Positions 1 to 64,000 of a stretch of 64,000 nt of DNA are shown in pieces. Position 1 is the first letter of the stretch; every line of letters begins with the position of its first letter. Both the position numbers and the translations under genes were made by a program. The DNA is from Algoriphagus resistens (GTDB lineage: Bacteria; Bacteroidota; Bacteroidia; Cytophagales; Cyclobacteriaceae): assembly GCF_001442615.1 (NCBI RefSeq), contig NZ_LMXN01000001.1:620001-684000 (forward strand), written 5' to 3'. The notes below the pieces were generated by a model. That model worked only from the letters and a program-made list of their open reading frames with translations, was not told the origin of the DNA and made no database searches.

Positions 1-1
1 T

Positions 2-580
2 TTTGATGTCATTCCAGATTATCATAGCAATCAGGTGTTGGCAATAGGGAGGTTTGTAGAGAAAAAGGCGCCGCACCTAACTTTATTAGCTTTTCAAAAA
101 GCAAAGGAAATTTGTCCGGAACTCCGATTGAAGTTTGTAGGTAGTGGAGTTTTACTTCCTGTCTGCCAGGATCTTTGTTTGTCTCTTGGTATAAAGGATG
201 TAAACTTTGTAGGAGTTTTATCACCCGAAGAGATAGCTAAGGAAATGAGCAACTCTTTTTGTTTTATCCAGCATAGTAAGCAAGCAGCAAATGGGGATAA
301 AGAAGGAACACCAGTTGTAATCCTAGAAGCTTTGGCCGCAGGACTTCCTGTGATAAGCACGCTACATGCAGGTATTCCAGAAATGGTAAAGGACGGGTAT
401 AATGGTTATCTGGTCGAAGAGGGCGACGTGTTGGGTATGACGGTAAGGCTAGTTGATCTTGCTCATGACCGAAATAGAGCAGCGAGTTTTGGTAAATTTC
501 GGAAAGAGTCAAATCAAATTGATTTTAAGGATTATTTATTTCAATGGAATAAATTAATATATAAAATAGCATCCAATTAA
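2..580 (+). CDS. Glycosyltransferase, GT4-like, C-terminal part (cut by window start)
   Basis: The reading frame is open to the left edge of the window, so this is the C-terminal half of a longer protein. An internal GTG at 35 is not a credible start. The visible part is the nucleotide-sugar-binding Rossmann domain of a GT-B fold enzyme: an opening strand with GRFVEKKAP, a KFVGSG strand, and the E-x7-E signature (EGTPVVILE, about nt 302-330) followed by AAGLPVIS and a GIPE loop. This is typical of GT4 enzymes that add a sugar from an NDP-sugar to a lipid-linked oligosaccharide at the inner membrane. It is the first of eleven same-strand genes and ends 6 nt before the next. Donor and acceptor cannot be read from sequence. 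Confidence 0.85.
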   Translation, partial: FDVIPDYHSNQVLAIGRFVEKKAPHLTLLAFQKAKEICPELRLKFVGSGVLLPVCQDLCLSLGIKDVNFVGVLSPEEIAKEMSNSFCFIQHSKQAANGDKEGTPVVILEALAAGLPVISTLHAGIPEMVKDGYNGYLVEEGDVLGMTVRLVDLAHDRNRAASFGKFRKESNQIDFKDYLFQWNKLIYKIASN

Positions 581-586
581 AAACCA

Positions 587-1570
587 TTGAAAATAGTCTT
601 TATACATATTACTGCGGGGAATGATTTTTACTCCGCGATGATTAGATTATCAATAGCATCTGTGAGAGCTTCTAATCCAGAAGCTACGATTACTCTTTTG
701 ATAGACCATTCGAGGTACAATAAAGTTGAAAATAGTAGAAATTTCATTGTAAACGAGGTAGATGAGGTTCTTGTGCAACATACACCTGATGGTACGCCTG
801 CATTTAAAAGTAGGTATTTGAAAACAAATTTGGGTAAGCTTGTAGATGGTCCTTTTGTTTTCTTGGATTCAGATACTTTTGTTCGAAAAAGTTTAAAATC
901 AGTTTTTCAAAGTCATTTTGATATAGCAGGGTGCAAAAATCTAAATAGAAAGAAGGTACATGAGCAAATAAATGGGCGTGATTTAGCTATTTTAGAAGGG
1001 ATAGGATGTGATTTATCTGACAGAGACTATATAAATAGTGGTGTTCTTTTTTTTTCCGGAACAGAAAAATCTAAACGATTTTCTGAGATATGGCATCAAG
1101 AATGGTTAAAGTCTTACTCAATATCAAAGGAGATAGTTGATCAACCAGCACTATATTCAGCCTTCTCTAAATTTGAAATAAATTTCAAGCTTCTATCTGA
1201 TGATTTCAATTCTCAAGTTAAGACAAGATTCTGGTTTAAAACTTCTGAATTCAATTCTAAAGGCTATTCAAACTTGGAGTGGGATTCCACTATTTGGCAT
1301 TTTTTTGCTTCAATTGAGGAGTTACAAATCACAACAGAGTTTGAAATGGCTGTGAATGAACTACTAGCCAAAAATAAATTGGATGAAATTAATATTCATA
1401 GAATATTAAAACGTAATCATCCATGGAGATCTTCAGGTTTTCTAGATGAATTGGTTATTGATAAAGTGTTAAAATCTTCAAAGATTAATGGCATTTTGAA
1501 ACTTTGGATCTCTGGTGATAGAATAGGGGCAATGAAAGAGTGGTTGTTAAATAGGTTTTATAGGTTTTGA
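587..1570 (+). CDS. GT8-like nucleotide-sugar transferase
   Basis: A 327-residue cytosolic protein with an N-terminal GT-A type fold. It has an MKIVFIHITAGNDFY opening strand and a D-S-D metal-binding motif at residues 94-96 (FLDSDTF), as in GT8 and related families that bind NDP-sugar with a divalent metal. A second conserved patch (DYINSGVLFF, about residues 145-154) resembles the GT8 substrate region. The start is TTG at 587, with no in-frame ATG nearby and only 6 nt from the previous stop. It overlaps the next gene by 4 nt (TTGA), so the two are probably translationally coupled. A role in surface-polysaccharide assembly is inferred from context. Confidence 0.75.
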   Translation: MKIVFIHITAGNDFYSAMIRLSIASVRASNPEATITLLIDHSRYNKVENSRNFIVNEVDEVLVQHTPDGTPAFKSRYLKTNLGKLVDGPFVFLDSDTFVRKSLKSVFQSHFDIAGCKNLNRKKVHEQINGRDLAILEGIGCDLSDRDYINSGVLFFSGTEKSKRFSEIWHQEWLKSYSISKEIVDQPALYSAFSKFEINFKLLSDDFNSQVKTRFWFKTSEFNSKGYSNLEWDSTIWHFFASIEELQITTEFEMAVNELLAKNKLDEINIHRILKRNHPWRSSGFLDELVIDKVLKSSKINGILKLWISGDRIGAMKEWLLNRFYRF

Positions 1571-2379
1571 GATATACACTTTCCATAATAATCCCATGTT
1601 TCAATTCAGGTGTCTTCCTTAAGGAAGCTATTGAAAGTTGTTACAGGTCTGAATTTCAGGATTTCGAAATTATTATAATCAATGATGGATCTTATGATAA
1701 AATCACATTAGAATTATTTATGGAAAGTTGGCCACAAAACTTGAAAATAGTAAATCAGCAAAATAAGGGAGCTGCAGCAGCTAGGAATTTTGGGGTTTCG
1801 CTAGCGCAAGGTGAATTTCTTTTGTTCTTAGATAGTGATAATAGAATTTGGCCTGATTATTTGACGAAAGCTCTACAAATAATTAGACAAGACTCAAAAA
1901 TAGCTGTTGTTTATAGCAAACCTTATTTTTTTGGGGGAGAAGAAACGCAAGAAACCAGTCGTTTTGATGTAAAAGACTTTTCATTAGACTCGTTATTGGC
2001 TGGTAATTATATAGATATGTGTTCCTTGGTTCGAAAAAGTGCTTTTAGCGAAGTTGGAGGATTTGATGAAAATAGGGAGATTTTTTTTGGAGAAGATTGG
2101 GAGCTTTGGATAAGAATAGCTCATGCTAATTGGAAATTTCGATTTCTGAATGAGGTGGTTTTTGACTATCGGATTCGAAAGGGATCTTTAATGGATCAAA
2201 TAGATCAGGAAAGATGCAGGCGTACCCTTCAATACGTGGGTTCGAAGCATGGGTTAATGATTCATAAGCATTATAGAAAGTATTATCGTATCGTGGAGAA
2301 GATGCAGACAAAACCTTTTAGGTATTTTATTAGAATTTTGTATTGCAAGTATATCCTCCGCAAACCATTTATAAATTAA
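1567..2379 (+). CDS. Glycosyltransferase family 2
   Basis: A 270-residue GT2 enzyme with a canonical GT-A core: the SIIIPCFNSG opening strand, IIINDGS (ND at 39-40), a D-S-D metal site at 89-91 (LFLDSDN), and a GEDWELWIR patch near residue 175 matching the ED-x-E catalytic region. No membrane segment follows, so it is probably a soluble or peripheral transferase. The start is TTG inside the stop of the previous gene. It belongs to the polysaccharide operon; the donor is unknown. Confidence 0.88.
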   Translation: MRYTLSIIIPCFNSGVFLKEAIESCYRSEFQDFEIIIINDGSYDKITLELFMESWPQNLKIVNQQNKGAAAARNFGVSLAQGEFLLFLDSDNRIWPDYLTKALQIIRQDSKIAVVYSKPYFFGGEETQETSRFDVKDFSLDSLLAGNYIDMCSLVRKSAFSEVGGFDENREIFFGEDWELWIRIAHANWKFRFLNEVVFDYRIRKGSLMDQIDQERCRRTLQYVGSKHGLMIHKHYRKYYRIVEKMQTKPFRYFIRILYCKYILRKPFIN

Positions 2380-2383
2380 AAAT

Positions 2384-3373
2384 TTGAATAAAATTTATTT
2401 TACTCTCTGCTCCAATAATTACTTAGCGCATGCAGCTACTCTCGGAAAATCTATCAAGCAATATGATCAAGAGTCAAAGTTTATTATTGGATTGGTAGAT
2501 AAGAAAGATTCTACTATAGACTACGGACAGTTTTCGTACTTTGAGATTATCCCCTGTTTTGATCTAGGGTATTCAGAGTTTACTGAGATGCTAGTTCACT
2601 ATAATATTATCGAGTTCAATACAGCGGTAAAGCCTTATTACTTTGAATATTTATTTCGAACTAGACCTGAGGTAGACCGCATCTATTATATAGATCCGGA
2701 TATTTTACTGTATCAACCAATAGAATCATTTGATATTGAATGTGACGAAGCTGATATTTTACTTACGCCAAATTTAGTTTATTTGCCAGAATCAACTTCC
2801 ACCGGAGAACTGGCATCTCTCCGTCATGGGGTGAATAACCTAGGATTTATTGGGATAAAGCGAGGGACACAAGGTTTAATATTTATACAATGGTGGAAAG
2901 ATAGACTTAGGACTCATTGCAAAATCGATAAATGCAGAGGGATATTTGTGGACCAAAAATGGGTGGACCTGGCTCCACTTTTTTTTGATCGAATCAAATC
3001 CATAAAACACCCAGGTTGGAATATGGCATGGTGGAATTTTTCTGAGCGTAAATTGCTGAAGTCCGGTCAGACATTGTATGTAAATTCAGAAGAATACAAA
3101 TTGATTTTTTTCCACTTTAGTGGCTTCAAACCTGGTAATCGGCAGATCACTGAGCGGTTTCAGTCGGATGAGTTTACGATTGATGATGATCACTTGCTAC
3201 AGTCTCTTTTCGATGATTATGAGAAGCGTCTGTATTCCAATGGATTAGAGTATTTAAGTAATGTCAAGCCTCTCTTGCAGTTTAAGGAGGTTCCAGATTC
3301 TTCATGGATTAGATTTGGTAAAAAGGTCAAGTCCAAATCCAATAACCTTATCTTTAGAATTTTTAAAGTATAA
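2384..3373 (+). CDS. Nucleotide-diphospho-sugar transferase-like protein
   Basis: A 329-residue protein that opens with IYFTLCSNNYLAHAATLGKS, the typical start of bacterial GT-A proteins annotated as glycosyl transferases in Bacteroidota. It has a D-P-D motif at 104-106 (YYIDPDILLY) in place of the usual DxD. Tryptophan-rich segments (WWKDRL, WNMAWWNFSER) follow, then a conserved-looking FFHFSGFKPG patch. The TTG start lies 4 nt after the previous stop and the ATG of the next gene follows the stop directly. Function is inferred from fold motifs and operon context only. Confidence 0.7.
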   Translation: MNKIYFTLCSNNYLAHAATLGKSIKQYDQESKFIIGLVDKKDSTIDYGQFSYFEIIPCFDLGYSEFTEMLVHYNIIEFNTAVKPYYFEYLFRTRPEVDRIYYIDPDILLYQPIESFDIECDEADILLTPNLVYLPESTSTGELASLRHGVNNLGFIGIKRGTQGLIFIQWWKDRLRTHCKIDKCRGIFVDQKWVDLAPLFFDRIKSIKHPGWNMAWWNFSERKLLKSGQTLYVNSEEYKLIFFHFSGFKPGNRQITERFQSDEFTIDDDHLLQSLFDDYEKRLYSNGLEYLSNVKPLLQFKEVPDSSWIRFGKKVKSKSNNLIFRIFKV

Positions 3374-4366
3374 ATGGATTCCTTTCCTGGAATAAGTATA
3401 ATCATCTGCACTCACAATGGAAGTGCGCGTTTAACACCCACTTTAGAGGCAATTTCAAAGTTGAATGCTGAATTCCCCTGGGAAATAGTAGTTATAAATA
3501 ATGCTTCAACAGATGAAACTGCTACCGTTGTTAAGAAATTTTTTACCTCTCACAGCAGTAAAAAGTTGAAATGGAAACTAGTCGAGGAAAAGACTCCGGG
3601 ATTGGTTTATGCAAAGTTTAAGGGAATTGCAGAATGTTTATATCCGTATTTATTATTCTGTGATGATGATAATTGGTTGTTTCCTGACTATTTGGTTAAT
3701 GCTGCTGATATTCTTTCAAAGAATAATCAAATAGGTGCATTAGGAGGTAAGGGGATAGCAGTATTTGAAGGAGAAAAACCGAATTGGTTTGAGAAGTACT
3801 ATTCCACTTTTGCAGTTGGAAGCCAAATCAATCATTTAGGAGATAATTCAGCAAGACTGGGATATGTTTATGGTGCAGGTGCTATTTTTAAAACAAATAT
3901 TCTAAAAGAAATTATAGATTCAGGGTTTCAATTAGCGCTTACAGGAAGGAAAGGTGATATCTTAATTTCTGGTGAAGATGTTGAGCTTTGCTATTTAGTA
4001 CAAATCAAAGGCTATGAGTTACATTACAGTGAGCGATTGGCTTTTTACCACTGGATACCTAGAAAAAGAACTGATTGGGAATATTTTTTGAAAGTAAAAG
4101 AAGGAATTACACACAGTTCTGCATTCCTATTTTCTTATCAATATTTTTATATGAATAAGAATAGAGGTGTTATTGCCTTTACTCGGGCTTTGTACTGGAA
4201 ACTTCTAGTTGCATATTTAATTTATCACAAAAATAAGGTTAGACCAACTAGAGGTATTATTAACTTTGACTTAGCGATTAGGATATTAAAAGCAAGGAAG
4301 CATTCACTTAAAAAGGATTTTTATCTAGCAATCACCCATTTTAAACAATTAAAAGAGTTCTATTGA
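3374..4366 (+). CDS. Glycosyltransferase family 2
   Basis: A 330-residue GT2 enzyme. The GT-A core is seen as GISIIICTHNGS, VVINNASTDET (residues 39-49) and an aspartate-rich metal site CDDDNW at 96-101. A GEDVELCYLVQ segment in the second half fits the catalytic base region, and a HWIPRKR patch follows. The ATG directly abuts the previous stop, and the stop overlaps the next start in a TGATG arrangement, so it is coupled within the operon. It probably extends a surface glycan; the linkage is unknown. Confidence 0.87.
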   Translation: MDSFPGISIIICTHNGSARLTPTLEAISKLNAEFPWEIVVINNASTDETATVVKKFFTSHSSKKLKWKLVEEKTPGLVYAKFKGIAECLYPYLLFCDDDNWLFPDYLVNAADILSKNNQIGALGGKGIAVFEGEKPNWFEKYYSTFAVGSQINHLGDNSARLGYVYGAGAIFKTNILKEIIDSGFQLALTGRKGDILISGEDVELCYLVQIKGYELHYSERLAFYHWIPRKRTDWEYFLKVKEGITHSSAFLFSYQYFYMNKNRGVIAFTRALYWKLLVAYLIYHKNKVRPTRGIINFDLAIRILKARKHSLKKDFYLAITHFKQLKEFY

Positions 4367-5229
4367 TGCCTGATATTTCTATAATTATACCATTTTTTAA
4401 TGAAAGAAATACATTAGAGAAAGCTATAAATTCTGTTTTAATTCAAGATTTTAAAAATTGGGAATTGATCTTAGTGAATGATGGGAGTACTGATGATTCA
4501 TTATCTATTGCTCAAAACTTTGAATCTTCGAGAATTCATATTCTTTCTCAGAAGAATCAAGGAGTTAGTGCCGCTCGTAATAGAGGAGCTGATCATGCAA
4601 GTGGAAAATGGTTAATTTTCTTGGATGCAGATGATTTGCTATTAGGGGACGCTTTGGACAATTATTATGGAAAAATGTCTAATACTAATGCTGGGCTCAT
4701 CAGATCAAGTTATACTAGAAGAGTATGTCTTGAAAATCAAAATTGGATAGAAGAAAAAAATAGGAAAACGGCAAAAATCCCGGGCAGTTTTGCCATTCTA
4801 ACAAAAGTTTTTTTTGAGGTAGGTGGCTATGATGTAGATTTTTGTTATGGAGAAAATTCAGAATTGTTCCGAAGATTAGAGTTTAAAAAAATCATGACCT
4901 CCCATTTGGATAAGGATACTTTAATTTATTTTGATAAGGAAGGAACTCAGAGTAAAAATATTCATGCGATTATTTCGTCAAATAAATTGCTAATTGAAAA
5001 ATATAAAGAATACTTTGAATATTATCCTAAAGAAAAACAAGTTTATTTACAAATTTTGGGTGTTTGTTATCTAAGGATTGGTGATTATAAAGCCGCTAAT
5101 GAAATTTTGTGGAATGCGTATTTACTGAATAAGTTAAATTTCAGAACATTAGCTCGATGGGTTCTAAGTCTTTCGCCATATGTCTCAGAAAAAATTTATC
5201 CGAGAAGGGTTAAATATATAAATGAATAG
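4366..5229 (+). CDS. Glycosyltransferase family 2
   Basis: About 287 residues with a clear GT2 N-terminus: DISIIIPFFNER, ELILVNDGSTDDS, AARNRGADHASG and the metal site FLDADD. The region after about residue 170 is more variable and ends in basic residues. I chose the ATG at 4366, which overlaps the preceding stop by one base (TGATG), over an in-frame TTG one codon upstream. Base composition is very AT-rich. It is part of the polysaccharide operon; the acceptor is unknown. Confidence 0.88.
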   Translation: MPDISIIIPFFNERNTLEKAINSVLIQDFKNWELILVNDGSTDDSLSIAQNFESSRIHILSQKNQGVSAARNRGADHASGKWLIFLDADDLLLGDALDNYYGKMSNTNAGLIRSSYTRRVCLENQNWIEEKNRKTAKIPGSFAILTKVFFEVGGYDVDFCYGENSELFRRLEFKKIMTSHLDKDTLIYFDKEGTQSKNIHAIISSNKLLIEKYKEYFEYYPKEKQVYLQILGVCYLRIGDYKAANEILWNAYLLNKLNFRTLARWVLSLSPYVSEKIYPRRVKYINE

Positions 5230-6316
5230 TTGTCTTATATTATATAGAGGTCCTCTCCAAAGATCAAGGCTTACCTTAATTATTTCTTCCTATTGTATGT
5301 CATATGATACAGTTGATTTTGTATGGCTTTTACCACATGCTAAATATTTTGACGATGTAGTATTTGGGGATTTTATGAAAAAATTCGAAGTGAATTCTAG
5401 TAAAGTGATTTCAGGCAGGATTTCGAATATTTTAAAAACAAGGATTTATCTTAAAGAAATTATTAATGAAAGAGAATATAAGAAAGTGGCTTTGGTGGGT
5501 ACAACTTCCAGATTTTTCTATTTCAAGAATAGTAAAGAAAAAGTCGATTGGTTCATAAATGGTGTTCCAGAGGAAAGACTTATTCATGATAATTCTCCTA
5601 CGAATAAACTAAGAGTTAGAGCTTTTTGGTATTTTACTAATTTGTTCAAAGAGGTAGACCAAGTTGTTGCTGTTTCCTCATATATGGCTGAATATTTGAG
5701 AAATAAAGTAAATGCAAATGGTTTCTATTTTGTTCCAAGTGGGATTTATCATCTAGAATCAAAGCTTAATGTAGATAGAGGGCTTAAGATGGTTTACTCA
5801 GGGTCTGGTGCCCCATGGCAGTGGATAAAAAGACTCTCCCTTTTATGGAGAATGATTCACGAAAAGGAGCCGGATGTAGAATTTCTTGTTATCTCGAGGG
5901 ATAAAAGATGCGTCCTGCTAAAAGAGGGCATTGATCCTAAAAATATTCAATTTAAACAAGCAGAAAATGGAGAAGATGTTTTTTTATATATGCAGGAAGG
6001 TGTATTAGGGTTTTTAATTAGAGAAGAAAATATTGTAAATCATGTTTCATTCCCCATTAAATTTGGAGAATATCTTGCAGCTGGCTTGAATGTGATAGTT
6101 TCTGATTTTAATTGGTCTTGTGCAGATTTTATTAAAAAGAATGGAGGTGGGCTCCTTGTTGATAATGATGATATTCAAGGTTCTGTAAATAGAATTATTG
6201 AATTTTATAAGGGATTGGACAAAAAATCAGAATTAAAAGCTATTGGGTTAAGTAAAAGTTTAAGATTTGATAATTCTCAGCAGCAATTGATTCAAATAAT
6301 TCGTGCTAATTTTTAA
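5222..6316 (+). CDS. GT4-like glycosyltransferase (divergent)
   Basis: A 364-residue GT-B type protein, divergent in its N-terminal half. The C-terminal domain shows the usual order: a VYSGSGAPWQWIKR strand, an EFLVISRD strand, then FPIKFGEYLAAGLNVIVSDFNWSC, where an E in GEYLAAG occupies the place of the second Glu of the E-x7-E motif. Small unrecognised sugar transferases of Bacteroidota polysaccharide loci often look like this. The ATG overlaps the previous gene by 8 nt, supporting co-transcription. The GT4 call is by fold pattern, not strict motif identity. Confidence 0.7.
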   Translation: MNSCLILYRGPLQRSRLTLIISSYCMSYDTVDFVWLLPHAKYFDDVVFGDFMKKFEVNSSKVISGRISNILKTRIYLKEIINEREYKKVALVGTTSRFFYFKNSKEKVDWFINGVPEERLIHDNSPTNKLRVRAFWYFTNLFKEVDQVVAVSSYMAEYLRNKVNANGFYFVPSGIYHLESKLNVDRGLKMVYSGSGAPWQWIKRLSLLWRMIHEKEPDVEFLVISRDKRCVLLKEGIDPKNIQFKQAENGEDVFLYMQEGVLGFLIREENIVNHVSFPIKFGEYLAAGLNVIVSDFNWSCADFIKKNGGGLLVDNDDIQGSVNRIIEFYKGLDKKSELKAIGLSKSLRFDNSQQQLIQIIRANF

Positions 6317-6349
6317 GTGGGGAACAGGAATATCCTTCTTAACCATGAA

Positions 6350-7231
6350 ATGTTTTTTTCCATTGTAATTCCATTTTACAATCGAATGGATTATTTGGGA
6401 TATGCAATTGAAAGTGTACTAAACCAAAATTATTCTAACTGGGAGCTAATCTTGGTGAATGATAGTTCTTCCGATAAATCTGTTGACGTAGTTAAAAAAT
6501 ATACCGATAGTAGGATAAAGTTAATTTCTCTTTTAGTTAACGGAGGGAATGCCAAAGCTAGAAACGAGGGGTGGAAGGCCGCTGTTTCTGATTGGGTGGT
6601 GTATCTAGACAGTGATGATTGGTTGGAATCAAATTACCTGGAAAATTTGTATCAAAGTATTCAAGGCTATCCAGAAACTAGCTTTTTTTGGACTGGGGTT
6701 CGTTTTATTAATTCTCATTCTAAAATTCTGAAAGAAGAATTCTGGCAACCGAGGGAGAGTCTTCCAGGATCAACATTCTTTGATGAATTAAGAATTGGAA
6801 CCAATTGTGGTGTCGCATTCAAACGAGAATTGCTTGAAACTCACCAAGGATTTGATGAGTCTTTTAAAGCCTCAGTTGATAGAGAGTTTTTTCTACGGAT
6901 ATCAAAAGAGGAGAAAGGGCTAGGAATTAATAAGATTCTAGTCAATTGCCTGATAGGTGATCATGAATCTGTAAGGAAGAATTATGCCTCACAATCAGAA
7001 GCATACAATAAATTAATTGCTCTACATCGGCAAGAGATACAATCTACTAATTCTCGAAAAAAATGGTGGTATCATAAAGCAATGTGGCTCGCACTTTATT
7101 GTGGAAATACTGCCATAGCCCGTGCCTATTTGCTAGCTATGAATTGTCCTATAAAGTCACTCTTACTTTATTCTATATTTTCTCTTTTTCCCCTTGGTAT
7201 GGCAAAGGATCTACATAAAAAATTGGCCTAA
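6350..7231 (+). CDS. Glycosyltransferase family 2
   Basis: A GT2 enzyme of about 293 residues: FFSIVIPFYNRMDY, ELILVNDSSSDKS, a KARNEGW helix start and YLDSDDW as metal site. A DREFFLRI patch lies in the catalytic-base region. The frame is open from a GTG at 6317, but the fold begins immediately after the ATG at 6350, and the eleven residues between match nothing usual in the family, so I favour 6350. The gene follows the previous stop closely and is co-directional. Confidence 0.86.
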   Translation: MFFSIVIPFYNRMDYLGYAIESVLNQNYSNWELILVNDSSSDKSVDVVKKYTDSRIKLISLLVNGGNAKARNEGWKAAVSDWVVYLDSDDWLESNYLENLYQSIQGYPETSFFWTGVRFINSHSKILKEEFWQPRESLPGSTFFDELRIGTNCGVAFKRELLETHQGFDESFKASVDREFFLRISKEEKGLGINKILVNCLIGDHESVRKNYASQSEAYNKLIALHRQEIQSTNSRKKWWYHKAMWLALYCGNTAIARAYLLAMNCPIKSLLLYSIFSLFPLGMAKDLHKKLA

Positions 7232-7235
7232 AGCA

Positions 7236-8039
7236 ATGATTAAGAATTATGTAAAAGCTTATTTACAAGAAAATATTTCGCTTGATGAAACTTTGTGCCT
7301 ACAACTTTCTAATCCTTCAGAGAATGATTTTTTGATCTTGAAGGAGTCTCCTGGAGGGTGGTCCATAGACAAGCATGTGGCCGAAGCTTTAATGCGTCTG
7401 GTGGAAAAAAATAAGATAACAAGAGTAGTAGAAGTAGGAGCAGGTTTCTCTACCGTTGTATTTTACTATGTGCTTTCCAAATTAGGTTTAGACTATGAAG
7501 TATTTTCTATGGAAGAGAATGTTGATTGGTTTAAGATTCCAACTGTCTTGGAAGCCTTGGTAAATGTGGAAGCTTTGCAATTTCATACCGGAGACCTTAA
7601 ATTTGTCTTTGGATATTTTGGTATCCACGCAACCTATAAAATACTTGAAAGAGAAAAGCTTAGTCCGGGAGTGGAACTAGTATTTATAGACGGTCCTCAG
7701 TATTACTATGGTAGAGAAGGAGGTTTAGATGGGATATATGACAAGCTGAAGGTTGGTTGCTTGATTATAATGGACGATACGGAGCGCTATACTGAGCAAT
7801 GTGTGATATATAAATGGTTAAAAGTATATAAGGGGCTTCAACTTATATACCATAACGAATATTTTGGCGATAAAGGATTTTCAATCTTGATGGTCGAATC
7901 ACCTTTGACGAAGCAATTTTCCTTGAAAGCTTATTCCTTAGGATTGATGCAAGGGATTAAACGGGTTACCAACTATAGGAGAATTATTAAAAAGCAAGCC
8001 TTAATAAAATCTAGTATAAAATTTAATAAAACAGTTTGA
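7236..8039 (+). CDS. Class I SAM-dependent methyltransferase-like protein
   Basis: About 267 residues with a Rossmann-like class I methyltransferase outline: a glycine-rich VVEVGAGFST motif, an acidic FSMEEN strand end, LVFIDGPQYYYG (motif II-like) and CLIIMDDT. Proteins of this shape in polysaccharide loci may methylate sugars or a carrier, but the acceptor site is not recognisable. The frame extends upstream to 7194, inside the previous gene; the ATG at 7236, four bases after the preceding stop, is the better start. It ends overlapping the next TTG start by 4 nt. Confidence 0.7.
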   Translation: MIKNYVKAYLQENISLDETLCLQLSNPSENDFLILKESPGGWSIDKHVAEALMRLVEKNKITRVVEVGAGFSTVVFYYVLSKLGLDYEVFSMEENVDWFKIPTVLEALVNVEALQFHTGDLKFVFGYFGIHATYKILEREKLSPGVELVFIDGPQYYYGREGGLDGIYDKLKVGCLIIMDDTERYTEQCVIYKWLKVYKGLQLIYHNEYFGDKGFSILMVESPLTKQFSLKAYSLGLMQGIKRVTNYRRIIKKQALIKSSIKFNKTV

Positions 8040-9256
8040 AGCTTCTCTTCACCCAAGATGCACTTAATAACGGTGGTGCTGAGCGCAGTCATTTAGAGAT
8101 TTTATCCAGGTTTTCGAGGGAAGTGGATGTTTCCTTTGTCTATCTCTATCCCAAACATGATTTAAAACAAGAGTATGAAAAAGCCGGCATACGGCTTATT
8201 TTTTTGGATATTCCAGAATCCTACCATTTGCAGTTGGCTGTTTCCCGGTTGGTAAAGCTGATACGTTTCGAAAAACCAGATATCCTCATCTCTTCTCTTT
8301 GGAGAGCAGATGTGATTACCCGTATTACTTCCGTAATTACCGGCGTTCCATTAATTGGAACCTTGGTAAATGACAGCTACGCACCCTCAGCCTGGAAGGA
8401 TAAAAAAGGCTTGAAATACAAAATAGTGTATTGGCTGGATCGCCTGACTGCCGGAATACCGACCCATTGGATCGCCAATTCCCAAGCTTTGGCAGATTCA
8501 CATGTAAGGACGCTGGGATTGGATGCGAAGAAGATTTCTGTGATTTATCGTGGGAGGGAAGTCCCCACGCTGATCGGGATTTGCAATCCTGATGTCATAT
8601 CCCAGGAATTTGTAATTCCGTTTGCTCCTTCTCCGCGGTCCATGCCTGCCCGTCCGTCAGGGGGATCCCCACAGACCGAAACCACCGAAACTTCCATCAC
8701 ACACGAGGCATTTCGTTTTATAACCTACGGTCGTCTACTGGAGCGCAAAGGCTTTCAGGATGCGATTCATGCATTTAGGCAAGTGATTCAGTCTTATCCT
8801 AATTCTACGCTCACTATTTATGGTGAAGGGCCGTATCGAACAGAGTTGGAAAATTTGATTATAAAGCTGGAACTAAAAGGCAAAGTCACTCTTCCGGGTC
8901 ATGTCTCTGGCCCAACTGCCTTACTAAAGACTGCCCACTGCTTTATCTTCCCATCTTGGTATGAGGGTTTTTCAGGCACACTGGTGGAAGCCATGATGGC
9001 CAGTATGCCAATCATAACTTCGGATATCCCCATGAACCTGGAGGCTGTAATCCATCAGAAAACTGCCTTGATTTATCCTGTGAACAAGTTTGAAATACTA
9101 GCTGAGCAGATGAGCTTTGCATTAAATAATCCTGAACAAATGGCAAAGCTGGGGGAAGAGGCGCGCAAAGTAGCTATGGAGAAATTTTCCATAGACAAAA
9201 TTGCCAAGGACTACGAGGCTATGATACATTCCATTTTTGAATCAGCAGGCCAGTAA
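8036..9256 (+). CDS. Glycosyltransferase family 4 with palindromic-repeat insert in linker
   Basis: A 406-residue GT-B enzyme. The N-terminal acceptor domain begins with a NNGGAERSHLE loop (residues 11-21). The C-terminal domain runs from FRFITYGRLLERKG (about 227) through TIYGEGPYR to the E-x7-E site in EGFSGTLVEAMMASMPII. The interdomain linker is unusually long: residues about 176-224 are proline/serine/threonine-rich and encoded by GC-richer DNA with two short palindromes at 8577-8589 and 8605-8619, which look like an inserted repeat kept in frame. The TTG start overlaps the previous stop. Base composition is less AT-rich than the genes before it. Confidence 0.9.
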   Translation: MKLLFTQDALNNGGAERSHLEILSRFSREVDVSFVYLYPKHDLKQEYEKAGIRLIFLDIPESYHLQLAVSRLVKLIRFEKPDILISSLWRADVITRITSVITGVPLIGTLVNDSYAPSAWKDKKGLKYKIVYWLDRLTAGIPTHWIANSQALADSHVRTLGLDAKKISVIYRGREVPTLIGICNPDVISQEFVIPFAPSPRSMPARPSGGSPQTETTETSITHEAFRFITYGRLLERKGFQDAIHAFRQVIQSYPNSTLTIYGEGPYRTELENLIIKLELKGKVTLPGHVSGPTALLKTAHCFIFPSWYEGFSGTLVEAMMASMPIITSDIPMNLEAVIHQKTALIYPVNKFEILAEQMSFALNNPEQMAKLGEEARKVAMEKFSIDKIAKDYEAMIHSIFESAGQ

Positions 9257-9259
9257 ATA

Positions 9260-10354
9260 TTGAAAATAATCCAACTTATCCAGAAGCCACAGCGAAGGGG
9301 AGCGGAGATATTTGCCGCCCAACTGAGCGAACAGCTTAGACGCAATGGAAATGGGGTGTTGCTGGTAAGTATATACGAGGGCGTTGCTGAACTGTCTTTC
9401 AACGGAGAATGGATTAAGCTAAAGAGACCGATTGCTAATCGGTTTTTTGATTATAGAGGCTGGAGGGATTTTGCCAATCTGGTGAAGGAATTCCAGCCTG
9501 ATGTCATTCAGGCCAATGCTGCAGATACACTTAAATTTTCAGTATTTTCTAAAATACTCTTTCGATGGAAAGTCCCTTTAATCTATCGAAATGCCAATCA
9601 GATGGGAGACTTTATACGCAATGCTTTTCACCAAAGATTTAACCAATTTCTCGTTAATCAGGTTACTTCGGTAGTCTCTGTGTCCAAAGAGTCCAGAACA
9701 GATTTTCACCAGACCTTCAGCTTTCCACAGGATAACTCAATTGAAATTCCCATTGGCATTGTACCGGAAGAAATTGAGCTGATGCAGCAAGAAAAAGATC
9801 CCGTAGATCTTCCAAAGTCTTTTATCATTCAAATTGGAAGCTGGGTTCCTGAAAAAGACCCGCTGGGAATGTTGCAAATTTTCAAAGAAGTCTTAAAATC
9901 CCGACCGGATCTTCAGCTGGTTTTTATGGGTTCAGGTCCATTAGCTGCTAAAATACATCAGAGCATAGAAGATCTGGGATTAAAACACGCTGTTCACCTG
10001 ATTGCTAGCCAACCCAATATTTTTGCTTACCTACAGTATGCTGAAGCCTTGGTTATGCCTTCTCAAATCGAAGGGCTTCCTGGTGTAATTTTGGAAGCCA
10101 TGTACTGCAAAGTTCCAGTTGTAGCATATGGAGTAGGGGGAATTCCTGAGGTATTGAGTTCCGGACAGACAGGATGGTGTATCCAGCCCAGTGACCAGAA
10201 AGCTTTTTGCGAAGCAATAGTAGAGATCTTAAATTCTTCTAAAACACAAAAATCCACCATTATCGACCAAGCCCACACTCAGATAATCACAGATTTTAAA
10301 CTTTCACAGATAGCTTCCCGCTTTGAAGATTTTTACAGGAGTTATTTAAGATAG
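9260..10354 (+). CDS. Glycosyltransferase family 4
   Basis: A 364-residue GT-B enzyme and the last gene of the + strand polysaccharide operon. The N-terminal domain opens with IQLIQKPQRRGAEIFAAQLS, whose RGAE motif is typical of GT4. The C-terminal domain shows IQIGSWVPEKDP, LVFMGSGPL and the E-x7-E site EGLPGVILEAMYCKVPVVA followed by GGIPEVL. The TTG start lies 3 nt after the previous stop. Its length is normal for the family. Donor sugar is unknown. Confidence 0.92.
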   Translation: MKIIQLIQKPQRRGAEIFAAQLSEQLRRNGNGVLLVSIYEGVAELSFNGEWIKLKRPIANRFFDYRGWRDFANLVKEFQPDVIQANAADTLKFSVFSKILFRWKVPLIYRNANQMGDFIRNAFHQRFNQFLVNQVTSVVSVSKESRTDFHQTFSFPQDNSIEIPIGIVPEEIELMQQEKDPVDLPKSFIIQIGSWVPEKDPLGMLQIFKEVLKSRPDLQLVFMGSGPLAAKIHQSIEDLGLKHAVHLIASQPNIFAYLQYAEALVMPSQIEGLPGVILEAMYCKVPVVAYGVGGIPEVLSSGQTGWCIQPSDQKAFCEAIVEILNSSKTQKSTIIDQAHTQIITDFKLSQIASRFEDFYRSYLR

Positions 10355-10531
10355 TCTAATGCAAACTTTTTTATGACCAAGCAGTTAGTATTCAGTCGGT
10401 TATAAATGCTAAAATAATCACCTCTCAAAACTTCAAACAAATTATGTAGTCATCAACAATGTTTGCATTTTTTTCCTGATTAGTCCTAACAAGACTTTAT
10501 ATTCCTCAATCGCTGTCAGCAACTTATAGCA

Positions 10532-10933
10532 TCACTTATTTTCCTCCAAGATCTTTCTGATCGCCTCATTCATCTGCAGCATCGTCTCCATCATCTTCAT
10601 CATTACTTCAGTTTGATTTTTATCTGCATAGTTCGCTCTGACATTTCCAGAAATTGAGAATGGTGAATTTGTAAGATGTTCTATAATATGCCCTGGTTGT
10701 GCAGATAATAATTGGAGTGGATCGATTTTAAAAAACTCAGAAACCTTCTGGACCATATCCACTGTGATCTTGCTCTCGCCTCTCTCGTACTTGGTATAGG
10801 TTGCTTCCTTAATGCCTAAATATTCTGCAACCTCCAATGCTTTGGTATCAGTCAATTTACGGTACATATAGAAATTCCTACCGATTTGTTTATTCTCCAA
10901 AATGGTGAAATCTGATTCTTCTTCTTCTCTCAT
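10532..10933 (-). CDS. XRE-family helix-turn-helix regulator
   Basis: A protein of 133 residues. The Cro/CI-type HTH (KALEVAEYLGI..ATYTKYERGESKIT..MVQKVSEFFKI) is followed by a linker and a short methionine-rich C-terminal helix that may dimerise. I start it at the ATG at 10933 because a TAnnTTTG-type -7 box (TATTTTTG, 10952-10959) covers the alternative TTG at 10954. A 23-bp palindrome at 10994-11016 lies about 60 bp upstream and is a candidate operator. It sits at the end of the + strand polysaccharide operon, opposed to it, and could control this region; that is inference. Confidence 0.85.
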   Translation of the reverse strand: MREEEESDFTILENKQIGRNFYMYRKLTDTKALEVAEYLGIKEATYTKYERGESKITVDMVQKVSEFFKIDPLQLLSAQPGHIIEHLTNSPFSISGNVRANYADKNQTEVMMKMMETMLQMNEAIRKILEENK

Positions 10934-10951
10934 GGTAATGTGGTTTATGGT

Positions 10952-10976
10952 CAAAAATAGGGCTTTTGAGCCTATT
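10952..10976 (-). promoter_or_regulatory. Candidate promoter -7 box with overlapping dyad, XRE gene
   Basis: On the minus strand TATTTTTG at 10952-10959 fits the Bacteroidota -7 consensus TAnnTTTG and ends 19 nt before the ATG at 10933. The same stretch (10956-10976) forms an imperfect dyad with AATAG/CTATT outer arms and GCT/AGC inner arms, so a repressor could bind over the promoter. Confidence 0.4.
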
Positions 10977-10993
10977 CAATGCGTTTTTTTGCA

Positions 10994-11016
10994 AAAAGTA
11001 GTTTAAAACTACTTTT
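10994..11016. promoter_or_regulatory. 23-bp near-perfect palindrome, candidate operator
   Basis: Two 11-bp arms, AAAAGTAGTTT and AAACTACTTTT, flank a single central A. The site lies between the XRE regulator and the next gene remnant. Its symmetry and length suit a dimeric HTH regulator. No T-tract supports a terminator on either strand. Confidence 0.4.
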
Positions 11017-11064
11017 CATAGAGTTTATACTACCGAATTTATTCTTTTTTGATGAAATCTCTAG

Positions 11065-11411
11065 TTAAAATTGTGTAAGAATCATTTCATATGGAGGTTT
11101 TTGAGACAATTTGTGCCTTTTTCCTTTCTTCTTCTCTTTATCGAGGAAAAGGCAGGTACTTATTTGCACATTTTGAAATTTTGATTCTGACTGCTCAACA
11201 CGGTAGATGGCTATCTGCTTATGATCGCCTGTATCCCCTGAAGCCCAAGAATCCGATCTAAGGATGGGATTACTTTTTCTCCCTGATTACTTCCGCTAGG
11301 TTCTTGTGCACTGCAGCGGGACGATTCACAAATATCAGGGAGTGACGTCTTACCCATGGCACCGGGTATGATGGAGATCATCTGCTGCAGCGGATCAACA
11401 GCTCCATTACT
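11065..11411 (-). pseudogene. Frameshifted remnant of an unrecognised gene
   Basis: Two overlapping open frames on the minus strand read as one protein of roughly 110 residues if a single frameshift is assumed at the T5 run near 11274-11278. The first frame (11411 to about 11280) includes DPLQQMISIIPGAMGKTS; the second runs to a stop at 11065-11067 and includes IAIYRVEQSESKFQ and a lysine-rich end before EMILTQF. There is no ATG at a sensible place and I do not recognise the family. It fills most of the 570-nt gap between the XRE gene and the TlpA-like gene. The alternative is chance open frames. Confidence 0.3.
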
Positions 11412-11500
11412 TCACTTATTTCTAAATAGTTAAAAAAGCCCTTGGAGGCTTGAGTGGATTACTATGTCCAATTCTCAAATCCATCAAGGCATTTATTGGC

Positions 11501-13231
11501 ATGAAAAAACATATACGCTCATGCTTCCTGGCATCGCTATGCCTATACGGAAGCACACTGTTGGCACAAGTTTCTGATTCACCCGGGGCGGATTTTCTTC
11601 ATAAATCTAGCCCCACAATCTCCTATGGTTTGGGAGACACCCATCGGGGCGGGGAGACCCACTCCGATACTCTTCCGGAGAATAGTGGTTTGGTTGATCA
11701 CTCCGGGCAAGGGCAGAAGGGCAAAAGCTCTTCTGTCCAACCGGAGGGAATGCTCTACCTGGAAATTGCCTCACCTAATCCATCGGATACACTATGGGTC
11801 ACTTTCTGGGAGCATTTGATCAATGAAAGACTGACGGTCACTCCCGGAATTACGCTGCCTGTCATTAGAAGTCCAGGGGATTTTCTCGATAGAAGTTCCC
11901 ACAATGCTGTGTATGAAATTACCTTCCCGGCATCATTTAAAGACGGCTTTTTTTCCATTCGCAAGGGAAGCCAGACTCTTGTCAGGCACTGGTATTTTTC
12001 TTCTGCTGACAGGGCAAGGGTACGGTTTGATCTGAATTCCGGCAAAGTGCTTTTTGGCGGGCCTGCATCCGCCTTCTACCGGACACAACATGAGCTGGAT
12101 GTGTTGTTTGCAGAGGAAAGCTATAACCGGAATCCGGTGATGGTCACCCGGTCCAGAGAAAGCCTATTTCAGGACAGTAGCTCCAAAGCACGTTATCAGA
12201 AAGTTCTGAACAGACCTGACGATATCCATACCGGCATGGATATCCTGGTTCCCGGAGAGAACGGCTGGGATTATCTCAGGCCAATTCTGGAAAGGGAGCC
12301 CAGTTCTCATCCTGCGTGGGATTTACTCGAAGAAAAATCCGCTGAGTTAACCGAATGGCAGCTCTTTTCCCTGAGCGCCAGGCTGACCGGACAACTTCTT
12401 TATGCAGGGGTACAAAAGGCTGAATTTGCAGAATCCGAATTGAAGCAGGATCCGGATAAAACACAGCAATACCTGGACTGGATCAGGGGATTCACGCTGG
12501 AGAAGCAGGTATTCACCCATCCAAGGCTGGTAGATGCATGTCTCCGGAATGCTTCCTTAAAATCACGACTGGAGGGGACTTCATTTTTTGCACAGGCAGA
12601 AAAATACGGTTCCGGAATAAAGGATGAAGTCATTGCTTTTTATGTCCTTGACAATTTTAACCGGTTGGGTGAAAGACTTCCCGAAGTACTGGAAATGAGC
12701 CTTTCAAGGCTCACTACCCCATGGATTTCAGCGCGTATTTCTGAGCTGACAGCAATGCAGGGCAAAGTGCTCAGAGGCGACCTACTCTGGGATATGGATG
12801 GAAAGACAGTTGACCTGAGGGATTTCAGGGACAAGACCCTGTTGATCCATTTTTGGATATCAGGATGCAAATTCTGTATCCACGAATATACGACTGTGCT
12901 GAATGGGCTTGCCGAGAAATACAGATCCGACCCTGATATACTGGTGATATCGGTCAATGTGGGAGACAGTCCCGAAAAATGGAAACAAAGCATCGCATCA
13001 GGCAGATACACCTCAGCAAGTATGCTTAATCTCCGGGCAGATAAAGATAAGGGCTTTACAGAGCATTACCGCATATATTCCTTTCCCCAGAAAATGATCG
13101 TAGCTCCCGGTTCCAAAGTCCTCCTGCAGACCATCAACAGAATGGAAGCAGAACAACTGTCCCTGAAGCTGGAACAGATCAGCGCTGATTATCCAAATCC
13201 AGACCACACCACCCAAGCACCGCATCTATGA
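11501..13231 (+). CDS. TlpA/ResA-like thiol-disulfide oxidoreductase with long N-terminal region
   Basis: A 576-residue exported protein. The signal peptide follows MKKHIRSC and ends near LLAQ. Roughly 400 residues without a recognised domain come next, then a C-terminal thioredoxin-fold domain: GKTVDLRDFRDKTLLIHFWIS, a C-K-F-C redox motif (Cys456 and Cys459), and a cis-proline loop in SFPQKMI. Such proteins face the periplasm and reduce or isomerise disulfides. The frame is open from 11450, but the signal peptide places the start at 11501. The stop overlaps the SusC start by 4 nt (ATGA), so both are one operon. The only other redox proteins nearby are the MauE-like gene and a two-cysteine peptide, suggesting a shared task. 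Confidence 0.85.
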   Translation: MKKHIRSCFLASLCLYGSTLLAQVSDSPGADFLHKSSPTISYGLGDTHRGGETHSDTLPENSGLVDHSGQGQKGKSSSVQPEGMLYLEIASPNPSDTLWVTFWEHLINERLTVTPGITLPVIRSPGDFLDRSSHNAVYEITFPASFKDGFFSIRKGSQTLVRHWYFSSADRARVRFDLNSGKVLFGGPASAFYRTQHELDVLFAEESYNRNPVMVTRSRESLFQDSSSKARYQKVLNRPDDIHTGMDILVPGENGWDYLRPILEREPSSHPAWDLLEEKSAELTEWQLFSLSARLTGQLLYAGVQKAEFAESELKQDPDKTQQYLDWIRGFTLEKQVFTHPRLVDACLRNASLKSRLEGTSFFAQAEKYGSGIKDEVIAFYVLDNFNRLGERLPEVLEMSLSRLTTPWISARISELTAMQGKVLRGDLLWDMDGKTVDLRDFRDKTLLIHFWISGCKFCIHEYTTVLNGLAEKYRSDPDILVISVNVGDSPEKWKQSIASGRYTSASMLNLRADKDKGFTEHYRIYSFPQKMIVAPGSKVLLQTINRMEAEQLSLKLEQISADYPNPDHTTQAPHL

Positions 13232-16200
13232 AAAAGAAACTACTCCTATATTTTATTGCCTGTCTTATGCTATTGAACTTCCGGGCTATCGGGCAAACAA
13301 CTGCAACCCTACAGGGGTCTGTAGCCTCATCTGATGGGATGGAGTTGCCCGGTGTGCTTATTTCACTGCGCGATACGGAAATCAGAACTATCACAGATGA
13401 GGCAGGGGAATTTAGCCTCAATGCCCCCGACGGAGAATATACCTTGAGCGCTTCCTATATCGGTATGGAACCCTTTAGTATATCAGTCACCATACCCGGG
13501 GATGATCCCATCCGTATCATTTTGAAGCAATCCGATTACGAACTGTCCCAGGTGGATGTGGTGTCCACAGGATATCAGGAACTTCCAAAAGAGCGGGCAA
13601 CAGGTTCATTTGCTTTTTTGGACAGTCAACTGGTGCAGCGGAAGGTGAGTCCCACCATTCTGGACAGGTTGGAGGATGTCACTTCAGGCCTGATTTTCAA
13701 CAGAGGCTCAAATGCCTCAAACGACCCGTTAAGCATCCGTGGACGGAGCACCATTTATGCGAATACTTCCCCTTTGATCATCGTCGATAATTTCCCGTAT
13801 GACGGCCCTTTGGAAAATATAAATCCCAACGATGTGGCTAGCGTCACTGTACTTAAAGATGCTGCGGCAGCCTCTATCTGGGGAGCCAGGGCAGGAAACG
13901 GTGTTATCGTCATCACTACCACAAGAGGTAAGTCAGACCAGCCCATGCAGGTAAGTTTCAATTCCAACGTCACAGTTACCGAACCCCGGGATTTATACTA
14001 TGTACCACAGATGTCCATACCTGATTTTATTTCTATTGAGCAGGGGCTGTTTGAAAACAATTTTTACAGAAACCTCGAAAACAATTCAAACAAGCCCAAG
14101 CTCCCTCCTGTGGTGGAAACTTCGATTGCCTTGAGAGATGGGCTACTATCGCAGGCCCAGGCCGACGAACAGCTGAGGCTTTACCGCCAATCGGATATCA
14201 GGAAAGATATAGAAGAGAATTACCTGCGTCCTGCCATCAACCAACAATATGCCGTTTCTCTGACTGGGGGCAATGCAGGCCATACCTACAATATATCCTT
14301 GGGGTATGATCAGCTGGGTTCAGATGTAAGAGGCAACGATGGCAACAGATGGACCCTGGCAATAGGAGATGAGTGGAAGACACTTCGGGACAAGCTTGAA
14401 ATAGGATTACGGGTCAACCTTGCCAATCAAAACTCCCATACCCGGACGGAGCTGGCCAAGGGGTATGCTTATGACAGGCTGATGGACAGCAACGGAAATC
14501 CATTGCCCGTAGCGAACCTCTACAGTACCCGGTATATCAGTTCGGTAGAAGGGGAAGGCCTGTTGGACTGGCGATATATTCCGTTAAATGAAATCGGGAA
14601 GCAGGATTATACCTCCAGATCCTATGATTTCAGGGTTTCTCCCTCAATTCAGTATGCGCTGACCCCAGACCTGAAAATCGGTCTCTTTTATCAGTACTGG
14701 AAAAATATGGGGACTACCAGAAACCGGGCACCACTGGACCTGTTTTATACCAGGGATCTGATCAATAAATACACCCAGGTACAGGAGGATGGGAATTTTT
14801 CATATCCTATCCCCAAAGGAGATATATTGTCCACAGCCCAGTCCGAATCTTTTTCCCATACGTTCAGGCCCCAGCTGACTTACGTCAAGGAGTTAAATTC
14901 CAAGCATTACATCAATGCGATTGCCGGGATGGAGATAAGGGATTTACAGGGGCTAAGCTGGTCGGACAGATACTATGGTTATCAGGATGATATGGGGATC
15001 AGCATTCCGGTTGATCTGGTGAACAGGTATCCCTACTACCATAATCCCGGACAACAGGTGACTGTACTGTCCAACAGTGGGCACGGGGGCAATACAGATC
15101 GTTTTCTTTCTTATTATACCAACTGGGGATACGATTACAGCCACCGGTATTTTTTTAATTTCAGCGCCAGAAAAGACCAGGCAAATATTTTCGGAGTGGA
15201 TGCAAACCAACGGGGAGTCCCGCTCTGGTCGGTAGGCGGGGCATGGATTATTTCAGAAGAAAACTTTATGAAAAGCCCGTCTATGCCCTTCCTTAAACTG
15301 AGAGCGACCTTTGGCTATAGCGGAAATGTGGATAAAAGCCTTTCCTCGGCCGTTACGGCACAGTATGTGAATTTCCAGTTTTATGATGCACTGCCGCATC
15401 TGACAGGGGCTACCATACTAAACCCGCCCAATCCGGATCTAAGATGGGAAAAAGTAAGGACCACAAATCTGGCACTGGACATGGAAACCCAGAACGGTAT
15501 GTTCTCCGGTACTGTTGAGTATTACTCCAAATATTCCAGGGATCTTTTAGGCGAATATTCAGTGCCCTCATCCACCGGTAGAACCAGCTTTAAAGGGAAT
15601 TTTGCGGAGACGCAGGTGAGGGGAGTGGATATTTCCCTGTCCGCGAAGATTTTCAGGGATTCCTTTAAGTGGACTGCCAGTCTGCTTTATAGCGGGCTCA
15701 AAGAAAAGGTGCTGGACTTTGAAAAAGAGCCCACGGTAAATGACCTGCTAAGTTCAGCATTGAGCTCCTCTCCTTATCCGAAAGTGGGAAGACCGCTGTT
15801 TGGGGTTTATTCTTATGCCTGGGCAGGATTGGATCCGGACACAGGGGATCCGATGGGAATACTCGATGGGGAGCCAAGCACAGATTACCTCGGCATTTCC
15901 AGAGCGGCAACCAGTGATAATCTTCAGTATCACGGGCCTGGTAGGCCTACCAATTTCGGCGCGTTTAGAAATGATTTTTCCTATAAAGGATTCAGTCTTT
16001 CTGTGAATGTATCCTATCGCTTTGGATACTATGTGAAAAGGAGGTCAATAGATTACTACACGCTTCTAAGGGGGGCTATAGGCCATGGAGACTATGATCT
16101 GAGGTGGAAGAATCCCGGGGATGAGCAAGTCACCCAGATCCCGTCCCAGCCTCTTACGGCTGACTCAAGAAGGAATGCCTTTTATACCAATTCGGCTACG

Positions 16201-16422
16201 CTGATTGAAAAAGGTGATCATATCCGGCTCAATGATATCCGGTTGGCCTATACCCTTTCCCAGTACACTACCGCCTGGTTACCGGTTAAATCTGCCCAGA
16301 TTTATGCCTATGCCGGCAACCTGGGTATCATCTGGAAAGCTTCAGGTCAAAGGCTTGATCCGGATTATCAATACGCCAAGCCACTCCGGTCAATTTCCTT
16401 CGGCCTCAAACTCGATTTCTAG
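13228..16422 (+). CDS. SusC/RagA-family TonB-linked outer membrane transporter
   Basis: A 1064-residue outer membrane protein: a signal peptide ending near RAIGQ, a carboxypeptidase-regulatory-like beta domain (about 25-105: LQGSVASSDGMELPGV.. GEYTLSASYIGM), a plug domain (about 115-235) with the SusC hallmarks SIRGRSTI, VLKDAAAASIWGARAGNGVIVITTTRG, and a long beta-barrel to the C-terminal Phe (LDF). With SusD it imports large substrates such as glycans or peptides using TonB energy. No glycoside hydrolase lies nearby, so this is not a typical polysaccharide utilisation locus; the substrate is unknown. It is coupled to the upstream TlpA-like gene. Confidence 0.95.
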   Translation: MKKKLLLYFIACLMLLNFRAIGQTTATLQGSVASSDGMELPGVLISLRDTEIRTITDEAGEFSLNAPDGEYTLSASYIGMEPFSISVTIPGDDPIRIILKQSDYELSQVDVVSTGYQELPKERATGSFAFLDSQLVQRKVSPTILDRLEDVTSGLIFNRGSNASNDPLSIRGRSTIYANTSPLIIVDNFPYDGPLENINPNDVASVTVLKDAAAASIWGARAGNGVIVITTTRGKSDQPMQVSFNSNVTVTEPRDLYYVPQMSIPDFISIEQGLFENNFYRNLENNSNKPKLPPVVETSIALRDGLLSQAQADEQLRLYRQSDIRKDIEENYLRPAINQQYAVSLTGGNAGHTYNISLGYDQLGSDVRGNDGNRWTLAIGDEWKTLRDKLEIGLRVNLANQNSHTRTELAKGYAYDRLMDSNGNPLPVANLYSTRYISSVEGEGLLDWRYIPLNEIGKQDYTSRSYDFRVSPSIQYALTPDLKIGLFYQYWKNMGTTRNRAPLDLFYTRDLINKYTQVQEDGNFSYPIPKGDILSTAQSESFSHTFRPQLTYVKELNSKHYINAIAGMEIRDLQGLSWSDRYYGYQDDMGISIPVDLVNRYPYYHNPGQQVTVLSNSGHGGNTDRFLSYYTNWGYDYSHRYFFNFSARKDQANIFGVDANQRGVPLWSVGGAWIISEENFMKSPSMPFLKLRATFGYSGNVDKSLSSAVTAQYVNFQFYDALPHLTGATILNPPNPDLRWEKVRTTNLALDMETQNGMFSGTVEYYSKYSRDLLGEYSVPSSTGRTSFKGNFAETQVRGVDISLSAKIFRDSFKWTASLLYSGLKEKVLDFEKEPTVNDLLSSALSSSPYPKVGRPLFGVYSYAWAGLDPDTGDPMGILDGEPSTDYLGISRAATSDNLQYHGPGRPTNFGAFRNDFSYKGFSLSVNVSYRFGYYVKRRSIDYYTLLRGAIGHGDYDLRWKNPGDEQVTQIPSQPLTADSRRNAFYTNSATLIEKGDHIRLNDIRLAYTLSQYTTAWLPVKSAQIYAYAGNLGIIWKASGQRLDPDYQYAKPLRSISFGLKLDF

Positions 16423-16514
16423 TATAAATGGGGAGGGTTAAAAACAATAGCTCTGTAAGGCTTCCGGACAGTTTTCCAGACTCCTTTTTACCGCTAACTT
16501 AAACGATAAACAAA

Positions 16515-17831
16515 ATGAAAATAAACTATATATCAATTCTGTGGATGACAGCACTAATCTGCTTTTCTTCCTGCCAGGAATACCTGGATGAGAAACCTGA
16601 GAAATCAATACTTGTTCCTTCCAGTGCCGGGGATGTTCAGGCACTTCTTGACTATTACCCAAACCTGAATCAAAATTCACTTCTAACTTTTATCATTTCT
16701 GATGACTGGGAGACTACTGAGGAAAACTGGGATGGGTTAAGTCCATGGGAGCAGAATGCATACCTGTGGAAGACGGAAATATTTGAGCCCAATACGCTGT
16801 CCACTGATTATATCAGGATTCACAATCAGATATTCACCGCCAATGTTTGTCTGGAGGTATTGGATAAGTTGGCAGTAAATGAGGATATCAGCAATCTGCG
16901 GGGAGAGGCATTGGCACTTCGCAGTAGATCAATCTTTGAATTGTCGCTTTTGTTTCTGCCCCATCCTTTCTCACCGGATGCGGATGATATCCGAATTCCG
17001 GTCCGCCTAAAGCCTGAAATAAATTCGGAGCCCGAAATTCTTGGGATTCATGAGACGTTGGAAATAGTCGAGCACGATTTACTTGAAGCATTTTCTTTAC
17101 TGTCTGAAAAAGGTGCGTATAGGACCCGTCCTGACAGGATATCTGTTCAGGCGTTACTGTCAAGACTTTATTTATATCAACAAAGGTGGGGAGATGCAAA
17201 GGAGTCCGGCAAATATGTCATTGGTTCAGAGTATAAGCTAATGGACTTTCATGAAATGGATAGTTCTTCTTCTTACCCCTTTGAGTTGTTCAATTCAGAA
17301 ATGTTGCTTTACGGGATCACCAGTAGTTTCTCTGTGACCGCCAGTTCTGCTACGTATATCAATTCCGATCTGTATTCCCGGTATGGCGAGAAGGATCTTA
17401 GGCGCAGCTTATTTTTCACATTGGATCGGGATAGTCTGCCGCTCTTCAAAGGGTCTTACCTTGGTGATTATAATCTGTTTACAGGAATAAGTTTGTCAGA
17501 GGTTTATCTCACGCTGGCAGAATCTTCCATTAGAAACGGTGAGCTTAAAGAAGGGCTTACTTATTTAAATGCATTGGGGGGACATCGCTATCTGGATTTT
17601 GAAGAATGGGATGTTGCCACATCCGATGAAGCACTAGGATTAGTACTAAATGAAAGAAGAAAAGAATTGGTCTTTAAAGGGACACGCTGGATGGATATGA
17701 AACGCTTGCGGAATTTGGGTGACTTCGATTATCCGGTCAGGGAAATCAGAGATGAAGTTTTCACACTGCAGGCCGGGAATCAGTTTACACTTCAGTTACC
17801 GGCACTTGAAATTGAGTTGGAATCATTGTAG
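16515..17831 (+). CDS. SusD/RagB-family outer membrane lipoprotein
   Basis: A 438-residue surface lipoprotein. A signal peptide precedes Cys20 (ICFSSCQ) and the mature part starts with the EYLDEKPEKS motif found at the start of nearly all SusD proteins. TPR-like helices follow (SRSIFELSLLFLPHPFS, SRLYLYQQRWGDA), and the C-terminal signature VLNERRKELVFKGTRWMDMKRLR is clear. The protein is shorter than most SusD (usually 450-600). It caps the SusC barrel and binds ligand. It follows SusC by 92 nt and a hairpin at 17838-17864 lies just beyond its stop. Confidence 0.93.
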   Translation: MKINYISILWMTALICFSSCQEYLDEKPEKSILVPSSAGDVQALLDYYPNLNQNSLLTFIISDDWETTEENWDGLSPWEQNAYLWKTEIFEPNTLSTDYIRIHNQIFTANVCLEVLDKLAVNEDISNLRGEALALRSRSIFELSLLFLPHPFSPDADDIRIPVRLKPEINSEPEILGIHETLEIVEHDLLEAFSLLSEKGAYRTRPDRISVQALLSRLYLYQQRWGDAKESGKYVIGSEYKLMDFHEMDSSSSYPFELFNSEMLLYGITSSFSVTASSATYINSDLYSRYGEKDLRRSLFFTLDRDSLPLFKGSYLGDYNLFTGISLSEVYLTLAESSIRNGELKEGLTYLNALGGHRYLDFEEWDVATSDEALGLVLNERRKELVFKGTRWMDMKRLRNLGDFDYPVREIRDEVFTLQAGNQFTLQLPALEIELESL

Positions 17832-17837
17832 AGCAGA

Positions 17838-17864
17838 GAGCCCAGATTTATTAAACCTGGGCTC
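17838..17864. terminator. Hairpin between convergent susD-like and DUF6520 genes
   Basis: Perfect 8-bp arms GAGCCCAG (17838-17845) and CTGGGCTC (17857-17864) with an 11-nt loop lie between two converging genes. No T-tract follows on either strand, so it may be a weak bidirectional terminator or an mRNA end-protecting hairpin. Confidence 0.45.
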
Positions 17865-17886
17865 AATGGTCCTGATGTTCACGCTC

Positions 17887-18156
17887 TTATTTTAGCGGTG
17901 CAACACCTCTGTTTACAAACATTTTATTCTCACCAGGGCTCAATGGTTCACCACCGTCATCGTCATAAAGGCAGTGGGCATTTTGTGCACTATCACAAGT
18001 ATAAGTGGTAGAACTCGGTGGAATGTCCGTCACATTGATGTAGGTGTCTTCATCTACTTTTCCCCACTGTTCTGTTTCGGGACTGGTAAAAGCAAATGCG
18101 GCAAAAGCAGCAAATGCAAACGCAATTAGGGGCAACTTGCCCTCGAGCTTCTTCAT
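17887..18156 (-). CDS. DUF6520-family small exported peptide
   Basis: An 89-residue protein with a basic start (MKKLEGK), a hydrophobic alanine/phenylalanine-rich signal segment to about residue 24, and an acidic mature part of about 65 residues holding only two cysteines, spaced C-x7-C (TCDSAQNAHC), followed by an acidic DDDGGE patch. This matches the short DUF6520 peptides of Bacteroidota, whose function is not known to me. The two cysteines could form a disulfide once exported. It faces SusD and shares its strand with the MauE-like redox protein upstream. Its 370-nt leader is rich in inverted repeats, one ending 8 nt before the start codon. Confidence 0.8.
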   Translation of the reverse strand: MKKLEGKLPLIAFAFAAFAAFAFTSPETEQWGKVDEDTYINVTDIPPSSTTYTCDSAQNAHCLYDDDGGEPLSPGENKMFVNRGVAPLK

Positions 18157-18526
18157 ATAGTGTCCTGTTTTTTAACAGATCAAAAACAGGTGAAACCGTT
18201 TAGGGTTGTCTGCAGGGAGTTCATGCTCCCGACAGGCATGGTTAAAGTACCTACTCTGGTTAAGGGTTTTCGGCTTCTCCCTTCTGCAACGCCGAGTGTT
18301 GACAGGCCTTTCGACTCCCTGTCTTAGAAAGGGACGGTGCAATTTTTTGTAGCTTTTGGAAAATAAGTTATCCTGCAAAGCTTTGTTATTTTTTGGGTGG
18401 GGATCTGACCAATGTCCCTGCCCGTTTTTTACTTCATGTTTGGTTTAGCAGTTAGTCTTTAATCGGGTTTATAGGTTAAATTTGGACTATAGTATAGAAA
18501 TGTTATGTTTCTATACTAGTTATAGC
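18157..18526 (-). promoter_or_regulatory. Structured leader upstream of the DUF6520 gene
   Basis: This 370-nt stretch has no gene I can support but holds several perfect inverted repeats. CCTGTTTT/AAAACAGG (18164-18171 and 18183-18190) begins 8 nt upstream of the start codon. GGGAG/CTCCC sits at 18215-18219 and 18226-18230. CAGGGAGT pairs with ACTCCCTG over about 100 nt (18213-18220 and 18314-18321). AGTATAGAAA/TTTCTATACT is at 18491-18517. A transcript through here could fold extensively. No known riboswitch class is recognised. Confidence 0.35.
18491..18517. promoter_or_regulatory. Perfect 10-bp inverted repeat next to MauE-like stop codon
   Basis: AGTATAGAAA (18491-18500) and TTTCTATACT (18508-18517) with a 7-nt spacer, 10 nt beyond the stop of the MauE-like gene. 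No T-run follows on the minus strand, which argues against a simple terminator; an operator or RNA processing hairpin is possible. Confidence 0.35.
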
Positions 18527-19003
18527 TTAACTACCTGTTAAAAGCCTGGGGCATATTCCTTGGGCATATTCCTTGGGCTTTTTTCTTGGGTTTTGGTGTA
18601 CTCCAAAAATACCCAATGCGAGCAGCAGCAGATTCAACATAAAGTGTTCTGCCCATCCCAGCGATTCAATGATCCCTGCACAGTTGCACGGAACCCTGGG
18701 AAAAGCCCCCACCCAGATCAGTCCCACGTAAGAGGTGAAGACGGTGAGCAGGAGAATACTTGAGAGAAATCCCCACCATCTGGTTACTGAAAAGAGCAGG
18801 AGCCCGGCAATCAACAACTCTATGATTGGTACTGCATAAGCCAACACTTCTGCCAGCTCTGCAGGAAAGGTTTGGTTGTGAAAGGCATTCCTGCTATCGG
18901 TAAACCTGACCAACTTGTCCATGCCTGTATAGGTCCAGACAATGATCAGTATCAGGCCTGAAATCGACTGAAAATCCCATTTAAGGGTGGCTTCCTTTTT
19001 CAT
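18527..19003 (-). CDS. MauE/DoxX-like redox-associated membrane protein
   Basis: A 158-residue integral membrane protein with four predicted helices (about residues 13-28, 52-71, 77-98, 118-134). A first-helix WTYTGMDKLVRF patch and a C-N-C motif (Cys106 and Cys108, RVPCNCAG) before the last helix are hallmarks of MauE-type proteins, thought to pass electrons for disulfide chemistry in the periplasm. The last 12 codons are altered by a 13-bp tandem duplication (18549-18574) that shifts the frame; with one copy the protein would end in KEYAPGF. Its neighbours are the two-cysteine DUF6520 peptide and, across SusC/D, the TlpA-like protein. Confidence 0.8.
   Translation of the reverse strand: MKKEATLKWDFQSISGLILIIVWTYTGMDKLVRFTDSRNAFHNQTFPAELAEVLAYAVPIIELLIAGLLLFSVTRWWGFLSSILLLTVFTSYVGLIWVGAFPRVPCNCAGIIESLGWAEHFMLNLLLLALGIFGVHQNPRKKPKEYAQGICPRLLTGS
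18549..18578. repeat. 13-bp tandem duplication inside the MauE-like gene
   Basis: GGGCATATTCCTT occurs twice head to tail (18549-18561, 18562-18574) followed by the first four bases of a third copy. The unit is not a multiple of three, so a change of copy number moves the stop codon of the MauE-like gene. Confidence 0.85.
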
Positions 19004-19291
19004 AGTTGAAAGCTAGAAACTCCTAAAACTGTGAATTCACAAGGTGGGAGAAGGGGCTAAAAAATCGGACAATGTCCTAAAATTGAGCATTTTGGAATTT
19101 TTTTAGCTAGAAATTTAGGTTTTATTAAAAATTCAGTTTTACCTGAATGTTAAGTTTATTGGTCATCGGAGTGTATTCCGGTATTAGTGTTTTGCCTTTT
19201 TTGATTAGTTTTTTTTAGGGCATTGGTACCTTTTTTAAGAGGGTGTGGAGTAAAAATTGGTTGTGTTACAAATTGTTTAATCTGATGTCTC

Positions 19292-19450
19292 ATGCATTGG
19301 AAAGCTGTTGAATTAAAACATTTACTTGATCCTCAGGATGTAGTTTCCAAGGAAGCCTATCAAAAAGTTGGGGCGTATATCAAGTACAAATCAGCGTATT
19401 GGGGCCAAAGAAGATTGCTTGCTTTGTTCCTAAAATACCCTTCTGTCCAA
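19292..19450 (+). pseudogene. 3' fragment of an unrecognised gene
   Basis: An open frame starts at ATG 19292 and reads as coherent protein for about 53 residues (DPQDVVSKEAYQKVGAY.. SAYWGQRRLLALFLKYPSV). It then runs into low-complexity proline-rich translation that overlaps the 3' end of the opposing glycosyltransferase. It looks like the C-terminal end of a larger gene, probably of the polysaccharide locus, left at the junction with the SusC/D cassette. The family is not recognised. A real short gene cannot be excluded. Confidence 0.3.
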
Positions 19451-19460
19451 ACCCCTAATC

Positions 19461-20720
19461 CTAATTCCCCAATCCCAAAACCTCCAAATAAACCTGTTCC
19501 AATTCATCCACCATTCTCTTCATGCTGAACTGATCGATCACACGCTGTCTTGCTGCCAGTCTCATGCTATCATGTAATTCAGGATTTTGAATCAACGTAC
19601 AGCAATAATCGCTTAATTCATTCCAGTTTTCTATAGAAGTCAGGTACCCCTGCACCCCTTGCTGGATTACTTCACCTATGCCTCCGGCACTGGTGGCTAC
19701 AACGGGTACCTCACAGGACATAGCTTCAAGCATGGCTATAGGCAAACCCTCAAATTCCGAGGTGCTCAGGTAAATATCCATCAGGGATAAATAAGGGACC
19801 ACATTTTTCTGTACTCCTACCAAATGAAAATGAGACTCTTTACCTGATTTTCTGATCTGCGCTTCAATTCTTCTTCTCCATTCACCATCACCAACCAGCA
19901 TAAAATGGGTTTCTGGACAACATTCCAAAATTTTCAATGCTACCTCCACCCAGAGCCATAATCTTTTTTGGGATCTAAATACCGCCACGACTCCAATAAC
20001 AGGCGCTGCAGCTGGAATAGTAAGAGAGCTTTTAAGATCTGCAATTACCTGATACTGGCCATCTGGCACTTTTATTTCTCCAGATATGGTATTTAAATCG
20101 TACCCTGCCCCGGTAGCTATCGGGCGTTGGTTCTGGATTCTCACAAACGCATCCGTGTTCACCCCATTTTGTATCACCTTAAGCTTCATCCTTTCCCCAC
20201 GCTTGTAAGGATCCCATATTGAATTCAGACGCATGGACAATGCAACCTCATTGGATACAGCGATAGCCACGTCCTGTTTTTTGAAGCTGATACGATTACC
20301 CCAATAAGAGAGAGCATTATACCGCTCCCAGGTATTATGCTCAGTATAGACGATGGGTATTTTTAAGGAATTGCCAACAGATCTACCCAAAATCCCTGCC
20401 CATGGCAAATGTGCATGGATGATGTCAATTTCATATGTCCTGATAAATTCCCTCACCTTATTGACCTGAAAAAATAGTCCCAAATTGCCTGAGGGGATAA
20501 GCTGAACCTGGATCCCGGCTCTTTGCAGTTCGGATACTATATTAGTATCCTGATGGTAAAAATAAAGGCAATGGAATTCAAATTGTGTCTGATCATGAAC
20601 CAATGCCGTTTCCGGAATTAGCTTTTCAGCGCCCCCTCGCCCCAGGCTTTTGATCAGGTGTAATATTTTTATTTTCCTACCTGCATCCTTTACATCCTCT
20701 GTCGCCACTTCAATTTTCAT
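19461..20720 (-). CDS. Glycosyltransferase family 4 with extended linker
   Basis: A 419-residue GT-B enzyme: N-terminal LHLIKSLGRGGAEKLI loop, IDIIHAHLPWAG, VYTEHNTW and a VIQNGVNTDAF strand; C-terminal IGVVAVFRSQKRL, FMLVGDGEWR, LVGVQKNV and the E-x7-E site EGLPIAMLEAMSCEVPVVATSAGG. Between the two domains (about residues 197-233) lies an extra segment encoded by DNA with a near-palindromic CCCGGTAGCTATCGGG at 20109-20124, probably an inserted repeat. It is the 3'-most intact gene of the minus-strand polysaccharide arm. Donor unknown. Confidence 0.92.
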   Translation of the reverse strand: MKIEVATEDVKDAGRKIKILHLIKSLGRGGAEKLIPETALVHDQTQFEFHCLYFYHQDTNIVSELQRAGIQVQLIPSGNLGLFFQVNKVREFIRTYEIDIIHAHLPWAGILGRSVGNSLKIPIVYTEHNTWERYNALSYWGNRISFKKQDVAIAVSNEVALSMRLNSIWDPYKRGERMKLKVIQNGVNTDAFVRIQNQRPIATGAGYDLNTISGEIKVPDGQYQVIADLKSSLTIPAAAPVIGVVAVFRSQKRLWLWVEVALKILECCPETHFMLVGDGEWRRRIEAQIRKSGKESHFHLVGVQKNVVPYLSLMDIYLSTSEFEGLPIAMLEAMSCEVPVVATSAGGIGEVIQQGVQGYLTSIENWNELSDYCCTLIQNPELHDSMRLAARQRVIDQFSMKRMVDELEQVYLEVLGLGN

Positions 20721-20997
20721 TAGTTACTATTCATCATTTTAAATTCCCTAAAAGACATCTAAGCCTTCTATGCCTATGGTTATTATAGGCTCCCGGGAAG
20801 GCAGCAGCCCTTCAAGTTTACATTATGCCCAATTATACAATAGACCAATTAAATTATCCGATGGTGATATTCTTTTCCCTCAGCTAGGTTGGCATAATCC
20901 ATAGTTTCGGGGCAGCTAGCCGAGATCATTTGCTCACTATCAGCCAATTTGTTTTACATTTCCCATTTTTAAACTTATGCATCTAACATCCCATTTA

Positions 20998-21969
20998 TTA
21001 CATCCCATTTCCTACTTTTCCTCCCAGCTCACCCATACTCAGACTTAGCATTCCAAATTCAGATTTTAACTGCTGGTAATGGCTCATAATTTCATCCAGT
21101 TCTATCATAGCTTGAATAGGATCAGTGGCAAAATTATGGGGATGCCACCAGAGATGATAGATTTCATTTGCTTTTGCAGCTGCAGACATTTCATTCTTTA
21201 CCCGTTTTAGGCGAACTGAATTGAAGAGGCTGTTTTTGGATATAGGTCGAAGAATCCTGGAGGCAGGGATCAGGAGAGGTTCATGGGGTATCTGTTGAAT
21301 GGCTTCAATAGGGTAACTTGTTTTTGCGCCAACGTTGAAAAAACAATCAGCTGAACGGAACCATTTTTTACTCATATCCTCATGTTGGGTTTCCTGCCAA
21401 TACCAATTCCTTGGGTTGCTTCTAGCCTGTGTGTAACCTTCTTCCAGACAGATGGGGAGGTACAGTTCATTGATGTGGTTTCTCGGGAATATCAATGACT
21501 TTAAAGCGATCCCAAATTTTTCCTGCGAAATACGCTGCGTTGCCTGCAGATCCTTTCTAAACTGCTCGGGGCTTTGGCCACGCATCAAGGTATAATAATG
21601 GGCAAAAGTATGTGAGCCCAGCTCCTGACCGGGCGTAGTGATGATTTGCCGGATAAGATCCGGTGCAAAATGTTCTGCTGGTCTTATGCCATTTGTCCTG
21701 ACAAATTCGTAGGCCGAAAGTTTGGAATCTCTATAGGAGGGCATCTGAGTGGGAGAGTAGTATTGCCACTCCTCTTTACTTTCTGCGAAAAGCATTCCCA
21801 CCGTGGCCCAGGTCGCATGAATTCCATTCCTGGCAAATATCTCCAGCAGATCCGGTACAATTTGCCTGGTATGTTTGAAATAGTTTGGATTATAAGTCGT
21901 TCCCACCTTGTCAAAAATCCCCCAGAGGAGTTCAAAATCAAGAGAAATGGTAAAAATACTTTTGTTCAT
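20998..21969 (-). CDS. Polysaccharide deacetylase family (NodB-like) protein
   Basis: A 323-residue protein without an obvious signal peptide. Motif 1 appears as SLDFELLWG (Asp11, Glu13) and motif 2 as H-T-F-A-H (His120 and His124), the zinc ligands of NodB-fold deacetylases. PRNH and a late WHPHNF patch fit the remaining motifs. The substrate may be an acetylated sugar of a cell-surface glycan or its precursor, given neighbouring glycosyltransferases. The second position of motif 1 is E instead of D, seen in some family branches. Confidence 0.82.
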   Translation of the reverse strand: MNKSIFTISLDFELLWGIFDKVGTTYNPNYFKHTRQIVPDLLEIFARNGIHATWATVGMLFAESKEEWQYYSPTQMPSYRDSKLSAYEFVRTNGIRPAEHFAPDLIRQIITTPGQELGSHTFAHYYTLMRGQSPEQFRKDLQATQRISQEKFGIALKSLIFPRNHINELYLPICLEEGYTQARSNPRNWYWQETQHEDMSKKWFRSADCFFNVGAKTSYPIEAIQQIPHEPLLIPASRILRPISKNSLFNSVRLKRVKNEMSAAAKANEIYHLWWHPHNFATDPIQAMIELDEIMSHYQQLKSEFGMLSLSMGELGGKVGNGM

Positions 21970-22242
21970 TAATCTGGGATCAGTAATTAGGGGTTAGGGG
22001 TTTTCGAAGAAATATACCTACTGTGTCCATTCAGAATTGGTATCGTGACAGCACATTCTTCTCAGAGAATCCTTAAACTCAACTGAAATATACTTACAAT
22101 CTTTAGCTTCTATTAGATGATCAATAATTTCTCCTAGTGAACCCCTGTTAGCGGCTCGGGCTTTTGTAGGTCTAAAATTAATTCGTGGTTATAGGCCTTT
22201 TTAAGATCGTTTTATATTCAACTTGAGATAAACTAGGTTTGT

Positions 22243-22596
22243 CTATCCAATTTCAATAGCCATTTTTCGTAATAAGTCGTCTTCCAATGTGTAGATGTGT
22301 TTTACTTTTCCATCAAAGATTAAATTTCCTTGCAAGTCTTTTACAATTTGGTGAACGGTTACTTCAAAGGTTCCGTTTGGTCTTTGATAAAATCCAACTG
22401 GCTCAACAATCGGGTTTATTTCCGTCCATTGTCTGGTCCAATATTTTCTTATTTCATCGTGTCCGCTCACATAACCGCCTTCAAAAGCTTTTGGCCATTC
22501 GACGTCTGGGTGAAATGTCGCAAGTGCAGTGTCAATTTCTCTAGCATTAAATGCCTGATACGCCTTTTTTATTAATTTCTCGAAATGAGGGATCAT
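22243..22596 (-). CDS. NTF2-like / SnoaL-fold protein
   Basis: A 117-residue single-domain protein. The opening helix (FEKLIKKAYQAFNAREIDTALATFHPDVEW) and later strands (VTVHQIVKDLQGNLIFDGKVKHIYTLEDDLLRKM) match the cone-shaped alpha+beta fold of the NTF2/SnoaL group, used by many small enzymes and binding proteins. No catalytic residue set is distinctive, so no reaction can be named. It stands alone between polysaccharide genes and a gene remnant, typical of accessory DNA. Confidence 0.8.
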   Translation of the reverse strand: MIPHFEKLIKKAYQAFNAREIDTALATFHPDVEWPKAFEGGYVSGHDEIRKYWTRQWTEINPIVEPVGFYQRPNGTFEVTVHQIVKDLQGNLIFDGKVKHIYTLEDDLLRKMAIEIG

Positions 22597-22611
22597 ATAC
22601 TTGTAAAATTG

Positions 22612-22849
22612 TCATTTGTTATAGTTGCTTTTCTCTTTTAATGGTATTCTGCATAGTTGACTGTGATGTACTTCTAGCCTGACTGCTAACAAGGAAGTGA
22701 AATCTTCCCCATCCTTCAGCAATGTTAGTTGTAACTGAACGGGTAGACCTGAGTATTTGAGAGGATAATTCAAATTTTCCATGGTTAAGCAATAGTGGTA
22801 AAACCCCATTTTGGATTCTGTTTTTTAAAAAAGGGCGGTTAATCGGCAT
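22612..22849 (-). pseudogene. Broken four-helix-bundle (S23-like) protein gene
   Basis: One minus frame contains LSSQILRSTRSVTTNIAEGWGRFHF, very close to the conserved SxQxRRAAxSxxxNIAEGxGR core of small four-helix-bundle proteins found in rRNA intervening sequences and elsewhere. The part before and after is lost or continues in another frame, and the total is far below the usual 115-130 residues. It is best read as a decayed copy. Confidence 0.5.
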
Positions 22850-22908
22850 TTCAAATTCTCAAAAGTATCCATCCCATTTTACTGCTAAATAGTTAAAATT
22901 CCCAATTC

Positions 22909-24132
22909 CTATTCCCCAACCACCTGCTCACTTTCTTCAATCCTTTTCCTTTCCTCCTCCACAATCCGATTATAAATCTCAGCTCGTTTTTTGATTTTGT
23001 TGGTCTTTTGCCAATCCAAAAATGCAGCGATCACAAAGAGCATATAATACATGATCTGCGATTTTTGCCGGATGATAATCCCCAGGTTTGACATCACAAA
23101 AGTCATAGATATGGAAATGGAAATAAATACCACTGCAGACATCTTCACCATGGCAGGAGCTTCCTTGATGTATTTGATAAAATCCTTATTTAGAATCTTA
23201 CTGAACATATAAATGTAGAGTGCATTTTCAAAGGAAATTGCTATTCCCAGCAGATTGGGAGAGTCTAGAAAGAGCGGCCTAAACCAGAACGTGAATAGTT
23301 TCATAGGAAGACTATAAGAAGTCATATCTACACCAGACCCTGCAGATCGCAATCTTTGGGCATTCAGGCCTGATTCCTCCTCGAAGCTAGCCAGTACATT
23401 ATTGGGGTCATAGCCAAGGAAAGTCAATAAATCCTCATACACGTAGATACTCATTGCAATCGCACCGATGGCTACCAGATATTTTTGATATACCGGGACT
23501 TTCTCCTTGCCCAATACAAAACCGACTCCCATGCCGACCAGCACTGCAAATAGAATATGTGGCCGTATCATGTAACATATAAACCCCCCCAGCATTATAT
23601 AAGGGATTCTTTTCCCAGGCCAGGAAAGGCCATAGGTCAGAATGCCTAATCCGGCAAAAATATAGGCTCCCTTTCCAAGCGAAGCCGTCCAAAAGTGCAT
23701 ATTGGGAAGAAACATAAAAATTGTAATCGCATCCCAACCCTTGAATTTGGCATTAAAGCGCAGGTTCTCCTTAAAAAAGCAATAGAAATACACAAATCCC
23801 CAGAACCCTACCCAGGTACTGAAAAACATCATCATATCGTAGTTGAACCCAAGCCACTTGACAAAGGGATAATTCACCCACTCTATGAACAGGGTGCCTG
23901 GCTCAAATGCGTTAAACCAGTTTTTATAAAGGCGATGGCTATTGAAGTAATTAACGGAATCAGATCTGTTAAACTGAGCATAAGCCCAGTATATCAATCC
24001 GAATAGCATATGATACCAGTACAACTGGTTGAGCAGGCCGGCTTTGATCCATTTATGCTCTTTTTGGAGCTGGCCTATGATAGGCTGGCTCACACCAAAG
24101 AGAACTAAAATAAGAATTACTGCTCCTAACAA
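22909..24132 (-). CDS. Polytopic membrane protein, possible polysaccharide polymerase
   Basis: A 407-residue protein with about ten hydrophobic segments and a charged, glutamate-rich C-terminal tail after about residue 375. A motif WTASLGKGAYIFAGLG in the middle and a RPHILFAVLVG segment resemble the EpsG/Wzy-like polymerases of Bacteroidota capsule loci, but similarity is topological. The TTG start at 24132 is provisional: the frame remains open without ATG back to about 24300, next to the stop of the upstream gene. Neighbours are polysaccharide deacetylase and glycosyltransferase genes. Confidence 0.65.
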   Translation of the reverse strand: MLGAVILILVLFGVSQPIIGQLQKEHKWIKAGLLNQLYWYHMLFGLIYWAYAQFNRSDSVNYFNSHRLYKNWFNAFEPGTLFIEWVNYPFVKWLGFNYDMMMFFSTWVGFWGFVYFYCFFKENLRFNAKFKGWDAITIFMFLPNMHFWTASLGKGAYIFAGLGILTYGLSWPGKRIPYIMLGGFICYMIRPHILFAVLVGMGVGFVLGKEKVPVYQKYLVAIGAIAMSIYVYEDLLTFLGYDPNNVLASFEEESGLNAQRLRSAGSGVDMTSYSLPMKLFTFWFRPLFLDSPNLLGIAISFENALYIYMFSKILNKDFIKYIKEAPAMVKMSAVVFISISISMTFVMSNLGIIIRQKSQIMYYMLFVIAAFLDWQKTNKIKKRAEIYNRIVEEERKRIEESEQVVGE

Positions 24133-24297
24133 GGGGATCTGGTTTTTTGCTAAAGATAAAGAAGATGTGAGGCACTGGCAAAGTGAAAGTTCACCAGCTC
24201 TGTTGACACCAGTATAATTTCGGAGCCAATCCCGAAAGACCGAATTGCTTGCTTGGGCTTTGGCTCTTAAAATACCCTTCTGTCTAATTCCTGATAC

Positions 24298-25107
24298 CTA
24301 TTCAAGCAATCCAATTCCTAAACGAATTGCCCTTTCTACAGGAGAATAACCAACATCAGAATCTGAAATAGACAATTCCCCTCTCAACAGCAAAGGTGGT
24401 TGTGCCATAAACTTAGGGGTACTTCCGTGATGCGGTTGGGCTGAATGGACCAAGAAAGGATGACATAGGTACACTGTCCCAGCTTTGCCGGTTGCAAATG
24501 CTTCTTTTCTTTTTGGGAGCTCTTCTAGCTTCTCCGCAAGTTCCATAAAAGAAAGCCCTAAATCCCCTTCTTCAGACAACAACTTGGCAACATCTCTATG
24601 AGAACCCTCATAAATGACAGTGGGGGCATCATTTTCGCAGACATCGGAATACAAAACCAGCATCAATAACGCCCGTCCTTTTGATTTGATATTGACACGC
24701 CACTCCAGAAAATTATTCGGGTCATTACCCGGAAAACTTGCGTCTACATGTTGACCCGTGTCCTTAGGCTGTTGGTTAGATGGAAATCTGACAGGAAATG
24801 TTCCTACATTTCTGCAAGGAATCCATTTGTCCTTTCCAATTAACTGGTTAAAAGCAATAAGCAGCTTTGGAGTGTTTACTGAATTGACAAAAGGTTCGTC
24901 TGTGTACATTCCCAAACGGATTACGGGTTCAACCCAGGTTAAAGGGTCTGACCTGTCACAAGGGAGGTCATTCCATAGAATCTCTAAAACAGCATCTGCA
25001 GTTTCCCTGGAAAATGAATTGTCAAGGCGAACAAAACCGTAATGGATAAAATGCGCTATTTCCTTTTTACTTAGTATATCGGCCATAATTTTTTTTTGAT
25101 AAACCAT
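24298..25107 (-). CDS. Phytanoyl-CoA dioxygenase (PhyH) family protein
   Basis: A 269-residue putative Fe(II)/2-oxoglutarate oxygenase. The facial triad is visible as H-x-D (His120, Asp122 in TGQHVDASFPG) and a distal His221 (FLVHSAQPH), with a glycine-rich GSTPKFMAQPPL following. Such enzymes hydroxylate small molecules, including lipids and natural products; the substrate here is unknown. A second ATG at 25086 (MADILSKKE) is an equally plausible start. It stands upstream of the membrane polymerase-like gene on the same strand. Confidence 0.85.
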   Translation of the reverse strand: MVYQKKIMADILSKKEIAHFIHYGFVRLDNSFSRETADAVLEILWNDLPCDRSDPLTWVEPVIRLGMYTDEPFVNSVNTPKLLIAFNQLIGKDKWIPCRNVGTFPVRFPSNQQPKDTGQHVDASFPGNDPNNFLEWRVNIKSKGRALLMLVLYSDVCENDAPTVIYEGSHRDVAKLLSEEGDLGLSFMELAEKLEELPKRKEAFATGKAGTVYLCHPFLVHSAQPHHGSTPKFMAQPPLLLRGELSISDSDVGYSPVERAIRLGIGLLE

Positions 25108-25423
25108 TCCCCAGACAAAATCAGGTTCAGTCGTCCAATGGGCTGGTTATTAATAAAATGAATGAATAGTAGAAAAGTACGCTTTGTATGAAAAAAAGCG
25201 CATTGCTTAAAGAACTAAGCTTGAAAAGGATATTATAGCATTACCGTCATTCTCATAGAGACAAAGTTAAAAAGTATCTCTATAACCCGCAAAACTTAGG
25301 GCGGCCCGCTATACGGATAATTCCCATATACATTTTGTCCACCTAAAAGAAGGAAAATAAATTGTGAAACCGAAAAGTTGCATATATATTTGCAACTGAT
25401 TGGTTTCTTAAAAACAGAATGAA
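25108..25423. other. Intergenic region with arsR control signals
   Basis: This 316-nt divergent gap between the PhyH-like gene (-) and the arsR-like gene (+) contains no gene I can support. Its last 50 bp carry the arsR promoter and operator described separately. Confidence 0.6.
25376..25397 (+). promoter_or_regulatory. Candidate ArsR operator overlapping a -7 box
   Basis: Perfect 7-bp arms AGTTGCA (25376-25382) and TGCAACT (25391-25397) flank an 8-bp AT spacer. The Bacteroidota-type -7 box TATATTTG (25385-25392) lies inside the dyad, 31 nt before the ATG at 25424. An ATTG sequence about 20 nt upstream is a partial match to the -33 box. Binding here would block transcription of the regulator, as expected for autoregulation. 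Confidence 0.55.
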
Positions 25424-25735
25424 ATGAGAAGAGATATATTTCAAGCCATAGCCGACCCAACCAGAAGGGCGATCATTGCACTCGTTGCATTGCATGCAAT
25501 GACACCTAATGCCATTGCCGAACACTTCGACACAACCCGGCAGGCAGTTTCCAAACATCTGCGCATTTTGACAGAGTGCGAACTGGTTAAACAGGAGCCC
25601 AAAGGCAGAGAAATTTATTATCAGCTTGAAATAGACAAAATGAAAGAAATAGATCAATGGCTGGAACAGTTCCGGAAAATTTGGGAAACCCGTTTCAACC
25701 AACTTGACAGCTTATTGACTACAATTAAAAAATAG
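25424..25735 (+). CDS. ArsR-family winged-helix regulator
   Basis: A 103-residue single-domain protein. It begins [18 protein letters not shown] and continues with the recognition helix region [31 protein letters not shown], the standard signature of the ArsR subgroup that accompanies AHSA1/SRPBCC proteins. It lacks the cysteine metal-binding motifs of the arsenic sensors, so its inducer is not obvious. Two SRPBCC genes follow on the same strand, separated by an intergenic repeat. Confidence 0.93.
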
Positions 25736-25736
25736 A

Positions 25737-25816
25737 TGAAATCGAGCATGACACAGGCGTCACACACTGGGATGATTATAATGCATGCGAGATTCCACGG
25801 GACCATAAAAATTCAA
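25737..25816 (-). repeat. Dispersed intergenic repeat, copy 1 (reverse orientation)
   Basis: Shares with the copies at 29641, 43536 and 45845 the order (read on the minus strand): GGAATCTCGCATG, an ATAATCATCCCAGTGTGTGACG block, a short hairpin TGAC..GTCA, then ATGCTCGATTTCA. It fills the gap between the arsR-like gene and the first SRPBCC gene. Confidence 0.75.
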
Positions 25817-25831
25817 CAATAAACACATGAA

Positions 25832-26350
25832 ATGAATCCGACATTAGCATTTGATTTTAAAGTCAACATAGAGAACAAAACCATTCACATCACGCGTGAA
25901 TTTGCTGCGGACCCTGAATTGGTCTGGAAAGCATGGACTACCGCCGGACTGCTTGACCAATGGTGCGCGCCAAACCCGTACAGGACAGAAACAAAAACGC
26001 TGGATTTCCGAGAAGGTGGTTTTTGGCATTACGCATTGGTAAGCCCAGAAGGGGAGAAACATTGGAGTCGGTATGATTATAAAAAAATTGAACCTCATAA
26101 AAGCATTACAGAATTAAGGGCATTCAGCGATGAAGAGGGGAGGGTCAGCCCGGATTTCGCACGTACCGAATGCACCGTGGTTTTCAGCGAAATCCCGGTT
26201 GCCATAGGAAGCAAAACGCGCATAACGATAACTGAAAAATACGGAAGCCCTGAAATGTTTGAAAAAATGGCGACAGACAGCCACAGAAAAGGCTTTTCAT
26301 CTCATCTTAAAAATTTAGACAAGTTATTGCTGACAATAAATAATAAATAA
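25832..26350 (+). CDS. SRPBCC (AHSA1-like) protein, tandem copy 1
   Basis: A 172-residue START/Bet v1-like domain: ITREFAADPELVWKAWTTAGLLDQW opening, TLDFREGGFWHYALVSPEG centre, and a C-terminal helix with HRKGFSSHLKNLDKLL. It belongs to the Activator-of-Hsp90-ATPase-like group often found behind ArsR regulators; these bind hydrophobic ligands, usually of unknown identity. The family WWGP patch is altered to WCAPNPY here. It is strongly similar to the next gene over the first 70 residues and diverges afterwards. Confidence 0.88.
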   Translation: MNPTLAFDFKVNIENKTIHITREFAADPELVWKAWTTAGLLDQWCAPNPYRTETKTLDFREGGFWHYALVSPEGEKHWSRYDYKKIEPHKSITELRAFSDEEGRVSPDFARTECTVVFSEIPVAIGSKTRITITEKYGSPEMFEKMATDSHRKGFSSHLKNLDKLLLTINNK

Positions 26351-26351
26351 A

Positions 26352-26855
26352 ATGAATCCTACATTGGCATTTGACTTTATAGTCAACAAAGAAAACAAAA
26401 CCATCCACATCACACGCGAATTTGCCGCCGACCTTGAACTGGTATGGAAAGCATGGACAACAGCTGAGCTGCTCGACCAATGGTGGGGCCCGCAGCCGTG
26501 GAAAGCTGAAACCAAGACCATGGATTTCCGTGAAGGTGGCTTTTGGCTCTACGCCATGGTAAGCCCCGAAGGAGAAAAACATTGGAGCAAGTCCAACTTT
26601 CTGGCTATCAAGAAAGAAAGCTCTTTTACAATGAAAGGTGGGTTTTGCGATGAAAGCGGCACGATAAATCCTGCGTTTCCCCAAAACTTATGGGAGAATA
26701 ACTTTACCCCTAAGGATAATAAAGTGCGAGTAGATATGCTGCTGACTTACGATACACTTGACGATCTTGAGAAAGAAATCGAGATGGGCTTCAAAGAAGG
26801 TATGACCATAGATTTCCAGCAATTGGACAAATTATTACGGACCTTTTCAGCGTAA
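26352..26855 (+). CDS. SRPBCC (AHSA1-like) protein, tandem copy 2
   Basis: A 167-residue paralogue of the gene before it, starting one base after that gene's stop. The first 70 residues are nearly the same (NPTLAFDF, HITREFAAD, DFREGGFW), with the normal family motif QWWGPQPW kept. The second half differs (MKGGFCDESGTINPAF; GFKEGMTIDFQQLDKLL). Likely co-transcribed with the ArsR regulator. Ligand and role unknown. Confidence 0.88.
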   Translation: MNPTLAFDFIVNKENKTIHITREFAADLELVWKAWTTAELLDQWWGPQPWKAETKTMDFREGGFWLYAMVSPEGEKHWSKSNFLAIKKESSFTMKGGFCDESGTINPAFPQNLWENNFTPKDNKVRVDMLLTYDTLDDLEKEIEMGFKEGMTIDFQQLDKLLRTFSA

Positions 26856-26948
26856 AAAAGCTTTCCTAGTGCCAAGCTGGAAGGAACAGTGTAATTGCAA
26901 AATTGAAGAAGATAGAAGTAAGCAGGAAGTACGTTAATAATCAAACAG

Positions 26949-27350
26949 ATGGCTAAAGAGCAGCTAAAATTCTGGTCTCCGGTAGAATTGTTGGAGTTTC
27001 TTCCCAGAGATGAGGCCTTGATAACTGACGTGTTACGTGAGATAACGATAGAAACGCTAAACGGCTATGGAAAGGAGAAACTGTCCTACAATGTTCCGTT
27101 CTTTTATGGCAACAAATCTATTTGCCTGATATTTCCCGCTTCCATTCCCCGAAGTGGTATAAAAAACGGTGTCTTGTTCGGCTTTTGGTATGGAAATCGT
27201 CTAAAAGATGAAAGCAACTATCTGACACATGGAACGAACAAACAGATCTTCTACAAGGTTTATCAGTCGGTTGAAGAAATTGATATCCCAGCTTTAACCG
27301 GGCTGATAAAAGAAGCAGTTGAACTGGATAAAAGGTTGTGTAAGAAATAG
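26949..27350 (+). CDS. DUF1801 (YdhG-like) family protein
   Basis: A 133-residue cytosolic protein. The pattern of an acidic opening helix, GYGKEKLSYNVPFFYGNKSICLIFPA and a C-terminal helix with ALTGLIKEAVELDKR fits the DUF1801 fold, a small domain of unknown function. The gene is isolated: 93 nt from the SRPBCC genes and over 300 nt from the next gene. Confidence 0.7.
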   Translation: MAKEQLKFWSPVELLEFLPRDEALITDVLREITIETLNGYGKEKLSYNVPFFYGNKSICLIFPASIPRSGIKNGVLFGFWYGNRLKDESNYLTHGTNKQIFYKVYQSVEEIDIPALTGLIKEAVELDKRLCKK

Positions 27351-27660
27351 AACCAAAAACAGGAGTTGTAATTGTCACAGCAGAACATCTGTTTTGGGCT
27401 AGCAAATGCGGCAGTAGGGTTGTTGGCCGATTCCCCCGGATTGTCAGGTATCCAAAAAGGTATCTCAAGTGGTTGGTGGGAAAAATACCATTTTCACACC
27501 AACGTATAGCAGCATAGTGTATCAGAACAAACGGGAATAGCTGGAGCAGTTAACGCAATTTCAGGAAATATTTTCTAGGCCCACCCGTTGTATAACAATA
27601 ACTAATTTATCTCTTAGAGCGAGATGAACACGGTAAAATCCATGTATAAATCCAAGAAAA
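27351..27660. other. Intergenic region without supported gene
   Basis: About 310 nt between the DUF1801 gene and the beta-barrel gene. It contains short phrases such as ACCAACGTATAG and CCCGTTGTATAAC that recall gene-cassette junctions, but no pair of complementary core sites was found. Nothing else recognised. Confidence 0.5.
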
Positions 27661-28353
27661 GTGGTGGGGAAAAAGTGCGTAACGTTCATATTGATGGTAT
27701 TGATAAGCTCAATTGCATGTGGGCAGCAGGTAGATAAAAACGGATTCCGGGGTGCGGGAGGCAGTGTCGCCTTCGGTGTAGGTTTTATGGATTTTACTTC
27801 ACTCAACTCAGATTTGAAAGCCCTGGACATGCCTGTCTTTAACAAAACCCAGAGGAGTCTGGATGTCGGATTAACCGGTGGAGCGTTTATTAAACGATTT
27901 TACCTAGGAGGGAGTGGTTCATTACAACTCGGTGCTTCGGCCTCTGATACGCATTATGAATTGAAATACACGGGTGGTTATGGGATGCTGAAGGCAGGTT
28001 ATACACTCATTGACAGGAGTCCGGTTATAGTCTATCCAACTATTGGTTTTGGGGGAGGGGGACAAAATCTTCGGATTGAACCGAAAAACAGTCCTGACGG
28101 AAACCTGCCCACAATGGATAATAACTTACATGTGGGTTACATGCTGATAGATTTTGGCATCAATGCCGATTTAATTTCCCTGGATAAGGATGACGGAGGA
28201 CAACTGGTTTTGGGACTTTCTCTGGGCTACAAATGGAAGCCCTGGGTAGGAGGATGGGAGTTTGATGGACAGCATCTCCAAGCTTTTGATAAATTTTATG
28301 CAAATGGTTTATATGTTAAATTAAATCTTGGATGGGGTACTTTTAATTTTTGA
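27661..28353 (+). CDS. Exported beta-barrel-like protein
   Basis: A 230-residue protein with an N-terminal signal (MVGKKCVTFILMVLISSIACGQ) followed by alternating hydrophobic strands and glycine-rich turns (GGAFIKRFYLGGSGSLQLG, YPTIGFGGGGQNLRI) and a final strand NGLYVKLNLGWGTFNF ending in Phe, as in outer membrane barrels. Cys20 is not in a good lipobox. The start is GTG at 27661; no in-frame ATG precedes the signal peptide. Function unknown. Confidence 0.7.
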   Translation: MVGKKCVTFILMVLISSIACGQQVDKNGFRGAGGSVAFGVGFMDFTSLNSDLKALDMPVFNKTQRSLDVGLTGGAFIKRFYLGGSGSLQLGASASDTHYELKYTGGYGMLKAGYTLIDRSPVIVYPTIGFGGGGQNLRIEPKNSPDGNLPTMDNNLHVGYMLIDFGINADLISLDKDDGGQLVLGLSLGYKWKPWVGGWEFDGQHLQAFDKFYANGLYVKLNLGWGTFNF

Positions 28354-28550
28354 TGAACAATTTACAAAATCCATATATCCGCTAGTTTTCTCGGAAAAAT
28401 CAACCTGTGGCTTTTTCAATAAGCCTAGGTCTGATAAGGCAATTGGATCTAAATGTATTAAGGGTATGTAACCCAGAAATCAAGTAGGACTGCATTCATC
28501 CAGTTTAAATTTAAAATCCTGTTTTATAGGTAAACGCGGTCTCACTTAGT

Positions 28551-29264
28551 TTAATCCTGGATTTCTTTAGTTGCCGCCGGATAGAATACCAATCTCCAGA
28601 CACCTTGTTTTTTATAATATATCTGGGTAACAATTTGTATTGTAACAAAGAAAAACAGATTCAATACAGTGTTTAACACCGGTACAATATCAACGGGTAG
28701 CATGTATGCTATCAGCAAAACGATGCCCGCATTTATAAGCATGCTACCTCCCCAGATGATGGTGGATACTCTCCATACCCGACGAAATCCTGCTTGCCCG
28801 GCCCACAGTGATTCCAAATGTTCCCTGGAGATTTTGATTCTTTGTAACATATAGGAGGCTAGGGTGAAGACCAACGGCTTTTTAAATGCCAATGAAACCA
28901 AAAAAACACTTCCGATGAAGGCAATGAAAAACCCTGCTTTGGCCAGCATGAACCTTGCACTTCCTGTGATAAAAGCCATGGTGACACTCATTGCCAGGAT
29001 ACCTAGCATTAACAATCCCAATAAATCAGTTTTACCCTTTTTTATAAAGCGATAAACCTGAAAGCCAAGGATCGGTAAAGCACCGATCAGCAGTGAGTGA
29101 AATGCATTGAGCCCGATAAATCGAAGTCCATAAAAAAAAGCAAGCGGATAGATGATGCTAAAAGCCAATGGGATGGACAACTCTCGAAGAAGTCCCCATA
29201 TTCGGTTATTTGTAGTATTTGTATGTATATCAACCCTAGGGTTCTCCTCTTTTTTAGTTTCCAT
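28551..29264 (-). CDS. VC0807-like integral membrane protein
   Basis: A 237-residue protein with six or seven predicted helices. The pattern SIIYPLAFFYGLRFIG, LLIGALPILGFQVYRFIKKGKTDLLGLL, ITGSARFMLAKAGFFIAFIGSVFLVSL and FKKPLVFTLAS matches the VC0807 family of membrane proteins of unknown function. Its N-terminus is polar and cytosolic. It is flanked by long gaps on both sides. Confidence 0.7.
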   Translation of the reverse strand: METKKEENPRVDIHTNTTNNRIWGLLRELSIPLAFSIIYPLAFFYGLRFIGLNAFHSLLIGALPILGFQVYRFIKKGKTDLLGLLMLGILAMSVTMAFITGSARFMLAKAGFFIAFIGSVFLVSLAFKKPLVFTLASYMLQRIKISREHLESLWAGQAGFRRVWRVSTIIWGGSMLINAGIVLLIAYMLPVDIVPVLNTVLNLFFFVTIQIVTQIYYKKQGVWRLVFYPAATKEIQD

Positions 29265-29959
29265 AGGTTTTGGTTTTTAATCATTGCCTTTTATGTACTT
29301 ATCTTAATAAGTAAAATTAGTTAATGAATTAAAGCTTATATTAAGATGCTACAACAGTGCCAAGCCCGTAGTAATGAGTCGGGTTTTTCCATTATAGTGG
29401 ACACTATGCCTTGATGGTTTGTAGATGTTATGAGCTACTAATCTCATGTGAATCTGCCGGCCTTAGGCATCCGTTTCTATCTTGTAGATCAGATCCAATA
29501 CTGGTAGTATATAGGAACCATCGATGTGATACACCCAAGTCTGCCCCATCTTTGTTAACGGTAAAAACGCAATTTTTATTTCCTTCTTCCTGTGCCCTCT
29601 GTGTTTAATGATGCTTTTAATTGGATCGATTTCATATGATTATAATTTGTCTTTTAAGGGCCATATGGAATCTCGCATGGTGAATAATCATCCCAGTGTG
29701 TGACGTATTCGTCATGCTCGATTTCATATGCTGTTTCACAAACTGTAGTAAAAGCTGATTTCCTGGGGAGTATCTATCCAATCAAATTTATGGCGCAGTA
29801 GAATTTCAATACCTATAATTTCCTACCCATTTTTAACTTGGGCTAAATTTTCTTTTACCTTGCTCTCAATTGAATTAAGGACGATGGATCAAAAGTGTCC
29901 ATAGTTCGTATATACCAAGACGGATCTCACGCAAGGTTAATAAGGAGATCGAAAAATTA
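29265..29959. other. Long intergenic region with repeat copy and decayed coding sequence
   Basis: Almost 700 nt without an intact gene. A dispersed repeat lies at 29641-29727. On the minus strand between about 29470 and 29590 a short open frame reads coherently (TKMGQTWVYHIDGSYIL) but has no start, so it may be the end of a lost gene. Otherwise nothing recognised. Confidence 0.45.
29641..29727 (+). repeat. Dispersed intergenic repeat, copy 2
   Basis: Begins TATAATTTGTCTTTTAAGGG and continues with ATATGGAATCTCGCATGGTG, ATAATCATCCCAGTGTG, the hairpin TGACG-TATT-CGTCA (29701-29714) and TGCTCGATTTCATATG. The preceding 15 bases (ATCGATTTCATATGA) repeat the end of the unit, suggesting a truncated tandem copy. 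Confidence 0.75.
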
Positions 29960-30553
29960 ATGGAGATGAATTCTAATCGGATCAGGTCAATGACCATTTT
30001 TGAAACTTTTCAGCAGTTCACCGAAATTTCCCCAAAATCCTTAAATGACCTGCAGCAGCTGATTGTTGAAGAAAAATATTCGAAAGGAGAACACCTGCTC
30101 CGGTTTGGGGAATATGACAAAGATTTTTTTTTTATCGTTGAAGGGTCCGCCCGGGCATATTATTTACGGGATGGCACGGATATAACTGATTATTTTGCGT
30201 TGGATGGACAATTTATAGGCGGACTTGAAAGTTTGTTTCAAGCAGAACCTGCACTTAAGGCCATTGAACTTACCGAAGATTCTGTAGTGCAATCTTTCAA
30301 TTACGTTGAATTTGAAAAGGTATGTACAAAACATCACGAATTAGAGCGCTTGGGGCGAAAATTAGTAACCCATCTTTTCATACTGGCCCAGCAGGTGGTA
30401 GAAGACTTACGCTTCTTGTCCGCTGCGCAACGGTATGAACAGCTACAGATTAGACACCCTGGTATTTTAAACCGGGTTCCTCTTAAACATATTGCCAGTT
30501 ATCTTAATATTTCTATTGTAAGTCTAAGCAGAATAAGAAGCGGGAAGCAATAG
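29960..30553 (+). CDS. Crp/Fnr-family transcriptional regulator
   Basis: A 197-residue protein. The cyclic-nucleotide-binding-like beta roll covers about residues 25-125 (KGEHLLRFGEYDKDFFFIVEGSARAYYL) and a C-terminal HTH is seen in VPLKHIASYLNISIVSLSRIRSGK. The ligand pocket lacks the classical cAMP-binding arginine-serine pair, as usual for this Bacteroidota group. An alternative start is the internal Met at residue 11. It precedes the broken monooxygenase gene, which it may once have controlled. Confidence 0.88.
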   Translation: MEMNSNRIRSMTIFETFQQFTEISPKSLNDLQQLIVEEKYSKGEHLLRFGEYDKDFFFIVEGSARAYYLRDGTDITDYFALDGQFIGGLESLFQAEPALKAIELTEDSVVQSFNYVEFEKVCTKHHELERLGRKLVTHLFILAQQVVEDLRFLSAAQRYEQLQIRHPGILNRVPLKHIASYLNISIVSLSRIRSGKQ

Positions 30554-30671
30554 GTACTTGGTAATAGTGGTATTGTGAATTTGCCGTTGTAAACTTCTGA
30601 TTTTAACATATGTAAATTTTTAGGTCTCATATCCTGGCTATTTTTGAGACTTAATTTCTTGCAATAAGATC

Positions 30672-31157
30672 ATGAAAATAGGAATCCAAGGAACCTGTAT
30701 TACAGGCACATCACTTGCCTATTGGCTATATCATTTTGGCCATGAGCCTGTATTGGTTGAGCAATCACCTGAATTACGAAAAGGTGGGTATTTAATCGGT
30801 TTTATGGGGTATTGGCAATGATATAGCTGAAAAGATGGGATTATTATCAGAACCTAAAAAGCGCGGATATCCTATTGAAAAAATCCTTTTGAAAGACAAC
30901 GCAGGAAAGACCCAGTCAAGTTTTGATGTGGATATTTTCAGAGATGGCTAACTACCGTCATTTAAGCATTGAAAGGTCTGAACTTGCTGCTGCGATTTTT
31001 GAAAAGGATAGATAATATACTCCAACTGAAACTGCTCCTTAGGATTTTGAGGAAGGCAGAAAGTATAACAGACAATCAACTATCCTTAGGAGGCAACACA
31101 AGCATCTACCCTCAAAATAAAATAACAACCATCCCTTACACGCACAAACTTTATTAA
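30672..31157 (+). pseudogene. Broken FAD-dependent monooxygenase (UbiH/TetX-like) gene
   Basis: The ATG at 30672 opens a dinucleotide-binding start (MKIGIQGTCITGTSLAYWLY, then PVLVEQSPELRKGGYLIGF), typical of FAD-dependent hydroxylases of about 380-400 residues. A frameshift near 30807 leads into another frame (NDIAEKMGLLSEPKKRGYPIEK), a stop follows after DIFRDG, and a third piece (RHLSIERSELAAAIF) follows in a different frame. Total length is under half of normal and the middle is missing. It directly precedes the DUF1295 gene. Confidence 0.7.
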
Positions 31158-31847
31158 ATGGACTTATACGGACAAAAAAGCAAAAGCATTCCACAGAAAA
31201 TAGTCATCCATTTTATTGAAATCCTGTTGCTGGGCTTATCCTACTGGATTTTATTTCAAAATGGAGGTAATTGGGTTGAAGAACATTTAGGCATCAGTAA
31301 TGCGGGTACCTCTATGGACAGAAGGATTATTATTTTTGTATTTCATACCGTTATTTTCCTTCGCCTAGCCTATATGATGATTTTTTTGTTGAAAAGAAGG
31401 ATTCCCTGGGAAGAAAGTTTGAGTGTTCCTATGGCTTTTGCCCTTTATTTCATCGGATTTTCATTGTTTGTATTACCTGTCTCAAAACCGGTTGACCTCG
31501 CCGATTATTTCGCAATTGCAATGTTTATTTTGGGGTGTGTCCTTAACACAGGCGGAGAAATTCTGAGAGGCCAATGGAAAAAAAGACCTGAAAATAAGGG
31601 GAAAATATACACCAGGGGATTTTTTGCCTATTCCCGGCATATAAACTATTTTGGTGATCTGGTCTGGGCAAGTGCCTATGCTATACTGACAGGAAATAGT
31701 TGGTCTGTAACAATTCCTATCTTCTTATTTTGCTTTTTCGCCTTTTACAATGCTCCAAAACTTGACAACTATTTAAAAGAAAAATATGGCGTCGATTATG
31801 AGCGATATGCCCGAAAAACCAAAATGCTAATACCCTTTATCTATTAA
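31158..31847 (+). CDS. DUF1295-like membrane protein (steroid reductase/ICMT fold)
   Basis: A 229-residue integral membrane protein with about six helices. The C-terminal half shows KGKIYTRGFFAYSRHINYFGDLVWASAYA followed by KLDNYLKEKYGVDYERYARKT, the signature of the DUF1295/isoprenylcysteine methyltransferase-like superfamily. These are often predicted reductases or methyltransferases of lipids; the actual reaction is not established. It begins right behind the broken monooxygenase gene. Confidence 0.75.
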   Translation: MDLYGQKSKSIPQKIVIHFIEILLLGLSYWILFQNGGNWVEEHLGISNAGTSMDRRIIIFVFHTVIFLRLAYMMIFLLKRRIPWEESLSVPMAFALYFIGFSLFVLPVSKPVDLADYFAIAMFILGCVLNTGGEILRGQWKKRPENKGKIYTRGFFAYSRHINYFGDLVWASAYAILTGNSWSVTIPIFLFCFFAFYNAPKLDNYLKEKYGVDYERYARKTKMLIPFIY

Positions 31848-32011
31848 CGTCAAGCCAAATCCGGTTTTGAAAGCTGCTTAGTGAACCTGAATATTATACG
31901 GGATACTACACCTGTTGATAAATCAAATCTTCCGAAACTATGCATTTATATGTTCAGGTAAAATTCCTTGAAAGCCAGTTTAGTTGATCTCTTGTTAAAC
32001 AGCGAAAATTT

Positions 32012-32575
32012 CTAAGGTAATATATAGATTTTTACAAAGGGAATTGAAGTATCATAAGTCCTGAAATCTGTATACCCACATCTTTCCAAAATCCCTTTCA
32101 TATAGCCAGCTTTTTTATAAGCTATAAAATTGTCATAATGGTCTGAAAACCGCTGGTCTAGCCACAGCACCATTTTTTGCTTAAATGTTTCCGGGTGGGT
32201 CAGCGCACAGATGATCGTGCGCTGTGATAGCTCTTCCAGTTTCTTTACAAGATACACTGCTTCAGGTACAGGAATCACATGAAAAAACAGACTGGCTATA
32301 GCAAAATCATACCTCTGATCATCTTCATAGTGCTCTCCAAGTTCCCTGCATATAAATTCTATATTCGTACTACCCGCACTTTCTTTTTGTTTCCTTGCAT
32401 AATCAATTAGCTTTTTGGATTTATCAATGCCCAACCCGTAACTTATTTTTCCGGAAAGTCTCTGCAACAGCGCCCCATTTCCGCAACCCCATTCAATTAC
32501 TTTGCTGCCCGGGACTACAAAGTCACTAAGTTGCTCCCAAACAGAAGTCAGGTTGTCTTTAGCTTTTAAATGCAT
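32012..32575 (-). CDS. Class I SAM-dependent methyltransferase
   Basis: A 187-residue protein. Motif I is VIEWGCGNGALLQRL (residues about 26-40), followed by an acidic end of strand two (GLGIDKSKKLIDYARK), and FAIASLFFHVI as motif post-II. No substrate-specific domain is present. An isolated gene with wide flanking gaps; substrate unknown. Confidence 0.85.
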   Translation of the reverse strand: MHLKAKDNLTSVWEQLSDFVVPGSKVIEWGCGNGALLQRLSGKISYGLGIDKSKKLIDYARKQKESAGSTNIEFICRELGEHYEDDQRYDFAIASLFFHVIPVPEAVYLVKKLEELSQRTIICALTHPETFKQKMVLWLDQRFSDHYDNFIAYKKAGYMKGILERCGYTDFRTYDTSIPFVKIYILP

Positions 32576-33172
32576 TGTATTATTGATTTAACAGGGATTT
32601 ACTGCGATCCGTAAAAGCTTTTGATAATCCCCGTGTTGCTTGCCCACTTTTTTGCATAGCTTCAAACCTCGATAAGTGTTTATTTTAAAATACTTATAAT
32701 CATTGGTTTATAAGGGGTTTCAATCGTATTTTTTTTCACCAATCCAACCCATACCCATTATTCCTTTGTAAATCAGTCCTTCCATAAAAGAGACCTTAAA
32801 ATCAGCTACAGAGGTGTTTTTCTCTATAATATCAGTCAAGGTTGAGAACGTGGTAAAATAGAAGGTATTTGCCAGCTTCCGGTTTGAAATAACTTTTTCT
32901 GAATTCACTTTTCAATTTGTTGAATCGATTCTTAGTACTGGGTTTGCCCAGTGTATTAACCTGATTAACAAAAAGTTGAGATATTGTATAAACGGGGCAA
33001 AAATGGACTTTTCCATTTTGTCCGGTCAAGTCAGGGCGGTAGGATTCAGACCTACTCCCCGAAAGTTGTGTTTAGTGATTTATCTCGTTAGCAGGACTTG
33101 GAAGAGATGACAGCCGGACACCTTATACCCATTTTGAACTTTTTTGATAGTTTGAAAATCAGGTGATTTGTA
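32576..33172. other. Intergenic region with questionable minus-strand open frames
   Basis: About 600 nt. Two overlapping minus-strand frames (32720-32908, 62 codons, and 32832-33029, 65 codons) read acceptably but resemble no family and overlap each other, so they may be halves of a frameshifted small gene or chance frames. No repeat copy or RNA gene seen here. Confidence 0.4.
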
Positions 33173-34174
33173 TCAGTGATTGACCATCTTCATTGCCCCT
33201 TCGCTGTAGCGCTCACCGATTACGGGATATTGCTTGATCACATCGTTAATTGCTACAAGATCTGTACTTGTTAGGTTGACTTCAACCGCACCAACATTCT
33301 CTTGCAGGTATTTTCTTTTTTTTGTCCCTGGAATCGGTATGATATCATCGCCTTGTGCCAAAACCCAGGCCAGCGCAAGCTGTGCAGGTGTACAACCCTT
33401 GGTGCCTGCCAATGCTGCAAACTCCACTATCAGCTTATTGTTGTTGGTTATGTTTTCCTGCTGATAGCGTGGTAAAGTTCTCCTGAAATCGTCCTCAGCA
33501 AGGATATTTACGTTGAGCGTATTGGTGACCAATCCTCTTGCCAAAGGAGAATAAGGCACCAATGAGATGCCAAGTTCACGGGTAGTCTGCAATATCCCGT
33601 TCTCCACATCCCTTGTCAGTAGTGAGTATTCACTTTGTAGGGCGGCAATCGGGTGTACGGCATGTGCTTTTCTGATGGATGCCACTGAAGCCTCGCTTAG
33701 CCCGAGATAGCGCACTTTACCTTCTTTTACCAAATCGGACATTGCGCCAACAGTTTCCTCGATTGGAATGTTTGGGTCAACCCTGTGGGCATAGTAAAGA
33801 TCGATGGTATCAATTTTCAACCGTTTTAGGCTCTGTTCAACGGCAACTTTTATCCAAGTCGGAGAACCGTCAAAATAAGTGCCCACAGCACTGCTTGGCC
33901 CGGCAACGCCGTCCTTAAAACGGAATCCGAATTTGGTTGCTATAAACAATTTGTTGCGGTTTGGTACCAATACCTTGGAAAGGAGTTCTTCATTGGCACC
34001 GTTGCCATACATATCGGCGGTGTCCCAAAAGTTGATACCAAGATCAAGGGCTTTTTCCAGTGTAGCTAAACTTTCTTTGTCGTCTGTGGGGCCATAAGCG
34101 AAGCTCATGCCCATGCACCCCAAGCCAAGCGCAGATAGCTGCTCGCCGGTTGTTCCAAGTTTTCTATATTTCAT
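33173..34174 (-). CDS. Aldo/keto reductase
   Basis: A 333-residue NADPH-dependent oxidoreductase of the YajO/YakC-like type. The catalytic tetrad is visible as Asp51 (FWDTADMYG), Tyr56, Lys81 (LFIATKFG) and the His of YYAHRVD. The cofactor region includes YSPLARG and the late [13 protein letters not shown] patch. Family length is normal. A -7 type TACATTTG on the minus strand at 34194-34201 precedes the ATG. An AraC regulator lies 79 nt upstream in the same direction and probably controls it. Confidence 0.94.
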
Positions 34175-34193
34175 TGTTGTAGGATTTATTCCT

Positions 34194-34201
34194 CAAATGT
34201 A
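34194..34201 (-). promoter_or_regulatory. Candidate -7 box of the aldo/keto reductase gene
   Basis: TACATTTG on the minus strand fits TAnnTTTG and lies about 20 nt before the start codon at 34174. No convincing TTTG at -33 was found, so an activator such as the adjacent AraC protein may be needed. Confidence 0.35.
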
Positions 34202-34253
34202 GATCTTGGACACAAAACCTGATTTATACTATTCAAACAGATTGTTATACTAT

Positions 34254-35159
34254 TCACACTGCCGAGCGTAACAGGGTAGGCGCTAACCCGGTGTGCTTTT
34301 TAAAGAACAGCGTGAAATAGGATGGGTATTCAAATCCGAGGCTATAGGCAATATCGGAAATATTCCAGTCGGTATGCTGCAATAAAGCTTTGGCCTCTTT
34401 GATGATGCGGGCTGCAATATGGGCGGTTGTAGTCTTGCCGGTCACCTCTTTTACCGAGCGGTTAAGGTGATTGATATGTACGGATAGCGCGGTGGCGTAA
34501 TCGGCAGGATTTTTCAGCTTTAGTGTCAAAGCAGGGGAATCAATAGGGAACTGCCTTTCCAGCAATTCAAGAAACAGTGCGCAAACCCTGGAAGAGGCGT
34601 TGGCATAGGAATGAAAATTTGAGGCCGGATTGTTCTTCATGGCCTCATGGATGAGCAGGTGCAGATAGCTGCGTAGAACATCATACTTATGCGGGTATGC
34701 AGAACACATCTCTGCCTGCATTTTTTGAAATATAGCCGATAGTTCGCCCAATTGTGCTTCATTGGGAAAGAAGATCGGGTTACAGCCGATCCTGAACAAG
34801 GGTGAATCACGAAGGTTGGTAACCCGCTCGCTATGTTGGATGAAATCTTCGGTAAACAGGCAGTACCAGCCTGATTGATGCCCGGATGCTGCTTCCCAGG
34901 AATAGGGTACTATAGGATTGGAGAAGAGTAGTGCCGGTCGGTCAATCTTTATCCATTTGTCGGCATAATAGATCTTGCCCTCGCCAATGATCAGGGAAAC
35001 CTTGTAAAAATCCCGTCTGCTGTACGGACTGACCACTGCACAGGTCTCCCTGCTGAACACGTTGATGTGTCCCATGCCCGCATTGTCAAGCGGAACATCT
35101 TTCGGCGCATGGCTTGGGAGCCTACTATAAAAATCGCTAACACTCTCTGCTTGTTTCAT
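34254..35159 (-). CDS. AraC-family transcriptional regulator
   Basis: A 301-residue protein. The N-terminal half is a cupin-like sensing domain (RRDFYKVSLIIGEGKIYYADKW). The C-terminal about 100 residues hold the two HTH units, with HINHLNRSVKEVTGKTTTAHIAARIIKEAKALLQ and the second-helix signature WNISDIAYSLGFEYPSYFTLFFKKHTG. It is a close relative of the regulator at 36349-37212. It lies upstream of the aldo/keto reductase on the same strand. Confidence 0.93.
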   Translation of the reverse strand: MKQAESVSDFYSRLPSHAPKDVPLDNAGMGHINVFSRETCAVVSPYSRRDFYKVSLIIGEGKIYYADKWIKIDRPALLFSNPIVPYSWEAASGHQSGWYCLFTEDFIQHSERVTNLRDSPLFRIGCNPIFFPNEAQLGELSAIFQKMQAEMCSAYPHKYDVLRSYLHLLIHEAMKNNPASNFHSYANASSRVCALFLELLERQFPIDSPALTLKLKNPADYATALSVHINHLNRSVKEVTGKTTTAHIAARIIKEAKALLQHTDWNISDIAYSLGFEYPSYFTLFFKKHTGLAPTLLRSAV

Positions 35160-35272
35160 TCAATAAATTTATAAAATTCAAACAAATTTTTATCGTTAAC
35201 AAAACTGGCTTGTCATAATAATTTCTGGATAGGATGCTAGATTATCAAGAAGCGTGAGCTCATCGACATTAT

Positions 35273-35309
35273 CCTAACCTGATGTCCTAATGTGTGACAA
35301 CAGGTTAGG
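35273..35309. other. Inverted repeat in the gap between regulator and SDR genes
   Basis: Perfect 9-bp arms CCTAACCTG (35273-35281) and CAGGTTAGG (35301-35309) with a 19-nt loop that itself contains TGTC/GACA. It lies downstream of the SDR gene and upstream of the AraC gene. No T-run follows, so terminator function is uncertain. Confidence 0.35.
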
Positions 35310-35402
35310 TAGAGGGGTTATTATTTCGTTAAATCCACGCATTTGTCATTTATGCTAGCCAGCGGCTCAACGCTCATGTAGGTTAAGCCACCTATGATAT
35401 AG

Positions 35403-36263
35403 CTATAAAATGTCAAGATCTCGGGCTACATAGTAGCTGGGTACCAAGGGCCGGAAGCCAGTTCTGCTGCGCAGTTTGGAAATATCCTGCACGCCTTGAA
35501 ACGGATCGTTGAGCGGTCCTTCTTTTTCGTCAAAAGTTTCTGCTGCCTTTCCGACAGAATCAGCAAGTTCATACAAAGTGATCGGGGCGTCGTCGGCCAC
35601 GTTAAAGATCTCTCCGTCCAGTCCTTCGCTGGTGAGCAGCAGAATCAGTGCCTGGGCGACATCAAGGTGATGTACCATGTGCATGCGCGAGCCTGAGTGC
35701 ATATTCAGGTTTTTAACGTATGGAATGATTTCGGCTATGTGCGGGTCTTTGTCGCCATAAACGAAGCCAAGGCGCAAGATACGGACATCGAACCCCTGGT
35801 TTTGCTGCATGGTTATCAATTCCCTTTCTGCGGCAATCTTGCTGGATGCGTAGGCACGGGGATCATTGATATCTACTTGTTCATCTTCCCGTGCAGGGCG
35901 GTGGTAGCCTGAGCCGTATACATTGGAGGTGCTGGTAAAAACAAAGCGTTTAACACCTGCTTCCTGTGCTGCCTTCGCCAGTGCTATACTTCCTTCGCGG
36001 TTGGTTTTGACAATGCCTTCGTTATCGGTAAAGGTACGGAACAGTGCGGCAAGGTGGATCACGGCATCCATACCGGCTGCAGCCGGTGGCAAGGTGGCCG
36101 GCTCATACAGATCGCCGGTAACGGCTCTTGCGCCGAGTTCAATCAGTTGGCTCGCCTTTGTCTTGTCCCTTACCAATATTGATACCTCAAAGCCTTTGGC
36201 TAACAGGCGCGGCACTAAGCGGCTACCTACTTTTCCTGTTGCTCCTGTTACTAAAATTTTCAT
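35403..36263 (-). CDS. NAD(P)-dependent epimerase/dehydratase (extended SDR)
   Basis: A 286-residue Rossmann protein with the GATGKVGSR nucleotide-binding loop (residues 7-15), [16 protein letters not shown], a TSTSNVYG segment and the Y-x3-K catalytic pair in YASSKIAAE. This is the extended-SDR pattern of sugar epimerases and related reductases; the substrate is not evident. DNA here is noticeably GC-richer than the polysaccharide region, suggesting separate acquisition. An AraC regulator precedes it on the same strand. Confidence 0.92.
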
Positions 36264-36348
36264 AGTTGAATGATTTAATGTTACAGGGCAAAGTTGCGCC
36301 GAAAATGCAGGGGAAAACGAATCAGCATCAAACCAATAATTATGATTT

Positions 36349-37212
36349 TCAAACCTTTCGGAAGGTGTTGGGCGTGCTGCCGGTCAGACGCTTGAAATAG
36401 TTGTTAAAATAAGCGGGATACTTAAAACCAAGGGCATAGGCGATTTCGGCCACGCTCCAGTCACTATGTTGCAGTAGCGCTTTCGCTTCGGCGATGATCC
36501 GGCCTGCTATATGCGCAGAAGTGGACTTTCCGGTTGTTTCTTTGACAGATCGGTTCAAGTAATTCACGTGTACAGTAAGGTGGCTGGCATAGTCCTGCGG
36601 GCTGCGTAGGCGGAGCGGTTCGTCGGTGCGCTCAATGGGGAACTGCCTTTCGAGCAGATCTATAAACAGATGTGTAATTCGGCTTGCGCCATTCCTGAAG
36701 GTCAGGGTCTGCTTCGGGGGTTGTATTCGCAGGGCTTCGTGGGTGATGAGCGCTATGCAGTTTTTGATCAGATCGCCTTTATGTTGATAGTCGCCTTGGT
36801 AAACAGCCAGCATTTTCTCAAACAGGCCGGTCATAAAGCTGGCTTGTTCAGCATTCAGGGGTACGACCGGGCTATCGCCCGTCCGGAAAAGCGGCGAATC
36901 CTGTAGTTCGCGGCCGCTGAGGAAGGTTTCGGTAAAGATACAGGCATAGCCACCGGTGCGGTTGATGCGGCGGACAAGAGAATGCGTTACCCGCGGGTTG
37001 ACGAAAAAAAGAACCGTTCCCTTGATGTCCAGCAGTTGGCCACCATAATTGATGGTCATGTCCCCGTTGACCAAGCCCATTTTATAAAAGTCACGTCGTC
37101 CAGCTCTGACCGGAACCTCTGTTGATGCAGGAATGGCGTGAACCTTAAAACCTTTTAGTCTTAGGTCGGCCAGGTTCAGTCCGGGTATTTCCGTGTTCTC
37201 TTGGTTTACCAT
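36349..37212 (-). CDS. AraC-family transcriptional regulator (paralogue)
   Basis: A 287-residue regulator with the same layout as the protein at 34254-35159: [20 protein letters not shown] in the sensing domain and [32 protein letters not shown] plus [27 protein letters not shown] in the DNA-binding domain. It lies 85 nt upstream of the SDR gene in the same direction. The repeated AraC-oxidoreductase arrangement suggests duplication of a regulatory module. The DNA is GC-rich compared with most of the window. Confidence 0.93.
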
Positions 37213-37265
37213 GGGACAAAGTTAATAAAATCAATCTTCTACCACTTTCCACTTTCGCACATAAA

Positions 37266-37554
37266 CTAGTGCCTGATTTCATTGCTGCTTCTTAACATTG
37301 CAATTGGCGGACGTGAGGCCGATATTTCGTCGATCGTAGTTCCCTGGGTATACATTTGCTGCCATAACGTCCCTTGCCCATTGAGTATATATCCATAATT
37401 ATCCTTCCTTTCACCTGCAATCCGTGAAAACCCAGCAGGGTAAGCAACTGGCCTGTTCCCATTTTGATTTTATGCTAGCGCCTAAATCCCCATTTCCAAC
37501 AAAAACACCCGGAGTCCGCTTGAGGGTATTGACGAAATCCTTAATTTGCTGTCA
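37266..37554 (-). pseudogene. Decayed 3' end of an unrecognised secreted-type protein gene
   Basis: Two consecutive minus-strand frames read as coherent protein: first KDFVNTLKRTPGVFVGNGD (from about 37551), then after a frameshift near 37465 NRPVAYPAGFSRI, DNYGYILNGQGTLWQQMY and EISASRPPIAM to a stop at 37266-37268. I do not recognise the family and no start is visible. It occupies most of the 443-nt gap upstream of the serine hydrolase gene. Confidence 0.35.
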
Positions 37555-37655
37555 GCAGTAGTCCCGAAGCCTGTGGACATTGGTAATATAGACGAAATAG
37601 GGTAGGGGAATGCTGTAACCGCTAGTGTTGTGTGTTATCTCCGAAATCATAGCCT

Positions 37656-38990
37656 ATGAATCCAATTACAATTTTGTTCTTTCTATTGAGCATAGTCTGT
37701 AGCACTTCTTGTAGCCCACCTAACAGAACGGTGAAGGTTGACATAATAAAGCTGGACAGCTTATTCACGGAACTTGAAAAACATAATCTGGGAATGGGCA
37801 GTCTTGCAATTTCCGTAAACGATCAAATTTCATATCAAAATAGCTTTGGATATGCTCAAGTGGAAGATAGTATTCAATCTTCCACAGAAACATTTTATCG
37901 AATTGGATCAGTAACCAAAATGTTTACCTCCGTTCTTGTCTTTCAGTTAATAGAAGAAGGGAAATTGAACCTTGATGACCGTGTGAACATATATTTTCCT
38001 GAAGTCCCGAATGCAAAACTCATAAGTGTAAAGAATCTATTAAATCATTCCAGTGGATTAAGTAATTATTCAGATGAACCCGATTTTCAAAAATGGAAAT
38101 ATGAAGCGAAAGCCAAGAAGGAATTACTAGATGTAATTGCAAAAACTAAACCTAATTTTGAGCCTGGTAGCCGGCATGAATATTCCAACTCTAATTTCTT
38201 ATTGCTCAGTTTAATTCTGGAGAAAGTTTCCGGCAAGACCTATCAAAAGCTTCTAAACAACAGAATTCTTTCGCAAGTAGATCTGACAAAAACCTATTAT
38301 GAGGCTTCTGCTGATACAGTTTCCCGAAAAAGTAGATCTTACAAATATGCCAATGGAAGTTGGAATTTACAGAGAGAAGATATCGCTGAGAATTATTTAG
38401 GGGCAGGGGTAATTGTGTCAACTCCTTCAGATTTATTGAAATTTATAGACGCTCTATTTGCCTTCAAATTGATGGAAGAAGGTAGTGTAAGGAAAATGAT
38501 TTCCACTAATCAAGATTATGGATTGGGGATTTTTAAGTTTCAATTTGAATCTGACTTTGCTTACGGTCACGAAGGAAGAATAAATGAATACTATACCACA
38601 CTAATTTATTTTCCGAACAGTAAGTTATCAATAGCCTATTGTACGAATGGAATCGGATATCCAAGAGATGACATCATTAAGGCGGTCTACCAAATTTCTA
38701 ACGATCAGTATTACGAGCTCCCTAATTTTAGAGGCATTAGATCAAGTCAAGAGTCGCTGAATGAGTTCACTGGAAACTATGCTTCCAGCATTATGCCGAT
38801 TGAAGTAACATGTGAAATTGAAAATGGAAGGCTGATTGTAGAAACTCAGGGAACTCCCTTTGAAACAACCAGGATAAGCGAGAATTACTTTGCTAATGAG
38901 CAATTTGGATACTTTTTTGAATTTCTGCCTGAAAAAGGAATTTTGTTAATTAAGGAAACTGATAATGTTTATGCCTTAAAGAAGAAATGA
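37656..38990 (+). CDS. Serine hydrolase, class C beta-lactamase-like lipoprotein
   Basis: A 444-residue exported protein. The signal segment ends at a cysteine (Cys15 or Cys19), so it is probably a lipoprotein. The penicillin-recognising fold is evident: S-x-x-K at Ser85-Lys88 (GSVTKMF), Y-S-N at 176-178 (HEYSNSNF), and an HEGR box near residue 309 in place of KTG. A C-terminal domain of about 100 residues (NEFTGNYAS..) is the lipocalin-like DUF3471 type often attached to these esterases or peptidases. It stands alone; substrate unknown. Confidence 0.9.
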   Translation: MNPITILFFLLSIVCSTSCSPPNRTVKVDIIKLDSLFTELEKHNLGMGSLAISVNDQISYQNSFGYAQVEDSIQSSTETFYRIGSVTKMFTSVLVFQLIEEGKLNLDDRVNIYFPEVPNAKLISVKNLLNHSSGLSNYSDEPDFQKWKYEAKAKKELLDVIAKTKPNFEPGSRHEYSNSNFLLLSLILEKVSGKTYQKLLNNRILSQVDLTKTYYEASADTVSRKSRSYKYANGSWNLQREDIAENYLGAGVIVSTPSDLLKFIDALFAFKLMEEGSVRKMISTNQDYGLGIFKFQFESDFAYGHEGRINEYYTTLIYFPNSKLSIAYCTNGIGYPRDDIIKAVYQISNDQYYELPNFRGIRSSQESLNEFTGNYASSIMPIEVTCEIENGRLIVETQGTPFETTRISENYFANEQFGYFFEFLPEKGILLIKETDNVYALKKK

Positions 38991-39226
38991 ACAAAACACA
39001 ACATCTGATAAGCGATCGGGCCGACAATGAAAAATAAAACTATAGTAGTTAAAAAAGCTATCAGGTAGGTTGGCAGGAAGGTGATTCTAAACCCCGTCTG
39101 CTTAAAGCCATACCGTTGTGCTTCATTAAATAAATGCGCAGACCAAAGTTTACTATCGAACAAATTATTGAGTTGATTAAGAAGTAAGAGCCAGCTTGCT
39201 AGGGCAGGTTGTTTTTTTGCTGACAT
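38969..39226 (-). CDS. Doubtful small membrane protein
   Basis: A minus-strand frame of 85 codons from ATG 39226 (MSAKKQPALASWLLLL) with one good hydrophobic helix near its end (YLIAFLTTIVLFFIVGPIAYQ). It overlaps the serine hydrolase stop by 22 nt and fills the gap before the HMG-CoA lyase gene. No family recognised. It may be a remnant or a chance frame. Confidence 0.3.
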   Translation of the reverse strand: MSAKKQPALASWLLLLNQLNNLFDSKLWSAHLFNEAQRYGFKQTGFRITFLPTYLIAFLTTIVLFFIVGPIAYQMLCFVHFFFKA

Positions 39227-39283
39227 GGCTGATATCTCTGGCAAGATGGGTTAAAGAATAAATGATCTTTGGTAACTTGGAGC

Positions 39284-40135
39284 ATGCTTAAACTGATAGA
39301 ATGCCCACGGGATGCTATGCAGGGAATCCCCGGATTTATAGATACCGCTATAAAAGCCGCGTATATCAATCAATTGTTGGAAGTGGGGTTTGATACCGTT
39401 GATTTTGGAAGTTTTGTGAGCCCAAAAGCCATTCCCCAGATGCGTGATACCGAGGAAGTATTGGGCTTGCTGGATTTACATGGTTCGAAATCTAAATTAT
39501 TGGCAATTGTGGCCAACCTCCGCGGAGCGGAGGATGCCTGTCAATTTCCTGAAATAGATTACTTGGGTTTTCCGCTTTCAGTTTCGGAGACTTTCCAGAA
39601 GCGGAATACCAATGCAAGCATCAGACAAGCATTGAACACGGTGGAGGAGATACAGAATCTCTGTGAAGTAAAAGGTAAAGTCTTGGTGACCTACCTAAGC
39701 ATGGGCTTTGGCAATCCCTATGGGGATCCTTATTCTCCGGAACTGGTGGCGGGATTGGTAGAAAAGCTGGATGGCCTGGGCGTGAAAATAATTTCGTTAT
39801 CAGATACTATTGGTATCGCAGACGCCGGGTTGATAGGAAGTTTGCTGGGTTTACAGATCTCTGCTTTTCCCCATATAGAGTTCGGGGCGCATCTTCATAG
39901 CAGACCAGCGGATATTGCCACAAAAATAAGAGCTGGGGCAAAGGCAGGTTGCAGACGGTTTGACGGAGCGCTTAAAGGATTTGGAGGCTGCCCGATGGCA
40001 GACGATGAACTGGTAGGAAATATGGCAACAGAAGTGGTGATTGAGACGCTGGAATCCGCAGGATTTGATCTGGGAATCAATAAGCTGGAATTTGCTGAAG
40101 CTATGAAATTGGCGGGTTTTGTTTTTAATCCCTAG
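39284..40135 (+). CDS. Hydroxymethylglutaryl-CoA lyase
   Basis: A 283-residue TIM-barrel enzyme of the HMGL-like family that splits HMG-CoA into acetoacetate and acetyl-CoA in leucine and ketone metabolism. Signatures are ECPRDAMQG at the start (family RD motif), DFGSFVSPKAIPQM, SLSDTIG, the metal-binding H-x-H (GAHLHSRP), and the active-site loop GGCPMADDELVGNMATE. The ATG at 39284 matches the family start better than an in-frame GTG/ATG at 39269. It stands alone here; a thiolase gene lies at 54549-55730. Confidence 0.92.
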   Translation: MLKLIECPRDAMQGIPGFIDTAIKAAYINQLLEVGFDTVDFGSFVSPKAIPQMRDTEEVLGLLDLHGSKSKLLAIVANLRGAEDACQFPEIDYLGFPLSVSETFQKRNTNASIRQALNTVEEIQNLCEVKGKVLVTYLSMGFGNPYGDPYSPELVAGLVEKLDGLGVKIISLSDTIGIADAGLIGSLLGLQISAFPHIEFGAHLHSRPADIATKIRAGAKAGCRRFDGALKGFGGCPMADDELVGNMATEVVIETLESAGFDLGINKLEFAEAMKLAGFVFNP

Positions 40136-40273
40136 TTTTTAGCTGGTATAACTCCTGGGCCTGACCCGATTCTTTCGGGAAGGGCGTTAGTCCCTGTTAA
40201 ACCAGTCTTAAAAATCCCTGTTCGACCGACTTTAAATACCAGAGAGAGCCAATGCCAGAAGATACCGTAGGCT

Positions 40274-40627
40274 TTATGAGCCTGATTTAGCATTGAATTC
40301 GTCCCGGATATTTATTAAAAAATCTTTGATTTCCTGGAGCTTTTGTACCGCCTGAACCTTATCAAATCCCTGCTCTTTCCCGGATTTTATTACTTCCTGC
40401 GCTCCCTGAAGGGTATATCCCTTTTCCTTTACCAGGTGGTAGATGTATTTGATCTTCTGGATATCAATCTTGGTGTAGCGGCGGTTGCCTTTTCTGTCCT
40501 TCTTGGGACGGATAATATCAAACTCACCTTCCCAGTATCTGATGAGCGATGGCGCAACCTTAAACATTTGCGCTACTTCCCCAATGGAATGATATTTTTT
40601 TTCTATTTCTCGTTCTTTGTACGGCAC
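40274..40627 (-). CDS. MerR-family transcriptional regulator
   Basis: A 117-residue protein. The MerR winged HTH is clear: YHSIGEVAQMFKVAPSLIRYWEGEFDIIRPKKDRKGNRRYTKIDIQKIKYIYHLVKEKGYTLQGAQEVI, followed by a short coiled-coil helix. It lacks an effector domain, like the short MerR proteins common in Bacteroidota. The start is GTG at 40627; no ATG lies nearby in frame. It is followed by no obvious target gene. Confidence 0.9.
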   Translation of the reverse strand: MPYKEREIEKKYHSIGEVAQMFKVAPSLIRYWEGEFDIIRPKKDRKGNRRYTKIDIQKIKYIYHLVKEKGYTLQGAQEVIKSGKEQGFDKVQAVQKLQEIKDFLINIRDEFNAKSGS

Positions 40628-40715
40628 GGTAAAAATTGTCTTTGACTCTAAATTAATGAAAATGCAATAGTTTCTTCAACAAGAACTTTAACTCATTTCG
40701 AAAAAAACGATTATT

Positions 40716-41420
40716 TTATCGATTTAGTGTTTGAAGCAGCTGAACTGCTACAAGTCCTGCTGTTTCTGTACGCAGTCTTGCTTTGCCTAAAGATACGGGC
40801 TTGAATCCTAAATCAAGAGCTTTCTGGATTTCTATAGGATCAAAATCACCTTCTGGACCAATTAATACCAAATAGTTGGAATTTGCTTCAGCAAGGTCAA
40901 ACAGATGATGGTCATGATGTTCATCCACGTAGGCAATGAATTTCTGATATCCCTCAAATTCCCCGGAATCCAGAATTTCATCTAGTTTGGTGACAGGATG
41001 AAGTTTTGGGATGTGGAATTTCAGACTTTGCTTGCAGGCAGAGATTATCTTTTTCTCCAACCGTTCAGTTTTAAGGTAACTTCTTTCCGAATTCATGGTT
41101 TCCAGGAGTGTGAGTTCATGAAAACCAATCTCTGTGATTTTCTCTGCCATCCATTCCATTCTATCAGGGCTCTTTGTAGGAGCTAGCGCCAGATGAATGT
41201 GAAAGCCTTCCTCAGGCACTTCTGTGGTTTGGATTACTTTCAGGCTTGATTTTTTAGGGTCCGCCTCAAGGATCACACACTCGAAAAGAGTTCCTTCTCC
41301 GTTTGTTACGAAGACATGATCTCCTTGTTTTTTGCGAAGCACCCTGCAGAGATGCCTGGATTCATCCGATTCAAGTGTGATTAGGGGAGGGGTTATGTTT
41401 TCCTGAAAAAAGAGCTGCAT
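40716..41420 (-). CDS. rsmE: 16S rRNA (uracil-1498-N3)-methyltransferase RsmE
   Basis: About 234 residues. RsmE methylates U1498 in the decoding region of 16S rRNA using SAM. The N-terminal PUA-like part begins MQLFFQENI and contains HLCRVLRKKQGD; the C-terminal SPOUT knot is seen in LVLIGPEGDFDPIE and LGKARLRTETAGLVAVQLL. The frame is open to 41453, but the residues before the ATG at 41420 are atypical and overlap the terminator of the upstream helicase gene. It lies downstream of the DEAD-box helicase on the same strand, separated by that terminator. Confidence 0.93.
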   Translation of the reverse strand: MQLFFQENITPPLITLESDESRHLCRVLRKKQGDHVFVTNGEGTLFECVILEADPKKSSLKVIQTTEVPEEGFHIHLALAPTKSPDRMEWMAEKITEIGFHELTLLETMNSERSYLKTERLEKKIISACKQSLKFHIPKLHPVTKLDEILDSGEFEGYQKFIAYVDEHHDHHLFDLAEANSNYLVLIGPEGDFDPIEIQKALDLGFKPVSLGKARLRTETAGLVAVQLLQTLNR

Positions 41421-41440
41421 AGACAAATTAATAAAGACAC

Positions 41441-41470
41441 AAAAAAAGCACATTTCCCGAGGAAATGTGC
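41441..41470 (-). terminator. Rho-independent terminator of the DEAD-box helicase gene
   Basis: Perfect 10-bp stem GCACATTTCC/GGAAATGTGC (41448-41457, 41461-41470) with a 3-nt loop, followed on the minus strand by seven T residues (41447-41441). It starts 29 nt after the helicase stop codon. Confidence 0.9.
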
Positions 41471-41498
41471 TTTAACCATATAAACCTTATAATTTCTA

Positions 41499-43265
41499 TT
41501 ATCCTTTGGAAACTTCCATACTGACACTTTTGCCCTTGATGGTGTTGTTCTTCATGCCATTGATCACCTGATCAGCATCTTTGGAAGGAACATCCACGAA
41601 GGAGAAGTTATCATATATATCGATTCCTCCGATGCTACGTCCCGGTACGCCGGTTTCACCTGCAATCGCACCTACGATATCATTTGGACGGATTCTGTCT
41701 TTTTTACCAAGATTCAGGAATAGACGGGTCATGTTTGCTTCACGGGCTCTTTCCGGTCTTTTACCTCCATCTCTTGAGCCACCGTCACGGGATCCGAATT
41801 CTCTTCTTCTCTCTCCGCCTCTTTCATTTCTTCCGCCTCTGTCGCCGCGCTCTCCTCTTTCAAATCTGCCGCCACGTTCGCCTCTTCCGCCGTCACGTCC
41901 ACCTTCTCTTCTTCTGTCGCCACCGTAGGTGTCTATGCTAAAGTTCTGCTCGCTCATTTCTTTCACTGAGTCGCCCATTACGATTTTGATAAGACCTACA
42001 GCCACTTGATCAAGTGTGAGACCCTCTGCAAGCATCTGTCCTATAGTTGCTTCGAAAAGTTGGTTGTCCTCTTCTTTCTGAACTTGTTCTGTTACTTTTT
42101 GTATGAATTGAGCTTTCTTCAATTCGATCAATTCAGCCGCAGTAGGAGGGGACATCTTGGTGATGGTAGCTTTGGTATATCTTTCCAAATCCCTCATCTT
42201 GAAGCTGTCTCTTCTGCCGGTCACGAAGTTGATCGCTTTACCGTTTCTACCTGCACGGCCGGTACGACCGATTCTGTGTACGTAATATTCTTCGTCCAAC
42301 GGAAGGTCGTAATTGAATACGGCCTCAACATTGTCTACGTCTATTCCTCTTGCTGCCACGTCAGTAGCAACCAAAACTTTGCAATGTCCCTTACGGAATT
42401 TACCCATTACTTTGTCACGCTGGGCCTGAGAAAGGTCACCATGAAGTGCGTCTGCAGCGATTCCTCTAGCGATCAAGCCTTCAGTTACTTCATCCACCAT
42501 TCGCTTAGTATTACAGAATACCACACTTAGGTTGATGTTATGAACATTCATCAGACGGGCCATCAATTCCATTTTCAATGGATTTTTGACTTCGTAATAC
42601 GTTTGTTCGATGTTTGATACAGTCAATTCCTTCTTGTCGATTTTTACAATCTCAGGATTTGTCTGGTATTTTCTGGTCAAATCCATTATAGGCTTGGCCA
42701 TTGTAGCAGAGAAGAATACGGTTTGTCTTTCTTCTGGCATCTCCTGTAGGATAGCCTCGATATCATCTCTGAAGCCCATGTCCAGCATCTCATCAGCCTC
42801 ATCCAAAACCAGAATGCCTACTGAGTCAAGCTTCAATGTGCCACGGTTGATGTGATCTTGCACACGGCCCGGAGTACCTACTACGATCTGAACGCCTTTG
42901 CGAAGAACCCTGATCTGACGATCGATAGACTCTCCACCATATATGGCTACAGAATTGATCTGTCTGTGGTATTTGGCAAGTTTCTGGATTTCTCCTTCTA
43001 CCTGAACTGCAAGTTCGCGGGTAGGGCAAAGAATGATTGCCTGTGGCTTATTGAAATCAGCATCGACCAAATCGATGATGGGAATAGCAAAAGCTGCTGT
43101 TTTACCTGTACCGGTCTGAGCCTGTCCGATGACATCTCTTCCTTGTAGGATAAAAGGGATTGATTGTGATTGAATTGGGGAAGGTTGGGTATAGCCCATC
43201 TCTTCCACTGACTTAAGAATTTCCGCAGAAATCCCCAAGTCTGAGAACTTGAGTGTTTGATCCAT
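41499..43265 (-). CDS. DEAD-box RNA helicase with RGG-type linker and DbpA-like RNA-binding domain
   Basis: A 588-residue ATP-dependent RNA helicase of the DeaD/CsdA group. All core motifs are present: Q motif (TQPSPIQSQSIP), AQTGTGKT (49-56), PTRELA, TPGR, DEAD (155-158), SAT (186-188) and HRIGRTGR. After the core comes an Arg/Gly/Asp/Glu-rich stretch of about 60 residues with many RGG and ERGG repeats, then a C-terminal DbpA-type RNA-binding domain (TRLFLNLGKKDRIRPNDIVGAI). The promoter at 43370-43401 leaves a 5' leader of about 100 nt, as often seen in cold-induced helicase genes. Confidence 0.95.
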   Translation of the reverse strand: MDQTLKFSDLGISAEILKSVEEMGYTQPSPIQSQSIPFILQGRDVIGQAQTGTGKTAAFAIPIIDLVDADFNKPQAIILCPTRELAVQVEGEIQKLAKYHRQINSVAIYGGESIDRQIRVLRKGVQIVVGTPGRVQDHINRGTLKLDSVGILVLDEADEMLDMGFRDDIEAILQEMPEERQTVFFSATMAKPIMDLTRKYQTNPEIVKIDKKELTVSNIEQTYYEVKNPLKMELMARLMNVHNINLSVVFCNTKRMVDEVTEGLIARGIAADALHGDLSQAQRDKVMGKFRKGHCKVLVATDVAARGIDVDNVEAVFNYDLPLDEEYYVHRIGRTGRAGRNGKAINFVTGRRDSFKMRDLERYTKATITKMSPPTAAELIELKKAQFIQKVTEQVQKEEDNQLFEATIGQMLAEGLTLDQVAVGLIKIVMGDSVKEMSEQNFSIDTYGGDRRREGGRDGGRGERGGRFERGERGDRGGRNERGGERRREFGSRDGGSRDGGKRPERAREANMTRLFLNLGKKDRIRPNDIVGAIAGETGVPGRSIGGIDIYDNFSFVDVPSKDADQVINGMKNNTIKGKSVSMEVSKG

Positions 43266-43369
43266 GATGTTTCCTTAATTTCCCTGCCATTCGGTCCTAG
43301 TAAATATCCCGACAAGCGACAGTAAGGAATTCACGGCACGAAAAATTGTTCTATGTCTTATTGACGGCA

Positions 43370-43401
43370 CAAAAGTAAGATTAATATTTTTGAATACCAA
43401 A
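43370..43401 (-). promoter_or_regulatory. Bacteroidota-type promoter of the helicase gene
   Basis: On the minus strand TTTG (43401-43398) and TACTTTTG (43377-43370) are spaced by 20 nt, a full match to the TTTG-N19-21-TAnnTTTG consensus of Bacteroidota primary sigma factors. Transcription would begin near 43363, giving a leader of about 100 nt. Confidence 0.7.
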
Positions 43402-43757
43402 TTGTATTCAAAAGTTTTTAGAATAATCTTCAAAAAAGCGTCTAATTATGCGAAATATATTTGGTTAGGAGAGAAGGAGGACAGCTTTTCCGAGGATTGT
43501 ATTGGGGATTAGGATATGAGCTCAATTTTTAGCTGTCTATAATTTGCTTTTCAAAAGCCACGTGAAATGTCTTACGGCGTATAATCATACCAGTGTGTGC
43601 TTTTGAGTCATGCTCGATTTCTTTACGACTGTCGCATGAAATAATGAATCAGCACACCCTGCTCAATGAAGCATGATGCCTTAATCTGCTGTGACAATTT
43701 GTTTTGGTTGGATGTTGCTTGATTTAAAAAGTGATCCTTCAATTTTCAAATCCCAAT
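43402..43757. other. Intergenic region holding a repeat copy
   Basis: Apart from the dispersed repeat at 43536-43622, this stretch between the helicase promoter and the transporter gene shows nothing I can support as coding. Confidence 0.5.
43536..43622 (+). repeat. Dispersed intergenic repeat, copy 3 (degenerate)
   Basis: Begins TATAATTTGCTTTTCAAAAG, retains ATAATCATACCAGTGTGTG and GTCATGCTCGATTT, but the GGAATCTCGCATG block is altered to GAAATGTCTTACG and the inner hairpin arm is mutated. It is the most diverged copy in the window. Confidence 0.6.
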
Positions 43758-44549
43758 TCACAGAAAAGATTTATCCTCGCTCGCTTCTGCAAGCATTTCT
43801 TCTGTGAGTTCTTTGCCAAGGTACCGGTCAATAATGCCGTGACCAACATAAAGAAGCGGGGTAAGCACGATGGCTACAGTCATCTTATAGAGGTAATTCA
43901 TGATTCCCACTGCGATGATCTGGCTTATACTCCAGTTGCCAAACACATAGAATGCAATTCCAAGGACCACAAAGGAATCAATAAACTGACTGACCAGTGT
44001 AGAACCTGTGGCCCGGAGCCAGATCTTGTTTTCCCCGGTGAGGGATCTCAGTCTTTGGAATACATATACATCTATCAACTGCCCGAGTAAAAATGCAGTA
44101 AGTGACCCAATAATGATTCCCAGTCCCTGTCGGAAGATGGTATTGAAAGCATAGCTGATATTAAAACTTTCCCCATCCGGGGTAGCCGCGTTCACATCCA
44201 GCCAAAAATCCGCCGGAGTTAAAGCAGTCACCACACTGATGACGATAAAAGAGTAAGCAATTAATCCAGCTGTAAGAAAGGAGATTTTCTTGACCCCTTT
44301 CTTACCGAAATACTCATTGATAATGTCGGTGGTGATGAAGACAACAGGCCAGATCACTGCCCCGGCGGTCAGGTTGAAATCCAATAAATATTCACCGAAA
44401 AAAGTCCAGTTGACAGGATCGAAACCAAGTGTCTTTTCTGCAGAAAAAATCTTTACGCCAATGATTTCCGCCAGAATGGCATTCGTCAGGAAGATACCTC
44501 CCAAGATTATGAAAAGATTGGTTTTACGCGAGTTTTGGCTTTTGTTCAT
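43758..44549 (-). CDS. Queuosine precursor transporter (YhhQ/VUT family)
   Basis: A 263-residue membrane protein with about six helices. YhhQ-type proteins import queuosine precursors such as preQ0/preQ1 for tRNA modification. Family marks seen are LTNAILAEIIGVKIF, WPVVFITTDIINEYFGKKGVKK, and late SQFIDSFVVLGIAFYV. A long charged C-terminal tail follows the last helix. Its ATG overlaps the rnz stop by 4 nt, so it is the third gene of a STAS-rnz-yhhQ operon, which pairs two tRNA-related functions. Confidence 0.88.
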   Translation of the reverse strand: MNKSQNSRKTNLFIILGGIFLTNAILAEIIGVKIFSAEKTLGFDPVNWTFFGEYLLDFNLTAGAVIWPVVFITTDIINEYFGKKGVKKISFLTAGLIAYSFIVISVVTALTPADFWLDVNAATPDGESFNISYAFNTIFRQGLGIIIGSLTAFLLGQLIDVYVFQRLRSLTGENKIWLRATGSTLVSQFIDSFVVLGIAFYVFGNWSISQIIAVGIMNYLYKMTVAIVLTPLLYVGHGIIDRYLGKELTEEMLAEASEDKSFL

Positions 44550-45463
44550 AATGCATAGGTATGGCCTTCTTCACTCAAAATGCTGTTTGGAAATACACTT
44601 TTTGCTTCTTCCAACAAAGGATTGAGTTCTGTATATCTCGAAGAAAAATGCCCCAGAAGTAATTTTTTTACCTTACTGATTTTCGCCAGTTCAGCGGCTT
44701 GCCTGGCTGTGCTGTGAAAAGTGGTTTTTGCCCGTTCTAAGTTGTCCTCCATAAAAGTGGATTCATGGTATAGTAAATCCGCATTTTCCACATACTTTTT
44801 CAAATCGGGAGTGAAAACCGTGTCAGAACAATAGGCATAAGTCCGCAACGGTGGAAGGGGGTAGGTGTAATCCTTAACCTTAAACAGGTTGCCAGATTCA
44901 TCCCGGTAATTTTCACCGGCCCGGAGAGATTGGATTGCCTCAAAAGGCAGAGAAGTCTCCAGCAGTTTTTCCTTGACCATACTTCGAAGTCCATGTTTCT
45001 CCCGGATCAAAAACCCGGTGGTCGGAAGTCGGTGATTTAGCGGAAAGCTATAGACAGCGTAGCGATCAGCTTCTAGCAGTAAATTGAAACCTGTGTCATG
45101 TGTCTCTGTAAACTTTAGTGGATAGGGGAGTTTCGTGTTGCTGTACCGGAAATTGGTTGTGATGATTTCATCCAGTCCCCTGGGCCCAAAGATCGTAAGC
45201 GGAGTGGTTCGCTTCGCCAAACTGTAGCTGGAAAGTAGACCGATCAGTCCGTAATAATGATCCCCATGAAGGTGGGAGATGAAAATATGGTTGATCTTGG
45301 AAACTTTGACTTTGAAGGCTCTTGCCTGCAGCTGCATAGCCTCTCCACAATCAAGCAGTAAAAAGTCCTGCCCAAATCTAACGACTTGGGCAGTATGATG
45401 TCTTCCATGTACAGGAATAGAAGAGGTATTTCCTAATATGGTGACTTCAAAGTCCGGTATCAA
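44546..45463 (-). CDS. rnz: Ribonuclease Z
   Basis: A 305-residue metallo-beta-lactamase-fold endonuclease that trims the 3' end of tRNA precursors. The zinc motif is ISHLHGDHYYGLIGLL, with DCGEAMQLQ just before it, a CSDTVF segment, YHESTF, and AKTTFHSTARQAAELA followed by LLLGHFSSRY as the remaining ligand motifs. Length fits the short tRNase Z form. It overlaps both neighbours by 4 nt (STAS gene upstream, yhhQ downstream), indicating a tight operon. Confidence 0.95.
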   Translation of the reverse strand: MIPDFEVTILGNTSSIPVHGRHHTAQVVRFGQDFLLLDCGEAMQLQARAFKVKVSKINHIFISHLHGDHYYGLIGLLSSYSLAKRTTPLTIFGPRGLDEIITTNFRYSNTKLPYPLKFTETHDTGFNLLLEADRYAVYSFPLNHRLPTTGFLIREKHGLRSMVKEKLLETSLPFEAIQSLRAGENYRDESGNLFKVKDYTYPLPPLRTYAYCSDTVFTPDLKKYVENADLLYHESTFMEDNLERAKTTFHSTARQAAELAKISKVKKLLLGHFSSRYTELNPLLEEAKSVFPNSILSEEGHTYAL

Positions 45464-45840
45464 CCTTCCTCCTCCTCTTCTTTTCCATTTTCGATTTCAT
45501 GCATAAAGATGGCTTCACTAGCTTCTTCAAGTGAACTCACCAAATTTAATTTTTTATCCAGCATGGAGATTTTCAAAAGCTTCATCACATGATCCTGAAC
45601 GCCTGAAATGATGAAAACACCACCGTTTTTGCCGAATTCACGATCTCCAACCAGCAATGCGCTAAGCCCTGAAGAATCTACATATTTTACCCCGCTCATG
45701 TCTAAAACAAGATTCTCGAAGCCTTCAGCATGAATCGTCAACAACTCGGATTTCAAAACCGGAGCAAGTAGGGAATCCAGTTTCTCTTCCTGTGGGGCGA
45801 AGATGACGTACTGTTCTTTTTTATCAATTGAATATTTCAT
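45460..45840 (-). CDS. STAS-domain anti-sigma factor antagonist
   Basis: A 126-residue SpoIIAA-like protein. The fold marks are FENLVLDMSGVKYVDSSGLSALLVG, with Ser57 or Ser58 in the DSSGL motif as the likely phosphorylation site, and a following GGVFIISGV strand. The C-terminus is a run of glutamates. It would bind an anti-sigma factor or similar switch kinase; none is encoded nearby. It is the first gene of the operon with rnz and the YhhQ-like transporter. Confidence 0.9.
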   Translation of the reverse strand: MKYSIDKKEQYVIFAPQEEKLDSLLAPVLKSELLTIHAEGFENLVLDMSGVKYVDSSGLSALLVGDREFGKNGGVFIISGVQDHVMKLLKISMLDKKLNLVSSLEEASEAIFMHEIENGKEEEEEG

Positions 45841-45844
45841 ATTA

Positions 45845-45931
45845 GTATAATTTGTCTTTTAAGGGTCAGATGGAATCTCGCATGGTAGATAATCATCCAT
45901 GAGTGTGACGTTCTGGTCATGCTCGATTTCA
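45845..45931 (+). repeat. Dispersed intergenic repeat, copy 4
   Basis: Reads TATAATTTGTCTTTTAAGGG, then ATGGAATCTCGCATGGTAG, ATAATCATCC, GTGTGACG and the hairpin TGAC-GTTCTG-GTCA before TGCTCGATTTCA. It lies between purC and the STAS gene, just upstream of the STAS start. Confidence 0.75.
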
Positions 45932-45935
45932 CCTG

Positions 45936-46005
45936 TGTATAATTTGATTTTTATGGGTCATATGGAATTTCGTATCTGTCTGCCTCCGGCAGGCACGATT
46001 CATAT
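45936..46005 (+). repeat. Partial second repeat unit adjoining copy 4
   Basis: GTATAATTTGATTTTTATGG and TCATATGGAATTTCGTAT repeat the first half of the unit directly behind copy 4, then diverge into GCCTCCGGCAGGC, a small palindrome, before the purC stop. Confidence 0.55.
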
Positions 46006-46020
46006 TATAATTTATCCGGT

Positions 46021-46959
46021 TTAGCCTAGATGTGAAAGGATTGCTTTTTCAATTCTAGTCTCAATTTCGGATGTGTTTGCTTTCTGGAATGTTTCCCCGG
46101 TTATTTTTTCGAAGAGCTCAATATAGCGATCAGAGATGCTTTCTACAATTTCGTCAGTCATTTCCGGCACAGATTGTCCTTCCTTGCCCTGAAAACCGTT
46201 CGAAATTAACCATTGTCTTACAAATTCCTTGGAAAGTTGCTTCTGGGCAATCCCTTTCGCCTGGTTTTCTTCATAGCCTTCTGCATAGAAATAACGGGAG
46301 GAGTCGGGCGTATGAATTTCGTCTATAAGCAGGATTTTATCCCCGGCCTTTCCGAATTCATATTTGGTATCGACCAGGATCAATCCCATTTCATTGGCCA
46401 TCTCCTGGCCCCGTTGGAACAATGCCCGGGTGTACTTTTCCAGTTGCTCATAATCTGCGGCACTTACGATTCCCTGCTTCAGGATTTCTTCTCTGGAAAT
46501 GTCCTGGTCGTGTCCTTCATCGGCTTTTGTAGTAGGGGTGATAATAGGCTCGGGGAAGGGATCATTTTCACGCATGTGCTCAGGCATTGCCACGCCACAG
46601 ACACTGCGCTTGCCGGCCTTGTACTCTCTGGCAGCATGGCCGGACATATACCCGCGGATCACCATTTCTACTTTGAAAGGTTCGCAGCGGATGCCAATCG
46701 TGACGTTGGGATCAGGAACAGAAGTGACCCAGTTGGGTACGATGTCTGCTGTAGCGGCCAGGAATTTGGCGGCTATTTGATTTAATACCTGGCCCTTATA
46801 AGGGATCGGCCTGGGCAATACCACATCAAAAGCGGAAATCCTATCGGATGCTACCACAACCAATTCTTTGTCAAACATATAGACATCACGAACTTTACCT
46901 TTGTAAAATCCCTGCTGCCCCGGGAAGTGAAAATTGGTTTCTTTGATTGCGTTACTCAT
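46021..46959 (-). CDS. purC: Phosphoribosylaminoimidazole-succinocarboxamide synthase (SAICAR synthetase)
   Basis: A 312-residue purine biosynthesis enzyme that joins CAIR and aspartate using ATP. It has the GKVRDVY opening motif, [44 protein letters not shown] and [11 protein letters not shown] with [13 protein letters not shown], the two signature regions of SAICAR synthetases. The length matches the longer (about 300-residue) form found in Bacteroidota and eukaryotes. A -7 box on the minus strand (46976-46983) lies 16 nt before the start. Confidence 0.96.
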
Positions 46960-46975
46960 CCTTATATCGTTTGGG

Positions 46976-46983
46976 CAAAAATA
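46976..46983 (-). promoter_or_regulatory. Candidate -7 box of purC
   Basis: TATTTTTG on the minus strand matches TAnnTTTG and lies 16 nt before the purC ATG. No TTTG at -33 was found, so the assignment is partial. Confidence 0.4.
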
Positions 46984-47019
46984 GAAAAAGCTTTTCCTTT
47001 CTTCTCTTCCCAGTTCTAA

Positions 47020-48105
47020 TTATTTATCGGTTTTGTTTCCGTTTTCGTAGGTTTCTGTTTTGATCAATTGTTCTTTTTCATCAAAAAACTCCCTGTTTCC
47101 ATCCAACTTTCCTTCCTTATACCTTCTGATTTCCTCAAGCGATCCGTCTTCTCTGTACACTCTTACTTCTCCTTCAGGTTTGTTGTTTAGGTAATTGATA
47201 GCAAAGTTAACCTGACCGTTTTCGAAGTAGGTAGTTTCCAGAAGACGGTTCCCCAGTTTATCAAAGGTTGTTTTCTTCTCAATTTTTCCAGACTGGTAAT
47301 AGTTCTCTGTGGGCTGGATAGGAATTCCTTTTCGAAAAACTGATTTTTCCCTCAACTCACCATTCTGGTGATAGACTAGAAACTCACCTTCTTCATATCC
47401 TTTCTTATAGTTCCCTCTTCGTTTCGGAGATCCATCGGGATAATTGAGCTCATAGATACCATCCAAAAGTCCTTTGGAGAAGTTAATCCTGGAAAGTACC
47501 TGTCCATCTTCATAATATTGGGTTTCTATTCCATCCAATTCCCCATCCTCATAATTTGCAGAGACGATTATCTGTCCGTTTTCAGCAAATTCCTCAAAAG
47601 GACCATCGTACCGACCTTCAGAAAAATTCACTTTGGAAGCTTGCTTCCCCGATTCGTAGAACGTTTCGCTGAGCCCTTCGGGCTTGTTGTTCCTGAAGTG
47701 GGTTTTGTCGCTGATCTGACCTGATTCATAATAGGTGGTCACCAGGCCTTCTAATTGATTGTCCAAATAGGTGGACGTCTGCTTTACCTTCCCTCCAGGG
47801 AAAAAACTTTTGGATTCACCGGAACGGATATTGTTGACAAAGGGTATGATCCTTAGTGTATCACCTGATTTGGGATCCAAATCGACAAACAGCCCGTTTT
47901 TCTGGTCGTCTTGTAAGTGCCCGATGAGAACGAGGTTTCCTTCTTCATCAAATCTCTTTACTTCACCGTTCCCTTTGCCATTCAGTAAAAAATACATCTC
48001 CTTTATGAGGGTTTCTTCCTCATCGTAATAGGTGCGGACGGTATCTTGTCCGTAAGCAAACTGAGACAGAATGGCGAAAAGCACAAAAGCAATAGTTTTC
48101 CTCAC
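47020..48105 (-). CDS. Exported MORN/YwqK-type repeat protein
   Basis: About 361 residues. A signal peptide (RKTIAFVLFAILSQFAYGQ) is followed by at least ten repeats of about 23 residues of the pattern YY-x-(D/S)GQ-x(5-6)-F-x2-G-x2-(D/E)G, seen as YYESGQISDKTHFRNNKPEG and YYEDGQVLSRINFSKGLLDG. Such MORN-like repeats form beta sheets; YwqK-type members are sometimes annotated as toxin-antitoxin parts, without support here. The frame extends to 48186, but the signal peptide starts at GTG 48105. Probably periplasmic or surface-exposed. Confidence 0.85.
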   Translation of the reverse strand: MRKTIAFVLFAILSQFAYGQDTVRTYYDEEETLIKEMYFLLNGKGNGEVKRFDEEGNLVLIGHLQDDQKNGLFVDLDPKSGDTLRIIPFVNNIRSGESKSFFPGGKVKQTSTYLDNQLEGLVTTYYESGQISDKTHFRNNKPEGLSETFYESGKQASKVNFSEGRYDGPFEEFAENGQIIVSANYEDGELDGIETQYYEDGQVLSRINFSKGLLDGIYELNYPDGSPKRRGNYKKGYEEGEFLVYHQNGELREKSVFRKGIPIQPTENYYQSGKIEKKTTFDKLGNRLLETTYFENGQVNFAINYLNNKPEGEVRVYREDGSLEEIRRYKEGKLDGNREFFDEKEQLIKTETYENGNKTDK

Positions 48106-48667
48106 ACTAATTGGGTTTTGTAGATGGGGTGGGCAAGTTGTCAAATCTTTCACAAATATTCCATTCTTTGGCAAAAGAACGATCAAATCCCAGACCTGCG
48201 TATTTTCATTGAATAAGTGGTGTCCTACTCTACAAAAATCGCATACCGGAATTTTTTGAAGAATATCATACTATAGAAATATCATGCCTATTTCTTTCGT
48301 GTACCACATTTTCCATTTGTAAAAAAGATCAGCAGGATCATCAACGAGTTTGTGGTATACTTCAGATCCTATGTTAACATGCAGAAGAATCAGATGCACA
48401 TGACATTGTTCACATGGGGACAAAAGGAAATTTTGTGGATTGGAAGTCAAGCATCTAAGCAATAAGACAGGACTTTTTTTAAGTCTTGAGCGATCAATAA
48501 GCCCAACAATAACTTTAAGTGAGAAGATTTGGAAGCTGTCCATGGGGCTAAAAGATATGCTTATATCCCCGATTTTTTATGGATGCTATCAGCTGTCAAT
48601 TCAACTCTTTTGTTCAAAAAAAAATGACGTTTTAACGAAATACTGGACTGACACAGGTCTGAATAGA

Positions 48668-50077
48668 ATGAAAATCGGATGTATGATTAATTTGAACAGC
48701 AGGCTTTGGTGTATTGTACCATTGCTGGTGATTTCAATCCAGCAGCTGACCGCCCAGGAAAAGCTTACTATTAAGGAGGCGGTGGAAATGGCGGTGACCA
48801 ATTATGGAAATATACGGGCCAAAGGATACTATGCCGCGTCCTCAAAAGCACTGGCCGGGCAAGCCAAGCGGGAATATCTTCCGGACCTTACACTTTCGGC
48901 CCAGCAGGATTACGGTACTGTGAACGGGATAATCTCTCCCCTGTGGGGATTTGGAGGGTATGGTGTCTCCTCTTCGGGTTTACCCCGTAGTGAGCAAAAC
49001 TGGGACGCGGCTTTTGGCGCGTCCTACGTTGCAAATATCAACTGGGAGGTTTTTGCTTTTGGCAGAGCATCGAAAAGAATCCAAACTGCTGAGGCTGTTG
49101 CCGATCAGGATCAAAAGGACCTGACCCAGGAAATATTCCAGCATCAGGTAAAGGTGGCAAGTGCCTATCTGGATGGAGTAGCAGCCCATAAGCTTACGGC
49201 TTCTTTCGAAAGAAACATGGAAAGGGCTGAGACCTTCCAGCAAATCGTGAAGGCGAAGGCCAGAAATGGCCTGATCGCCGGAGTGGATTCTTCCCAGGCT
49301 GACGCAGAGTTCTCCAACGCAAAAATTGCTTACCTCAAGTCCCTGGACAGAGAGTTGGAAGCCCAAAATAAACTTTTGAACCTGATCGGGGCTGGGGATC
49401 AGGAATTCACTTTGGACACCTTGTTTCTGTCTCAGATCCCATATGGGTTTATTGCCGATACAAGTTTTTCAACTCATCCGGTCCTGGAATGGTACCGGGC
49501 ACGGGTTAATGTGAATGAGCGACAGACTGCCTATGTGCGGACTTTTAAGTATCCTTCCATTGCTATGATCGGGATTGTACAAACCCGTGCGTCTGGATTT
49601 GGGCCTACTTATAATGTGGACAATACGGATTTCAACCACTCGTATTGGGATGGAATCAGCCCTACCAGATCAAACTACCTGGTCGGTGTGGGACTTACCT
49701 GGAACCTTTCACAGATTCTTAGAGCCTCCAAGCAAGTCCAATCCCAGAAATTCATCAACCAGGCACTTCTGGAAGAATACAGACAAACCGATCAGCAGAT
49801 CCGCCTACAGGCAACGTTGTCTGACAAAAAATTACAGAACGCACTAGAGAGTGCTGAGGAAGCCCCTGTTCAGGTAAAGGCAGCATCACAGGCTTATCAG
49901 CGACAGGTGGCGCTGTATGAGAATGGACTCACTGACCTGGTGAACGTTACCCAGGCTCTTTATCTGTTAATCCGTGCAGAAACTGATCATGCCATTGCAA
50001 CAAATACTGTGTGGCAGGCCCTGCTGTTCAAGGCAGCAGCAGCCGGGGATTATAGCTTATTCGAAGACCAACTTTAA
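48668..50077 (+). CDS. TolC-family outer membrane efflux protein
   Basis: About 470 residues after an N-terminal signal that ends near QQLTAQ. The mature start EKLTIKEAVEMAVTNYGNIRA and long alternating helices (SAYLDGVAAHKLTASFERNMERAETF, ENGLTDLVNVTQALYLLIRAETDHA) show the two pseudo-repeats of TolC proteins. It forms the trimeric exit duct of a tripartite pump. The frame is open from 48440, but the upstream part has no export signal; ATG 48668 (or 48683) is preferred. The RND permease follows after 15 nt and the adaptor after that. Confidence 0.9.
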   Translation: MKIGCMINLNSRLWCIVPLLVISIQQLTAQEKLTIKEAVEMAVTNYGNIRAKGYYAASSKALAGQAKREYLPDLTLSAQQDYGTVNGIISPLWGFGGYGVSSSGLPRSEQNWDAAFGASYVANINWEVFAFGRASKRIQTAEAVADQDQKDLTQEIFQHQVKVASAYLDGVAAHKLTASFERNMERAETFQQIVKAKARNGLIAGVDSSQADAEFSNAKIAYLKSLDRELEAQNKLLNLIGAGDQEFTLDTLFLSQIPYGFIADTSFSTHPVLEWYRARVNVNERQTAYVRTFKYPSIAMIGIVQTRASGFGPTYNVDNTDFNHSYWDGISPTRSNYLVGVGLTWNLSQILRASKQVQSQKFINQALLEEYRQTDQQIRLQATLSDKKLQNALESAEEAPVQVKAASQAYQRQVALYENGLTDLVNVTQALYLLIRAETDHAIATNTVWQALLFKAAAAGDYSLFEDQL

Positions 50078-50092
50078 ACCACAGCGATTGAA

Positions 50093-53000
50093 ATGGAACT
50101 GATACGTTTTGCACTGAGAAAACCGATTACAATTTTGGTGGTGGTCGTTGGCCTGTTGTTCTTTGGGATTAAGGCAGTGAACACGATCAAGATTGATATA
50201 TTCCCCCAGCTGGATCTTCCTGTATTGTATCTGTCCCACCCGCATGGAGGTTATATGCCTGAGCAGATGGAAGCATTTTATGGCAAGCGATATGTAAATA
50301 TCTTCCTCTTCGTCAATGGGATAAAGCAGATTACCACGAAAAACATCCAAGGGCTGACCTTGATGAAAATTGAATTTTATCCAGGTACGGACATGGCGCA
50401 GGCGGCTGCGGAGATCAGTGCTTTTTCCAATAGAATACAGGCAGCTTTTCCCCCGGGATCAAACCCACCGTTTATTATCCGTTTTGATGCATCTACTTTG
50501 CCGGTCGGACAATTGGTCCTGAGCTCTGACACCAGAAGCAACAATGAGCTGCTGGATATCGCAAATATCAACGTCCGGTCCACATTCACTGATATTCCGG
50601 GGCTGGTTTCTTCACCTCCTTTTGGGGGAAGCTCCAGAACGGTAGTTATCAAAGTGGATCCCCAGAAGCTGCGTGACCACAACCTCACACCTGATCAGCT
50701 CGTCGAAGCTATGCGCGTCAACAACATTACAACTCCTTCAGGAAATGTTCGGATCGGTGACAAAAATTACCTGACCCCTGCAAATACCATTTTGAACACA
50801 GTGGAAGAGTTTGGTGATATACCTCTTTTTAAAGAGGGGGTCCACAACCTCTATATGAAGGATATCGCCACTGTGGAAGACGGGGCCGATATTGCATCCG
50901 GTTATGCACTGGTTAATGGCAGAAGGTCGGTGTATCTGAGTATTGCCAAAAGCGCTGATGCATCCACCTGGGAGGTGGTTCAAAACCTCAAAAAATCCAT
51001 TCCTGATATTCAGAATCAGCTTCCTGAAGATGTGAAGCTCACCTTTGAATTTGACCAGTCCCAATATGTCATCAATGCTGTGGACAGCTTGATGCACGAA
51101 GGGATTATCGGTGCGGTTCTTACAGGGTTGATGGTGTTACTCTTCTTAGGTGATGCACGGGGGGCTTTGATCGTGATTTTGACGATTCCTGCATCCATTA
51201 TTACCGCTGTGTTGTTTTTGAATCTGTTTGGGCAGACCATCAATATCATGACACTTAGCGGTCTGGCGTTAGCTATCGGAATACTGGTGGATGAAAGTAC
51301 GGTGACTATTGAAAATATCCACCAGCATTTTGATATGGGCAAGCCTAAAGCACTCGCTATCTGGCACGCCTGTTCGGAGATTGCCTTTCCAAAATTACTT
51401 ATTCTGCTCTGTATTCTGGCTGTATTTGCACCGGCATTTACCATGGGAGGAATTCCAGGATCCCTTTTCCTTCCTCTAGCGCTGGCGATAGGATTCAGCA
51501 TGATTGCATCCTATTTCCTTTCGCAGACTTTTGTGCCTGTATTGGCAAACTGGCTGATGAAAGTAACCCATCATGTAAAGCCTGACCGAATGCAGATGAC
51601 CGAAAGGGAGGAGTTGGAGTTGGCCGGGCCGGAAAGCAGTCATGGACAAAAAGTACTGCTGGCAGCACGAATCGACAAGAATAAAGATGGAAAAATCAGC
51701 CTGTTTGAACGGTTCAGAAAACGTTACCTGGACCTGATTGGGGCATTGCTTCCTTACCGTAAGCCTGTGTTGATCGTTTACCTGCTTGTCAGTATAGGAC
51801 TGGTTGCACTGCTGGTAAACGGGATCGGCAGGGACGTTTTGCCCAGAGTGGACGGAAGACAGTTTCAGGTGAGAACGAAACTTCCTGACGGGACCAGGAT
51901 GGAAACTACCGAGGCAGAAACGATCAAACTGCTGGCTGGAATAGATGAAATCGTCGGAAAAGAGAATGTTTCAGTGACTTCTGCCTATGTTGGCTTGCAT
52001 CCCCAGCTTTACTCCATCAACCCGATTTTTCTCTGGATGTCCGGTCCGCACGAGGCAGTGATCCAGGTGGCGTTGAAAAGCGGTTACGAAGTGAATCTTG
52101 ATGAGCTCAAAGATGCTATCCGTGCTAAAGCCAGCACAATCAATCCCGGGATGACCTTGTCTTTTGAACCCATAGAGTTGACCGATAAAATCCTTAGCCA
52201 GGGATCTCCTACACCGATTGAAGTCCGGTTTGTGGGCCGTAACAAAGAAACAAACAGGGAATATGCGCGGAAACTGATAGATAAGCTGAAAACCGTTGAT
52301 TACCTCAGGGATATTCAGATAGGGCAATCTGTAAACTACCCGACTATAACTATTTCCATTGACAGACTCCGTGCCGCCCAGCTTGGGGTAGATATCAGCG
52401 ATGTGTCACGCTCACTTATAGCATCTACCTCTTCCTCCAGATTCACAGAGAAAAATGTCTGGGTGGACAGGCCCAATGGGAATAGCTATAATGTGCAGAT
52501 TCAGGTGCCGGAAGGGCAGATGAACAGTATCGATGAACTGGGTCAGATTCCTGTCAAAAGGAACTCAGCACGGCCGGTACTCAGTGATATTGCCACATTT
52601 GGGGAGGGTAGAACTGAAGGGGAAATCGATAATCTTGGAGCAAACCCCATGCAAACAGTCACGGCTAACCTAAATGATGTGGATCTGGCGACAGCGGCAG
52701 CTGATGTGAATGAGGCTATTGCATCACTTGGCGAATTGCCCAGAGGCTTGAAGGTGGAGCTGATAGGGATGAGTGCTACACTGATCGAAACGCTGGATAG
52801 CCTGGAAGGGGGGCTTTTAGTCGCAATCGTCGTGATCTTCCTGATGCTTGCGGCGAACTTCCAATCTTTTAAGGTATCAGGGGTGGTATTGGTGACGGTA
52901 CCGGCTGTTCTGCTGGGCTCGCTGCTTTTACTGATCGCAACAGGGTCAACACTAAATCTCCAATCTTACATGGGGATTATCATGTCTGTGGGGGTTTCTA

Positions 53001-53350
53001 TTTCCAATGCGGTTCTACTCGTCACCAATGCCGAAGAACTGCGGCTGAAAAATGCGGATGCCACCAGGTCTGCTATGGAAGCAGCTTCACTGCGTGTAAG
53101 ACCGATCGTAATGACAGCGATGGCAATGGTAGTCGGAATGATCCCAATGGCCATAGGAATGGGAGAGGGGGCTGAGCAGACTTCTCCCTTGGGAAGGGCG
53201 GTGATTGGCGGTTTGATCGCATCAACAGTTGCAGCATTGGTTATTTTACCGATCGCATTCTCATGGGCCCAGGCAAAAAGTACCACGCAAAGCGTTTCTC
53301 TTGATCCGGAAGACGATCAAAGTATCCATTACATCCCTCCATCCAATTAA
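50093..53350 (+). CDS. RND-family efflux permease with an EF-hand-like loop
   Basis: A 1085-residue inner membrane transporter of the HAE/AcrB type: an N-terminal anchor helix, two large periplasmic portions, and two sets of membrane helices, with the TM4 motif ALAIGILVDESTVTIENIHQH carrying the proton-relay aspartate. Between the two halves the cytosolic loop contains a perfect EF-hand calcium-binding pattern at residues 528-539 (DKNKDGKISLFE), which is not a usual element of this family. It is the second gene of the tolC-permease-adaptor operon. Substrate unknown; antibiotics, metals or lipids are all possible. Confidence 0.95.
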   Translation: MELIRFALRKPITILVVVVGLLFFGIKAVNTIKIDIFPQLDLPVLYLSHPHGGYMPEQMEAFYGKRYVNIFLFVNGIKQITTKNIQGLTLMKIEFYPGTDMAQAAAEISAFSNRIQAAFPPGSNPPFIIRFDASTLPVGQLVLSSDTRSNNELLDIANINVRSTFTDIPGLVSSPPFGGSSRTVVIKVDPQKLRDHNLTPDQLVEAMRVNNITTPSGNVRIGDKNYLTPANTILNTVEEFGDIPLFKEGVHNLYMKDIATVEDGADIASGYALVNGRRSVYLSIAKSADASTWEVVQNLKKSIPDIQNQLPEDVKLTFEFDQSQYVINAVDSLMHEGIIGAVLTGLMVLLFLGDARGALIVILTIPASIITAVLFLNLFGQTINIMTLSGLALAIGILVDESTVTIENIHQHFDMGKPKALAIWHACSEIAFPKLLILLCILAVFAPAFTMGGIPGSLFLPLALAIGFSMIASYFLSQTFVPVLANWLMKVTHHVKPDRMQMTEREELELAGPESSHGQKVLLAARIDKNKDGKISLFERFRKRYLDLIGALLPYRKPVLIVYLLVSIGLVALLVNGIGRDVLPRVDGRQFQVRTKLPDGTRMETTEAETIKLLAGIDEIVGKENVSVTSAYVGLHPQLYSINPIFLWMSGPHEAVIQVALKSGYEVNLDELKDAIRAKASTINPGMTLSFEPIELTDKILSQGSPTPIEVRFVGRNKETNREYARKLIDKLKTVDYLRDIQIGQSVNYPTITISIDRLRAAQLGVDISDVSRSLIASTSSSRFTEKNVWVDRPNGNSYNVQIQVPEGQMNSIDELGQIPVKRNSARPVLSDIATFGEGRTEGEIDNLGANPMQTVTANLNDVDLATAAADVNEAIASLGELPRGLKVELIGMSATLIETLDSLEGGLLVAIVVIFLMLAANFQSFKVSGVVLVTVPAVLLGSLLLLIATGSTLNLQSYMGIIMSVGVSISNAVLLVTNAEELRLKNADATRSAMEAASLRVRPIVMTAMAMVVGMIPMAIGMGEGAEQTSPLGRAVIGGLIASTVAALVILPIAFSWAQAKSTTQSVSLDPEDDQSIHYIPPSN

Positions 53351-53393
53351 TGTTTACCGATTGCATATGATTGCTTACCTAACTGGCAGAAAA

Positions 53394-54512
53394 ATGAAAA
53401 TCAGACAATTTATAAAGTTTACAATGCCGCTTTGTTTAGTGGTTGCAATGGCTGTTCAAAGCTGTAAATCCGAAGGGAAAAAAATCCCTGGATCCACAAC
53501 CGGGACTACCGTTTTGACACATAAGGGATTTCATTTAAAGAAAGGTGCAGTGGCTTCCTCTTTCCGGATTCCTGGAGAACTTATAGCAAACCAGCAGGTG
53601 GACCTCTATGCAAAGGTCAGTAGCTTTGTCAAGACAATTTTAGTGGATGTCGGCTCTGAAGTAAAGCAGGGCCAACTGTTGGTGACTCTTGAAGCCCCGG
53701 AGCTCAGTTCTCAATTGGCTGGGGCAGAATCACAGTTGAAATCTTTTGAGGCTATTTATATGGCAAGCAAAGCCCATTATGAACGACTTGTAAAAACCAG
53801 TAAGACTCCCGGAACTATTTCACAAAATGATCTGGATATGGCCTTTGCCAATGAGCAGTCTGATCTGGCCAAATTAGAATCTGCCAAAGCTGCCTATCGC
53901 GAAATCACAGACACCAAGAATTACCTGGAAATTAGGGCTCCTTTCACAGGGGTGATTACCACTAGAAATATCAGTCCAGGTGCTTATGTAGGTCCTTCCG
54001 GCAGGGGATCGGAAGTACCGCTCTTTACACTGCTGGAACAGAAAAATCTCCGGCTTGTGGTAAATGTACCGGAGTTATATGCTTCCAGCTTGAAGAAAAA
54101 CGATGTAGTAGAATTCACCGTCCGCTCTTTCCCGGGCAAAATATTCAAAGCGAAAGTCTCCAGACAGGCAGGGGCATTGGATGATCGCCTACGATCTGAA
54201 AGAGTAGAAATGGATGTGGACAACGCTGAAGGCGAACTATTGCCCAGAATGGTAGCTGAAGTGACCATTCCGGTCAAAACTGATGGGAGTAGTTTTGCTG
54301 TACCCCAATCCGCAGTCCTCAATTCTACGCTTGGAATGTTTGTCATAAAAGCGGAAAATGACAGTACTACCTGGATTCCAGTGCGCGTAGGAAGAAGTGG
54401 AGGTGATAGGATTGAAGTGTTTGGAGATTTGGCGGACGGGGATATTTTGTTGAGCAGTGTAACTGAGGAAATAAGGGATAACGCTCCTGTAAAAGTAGAA
54501 ATCAGCGAATAA
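53394..54512 (+). CDS. RND efflux periplasmic adaptor lipoprotein
   Basis: About 372 residues. The signal peptide ends at Cys24 (AVQSCKS), so it is lipid-anchored. The lipoyl half-motif KTILVDVGSEVKQGQLLVTLEAPELSSQL begins a hairpin of two helices (about 80-150), then comes the second half motif YLEIRAPFTGVITTRNISPGAYV, a beta-barrel, and a membrane-proximal domain ending VKVEISE. It links the permease to the TolC protein. The frame extends upstream into the permease gene, but ATG 53394 fits the signal. It is the third operon gene. Confidence 0.93.
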   Translation: MKIRQFIKFTMPLCLVVAMAVQSCKSEGKKIPGSTTGTTVLTHKGFHLKKGAVASSFRIPGELIANQQVDLYAKVSSFVKTILVDVGSEVKQGQLLVTLEAPELSSQLAGAESQLKSFEAIYMASKAHYERLVKTSKTPGTISQNDLDMAFANEQSDLAKLESAKAAYREITDTKNYLEIRAPFTGVITTRNISPGAYVGPSGRGSEVPLFTLLEQKNLRLVVNVPELYASSLKKNDVVEFTVRSFPGKIFKAKVSRQAGALDDRLRSERVEMDVDNAEGELLPRMVAEVTIPVKTDGSSFAVPQSAVLNSTLGMFVIKAENDSTTWIPVRVGRSGGDRIEVFGDLADGDILLSSVTEEIRDNAPVKVEISE

Positions 54513-54548
54513 GTCCGGTGATTTCTACCAGTTGGCTGTTGTTTCTGC

Positions 54549-55730
54549 TTACATTTTCTCAATGACCAGTGCAGATGCACCGCCACCCCCGTTACAAATT
54601 CCCGCAACGCCGAACTTACCGTTTTTCTGATGGAGAACGGAATTCAACGTACTGATAATTCTGGCTCCGGATGCGCCCAGTGGATGTCCTAAGGAAACTG
54701 CGCCACCGAAAACGTTTACCCGGTCATTGTCCAGGTTCAACTCTCTCTGATTTGCCAGAGCTACTGCCGAGAAAGCTTCATTGATCTCATAGAAATCTAT
54801 GTCTTCTGCCGTCAGGCCAGCATGCTGTATAGCTTTTGGGATTGCTAGAGCGGGAGCGGTGGTGAACCATAAAGGATCGGTAGCGGCATCGGCAAAGCCC
54901 CTGATTTTTGCCAGGGGGGTCAGTCCCAGTTCATCTGCTTTTTCTTTGCTTACCAACACCAAAGCCGAAGCTCCGTCGTTCATGGTGGAAGCATTGGCTG
55001 CCGTGACTGTCCCTTCCTTATCAAAAACCGGCCGAAGTGAAGGGATTTTGTCAAACATCACGTTCTTGTATTCCTCATCTTCGTCTATCAGGATAGTTTC
55101 ACCTTTCCGTCCTTTTAGTTCTACCGGCACCACCTCATCCTTGAAGTATCCCTTAGCCCAAGAATCAGCGGATCTTTGGTAGGATTGTATCGCATATGCA
55201 TCCTGATCTTCGCGGCTGATGTTCATCTCCTTGGCCGTATTGTCCGCACAGTTTCCCATAGGAAATTTATAATACACTTCGAAAAGCCCGTCTTTTACCA
55301 ACCCGTCGATGAATTCTGCATTTCCATATTTATAGCCAAACCGGGCTTTGGGTACATAGAAAGGCACATTTGACATGCTTTCCATCCCGCCAGCGACTAC
55401 CACGTCATTGATGCCCAACATGATAGACTGCGCGCCAAACATAACCGCTTTCATTCCCGAGGCGCATACCTTGTTAACTGTGGTACATGGAACGTTATAG
55501 CCTATCCCCGCACCAATAGAAGCCTGTCTGGCAGGTGCCTGCCCAAGATTCGCCGAAATGACATTTCCCATAAAAACTTCCTGAACAGCTTCTGTTTTGA
55601 CCCCGGCTTTCTCCAAAGCCCCTTTAATCGCAATACTTCCTAATTCTATGGCCGTCAGCCCTGCCAATTTTCCTCCAAAACTTCCCAAGGGAGTTCTTAC
55701 TGCTGAAACGATATATACTTCTTTGATCAT
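54549..55730 (-). CDS. Acetyl-CoA C-acetyltransferase (thiolase)
   Basis: A 393-residue thiolase, probably degradative or ketone-body type, that condenses or cleaves acetoacetyl-CoA. The nucleophile is Cys89 (NKVCASGMKA), the His motif is GGAVSLGHPLGASGAR and the second Cys lies in GICNGGGGASALV. Length and motifs are standard. It converges with the efflux operon and lies downstream of the Bat-type genes on the same strand with a gap of about 140 nt. Functional link with HMG-CoA lyase at 39284 is metabolic, not positional. Confidence 0.95.
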   Translation of the reverse strand: MIKEVYIVSAVRTPLGSFGGKLAGLTAIELGSIAIKGALEKAGVKTEAVQEVFMGNVISANLGQAPARQASIGAGIGYNVPCTTVNKVCASGMKAVMFGAQSIMLGINDVVVAGGMESMSNVPFYVPKARFGYKYGNAEFIDGLVKDGLFEVYYKFPMGNCADNTAKEMNISREDQDAYAIQSYQRSADSWAKGYFKDEVVPVELKGRKGETILIDEDEEYKNVMFDKIPSLRPVFDKEGTVTAANASTMNDGASALVLVSKEKADELGLTPLAKIRGFADAATDPLWFTTAPALAIPKAIQHAGLTAEDIDFYEINEAFSAVALANQRELNLDNDRVNVFGGAVSLGHPLGASGARIISTLNSVLHQKNGKFGVAGICNGGGGASALVIEKM

Positions 55731-55868
55731 AGTTATTTGGGTTTAGCGGTGTAAAGTTGAACCGTGGGAATAGGGTAAAGAAAGGGAGATCCAGCATGTC
55801 ATTTGTTGCTTGCTCCCAGTGAGATGTCAACAAAATCCTATAGCCGAAAGCATACCTCAGAAATGAAT

Positions 55869-56498
55869 TTACCAATCAGGAATGCCCCTTTTAGGTCTCT
55901 CTGTAGCCTTTTTCTTGTTTTGCTGGATGTATCGCAGTTCTGCTGCATTCATGCTTTCCAGGATTTGGGCTGCCTGCTCAGGAGTCAGGTTCATCGCTTT
56001 TAACTTTTCCTTAAACTCCTCCATGGCTTTTTGCTTATCGGCTAGATTGGCATCCATCTGATCGTTGGCATTTTCACCCGGCTTGTCCTCACTTTGCTCT
56101 GAAGGATCGCCAGCCTGGGATTCTTCGGCTCTGTCCTCATTGGTTTTGTCTCCATCTTCTTTGGATTCCTGCTGCTCACCGTCTTCTCCCTGGCTTTGCT
56201 GGTCTTCCTGCTGTTGTTTTTCCTCCTGATTCTGTTGGTCCTGGTTCTGCTTGTTCTCCTGGTCTTGCTTTTCCTGCTCCTGCTGTTCTTTTTCCAGTTT
56301 TTCTTTTAATGCCTGAAGCTTTGCATCACCGGGAAATTTGGACAACCCATCGTTTACAGTTGCCAGGGCCTGGTCTTTTTCAGTTTTCACATAGGAGCGG
56401 GCCGCACGGTTGAAGTACTCGCCGGAAGTCTGCGCTACGCTGTTGGCTAAGCTTAGCGTGAAGGCTATTCCCAGAAGTAGTAAGAATTTATTTCTCAT
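55869..56498 (-). CDS. Exported Q/E-rich protein of the Bat cluster
   Basis: A 209-residue protein: a signal peptide ending near NSVAQ, one TPR-like unit (SGEYFNRAARSYVKTEKDQALATVNDGLSKFPGD), then about 100 residues made almost only of Q, E, D, K, N and S, and a more normal C-terminal part with LTPEQAAQILESMNAAELRYIQQ. This resembles BatC/TPR proteins of the aerotolerance cluster. The low-complexity region is probably unfolded. It overlaps the preceding TPR gene by 11 nt. Confidence 0.75.
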   Translation of the reverse strand: MRNKFLLLLGIAFTLSLANSVAQTSGEYFNRAARSYVKTEKDQALATVNDGLSKFPGDAKLQALKEKLEKEQQEQEKQDQENKQNQDQQNQEEKQQQEDQQSQGEDGEQQESKEDGDKTNEDRAEESQAGDPSEQSEDKPGENANDQMDANLADKQKAMEEFKEKLKAMNLTPEQAAQILESMNAAELRYIQQNKKKATERPKRGIPDW

Positions 56499-57132
56499 CG
56501 ATCTCTGTGATTTCTTGTAGACTCGTGATAAAATCTTGATAAGCAGCTACAGTCTCGTCCTGCTGAAGTGCCCCATTCATAAGGTTTAACGCATCTTTGA
56601 ACCGGAATTGTTCCACCATCCGGTCAGCTTCTGCTTTTTTGCGCTTCGCAAACTCAGACGGCTCGGGTTTGTTTTGATCCTCATTCTTGCGTTCCTCATC
56701 CCGTTGCAACCATCTGGCCAGCAATTCATAATTATGCCTGGCTACTTCATTGTTGGGATCCTGGATCAGTGCGGATTTAAACTTGCTGAGTGCAGGCTCA
56801 TATTCTTTCTTCTTTCCCAAGAGCACCCCTCCCTGATTGAATGCAAAAGAAGCAAGTGTTTTATCTGTGGCTGTGGAAGCTTTGTCATAATAGCCGGTAG
56901 CTTCATCCACTTTTTCTGCATAGTGGTTGCTCAGACCAAGGTTGTAATCAAGCTCCGCAGAGGCATAGCCAAATTCCTCAACAAGGAGTTGATGATTGGT
57001 AATAGACTGCTCATATTCAGCCTTGGCAAAGCTTTCTGCTGCCACGTCAATGGCGGAATTCAACCTGGAGACCCGGGTCCAGGACGCAGGAATCAGAAGA
57101 AAAACAGCCAATGTCAACTTAGTCCAGCTCAT
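56488..57132 (-). CDS. Tetratricopeptide-repeat protein of the Bat cluster
   Basis: A 214-residue protein with an N-terminal hydrophobic export signal (LTLAVFLLIPASW) and about four TPR-like helix pairs (AEYEQSITNHQLLVEEFGYASAELDYNLGLSNHYAEKVDEA; FNQGGVLLGKKKEYEPALSKFKSALIQDPNN). A charged segment precedes the last helices. The start is directly next to the stop of the vWA gene, so translation is coupled. It resembles BatC/BatE proteins; the exact role of the Bat system is not well established. Confidence 0.8.
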   Translation of the reverse strand: MSWTKLTLAVFLLIPASWTRVSRLNSAIDVAAESFAKAEYEQSITNHQLLVEEFGYASAELDYNLGLSNHYAEKVDEATGYYDKASTATDKTLASFAFNQGGVLLGKKKEYEPALSKFKSALIQDPNNEVARHNYELLARWLQRDEERKNEDQNKPEPSEFAKRKKAEADRMVEQFRFKDALNLMNGALQQDETVAAYQDFITSLQEITEIDEK

Positions 57133-58098
57133 TTATAGTTTAATGGTTTTGATTGGAAGCATCATGTCAAGCAAAGACAACAGTAAGCCTGCCAAAAGGA
57201 AATAAAAATACTTATTAGCGGAAGCTTCTACAATTCTAGACCCGGTTACCCCTCCTTCTACCCGCTCCAATGCAGCCGTTAGACCGCCCATTTCCTGAAC
57301 CTGGTCCGAAATCTCAAAATACTGGCCATTTGTTTCCGCTGCGATCTGTTGAAGCGGGGTACGGTCCAGGATAGTCTGTGCGGGCTTCCCTGTTTGTGGA
57401 TCAATTACCAGTCCATTTCCTCTTGGGATACTGCTGCCAGCTTCAGTGCCGATCCCGAGGGAGAACACCTTTATTCCTTCCTCATTCAACCGGGAACCGA
57501 TTTCCGACAGGTCATCCCCGAAATTCTCCCCGTCAGAGATCAGAATGATTGACTTGGATTTCACCTCCGGGCTTTCATCATTGAGAAACCTCTCCTCGGC
57601 AATTCTCAGCGGGCTATTGAGATCTGTCCCGGAATTAGGGACCAATCCCGTATTCAATCCATCGATATACAGTTGCAACACGCTTTGGTCAAAGGTAAGG
57701 GGGCATTGAAGGAATGCTTCCGAACTGAAAATAATCAATCCTATTCTGTCCGAAGGAAAGCTCTTAGTCAGGTTTTTCAATTCAAACTTAATACGCTGCA
57801 GTCGGCTGGGGCCTATGTCAGTGGCATTCATGGACTGGGACAGATCCACGGCAATAAAGATGTCTTTGCCTTCTTCCTGGATCTCTTTCAAGGATGTCCC
57901 GATGGAAGGACCCGCAAACGCAATAAGAAAAAGTACGAAATAGACTGTTCTGACGACTATCTTGGTGAACAATCTACGCTTTTGCACTTCAAGCTTACGG
58001 TTGATCTTCCAATAGCGGAATAGATAAATAAAATACAGCAAGCCGAAAATGGCGGCTAGCAGGAGAGGGAGTTTTATATCCGGATATGCCCAAATCAT
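57133..58098 (-). CDS. vWA-domain membrane protein (BatB-like)
   Basis: A 321-residue protein. Two N-terminal helices (residues about 10-27 and 49-65) precede a von Willebrand A domain with the full MIDAS signature D-L-S-Q-S (85-89), later threonine and aspartate ligands in SGTDLNSPL and ILISDGENFGDD, and a C-terminal helix (YFYFLLAGLLLSLLDMML). This layout is that of BatA/BatB proteins. It heads the three-gene cluster. The usual MoxR ATPase and DUF58 genes are not in the window. Confidence 0.88.
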   Translation of the reverse strand: MIWAYPDIKLPLLLAAIFGLLYFIYLFRYWKINRKLEVQKRRLFTKIVVRTVYFVLFLIAFAGPSIGTSLKEIQEEGKDIFIAVDLSQSMNATDIGPSRLQRIKFELKNLTKSFPSDRIGLIIFSSEAFLQCPLTFDQSVLQLYIDGLNTGLVPNSGTDLNSPLRIAEERFLNDESPEVKSKSIILISDGENFGDDLSEIGSRLNEEGIKVFSLGIGTEAGSSIPRGNGLVIDPQTGKPAQTILDRTPLQQIAAETNGQYFEISDQVQEMGGLTAALERVEGGVTGSRIVEASANKYFYFLLAGLLLSLLDMMLPIKTIKL

Positions 58099-58208
58099 GG
58101 CTTGAAATTATAAAATAAAGATTACTTTAAAAGAAGGAATGCTGCAAGTGGTGACCATAAATTCAAATGTTCTTAATAATTAACAAACATTAATTTTTTT
58201 GAATCGTG

Positions 58209-58216
58209 TAGCTTTG
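58209..58216 (+). promoter_or_regulatory. Candidate -7 box for the TonB-dependent receptor gene
   Basis: TAGCTTTG fits TAnnTTTG and lies 25 nt before the ATG at 58242. No TTTG is found at the expected -33 distance. Confidence 0.4.
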
Positions 58217-58241
58217 GATATAGTTTTCTAATTAATGCAGC

Positions 58242-60644
58242 ATGTGGTCAACTGCCAGAGTGAGTAATTTTCTCTTCATTTTTCTTTTTTGTTTACCCTT
58301 TTCCCAGCTTTCCGCACAGGATACCCGGTTTTTTTCTGCCGAAGTACTTGATGCAAGTAATTCATATCCGCTTCCCGGAGCAAGTGTTTACTGGGAAGGA
58401 GATGTGTCCAACGGGATAGTTTCTGATGAAAATGGGATTTTTAGAATAGAGATCAAATCCCTGCCAGCGCGATTAATAGTATCTTTTGTCGGGTTTGAAA
58501 CTTCCTCAAGGGTGATTACGGCCAAAGACCTGGATAAAACCCAACGGTTTTTCATGAAAGCCCAGGAAATGTCTCTGGATGAGATTATCATCCAGGAGAG
58601 AAGGCCTGATGAGCAGGTCAGGAATATGGAAACCGGCAAAGCAACAGTTCCTATTGAAACCATTAAAAATATCCCGGCATTGTTTGGAGAAGTAGATCTG
58701 TTCAGGAGTTTGCAGTTACTTCCCGGGGTGCAGACTGCCGGAGAGGGCACTACAGGATTATTTGTCCGTGGCGGGTCTGCGGATCAGAATCTGGTGCAGC
58801 TGGACGGGGCGCCAGTATACAATCCTTCACATTTCTTTGGTTTTTTCTCTGTGTTCAATCCTGATGCACTGGATCAGGTAGAGCTTTATAAAGGCAATAT
58901 GCCCGCATCTTTTGGAGGCAGGCTTTCCTCGCTGATTGATGTCTCGCTTCGGGAAGGAAACAACCAACAGATTCACGGTGAAGGAGGGATAGGAAGTATA
59001 TCCTCAAGACTGACGTTGGAGGGGCCGTTGTTTTCCGATAAATCTACTTTTGTGGTTTCGGGCAGAAGAACGTATGCTGATCTGTTTTTGAAACTCTCGG
59101 ATAACAATGATATCAACAGTAACAAGCTGAATTTTCATGATCTGAGTGGAAAGTTTACGTTCATGCTGGGGGAAAAGGATAAGCTTACCGTCTCAAGCTA
59201 TCAGGGAAGGGATTTCCTGGGTCTTGATGACGAATTCGGGCTGGGTTGGACCAACTGGGTATCTTCAGCCCAGTGGAATAGAAATATTTCAGATAAGTTG
59301 TTCTTTGATCTGCAGGGATATCATTCCAGGTATAAATATAGTGTGGAGCTGGATGACCCGTCCAATGGGTTTGAGTGGGACAATAATCTTTCCGAGTCGG
59401 GTATGAAAGGAGTGTGGACTTTTCTTAAAGGCGAATCACTTCAGACCTACTGGGGGTTTCATAGCCAGTTTTATCATTTTGCACCAATTGAGCTGAATCC
59501 GATTGGGGACAGTACTATAGAGCCTTTGGATACAAACCCTAAAAATGGCCTGCTCAATAATCTTTTTGCAGGGATGACCTATGAGATTTCCCCGAAATTA
59601 AGTACTGAAGCGGGGCTAAGGTGGGGGGCTTACTCCCAAGTGGGTAAGGGAGTGGATTACCTATATGAAGGTGAAGTTCCAACCCCGGATGCCCAGATCA
59701 CCGATACGTTGAATTATAAGAGCCTCGAACATATTAAATTCTATCAGGGACTGGAGCCCCGGATTGCTTTTAGGTATTTAATCAATGGGGAGTTTTCGGT
59801 CAAGGCAGCCTATAACCGCAATTTCCAATACGTACAGATCGCATCCAACAGCTCGGCAGGACTGCCTATAGACCGGTGGATTTTGGCAGGAACGTATGTT
59901 CCGCCGATCAGGTCAGACCAGGTTTCGCTAGGGTTGTTTAGGAATTTCGATAGCAACAAGTGGGAGTTTTCGCTTGAAGGATATTACAAGGATTTCAAAA
60001 ACATCATAGATCTGAGAAATGGCGCTCAAATTCTGTTTACAGACCAAATTGAGACAGAGATACTTTCAGGGAATGGATGGGCTTACGGTGCCGAATTTCT
60101 GTTAAGAAAAAATGTTGGAAAAACTACGGGTTGGCTGGCTTATACCTGGTCACGTTCCTGGCGCAAAACCCCGGGGGTATCCAAAGGCATGAAGTATAAC
60201 CCCCGCTATGATCGTCCCCATGACATCACATTGGTTTTAAATCATGAGTTTTCACCTTCATGGTCTGCAGGGCTGACATTTATCTATACCACGGGCCAGG
60301 CAGTTTCGTTTCCGGTGGGGCTTTACACCGTGGATTTACAGGCTGTGCCACTTTATTCTGAGTATAGGAATCAGGACAGGTTTCCTGATTACCATAGAAT
60401 GGATGCCTCTGTTACCTGGAGAAATGCCGATAAAGGACGAAAATGGAAGGGAAGCTGGAATTTCAGCATTTACAATCTATATGGACGGAAAAATCCTTTC
60501 TCCTATGAATTCAGAGAGATTTATAATGATGATATCAACTATAGAAGCGCAGATGATGGCCCAATAAAAAGCGTGAGGCAGGGCGTAGTGATGACTTACC
60601 TATTTACATTTTTGCCTTCAATTACCTATAATTTTGAATTTTGA
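58242..60644 (+). CDS. TonB-dependent receptor with carboxypeptidase-like N-terminal domain
   Basis: An 800-residue outer membrane protein: a signal peptide ending near QLSAQ, a carboxypeptidase-regulatory-like domain (about 28-110, with PLPGASVYWEGD and VSFVGFETSSR), a plug domain (SLQLLPGVQTAGEGTTGLFVRGGSADQNLVQLDGAPVYNPSHFFGFFS), and a beta barrel ending in F (TYNFEF). It is shorter than SusC-type proteins and is followed 1 nt later by a DUF4249 lipoprotein, a standard receptor-partner pairing in Bacteroidota. Ligand unknown. Confidence 0.94.
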   Translation: MWSTARVSNFLFIFLFCLPFSQLSAQDTRFFSAEVLDASNSYPLPGASVYWEGDVSNGIVSDENGIFRIEIKSLPARLIVSFVGFETSSRVITAKDLDKTQRFFMKAQEMSLDEIIIQERRPDEQVRNMETGKATVPIETIKNIPALFGEVDLFRSLQLLPGVQTAGEGTTGLFVRGGSADQNLVQLDGAPVYNPSHFFGFFSVFNPDALDQVELYKGNMPASFGGRLSSLIDVSLREGNNQQIHGEGGIGSISSRLTLEGPLFSDKSTFVVSGRRTYADLFLKLSDNNDINSNKLNFHDLSGKFTFMLGEKDKLTVSSYQGRDFLGLDDEFGLGWTNWVSSAQWNRNISDKLFFDLQGYHSRYKYSVELDDPSNGFEWDNNLSESGMKGVWTFLKGESLQTYWGFHSQFYHFAPIELNPIGDSTIEPLDTNPKNGLLNNLFAGMTYEISPKLSTEAGLRWGAYSQVGKGVDYLYEGEVPTPDAQITDTLNYKSLEHIKFYQGLEPRIAFRYLINGEFSVKAAYNRNFQYVQIASNSSAGLPIDRWILAGTYVPPIRSDQVSLGLFRNFDSNKWEFSLEGYYKDFKNIIDLRNGAQILFTDQIETEILSGNGWAYGAEFLLRKNVGKTTGWLAYTWSRSWRKTPGVSKGMKYNPRYDRPHDITLVLNHEFSPSWSAGLTFIYTTGQAVSFPVGLYTVDLQAVPLYSEYRNQDRFPDYHRMDASVTWRNADKGRKWKGSWNFSIYNLYGRKNPFSYEFREIYNDDINYRSADDGPIKSVRQGVVMTYLFTFLPSITYNFEF

Positions 60645-60645
60645 C

Positions 60646-61482
60646 ATGAACAGATTTTGCATCATACTCCTGGCTATTCTGGGTTTTTCCTGTCAGGAGG
60701 AAGTAGAACTTCCCCTGCGGTCAGAAGAATCCCGGATTCCTGTAATTGAAGCGACCTGGACAGACAGGCCTTTCTATAATGAAGTGAAGATAAGTCTCTC
60801 CCAGGACTACTATGACAGTGCGGAGGCAGATGTGCTCAAGGATGCTGAAGTGTATATCCTGAATACAGGAAATAAGGATATGATCCCTTTTTCTTACGAT
60901 CCCAAAACGTCCAGCTACCGGCCTACAAATCCGGGTAGGATAGCCCAAACTGGTCAAAGCTATCGGTTGGTTGTCAAATGGGAAGAGAATGAATATGAAG
61001 CAGATGGTGTGATGCTGGAACCGCCTGTCGTCGATAGTGTCACCTATAGCTATGAGGAGGAAAGGCTATTCAGGGATGAAGGTTACTATATCAAAGTATA
61101 TGGTAAAATCCCTTTTGAGGACAATAATTACTACCGGATCCGCGTAATCGAAAATGACACACTGAAAAATGACCGGGACGATTACCTGCTATTTGATGAT
61201 ACCTTTGGCCTTACCGTTTTTGAAGATGGGCTTGAACTGGGATACGAGTTTGATGCAGGGGATGAAGTAAGGCTGGAGTTGTTTAGATTAAACAGACAGC
61301 CCTACAATTACTTAGTGCAACTGGTCAACCTTCTTTACAGTGACGGTGGGTTATTCAGTCCTCCTCCCCAAAATCCCGATACCAATATCAGGGTGCTGGC
61401 GGGAAGCTCAGGGGTGTTGGGCTATTTCAGCGTAGCACCGATCTTAACTGCCTCGGTCCTCATCGAGCCGGAAGATGATTGA
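60646..61482 (+). CDS. DUF4249-family lipoprotein
   Basis: A 278-residue protein. The signal peptide ends at Cys16 (LGFSCQEE), a lipoprotein site. The mature part, with its opening EVELPLRSEESRIPVIEATWTD and TGQSYRLVVKWEENEYEADGVMLEPPVVDSVTY, matches DUF4249, a beta-rich family tied to TonB-dependent receptors. The ATG at 60646 follows the receptor stop after a single base. It may act as the surface ligand-binding lid of the receptor. Some family members are longer. Confidence 0.88.
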   Translation: MNRFCIILLAILGFSCQEEVELPLRSEESRIPVIEATWTDRPFYNEVKISLSQDYYDSAEADVLKDAEVYILNTGNKDMIPFSYDPKTSSYRPTNPGRIAQTGQSYRLVVKWEENEYEADGVMLEPPVVDSVTYSYEEERLFRDEGYYIKVYGKIPFEDNNYYRIRVIENDTLKNDRDDYLLFDDTFGLTVFEDGLELGYEFDAGDEVRLELFRLNRQPYNYLVQLVNLLYSDGGLFSPPPQNPDTNIRVLAGSSGVLGYFSVAPILTASVLIEPEDD

Positions 61483-61661
61483 CAGGGCTTATGGGATTTC
61501 CCTTCTTCAAAACTGGCGAAGATAGGAATAGAGAGCAGAGAGGTTTGACTTTTACAGGTTTTTTATTGTGAAGTGATAGAGGTCAAATCTTTGATTATTA
61601 AAGGAGTATAGAGGGGTGTCAGTTCTGTTTTTTTAATCTATTTTCATTTCATTCGTTGATT

Positions 61662-61676
61662 TACGAAAAAATCGTA
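61662..61676 (+). promoter_or_regulatory. Candidate BlaI operator
   Basis: TACGA (61662-61666) and TCGTA (61672-61676) flank an A5 spacer, 34 nt before the blaI-like ATG. A second overlapping dyad TCGT/ACGA spans 61653-61666. TTTACTTTAG near 61696 resembles a -7 box. Repression of its own operon by the BlaI-like protein is inferred. Confidence 0.45.
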
Positions 61677-61709
61677 GGATTATTAAGAATTCGTTTTTAC
61701 TTTAGGGGT

Positions 61710-62084
61710 ATGAACGAATTAAACAGCAACGAAGAAAGGATAATGCGAATTTTTTGGAGACTCGAAAAAGCGCTTGTCCGCGATGTACTTGAAGAGCTTC
61801 CAGACCCTAAGCCACCCTACACCACCCTGGCTTCCTCAATTAAACTATTGGAGAAGAAAGGTTATCTGGATCACAAAGCTTACGGCACCACCCACCAGTA
61901 TTTCCCTCTGATCTCACAGGCTGAATACAGTAAAAAAAGCGTGAATCGATTGGTGAAGCACTATTTCGAAGGTTCGGTGGGTAATTTCCTCTCTTTTATG
62001 GTGAAGGAAAACAAGATTTCTGACAGGGAAATTGAAGACTTACAGAAGATGATCGATGATATGGACAAACCCACTGAGTCATGA
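61710..62084 (+). CDS. BlaI/MecI/CopY-family repressor
   Basis: A 124-residue protein with the winged HTH of the family: ELNSNEERIMRIFWRLEKALVRDVLEELPDPKPPYTTLASSIKLLEKKGYLDHKAYGTTHQYFPLI, followed by a dimerisation helix region (RLVKHYFEGSVGNFLSFMVKE). The family repressor is inactivated by a partner M56 protease. The ATG at 61710 matches the family start; upstream in-frame codons from 61656 overlap the presumed operator. It overlaps the M56 gene by 4 nt. Confidence 0.93.
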   Translation: MNELNSNEERIMRIFWRLEKALVRDVLEELPDPKPPYTTLASSIKLLEKKGYLDHKAYGTTHQYFPLISQAEYSKKSVNRLVKHYFEGSVGNFLSFMVKENKISDREIEDLQKMIDDMDKPTES

Positions 62085-63427
62085 ATTCAATCCTAATTTA
62101 TCTGGCCGAAGCAAGCATCTGCGTCGCCATTACGGTTCTCTTTTATCGCTTTGTATTGAGTGAGTTGACTTTTTTCACACTCAACCGGGTGATTTTGATC
62201 AGTATGCTGATGTTGTCCTTTATCATTCCGATGCTCTCTTTCAATTTAGGGATGGCATCAATCGGTACGGGGGAAATTGTACTTCCTGAATTTTTGGTAG
62301 GCAAGCAAGCAGCGCAGGAAACGCTCAGCCTTTCCTGGCAGGAAATTGTCTTTTATACCTATCTGGCCGGGGTAATCCTGATGACTGTTCACTTGATTTT
62401 GGGCTTTTTTACCTCACAGCGTCTGCTGGGCAAGTCGAGGTTGATGCAATACCAGAATTACTGGATTGCTGTGCATCCACAGTTTATACCGGCCTCCTTT
62501 TTCAGCTACATTTTGCTTCCTGATTTCGATCCGGACAGATCCGAGCAGAAGCAGATCATACTGCATGAATCGATGCATGTACGCCTGAAACATAGTTGGG
62601 ACTTGCTTCTGGTCCAGTTTGCCAAAATCATCTTTTGGTTCAATCCACTGATCTACCAGTTTGAAAAGTCGCTTAGGGAAGTGCATGAATACCAGGCTGA
62701 CCAAGGCGTGACTTCCACGTACTCCAGGAAGGAATATTCCGGTCTATTGCTTCAGATGATCACCGGGGGACAGGGCTGGCACTTCATGAATAACTTCAAC
62801 CAATTCCAAACCAAAAAACGAATTATTATGATGAGTAAACCACAATCCCAGAAAAAGGAAATGCGCAGGTTCTTGCTTGCGGTCCCTGTGTTGGCGGCCC
62901 TGTTCTTCGTGTTTTCCTGCGAGATCACCCCCGAGGAAGATATAGCAGGACCGACTATGGAAGGCGAAATAAATAAGGCGAATTTAGTGACTACAGACTT
63001 TACGGCAAGGAAACTGGCCAAAGACGGACAGACGATTTTTGATGTGGTGGAAAGTCCGCCAAGTCCTCAGGGTGGGATGGATGGATGGAATAGATACCTG
63101 AGCAATAATTTGTCTTATCCGGCTCAGGCCAGAAGAATGGGGATAGAAGGGACTGTAATTGTGGCATTTGTGGTAAATACAGACGGCAGTCTTTCAGATT
63201 ATGAAGTTATTAGAGGTGTCGGGGGAGGTATTGATGAAGAAGCTATCCGGGTAATAGAAAATGCACCTGACTGGATACCTGGATCGCAGAGCGGGGTAGC
63301 CGTTAATACAAGAATGAGATTGCCGATACGGTTTAAGCTCGGCGGGGATGAAGTGGTGAACCAAGTAAAAATAGACTTTAAAGTTGAAGAAGATCATCCA
63401 TCCACAGTGGTGGTAGGTTATAATTAA
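62081..63427 (+). CDS. M56 (BlaR1-like) metallopeptidase fused to a TonB C-terminal domain
   Basis: A 448-residue protein. Three N-terminal helices lead to the M56 zinc site H-E-S-M-H (162-166) and a downstream VHEYQADQ segment holding the third ligand. A fourth helix (about 265-281, ending in FVFSC) is followed by a periplasmic C-terminal TonB_C domain (about 330-432: WNRYLSNNLSYPAQARRMGIEGTVIVAFVV.. LPIRFKL). No penicillin-binding sensor domain is present, so the signal is not a beta-lactam of the classical type. It overlaps the BlaI gene and precedes a gene made of the same TonB_C domain. Confidence 0.92.
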   Translation: MNSILIYLAEASICVAITVLFYRFVLSELTFFTLNRVILISMLMLSFIIPMLSFNLGMASIGTGEIVLPEFLVGKQAAQETLSLSWQEIVFYTYLAGVILMTVHLILGFFTSQRLLGKSRLMQYQNYWIAVHPQFIPASFFSYILLPDFDPDRSEQKQIILHESMHVRLKHSWDLLLVQFAKIIFWFNPLIYQFEKSLREVHEYQADQGVTSTYSRKEYSGLLLQMITGGQGWHFMNNFNQFQTKKRIIMMSKPQSQKKEMRRFLLAVPVLAALFFVFSCEITPEEDIAGPTMEGEINKANLVTTDFTARKLAKDGQTIFDVVESPPSPQGGMDGWNRYLSNNLSYPAQARRMGIEGTVIVAFVVNTDGSLSDYEVIRGVGGGIDEEAIRVIENAPDWIPGSQSGVAVNTRMRLPIRFKLGGDEVVNQVKIDFKVEEDHPSTVVVGYN

Positions 63428-63508
63428 GTTGAGCAGATTAAATTAACTAGCAGGAATCCGGGGTATTCGGGATTTCTGATAGATGAAAATACAGTTAAAC
63501 CATACACT

Positions 63509-63934
63509 ATGAAACGAACAACCCAATATTCCCCGTTAAAAACAATTCCACTTCTACTGGTTGCACTGCTCTTTTTTACAGCTCTTCCCGGTCATACGGC
63601 CCTTGCGCAGACAGAATCCGGGAAAGTCTATAAGGAAGTAGACGAAATGCCAACGCCGCCTGAAGGAATTGACGGATGGAATAATTACCTGGCCAAAAAT
63701 ATGAAGTACCCGAAGGCCGCAAGAAAATCAAAAGTCGAGGGCATGGTCATGGTATCGTTTGTAGTGCAGCAATCCGGTGAGATTTCCAATGTGGAAATTG
63801 TCCGGGGAATAGGGAAAGGCTGTGATGAGGAAGTTGTACGGCTGGTGAAGGAATCGCCAAAGTGGAAACCTGGAAAAAAGGACGGGAACATTGTCAAAAC
63901 ACAGATGATGCTACCTGTGAATTTTAAGCTATAG
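63509..63934 (+). CDS. TonB_C-domain protein with signal sequence
   Basis: A 141-residue protein. A hydrophobic N-terminal segment (LLLVALLFFTALPGHTALAQ) looks like a cleavable signal peptide, leaving essentially only a TonB C-terminal domain (WNNYLAKNMKYPKAARKSKVEGMVMVSFVV.. LPVNFKL). It lacks the proline-rich spanner of energy-transducing TonB. The domain is clearly paralogous to the C-terminus of the preceding M56 protein, with which it shares spacing and many positions. It follows that gene by 81 nt and ends at a terminator. Confidence 0.88.
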   Translation: MKRTTQYSPLKTIPLLLVALLFFTALPGHTALAQTESGKVYKEVDEMPTPPEGIDGWNNYLAKNMKYPKAARKSKVEGMVMVSFVVQQSGEISNVEIVRGIGKGCDEEVVRLVKESPKWKPGKKDGNIVKTQMMLPVNFKL

Positions 63935-63953
63935 TTAAGTTTTAATTAGTTGT

Positions 63954-63987
63954 AAAAAACATCCGGAGAATCTTCGGATGTTTTTTT
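63954..63987 (+). terminator. Rho-independent terminator of the BlaI-M56-TonB_C operon
   Basis: A-rich lead, stem ACATCCG/CGGATGT with inner AGA/TCT pairing, then TTTTTTT. It starts about 20 nt after the stop of the TonB_C gene. Confidence 0.88.
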
Positions 63988-64000
63988 GTGTCCAGAAAAA

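Follow-up and report, generated by a model that had tools for sequence, protein, structure and literature searches.

The question raised by this locus is why, in Algoriphagus resistens, an outer-membrane transporter of the SusC/SusD type is encoded together with a thioredoxin-fold protein, a small exported peptide of the DUF6520 family and a MauE-type membrane protein, and what such an assembly may handle. The window, i.e. the whole stretch of 64 000 nucleotides that was analysed, corresponds to C1:620001-684000 of a 6.1 Mb draft genome (G000). Bacteroidota abound in SusC/D pairs, many of which lack a known ligand; the window's genome itself holds at least 56 SusC matches. A search of one literature library found nothing on DUF6520, nor anything combining MauE, SusC and TlpA. 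In the light of the comparisons described in the following, the cassette is tentatively read as a private pair, in which a small exported peptide with paired cysteines would be matched by a SusC/SusD transporter dedicated to it.

The five genes lie where the initial annotation had placed them, with the TlpA-like, SusC and SusD genes, in this order, facing those for DUF6520 and, farther out, MauE (table 1). The 4-nt overlap between the TlpA-like gene (ATG at 11501) and the SusC gene (start at 13228) was found as described, and so were the CxxC motif of the TlpA-like protein (CKFC), the CxC motif of MauE (within PCNCAG) and the two cysteines of the peptide, which are exactly C54 and C62. With a barrel encoded beside a SusD lipoprotein, SusC and SusD form a SusC/SusD transporter pair, of which the closest solved relatives are 8ypu_C and 8ypt_A, respectively; no related PDB sequence was found for DUF6520 (best E 0.94). 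The AhpC-TSA match of the TlpA-like protein, scanned from 11504, i.e. from one codon after its true start, reached 27.1 bits against a cut-off of 26, and the C-terminal part of a profile of 38 relatives matches the ResA/TlpA structures. Neither a glycoside hydrolase nor a sulfatase nor a peptidase was found among the eight window proteins scanned (those of the five cassette genes, the HTH regulator and two glycosyltransferases), in agreement with the earlier description; the glycosyltransferases being the sole flanking carbohydrate enzymes among these eight, the locus does not qualify as a polysaccharide utilisation locus. Their genes flank the cassette on both sides (7194-10354 and 19461-20720), as though it had been inserted into a surface-glycan cluster.

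Table 1. Features of the window cassette (positions in the window) and of selected relatives (positions in the locus named).
Feature	Position	Strand	Remarks
HTH regulator	10532..10954	-	HTH_3 above cut-off; divergent to TlpA-like gene; optional, not core
TlpA-like protein, 576 aa	11501..13231	+	leader, variable region and C-terminal thioredoxin fold with CKFC
Leader of TlpA-like protein	11501-11570	+	
SusC-like TonB-dependent outer-membrane protein, 1064 aa	13228..16422	+	TIGR04056, 506 bits (cut-off 368)
SusD-like lipoprotein, 438 aa	16515..17831	+	SusD-like_3 and SusD_RagB above cut-off
DUF6520 small exported peptide, 89 aa	17887..18156	-	PF20130, 29.6 bits (cut-off 25.4)
DUF6520 probable signal peptide, residues 1-22	18091-18156	-	cleavage read off the sequence (AFA before F23)
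DUF6520 mature part, residues 23-89	17890-18090	-	Cys 54 and 62
DUF805b leader RNA	18248-18283	-	RF02914, 42.9 bits (cut-off 35.6); between MauE and peptide genes, upstream of the latter
MauE-type membrane protein, 158 aa	18527..19003	-	PF07291, 106.5 bits (cut-off 27); PCNCAG motif
MauE of S9-type cassette with C-terminal domain	L044:8611-10131	-	
MauE-fused domain as separate protein	L039:8995-10044; L057:6849-7931	-	
Terpene synthase, examples	L175:7627-9291; L129:7634-9280	-	
Terpene synthase, split form	L152:7744-8640 + 8642-9226	-	
LanB-type enzyme, example	L011:12558-15140	-	
Precursor-like ORF beside LanB, examples	L114:8615-8761; L151:8604-8750	+	

The five genes are a conserved unit in Bacteroidota. 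The survey of DUF6520 neighbourhoods that the initial annotation had proposed was carried out with PF20130, and yielded five places in the window's genome (window included) and 25 in the other genomes of a set of 58 relatives; a phylum draw of 395 genomes added another 40, which makes 69 fetched loci and the window. The family is seldom found without MauE and SusC/D: the cassette, or a close variant, is present at 64 of the 70 places. A convergent SusD gene is found at 63 of the 69 fetched places (64 of 70 with the window), and MauE lies upstream of the peptide gene in 60 of these 63; as for the other three, L028 is too close to a contig end to judge, L029 has no MauE in the 2.3 kb up to the contig end, and none was found in L032. 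The six places without a cassette comprise L034, L091, L092 and L093, which score below the family cut-off, and, above it, L055, a lysine-rich protein matched over residues 2-64, and L074, the match of which contains an in-frame stop. An improved profile added four further divergent peptide matches and one at a contig end, all in a cassette (L194-L198).

The reverse test was seeded from MauE, taking the best 80 of 512 relatives and searching the strand of MauE, to a distance of 4 kb and at a lax threshold of 5 bits, for an ORF resembling DUF6520. Such an ORF was found in 72 of the 80 loci, with scores below 25 bits in seven, all of them outside Algoriphagus; six loci end at a contig end within 1.4 kb of MauE, and the last two (L180 and L181) contain an exported-looking ORF with two cysteines that the profile had missed. 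Thus, among these best 80, a small cysteine-bearing peptide ORF accompanies MauE in all 74 loci uncut by contig ends, and 61 of the 80 are complete, with genes for DUF6520, SusD, SusC and the TlpA-like protein. The named loci closest to the window in this search belong to Algoriphagus; other genera include Cecembia, Mongoliitalea, Indibacter, Litoribacter, Flavobacterium, Pedobacter and Paraflavitalea. Within the window's genome, a MauE match lies within about 1 kb of all five PF20130 matches, and the 56 listed SusC matches (those scored out of 127 first-look candidates, the cassette SusC proteins not being included) are all more than 10 kb away from each of the nine MauE matches; the association therefore goes beyond chance. 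In the same genome, L006, L008 and L009 carry a nearly identical peptide and SusD, with 94-96% DNA identity over 1.7-2.0 kb, the MauE match being partial in L006 and L009. Algoriphagus-type cassettes were also met under other names, on a Pleurocapsales contig (L173) and in a Flavobacteriales MAG (L149), where contamination or misnaming is likely.

In an alignment of 62 peptide sequences (61 of 68 distinct named-locus peptides and that of the window, with L148, L183, L185, L187, L190, L191 and L193 left out), M1, L8, A20, C54 and C62 are invariant and every sequence has exactly two cysteines, 5-8 residues apart, so that the conservation of the cysteine pair, on which the earlier proposal depended, is borne out. 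The last 72 residues of the 72 peptide ORFs found from MauE hold two cysteines in 66 cases, four in five (Flavobacterium type) and five in one (L191), i.e. two or four in 71; among the 35 cassettes of the phylum draw (after five non-cassette loci had been dropped), there are two in nine and four in 26. The mature part is acidic, with a computed pI below 5 in 63 of 68 peptides. It is under purifying selection, omega being 0.06-0.15 for the mature peptide and 0.08-0.11 for SusC in six non-independent pairs drawn from two groups of three loci; no sign of positive selection on the peptide was seen in this pairwise comparison, to which the L006/L008 pair contributed no DUF6520 value.

The partner gene differs between loci. 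In the same 35 phylum-draw cassettes, an S9 peptidase gene after SusD is found in 24 and a gene for a thioredoxin-type protein before SusC in eight, with single cases of a Met-zincin, of an S8 peptidase along with a thioredoxin-type protein, and of a locus that is cut off; the types were assigned from scanned proteins and transferred to the other loci by sequence match. The S9 peptidase replaces the TlpA-like gene, of which there is none inside those 24 cassettes. MauE of the S9 type has an extra C-terminal domain of about 350 residues, which bears no Pfam or NCBIfam name in the one protein scanned; it is a separate protein in two loci (table 1), and no homology of the fused domain to the TlpA-like family was seen. 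The TlpA-like proteins, aligned as a set of 38 (37 of 60 named-locus sequences and the window), have CxxC at the active site in 14 cases and CxxS in 24, at the same place in 17 and near the N-terminus in seven. A common redox cycle is therefore unlikely, and the CxxS form could hold a partner as a mixed disulfide. In the leader of these 38 proteins, K3, C8 and C14 are nearly invariant, which is odd for a signal peptide. The cassette MauE is related to the protein that serves disulfide formation in methylamine dehydrogenase, and its CxC motif is invariant in all 17 of the sequences chosen for alignment. The shared disulfide chemistry suggested at the outset is only partly supported: 14 of 38 TlpA-like proteins keep CxxC, but 24 lack the second active-site cysteine, and 24 of 35 phylum-draw cassettes have a peptidase and no TlpA-like gene at all.

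The new result of the analysis is modular inheritance, the peptide and the outer-membrane transporter being one exchangeable unit. In Algoriphagus-type loci, joint inheritance extends to the mature peptide, SusD, SusC and the TlpA-like protein; the signal peptide and MauE vary independently of these four. Co-variation was assessed by comparing pairwise protein distances, first in 21 complete loci and then in 56 named-locus Algoriphagus-type cassettes including the window, a set obtained from 69 peptides by dropping L148, L177, L179, L184, L186 and eight loci without the full set of genes. In the 56 loci, the mature peptide co-varies with TlpA (0.77), SusD (0.41) and SusC (0.33; p = 0.001), and neither with MauE (-0.07) nor with its own signal peptide (0.04). 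Inside the three TlpA classes (12, 18 and 26 loci), the values are 0.72-0.81 with SusC and -0.29 to 0.07 with MauE, and the signal peptide follows the mature part in the CxxC class of 18 loci (0.45, p = 0.001) and weakly so in the class of 12 (0.24, p = 0.038). The nearest neighbour agrees with that of the mature peptide in 32 of the 56 loci for SusD, 31 for SusC, 31 for TlpA, four for MauE and six for the signal peptide. Of 1540 pairs, seven have mature parts at least 80% identical, always with SusC at least 69% identical, and with MauE at 68-80% in six and 100% in one; signal peptides at least 95% identical occur in 14 pairs, the mature parts of which are 17-38% identical in 11 and 89-97% in three. 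Decoupling is also seen for the N-terminal 60 residues of the TlpA-like protein (0.07-0.09, 21 loci). Between L019 and L033, MauE and RteC are near-identical (dS 0 and 0.012), with dS values of 0.54-0.70 for the mature peptide, SusD and SusC, and of 0.15 for TlpA. That peptide and SusC/D belong together, as had been surmised, is thereby newly supported.

All components co-vary in the 22 S9-type loci of the phylum draw, MauE giving 0.38 with the mature peptide and 0.62-0.65 with SusC, SusD and S9, and the mature part following its own signal peptide (0.39); free exchange is therefore a trait of Algoriphagus-type loci and is not general, the genes staying together in both types. Linkage distance alone is insufficient to explain the pattern, since the TlpA-like gene stands at the far end of the block and yet tracks the peptide best; exchange of a contiguous block at fixed breakpoints could, however, yield co-variation without contact. 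SusC windows 397-432, 709-744 and 901-924 and SusD windows 13-60, 241-264 and 301-324 track the peptide beyond the whole-protein trend (modest partial values of 0.27-0.39, without a permutation test), and are candidate contact sites.

As for the wider neighbourhood, the DUF805b RNA is a general leader element of these bacteria. It gave 57 matches above cut-off in 59 genomes of the genus, 20 at known DUF6520 places and one beside a contig-end MauE; of the 36 others, 20 were fetched, and 14 of these lead cassettes missed by PF20130 and six lead other genes, for which reason it was rejected as a cassette-specific element. Besides that of the window, the RNAs at L095, L099, L102, L110, L111 and L112 illustrate that it leads many peptide genes and unrelated genes too. 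Within the fetched stretches of the 56 loci, the upstream module contains LanB-type enzymes in 26, a terpene synthase in 26 and neither in four (the window included). Alongside the LanB-type enzymes there are a histidine kinase (sub-threshold in Pfam), a regulator of the LytTR type and a small ORF that resembles a precursor. DUF6520 was rejected, on indirect evidence, as the lanthipeptide precursor of the neighbouring LanB, because a distinct small ORF resembling a precursor, with Cys and Thr in an end that is shared between loci, is present in all ten of the LanB loci examined (a motif search of the named loci gave ten such ORFs); such a role is also opposed by the lack of relation between upstream module and mature peptide (0.01, p = 0.37). 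The module being unrelated to the block type, neither the terpene nor the lanthipeptide is likely to be what SusC/D handles. The terpene synthase, upstream of MauE in many cassettes, has both metal-binding motifs intact in 31 of 32 cases; a part resembling a regulator, the cNMP or HTH matches of which all stay below threshold, is either fused to it or precedes it. The HTH regulator was discarded as a core part, a relative being found upstream of TlpA in eight of 60 loci, with strong matches (185-210 bits) in four.

Genes for TraG, TraJ, TraM, RteC and relaxases occur near several loci. In a search of the window that covered RteC, relaxase, terpene synthase and LanB relatives, none was found at E 1e-3. 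Carriage by plasmid or phage was rejected, there being no MauE match at 1e-5. Invertible DNA between the inward-facing 5' ends was likewise rejected: blastn of the TlpA-side against the peptide-side upstream regions (300 and 400 bases) gave four matches, none of them a general repeat.

How these observations are best combined can be described as follows. In the best reading, the peptide would be the private ligand or cargo of its own SusC/D pair, oxidized by MauE. It would reach the periplasm by the Sec route, where MauE would oxidize its cysteines irrespective of the mature sequence; at the outer membrane, the matching SusC/D pair would then bind the folded peptide. On the periplasmic side, the peptide may be received or processed by the peptidase or by the thioredoxin-fold protein, which has CxxC or else CxxS, the latter possibly holding it as a mixed disulfide. 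The likeliest purpose would be that of a self-made ligand, released and then taken back, which would serve as a signal or scavenger exclusively for cells with the same block. Between signalling, metal capture and competition, the three roles named by the initial annotation, the data do not discriminate. We know of no export role of SusC here, so that release of the peptide from the cell is not accounted for by this reading. The nearest rival, which is a serious possibility, sees the peptide as a small subunit with a structural, docking or gating role, located in the periplasm or at the outer membrane and belonging to a SusC/D importer that takes up outside nutrients such as oligopeptides; the TlpA-like protein or the peptidase would process what is imported, and the peptide would co-evolve with the barrel through docking. 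The resemblance between the purifying selection on the peptide and that on SusC, the peptidases (S9, S8 and Met-zincin) beside SusC/D, which suit peptide import, and the several different blocks per genome (up to seven peptide matches in G021), which resemble a specificity repertoire, all speak for it. It is weakened in that the peptide co-varies most strongly with the TlpA-like protein rather than SusC, although SusC is nearly equal inside the TlpA classes, and in that the matching solved systems (RagAB and BT_2264) are not known to need such a peptide. Indeed, the data separate ligand and subunit weakly, and strong purifying selection agrees with a structural subunit no less than with a ligand that diversifies.

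The remaining explanations carry less weight. An unlikely extension of the ligand reading is that of a modular peptide-recognition system of Bacteroidota, partly on conjugative elements, in which each carrier would make a private disulfide peptide and retake it via the matching SusC/D: recombination would swap peptide, transporter and partner protein as one specificity block, which would land on a common platform of regulator, terpene synthase or lanthipeptide enzymes, MauE, leader RNA and signal peptide. That the peptide is a secreted bacteriocin-like weapon, with the co-inherited SusC/D and partner giving immunity or kin entry, appears improbable; its small size and export, the polymorphic block, the mobile neighbours at some loci and the lanthipeptide-type enzymes near 26 of 56 loci would fit, but no diversifying selection was seen, no immunity gene was recognised, and the lanthipeptide enzymes come with precursor-like ORFs of their own, as noted above. 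That the peptide shuttles redox equivalents between MauE and the thioredoxin-fold protein, so that imported substrates rich in disulfides stay reducible, would be in line with the constancy of the MauE CxC and of both peptide cysteines, and is nonetheless quite improbable in view of the prevalence of CxxS, of S9-type cassettes devoid of a thioredoxin-fold gene, and of the absence of co-variation between mature peptide and MauE in Algoriphagus. Finally, mere joint travel on mobile elements, with no joint function, is very improbable: the genes are contiguous, and 10 of the 12 RteC matches in five genomes have a cassette within 15 kb (represented in one case by a contig-end MauE and leader RNA), but only six of 22 peptide matches in the same genomes have RteC within that distance and 16 do not (G009 has no RteC), and order and orientation are constant in several families despite different neighbours.

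Whichever of the ligand and subunit readings applies, a SusC/D pair with a co-inherited peptide offers a concrete candidate ligand or subunit for a class of orphan pairs, and makes of DUF6520, so far a domain of unknown function, a binding partner that can be tested. The exchange seen at the boundary of the signal peptide amounts to a natural experiment, in which many matched and mismatched peptide-transporter pairs are already in sequence. If the modular peptide-recognition reading were true, Gram-negative bacteria would have, at their outer membrane, a counterpart of peptide pheromone systems; it might serve to sense whether neighbours carry the same block or element.

In Phr/ICEBs1 and the Gram-positive pheromone plasmids, an exported peptide has a dedicated importer; the cassettes are alike in having an exported peptide with a putative dedicated importer, and some loci near conjugative-element genes, but no cytoplasmic receptor was identified here and import would have to cross the outer membrane. 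Invertible or shuffled SusC/D loci of Bacteroides also exchange SusC/D specificity by recombination, whereas the exchange seen here takes place between loci and species, and no general repeat was found to join the inward-facing 5' ends. In the mau cluster, MauE is accompanied by MauD and by MauA, a small subunit rich in disulfides, so that a MauE-family membrane protein likewise stands beside a thioredoxin-fold protein and a small cysteine-bearing exported protein; the present cassette differs by its outer-membrane transporter, its putative client peptide of 60-70 residues and a thioredoxin fold that is often CxxS or absent. The SusC barrel and SusD lid, finally, are shared, as a sequence relation, with importers such as the solved RagA/RagB, which imports oligopeptides, and BT_2264 (8ypt/8ypu being the best sequence match of the window SusD and SusC); in contrast to these importers, each pair here comes with a MauE gene and with an exported cysteine peptide of its own, inherited along with the pair.
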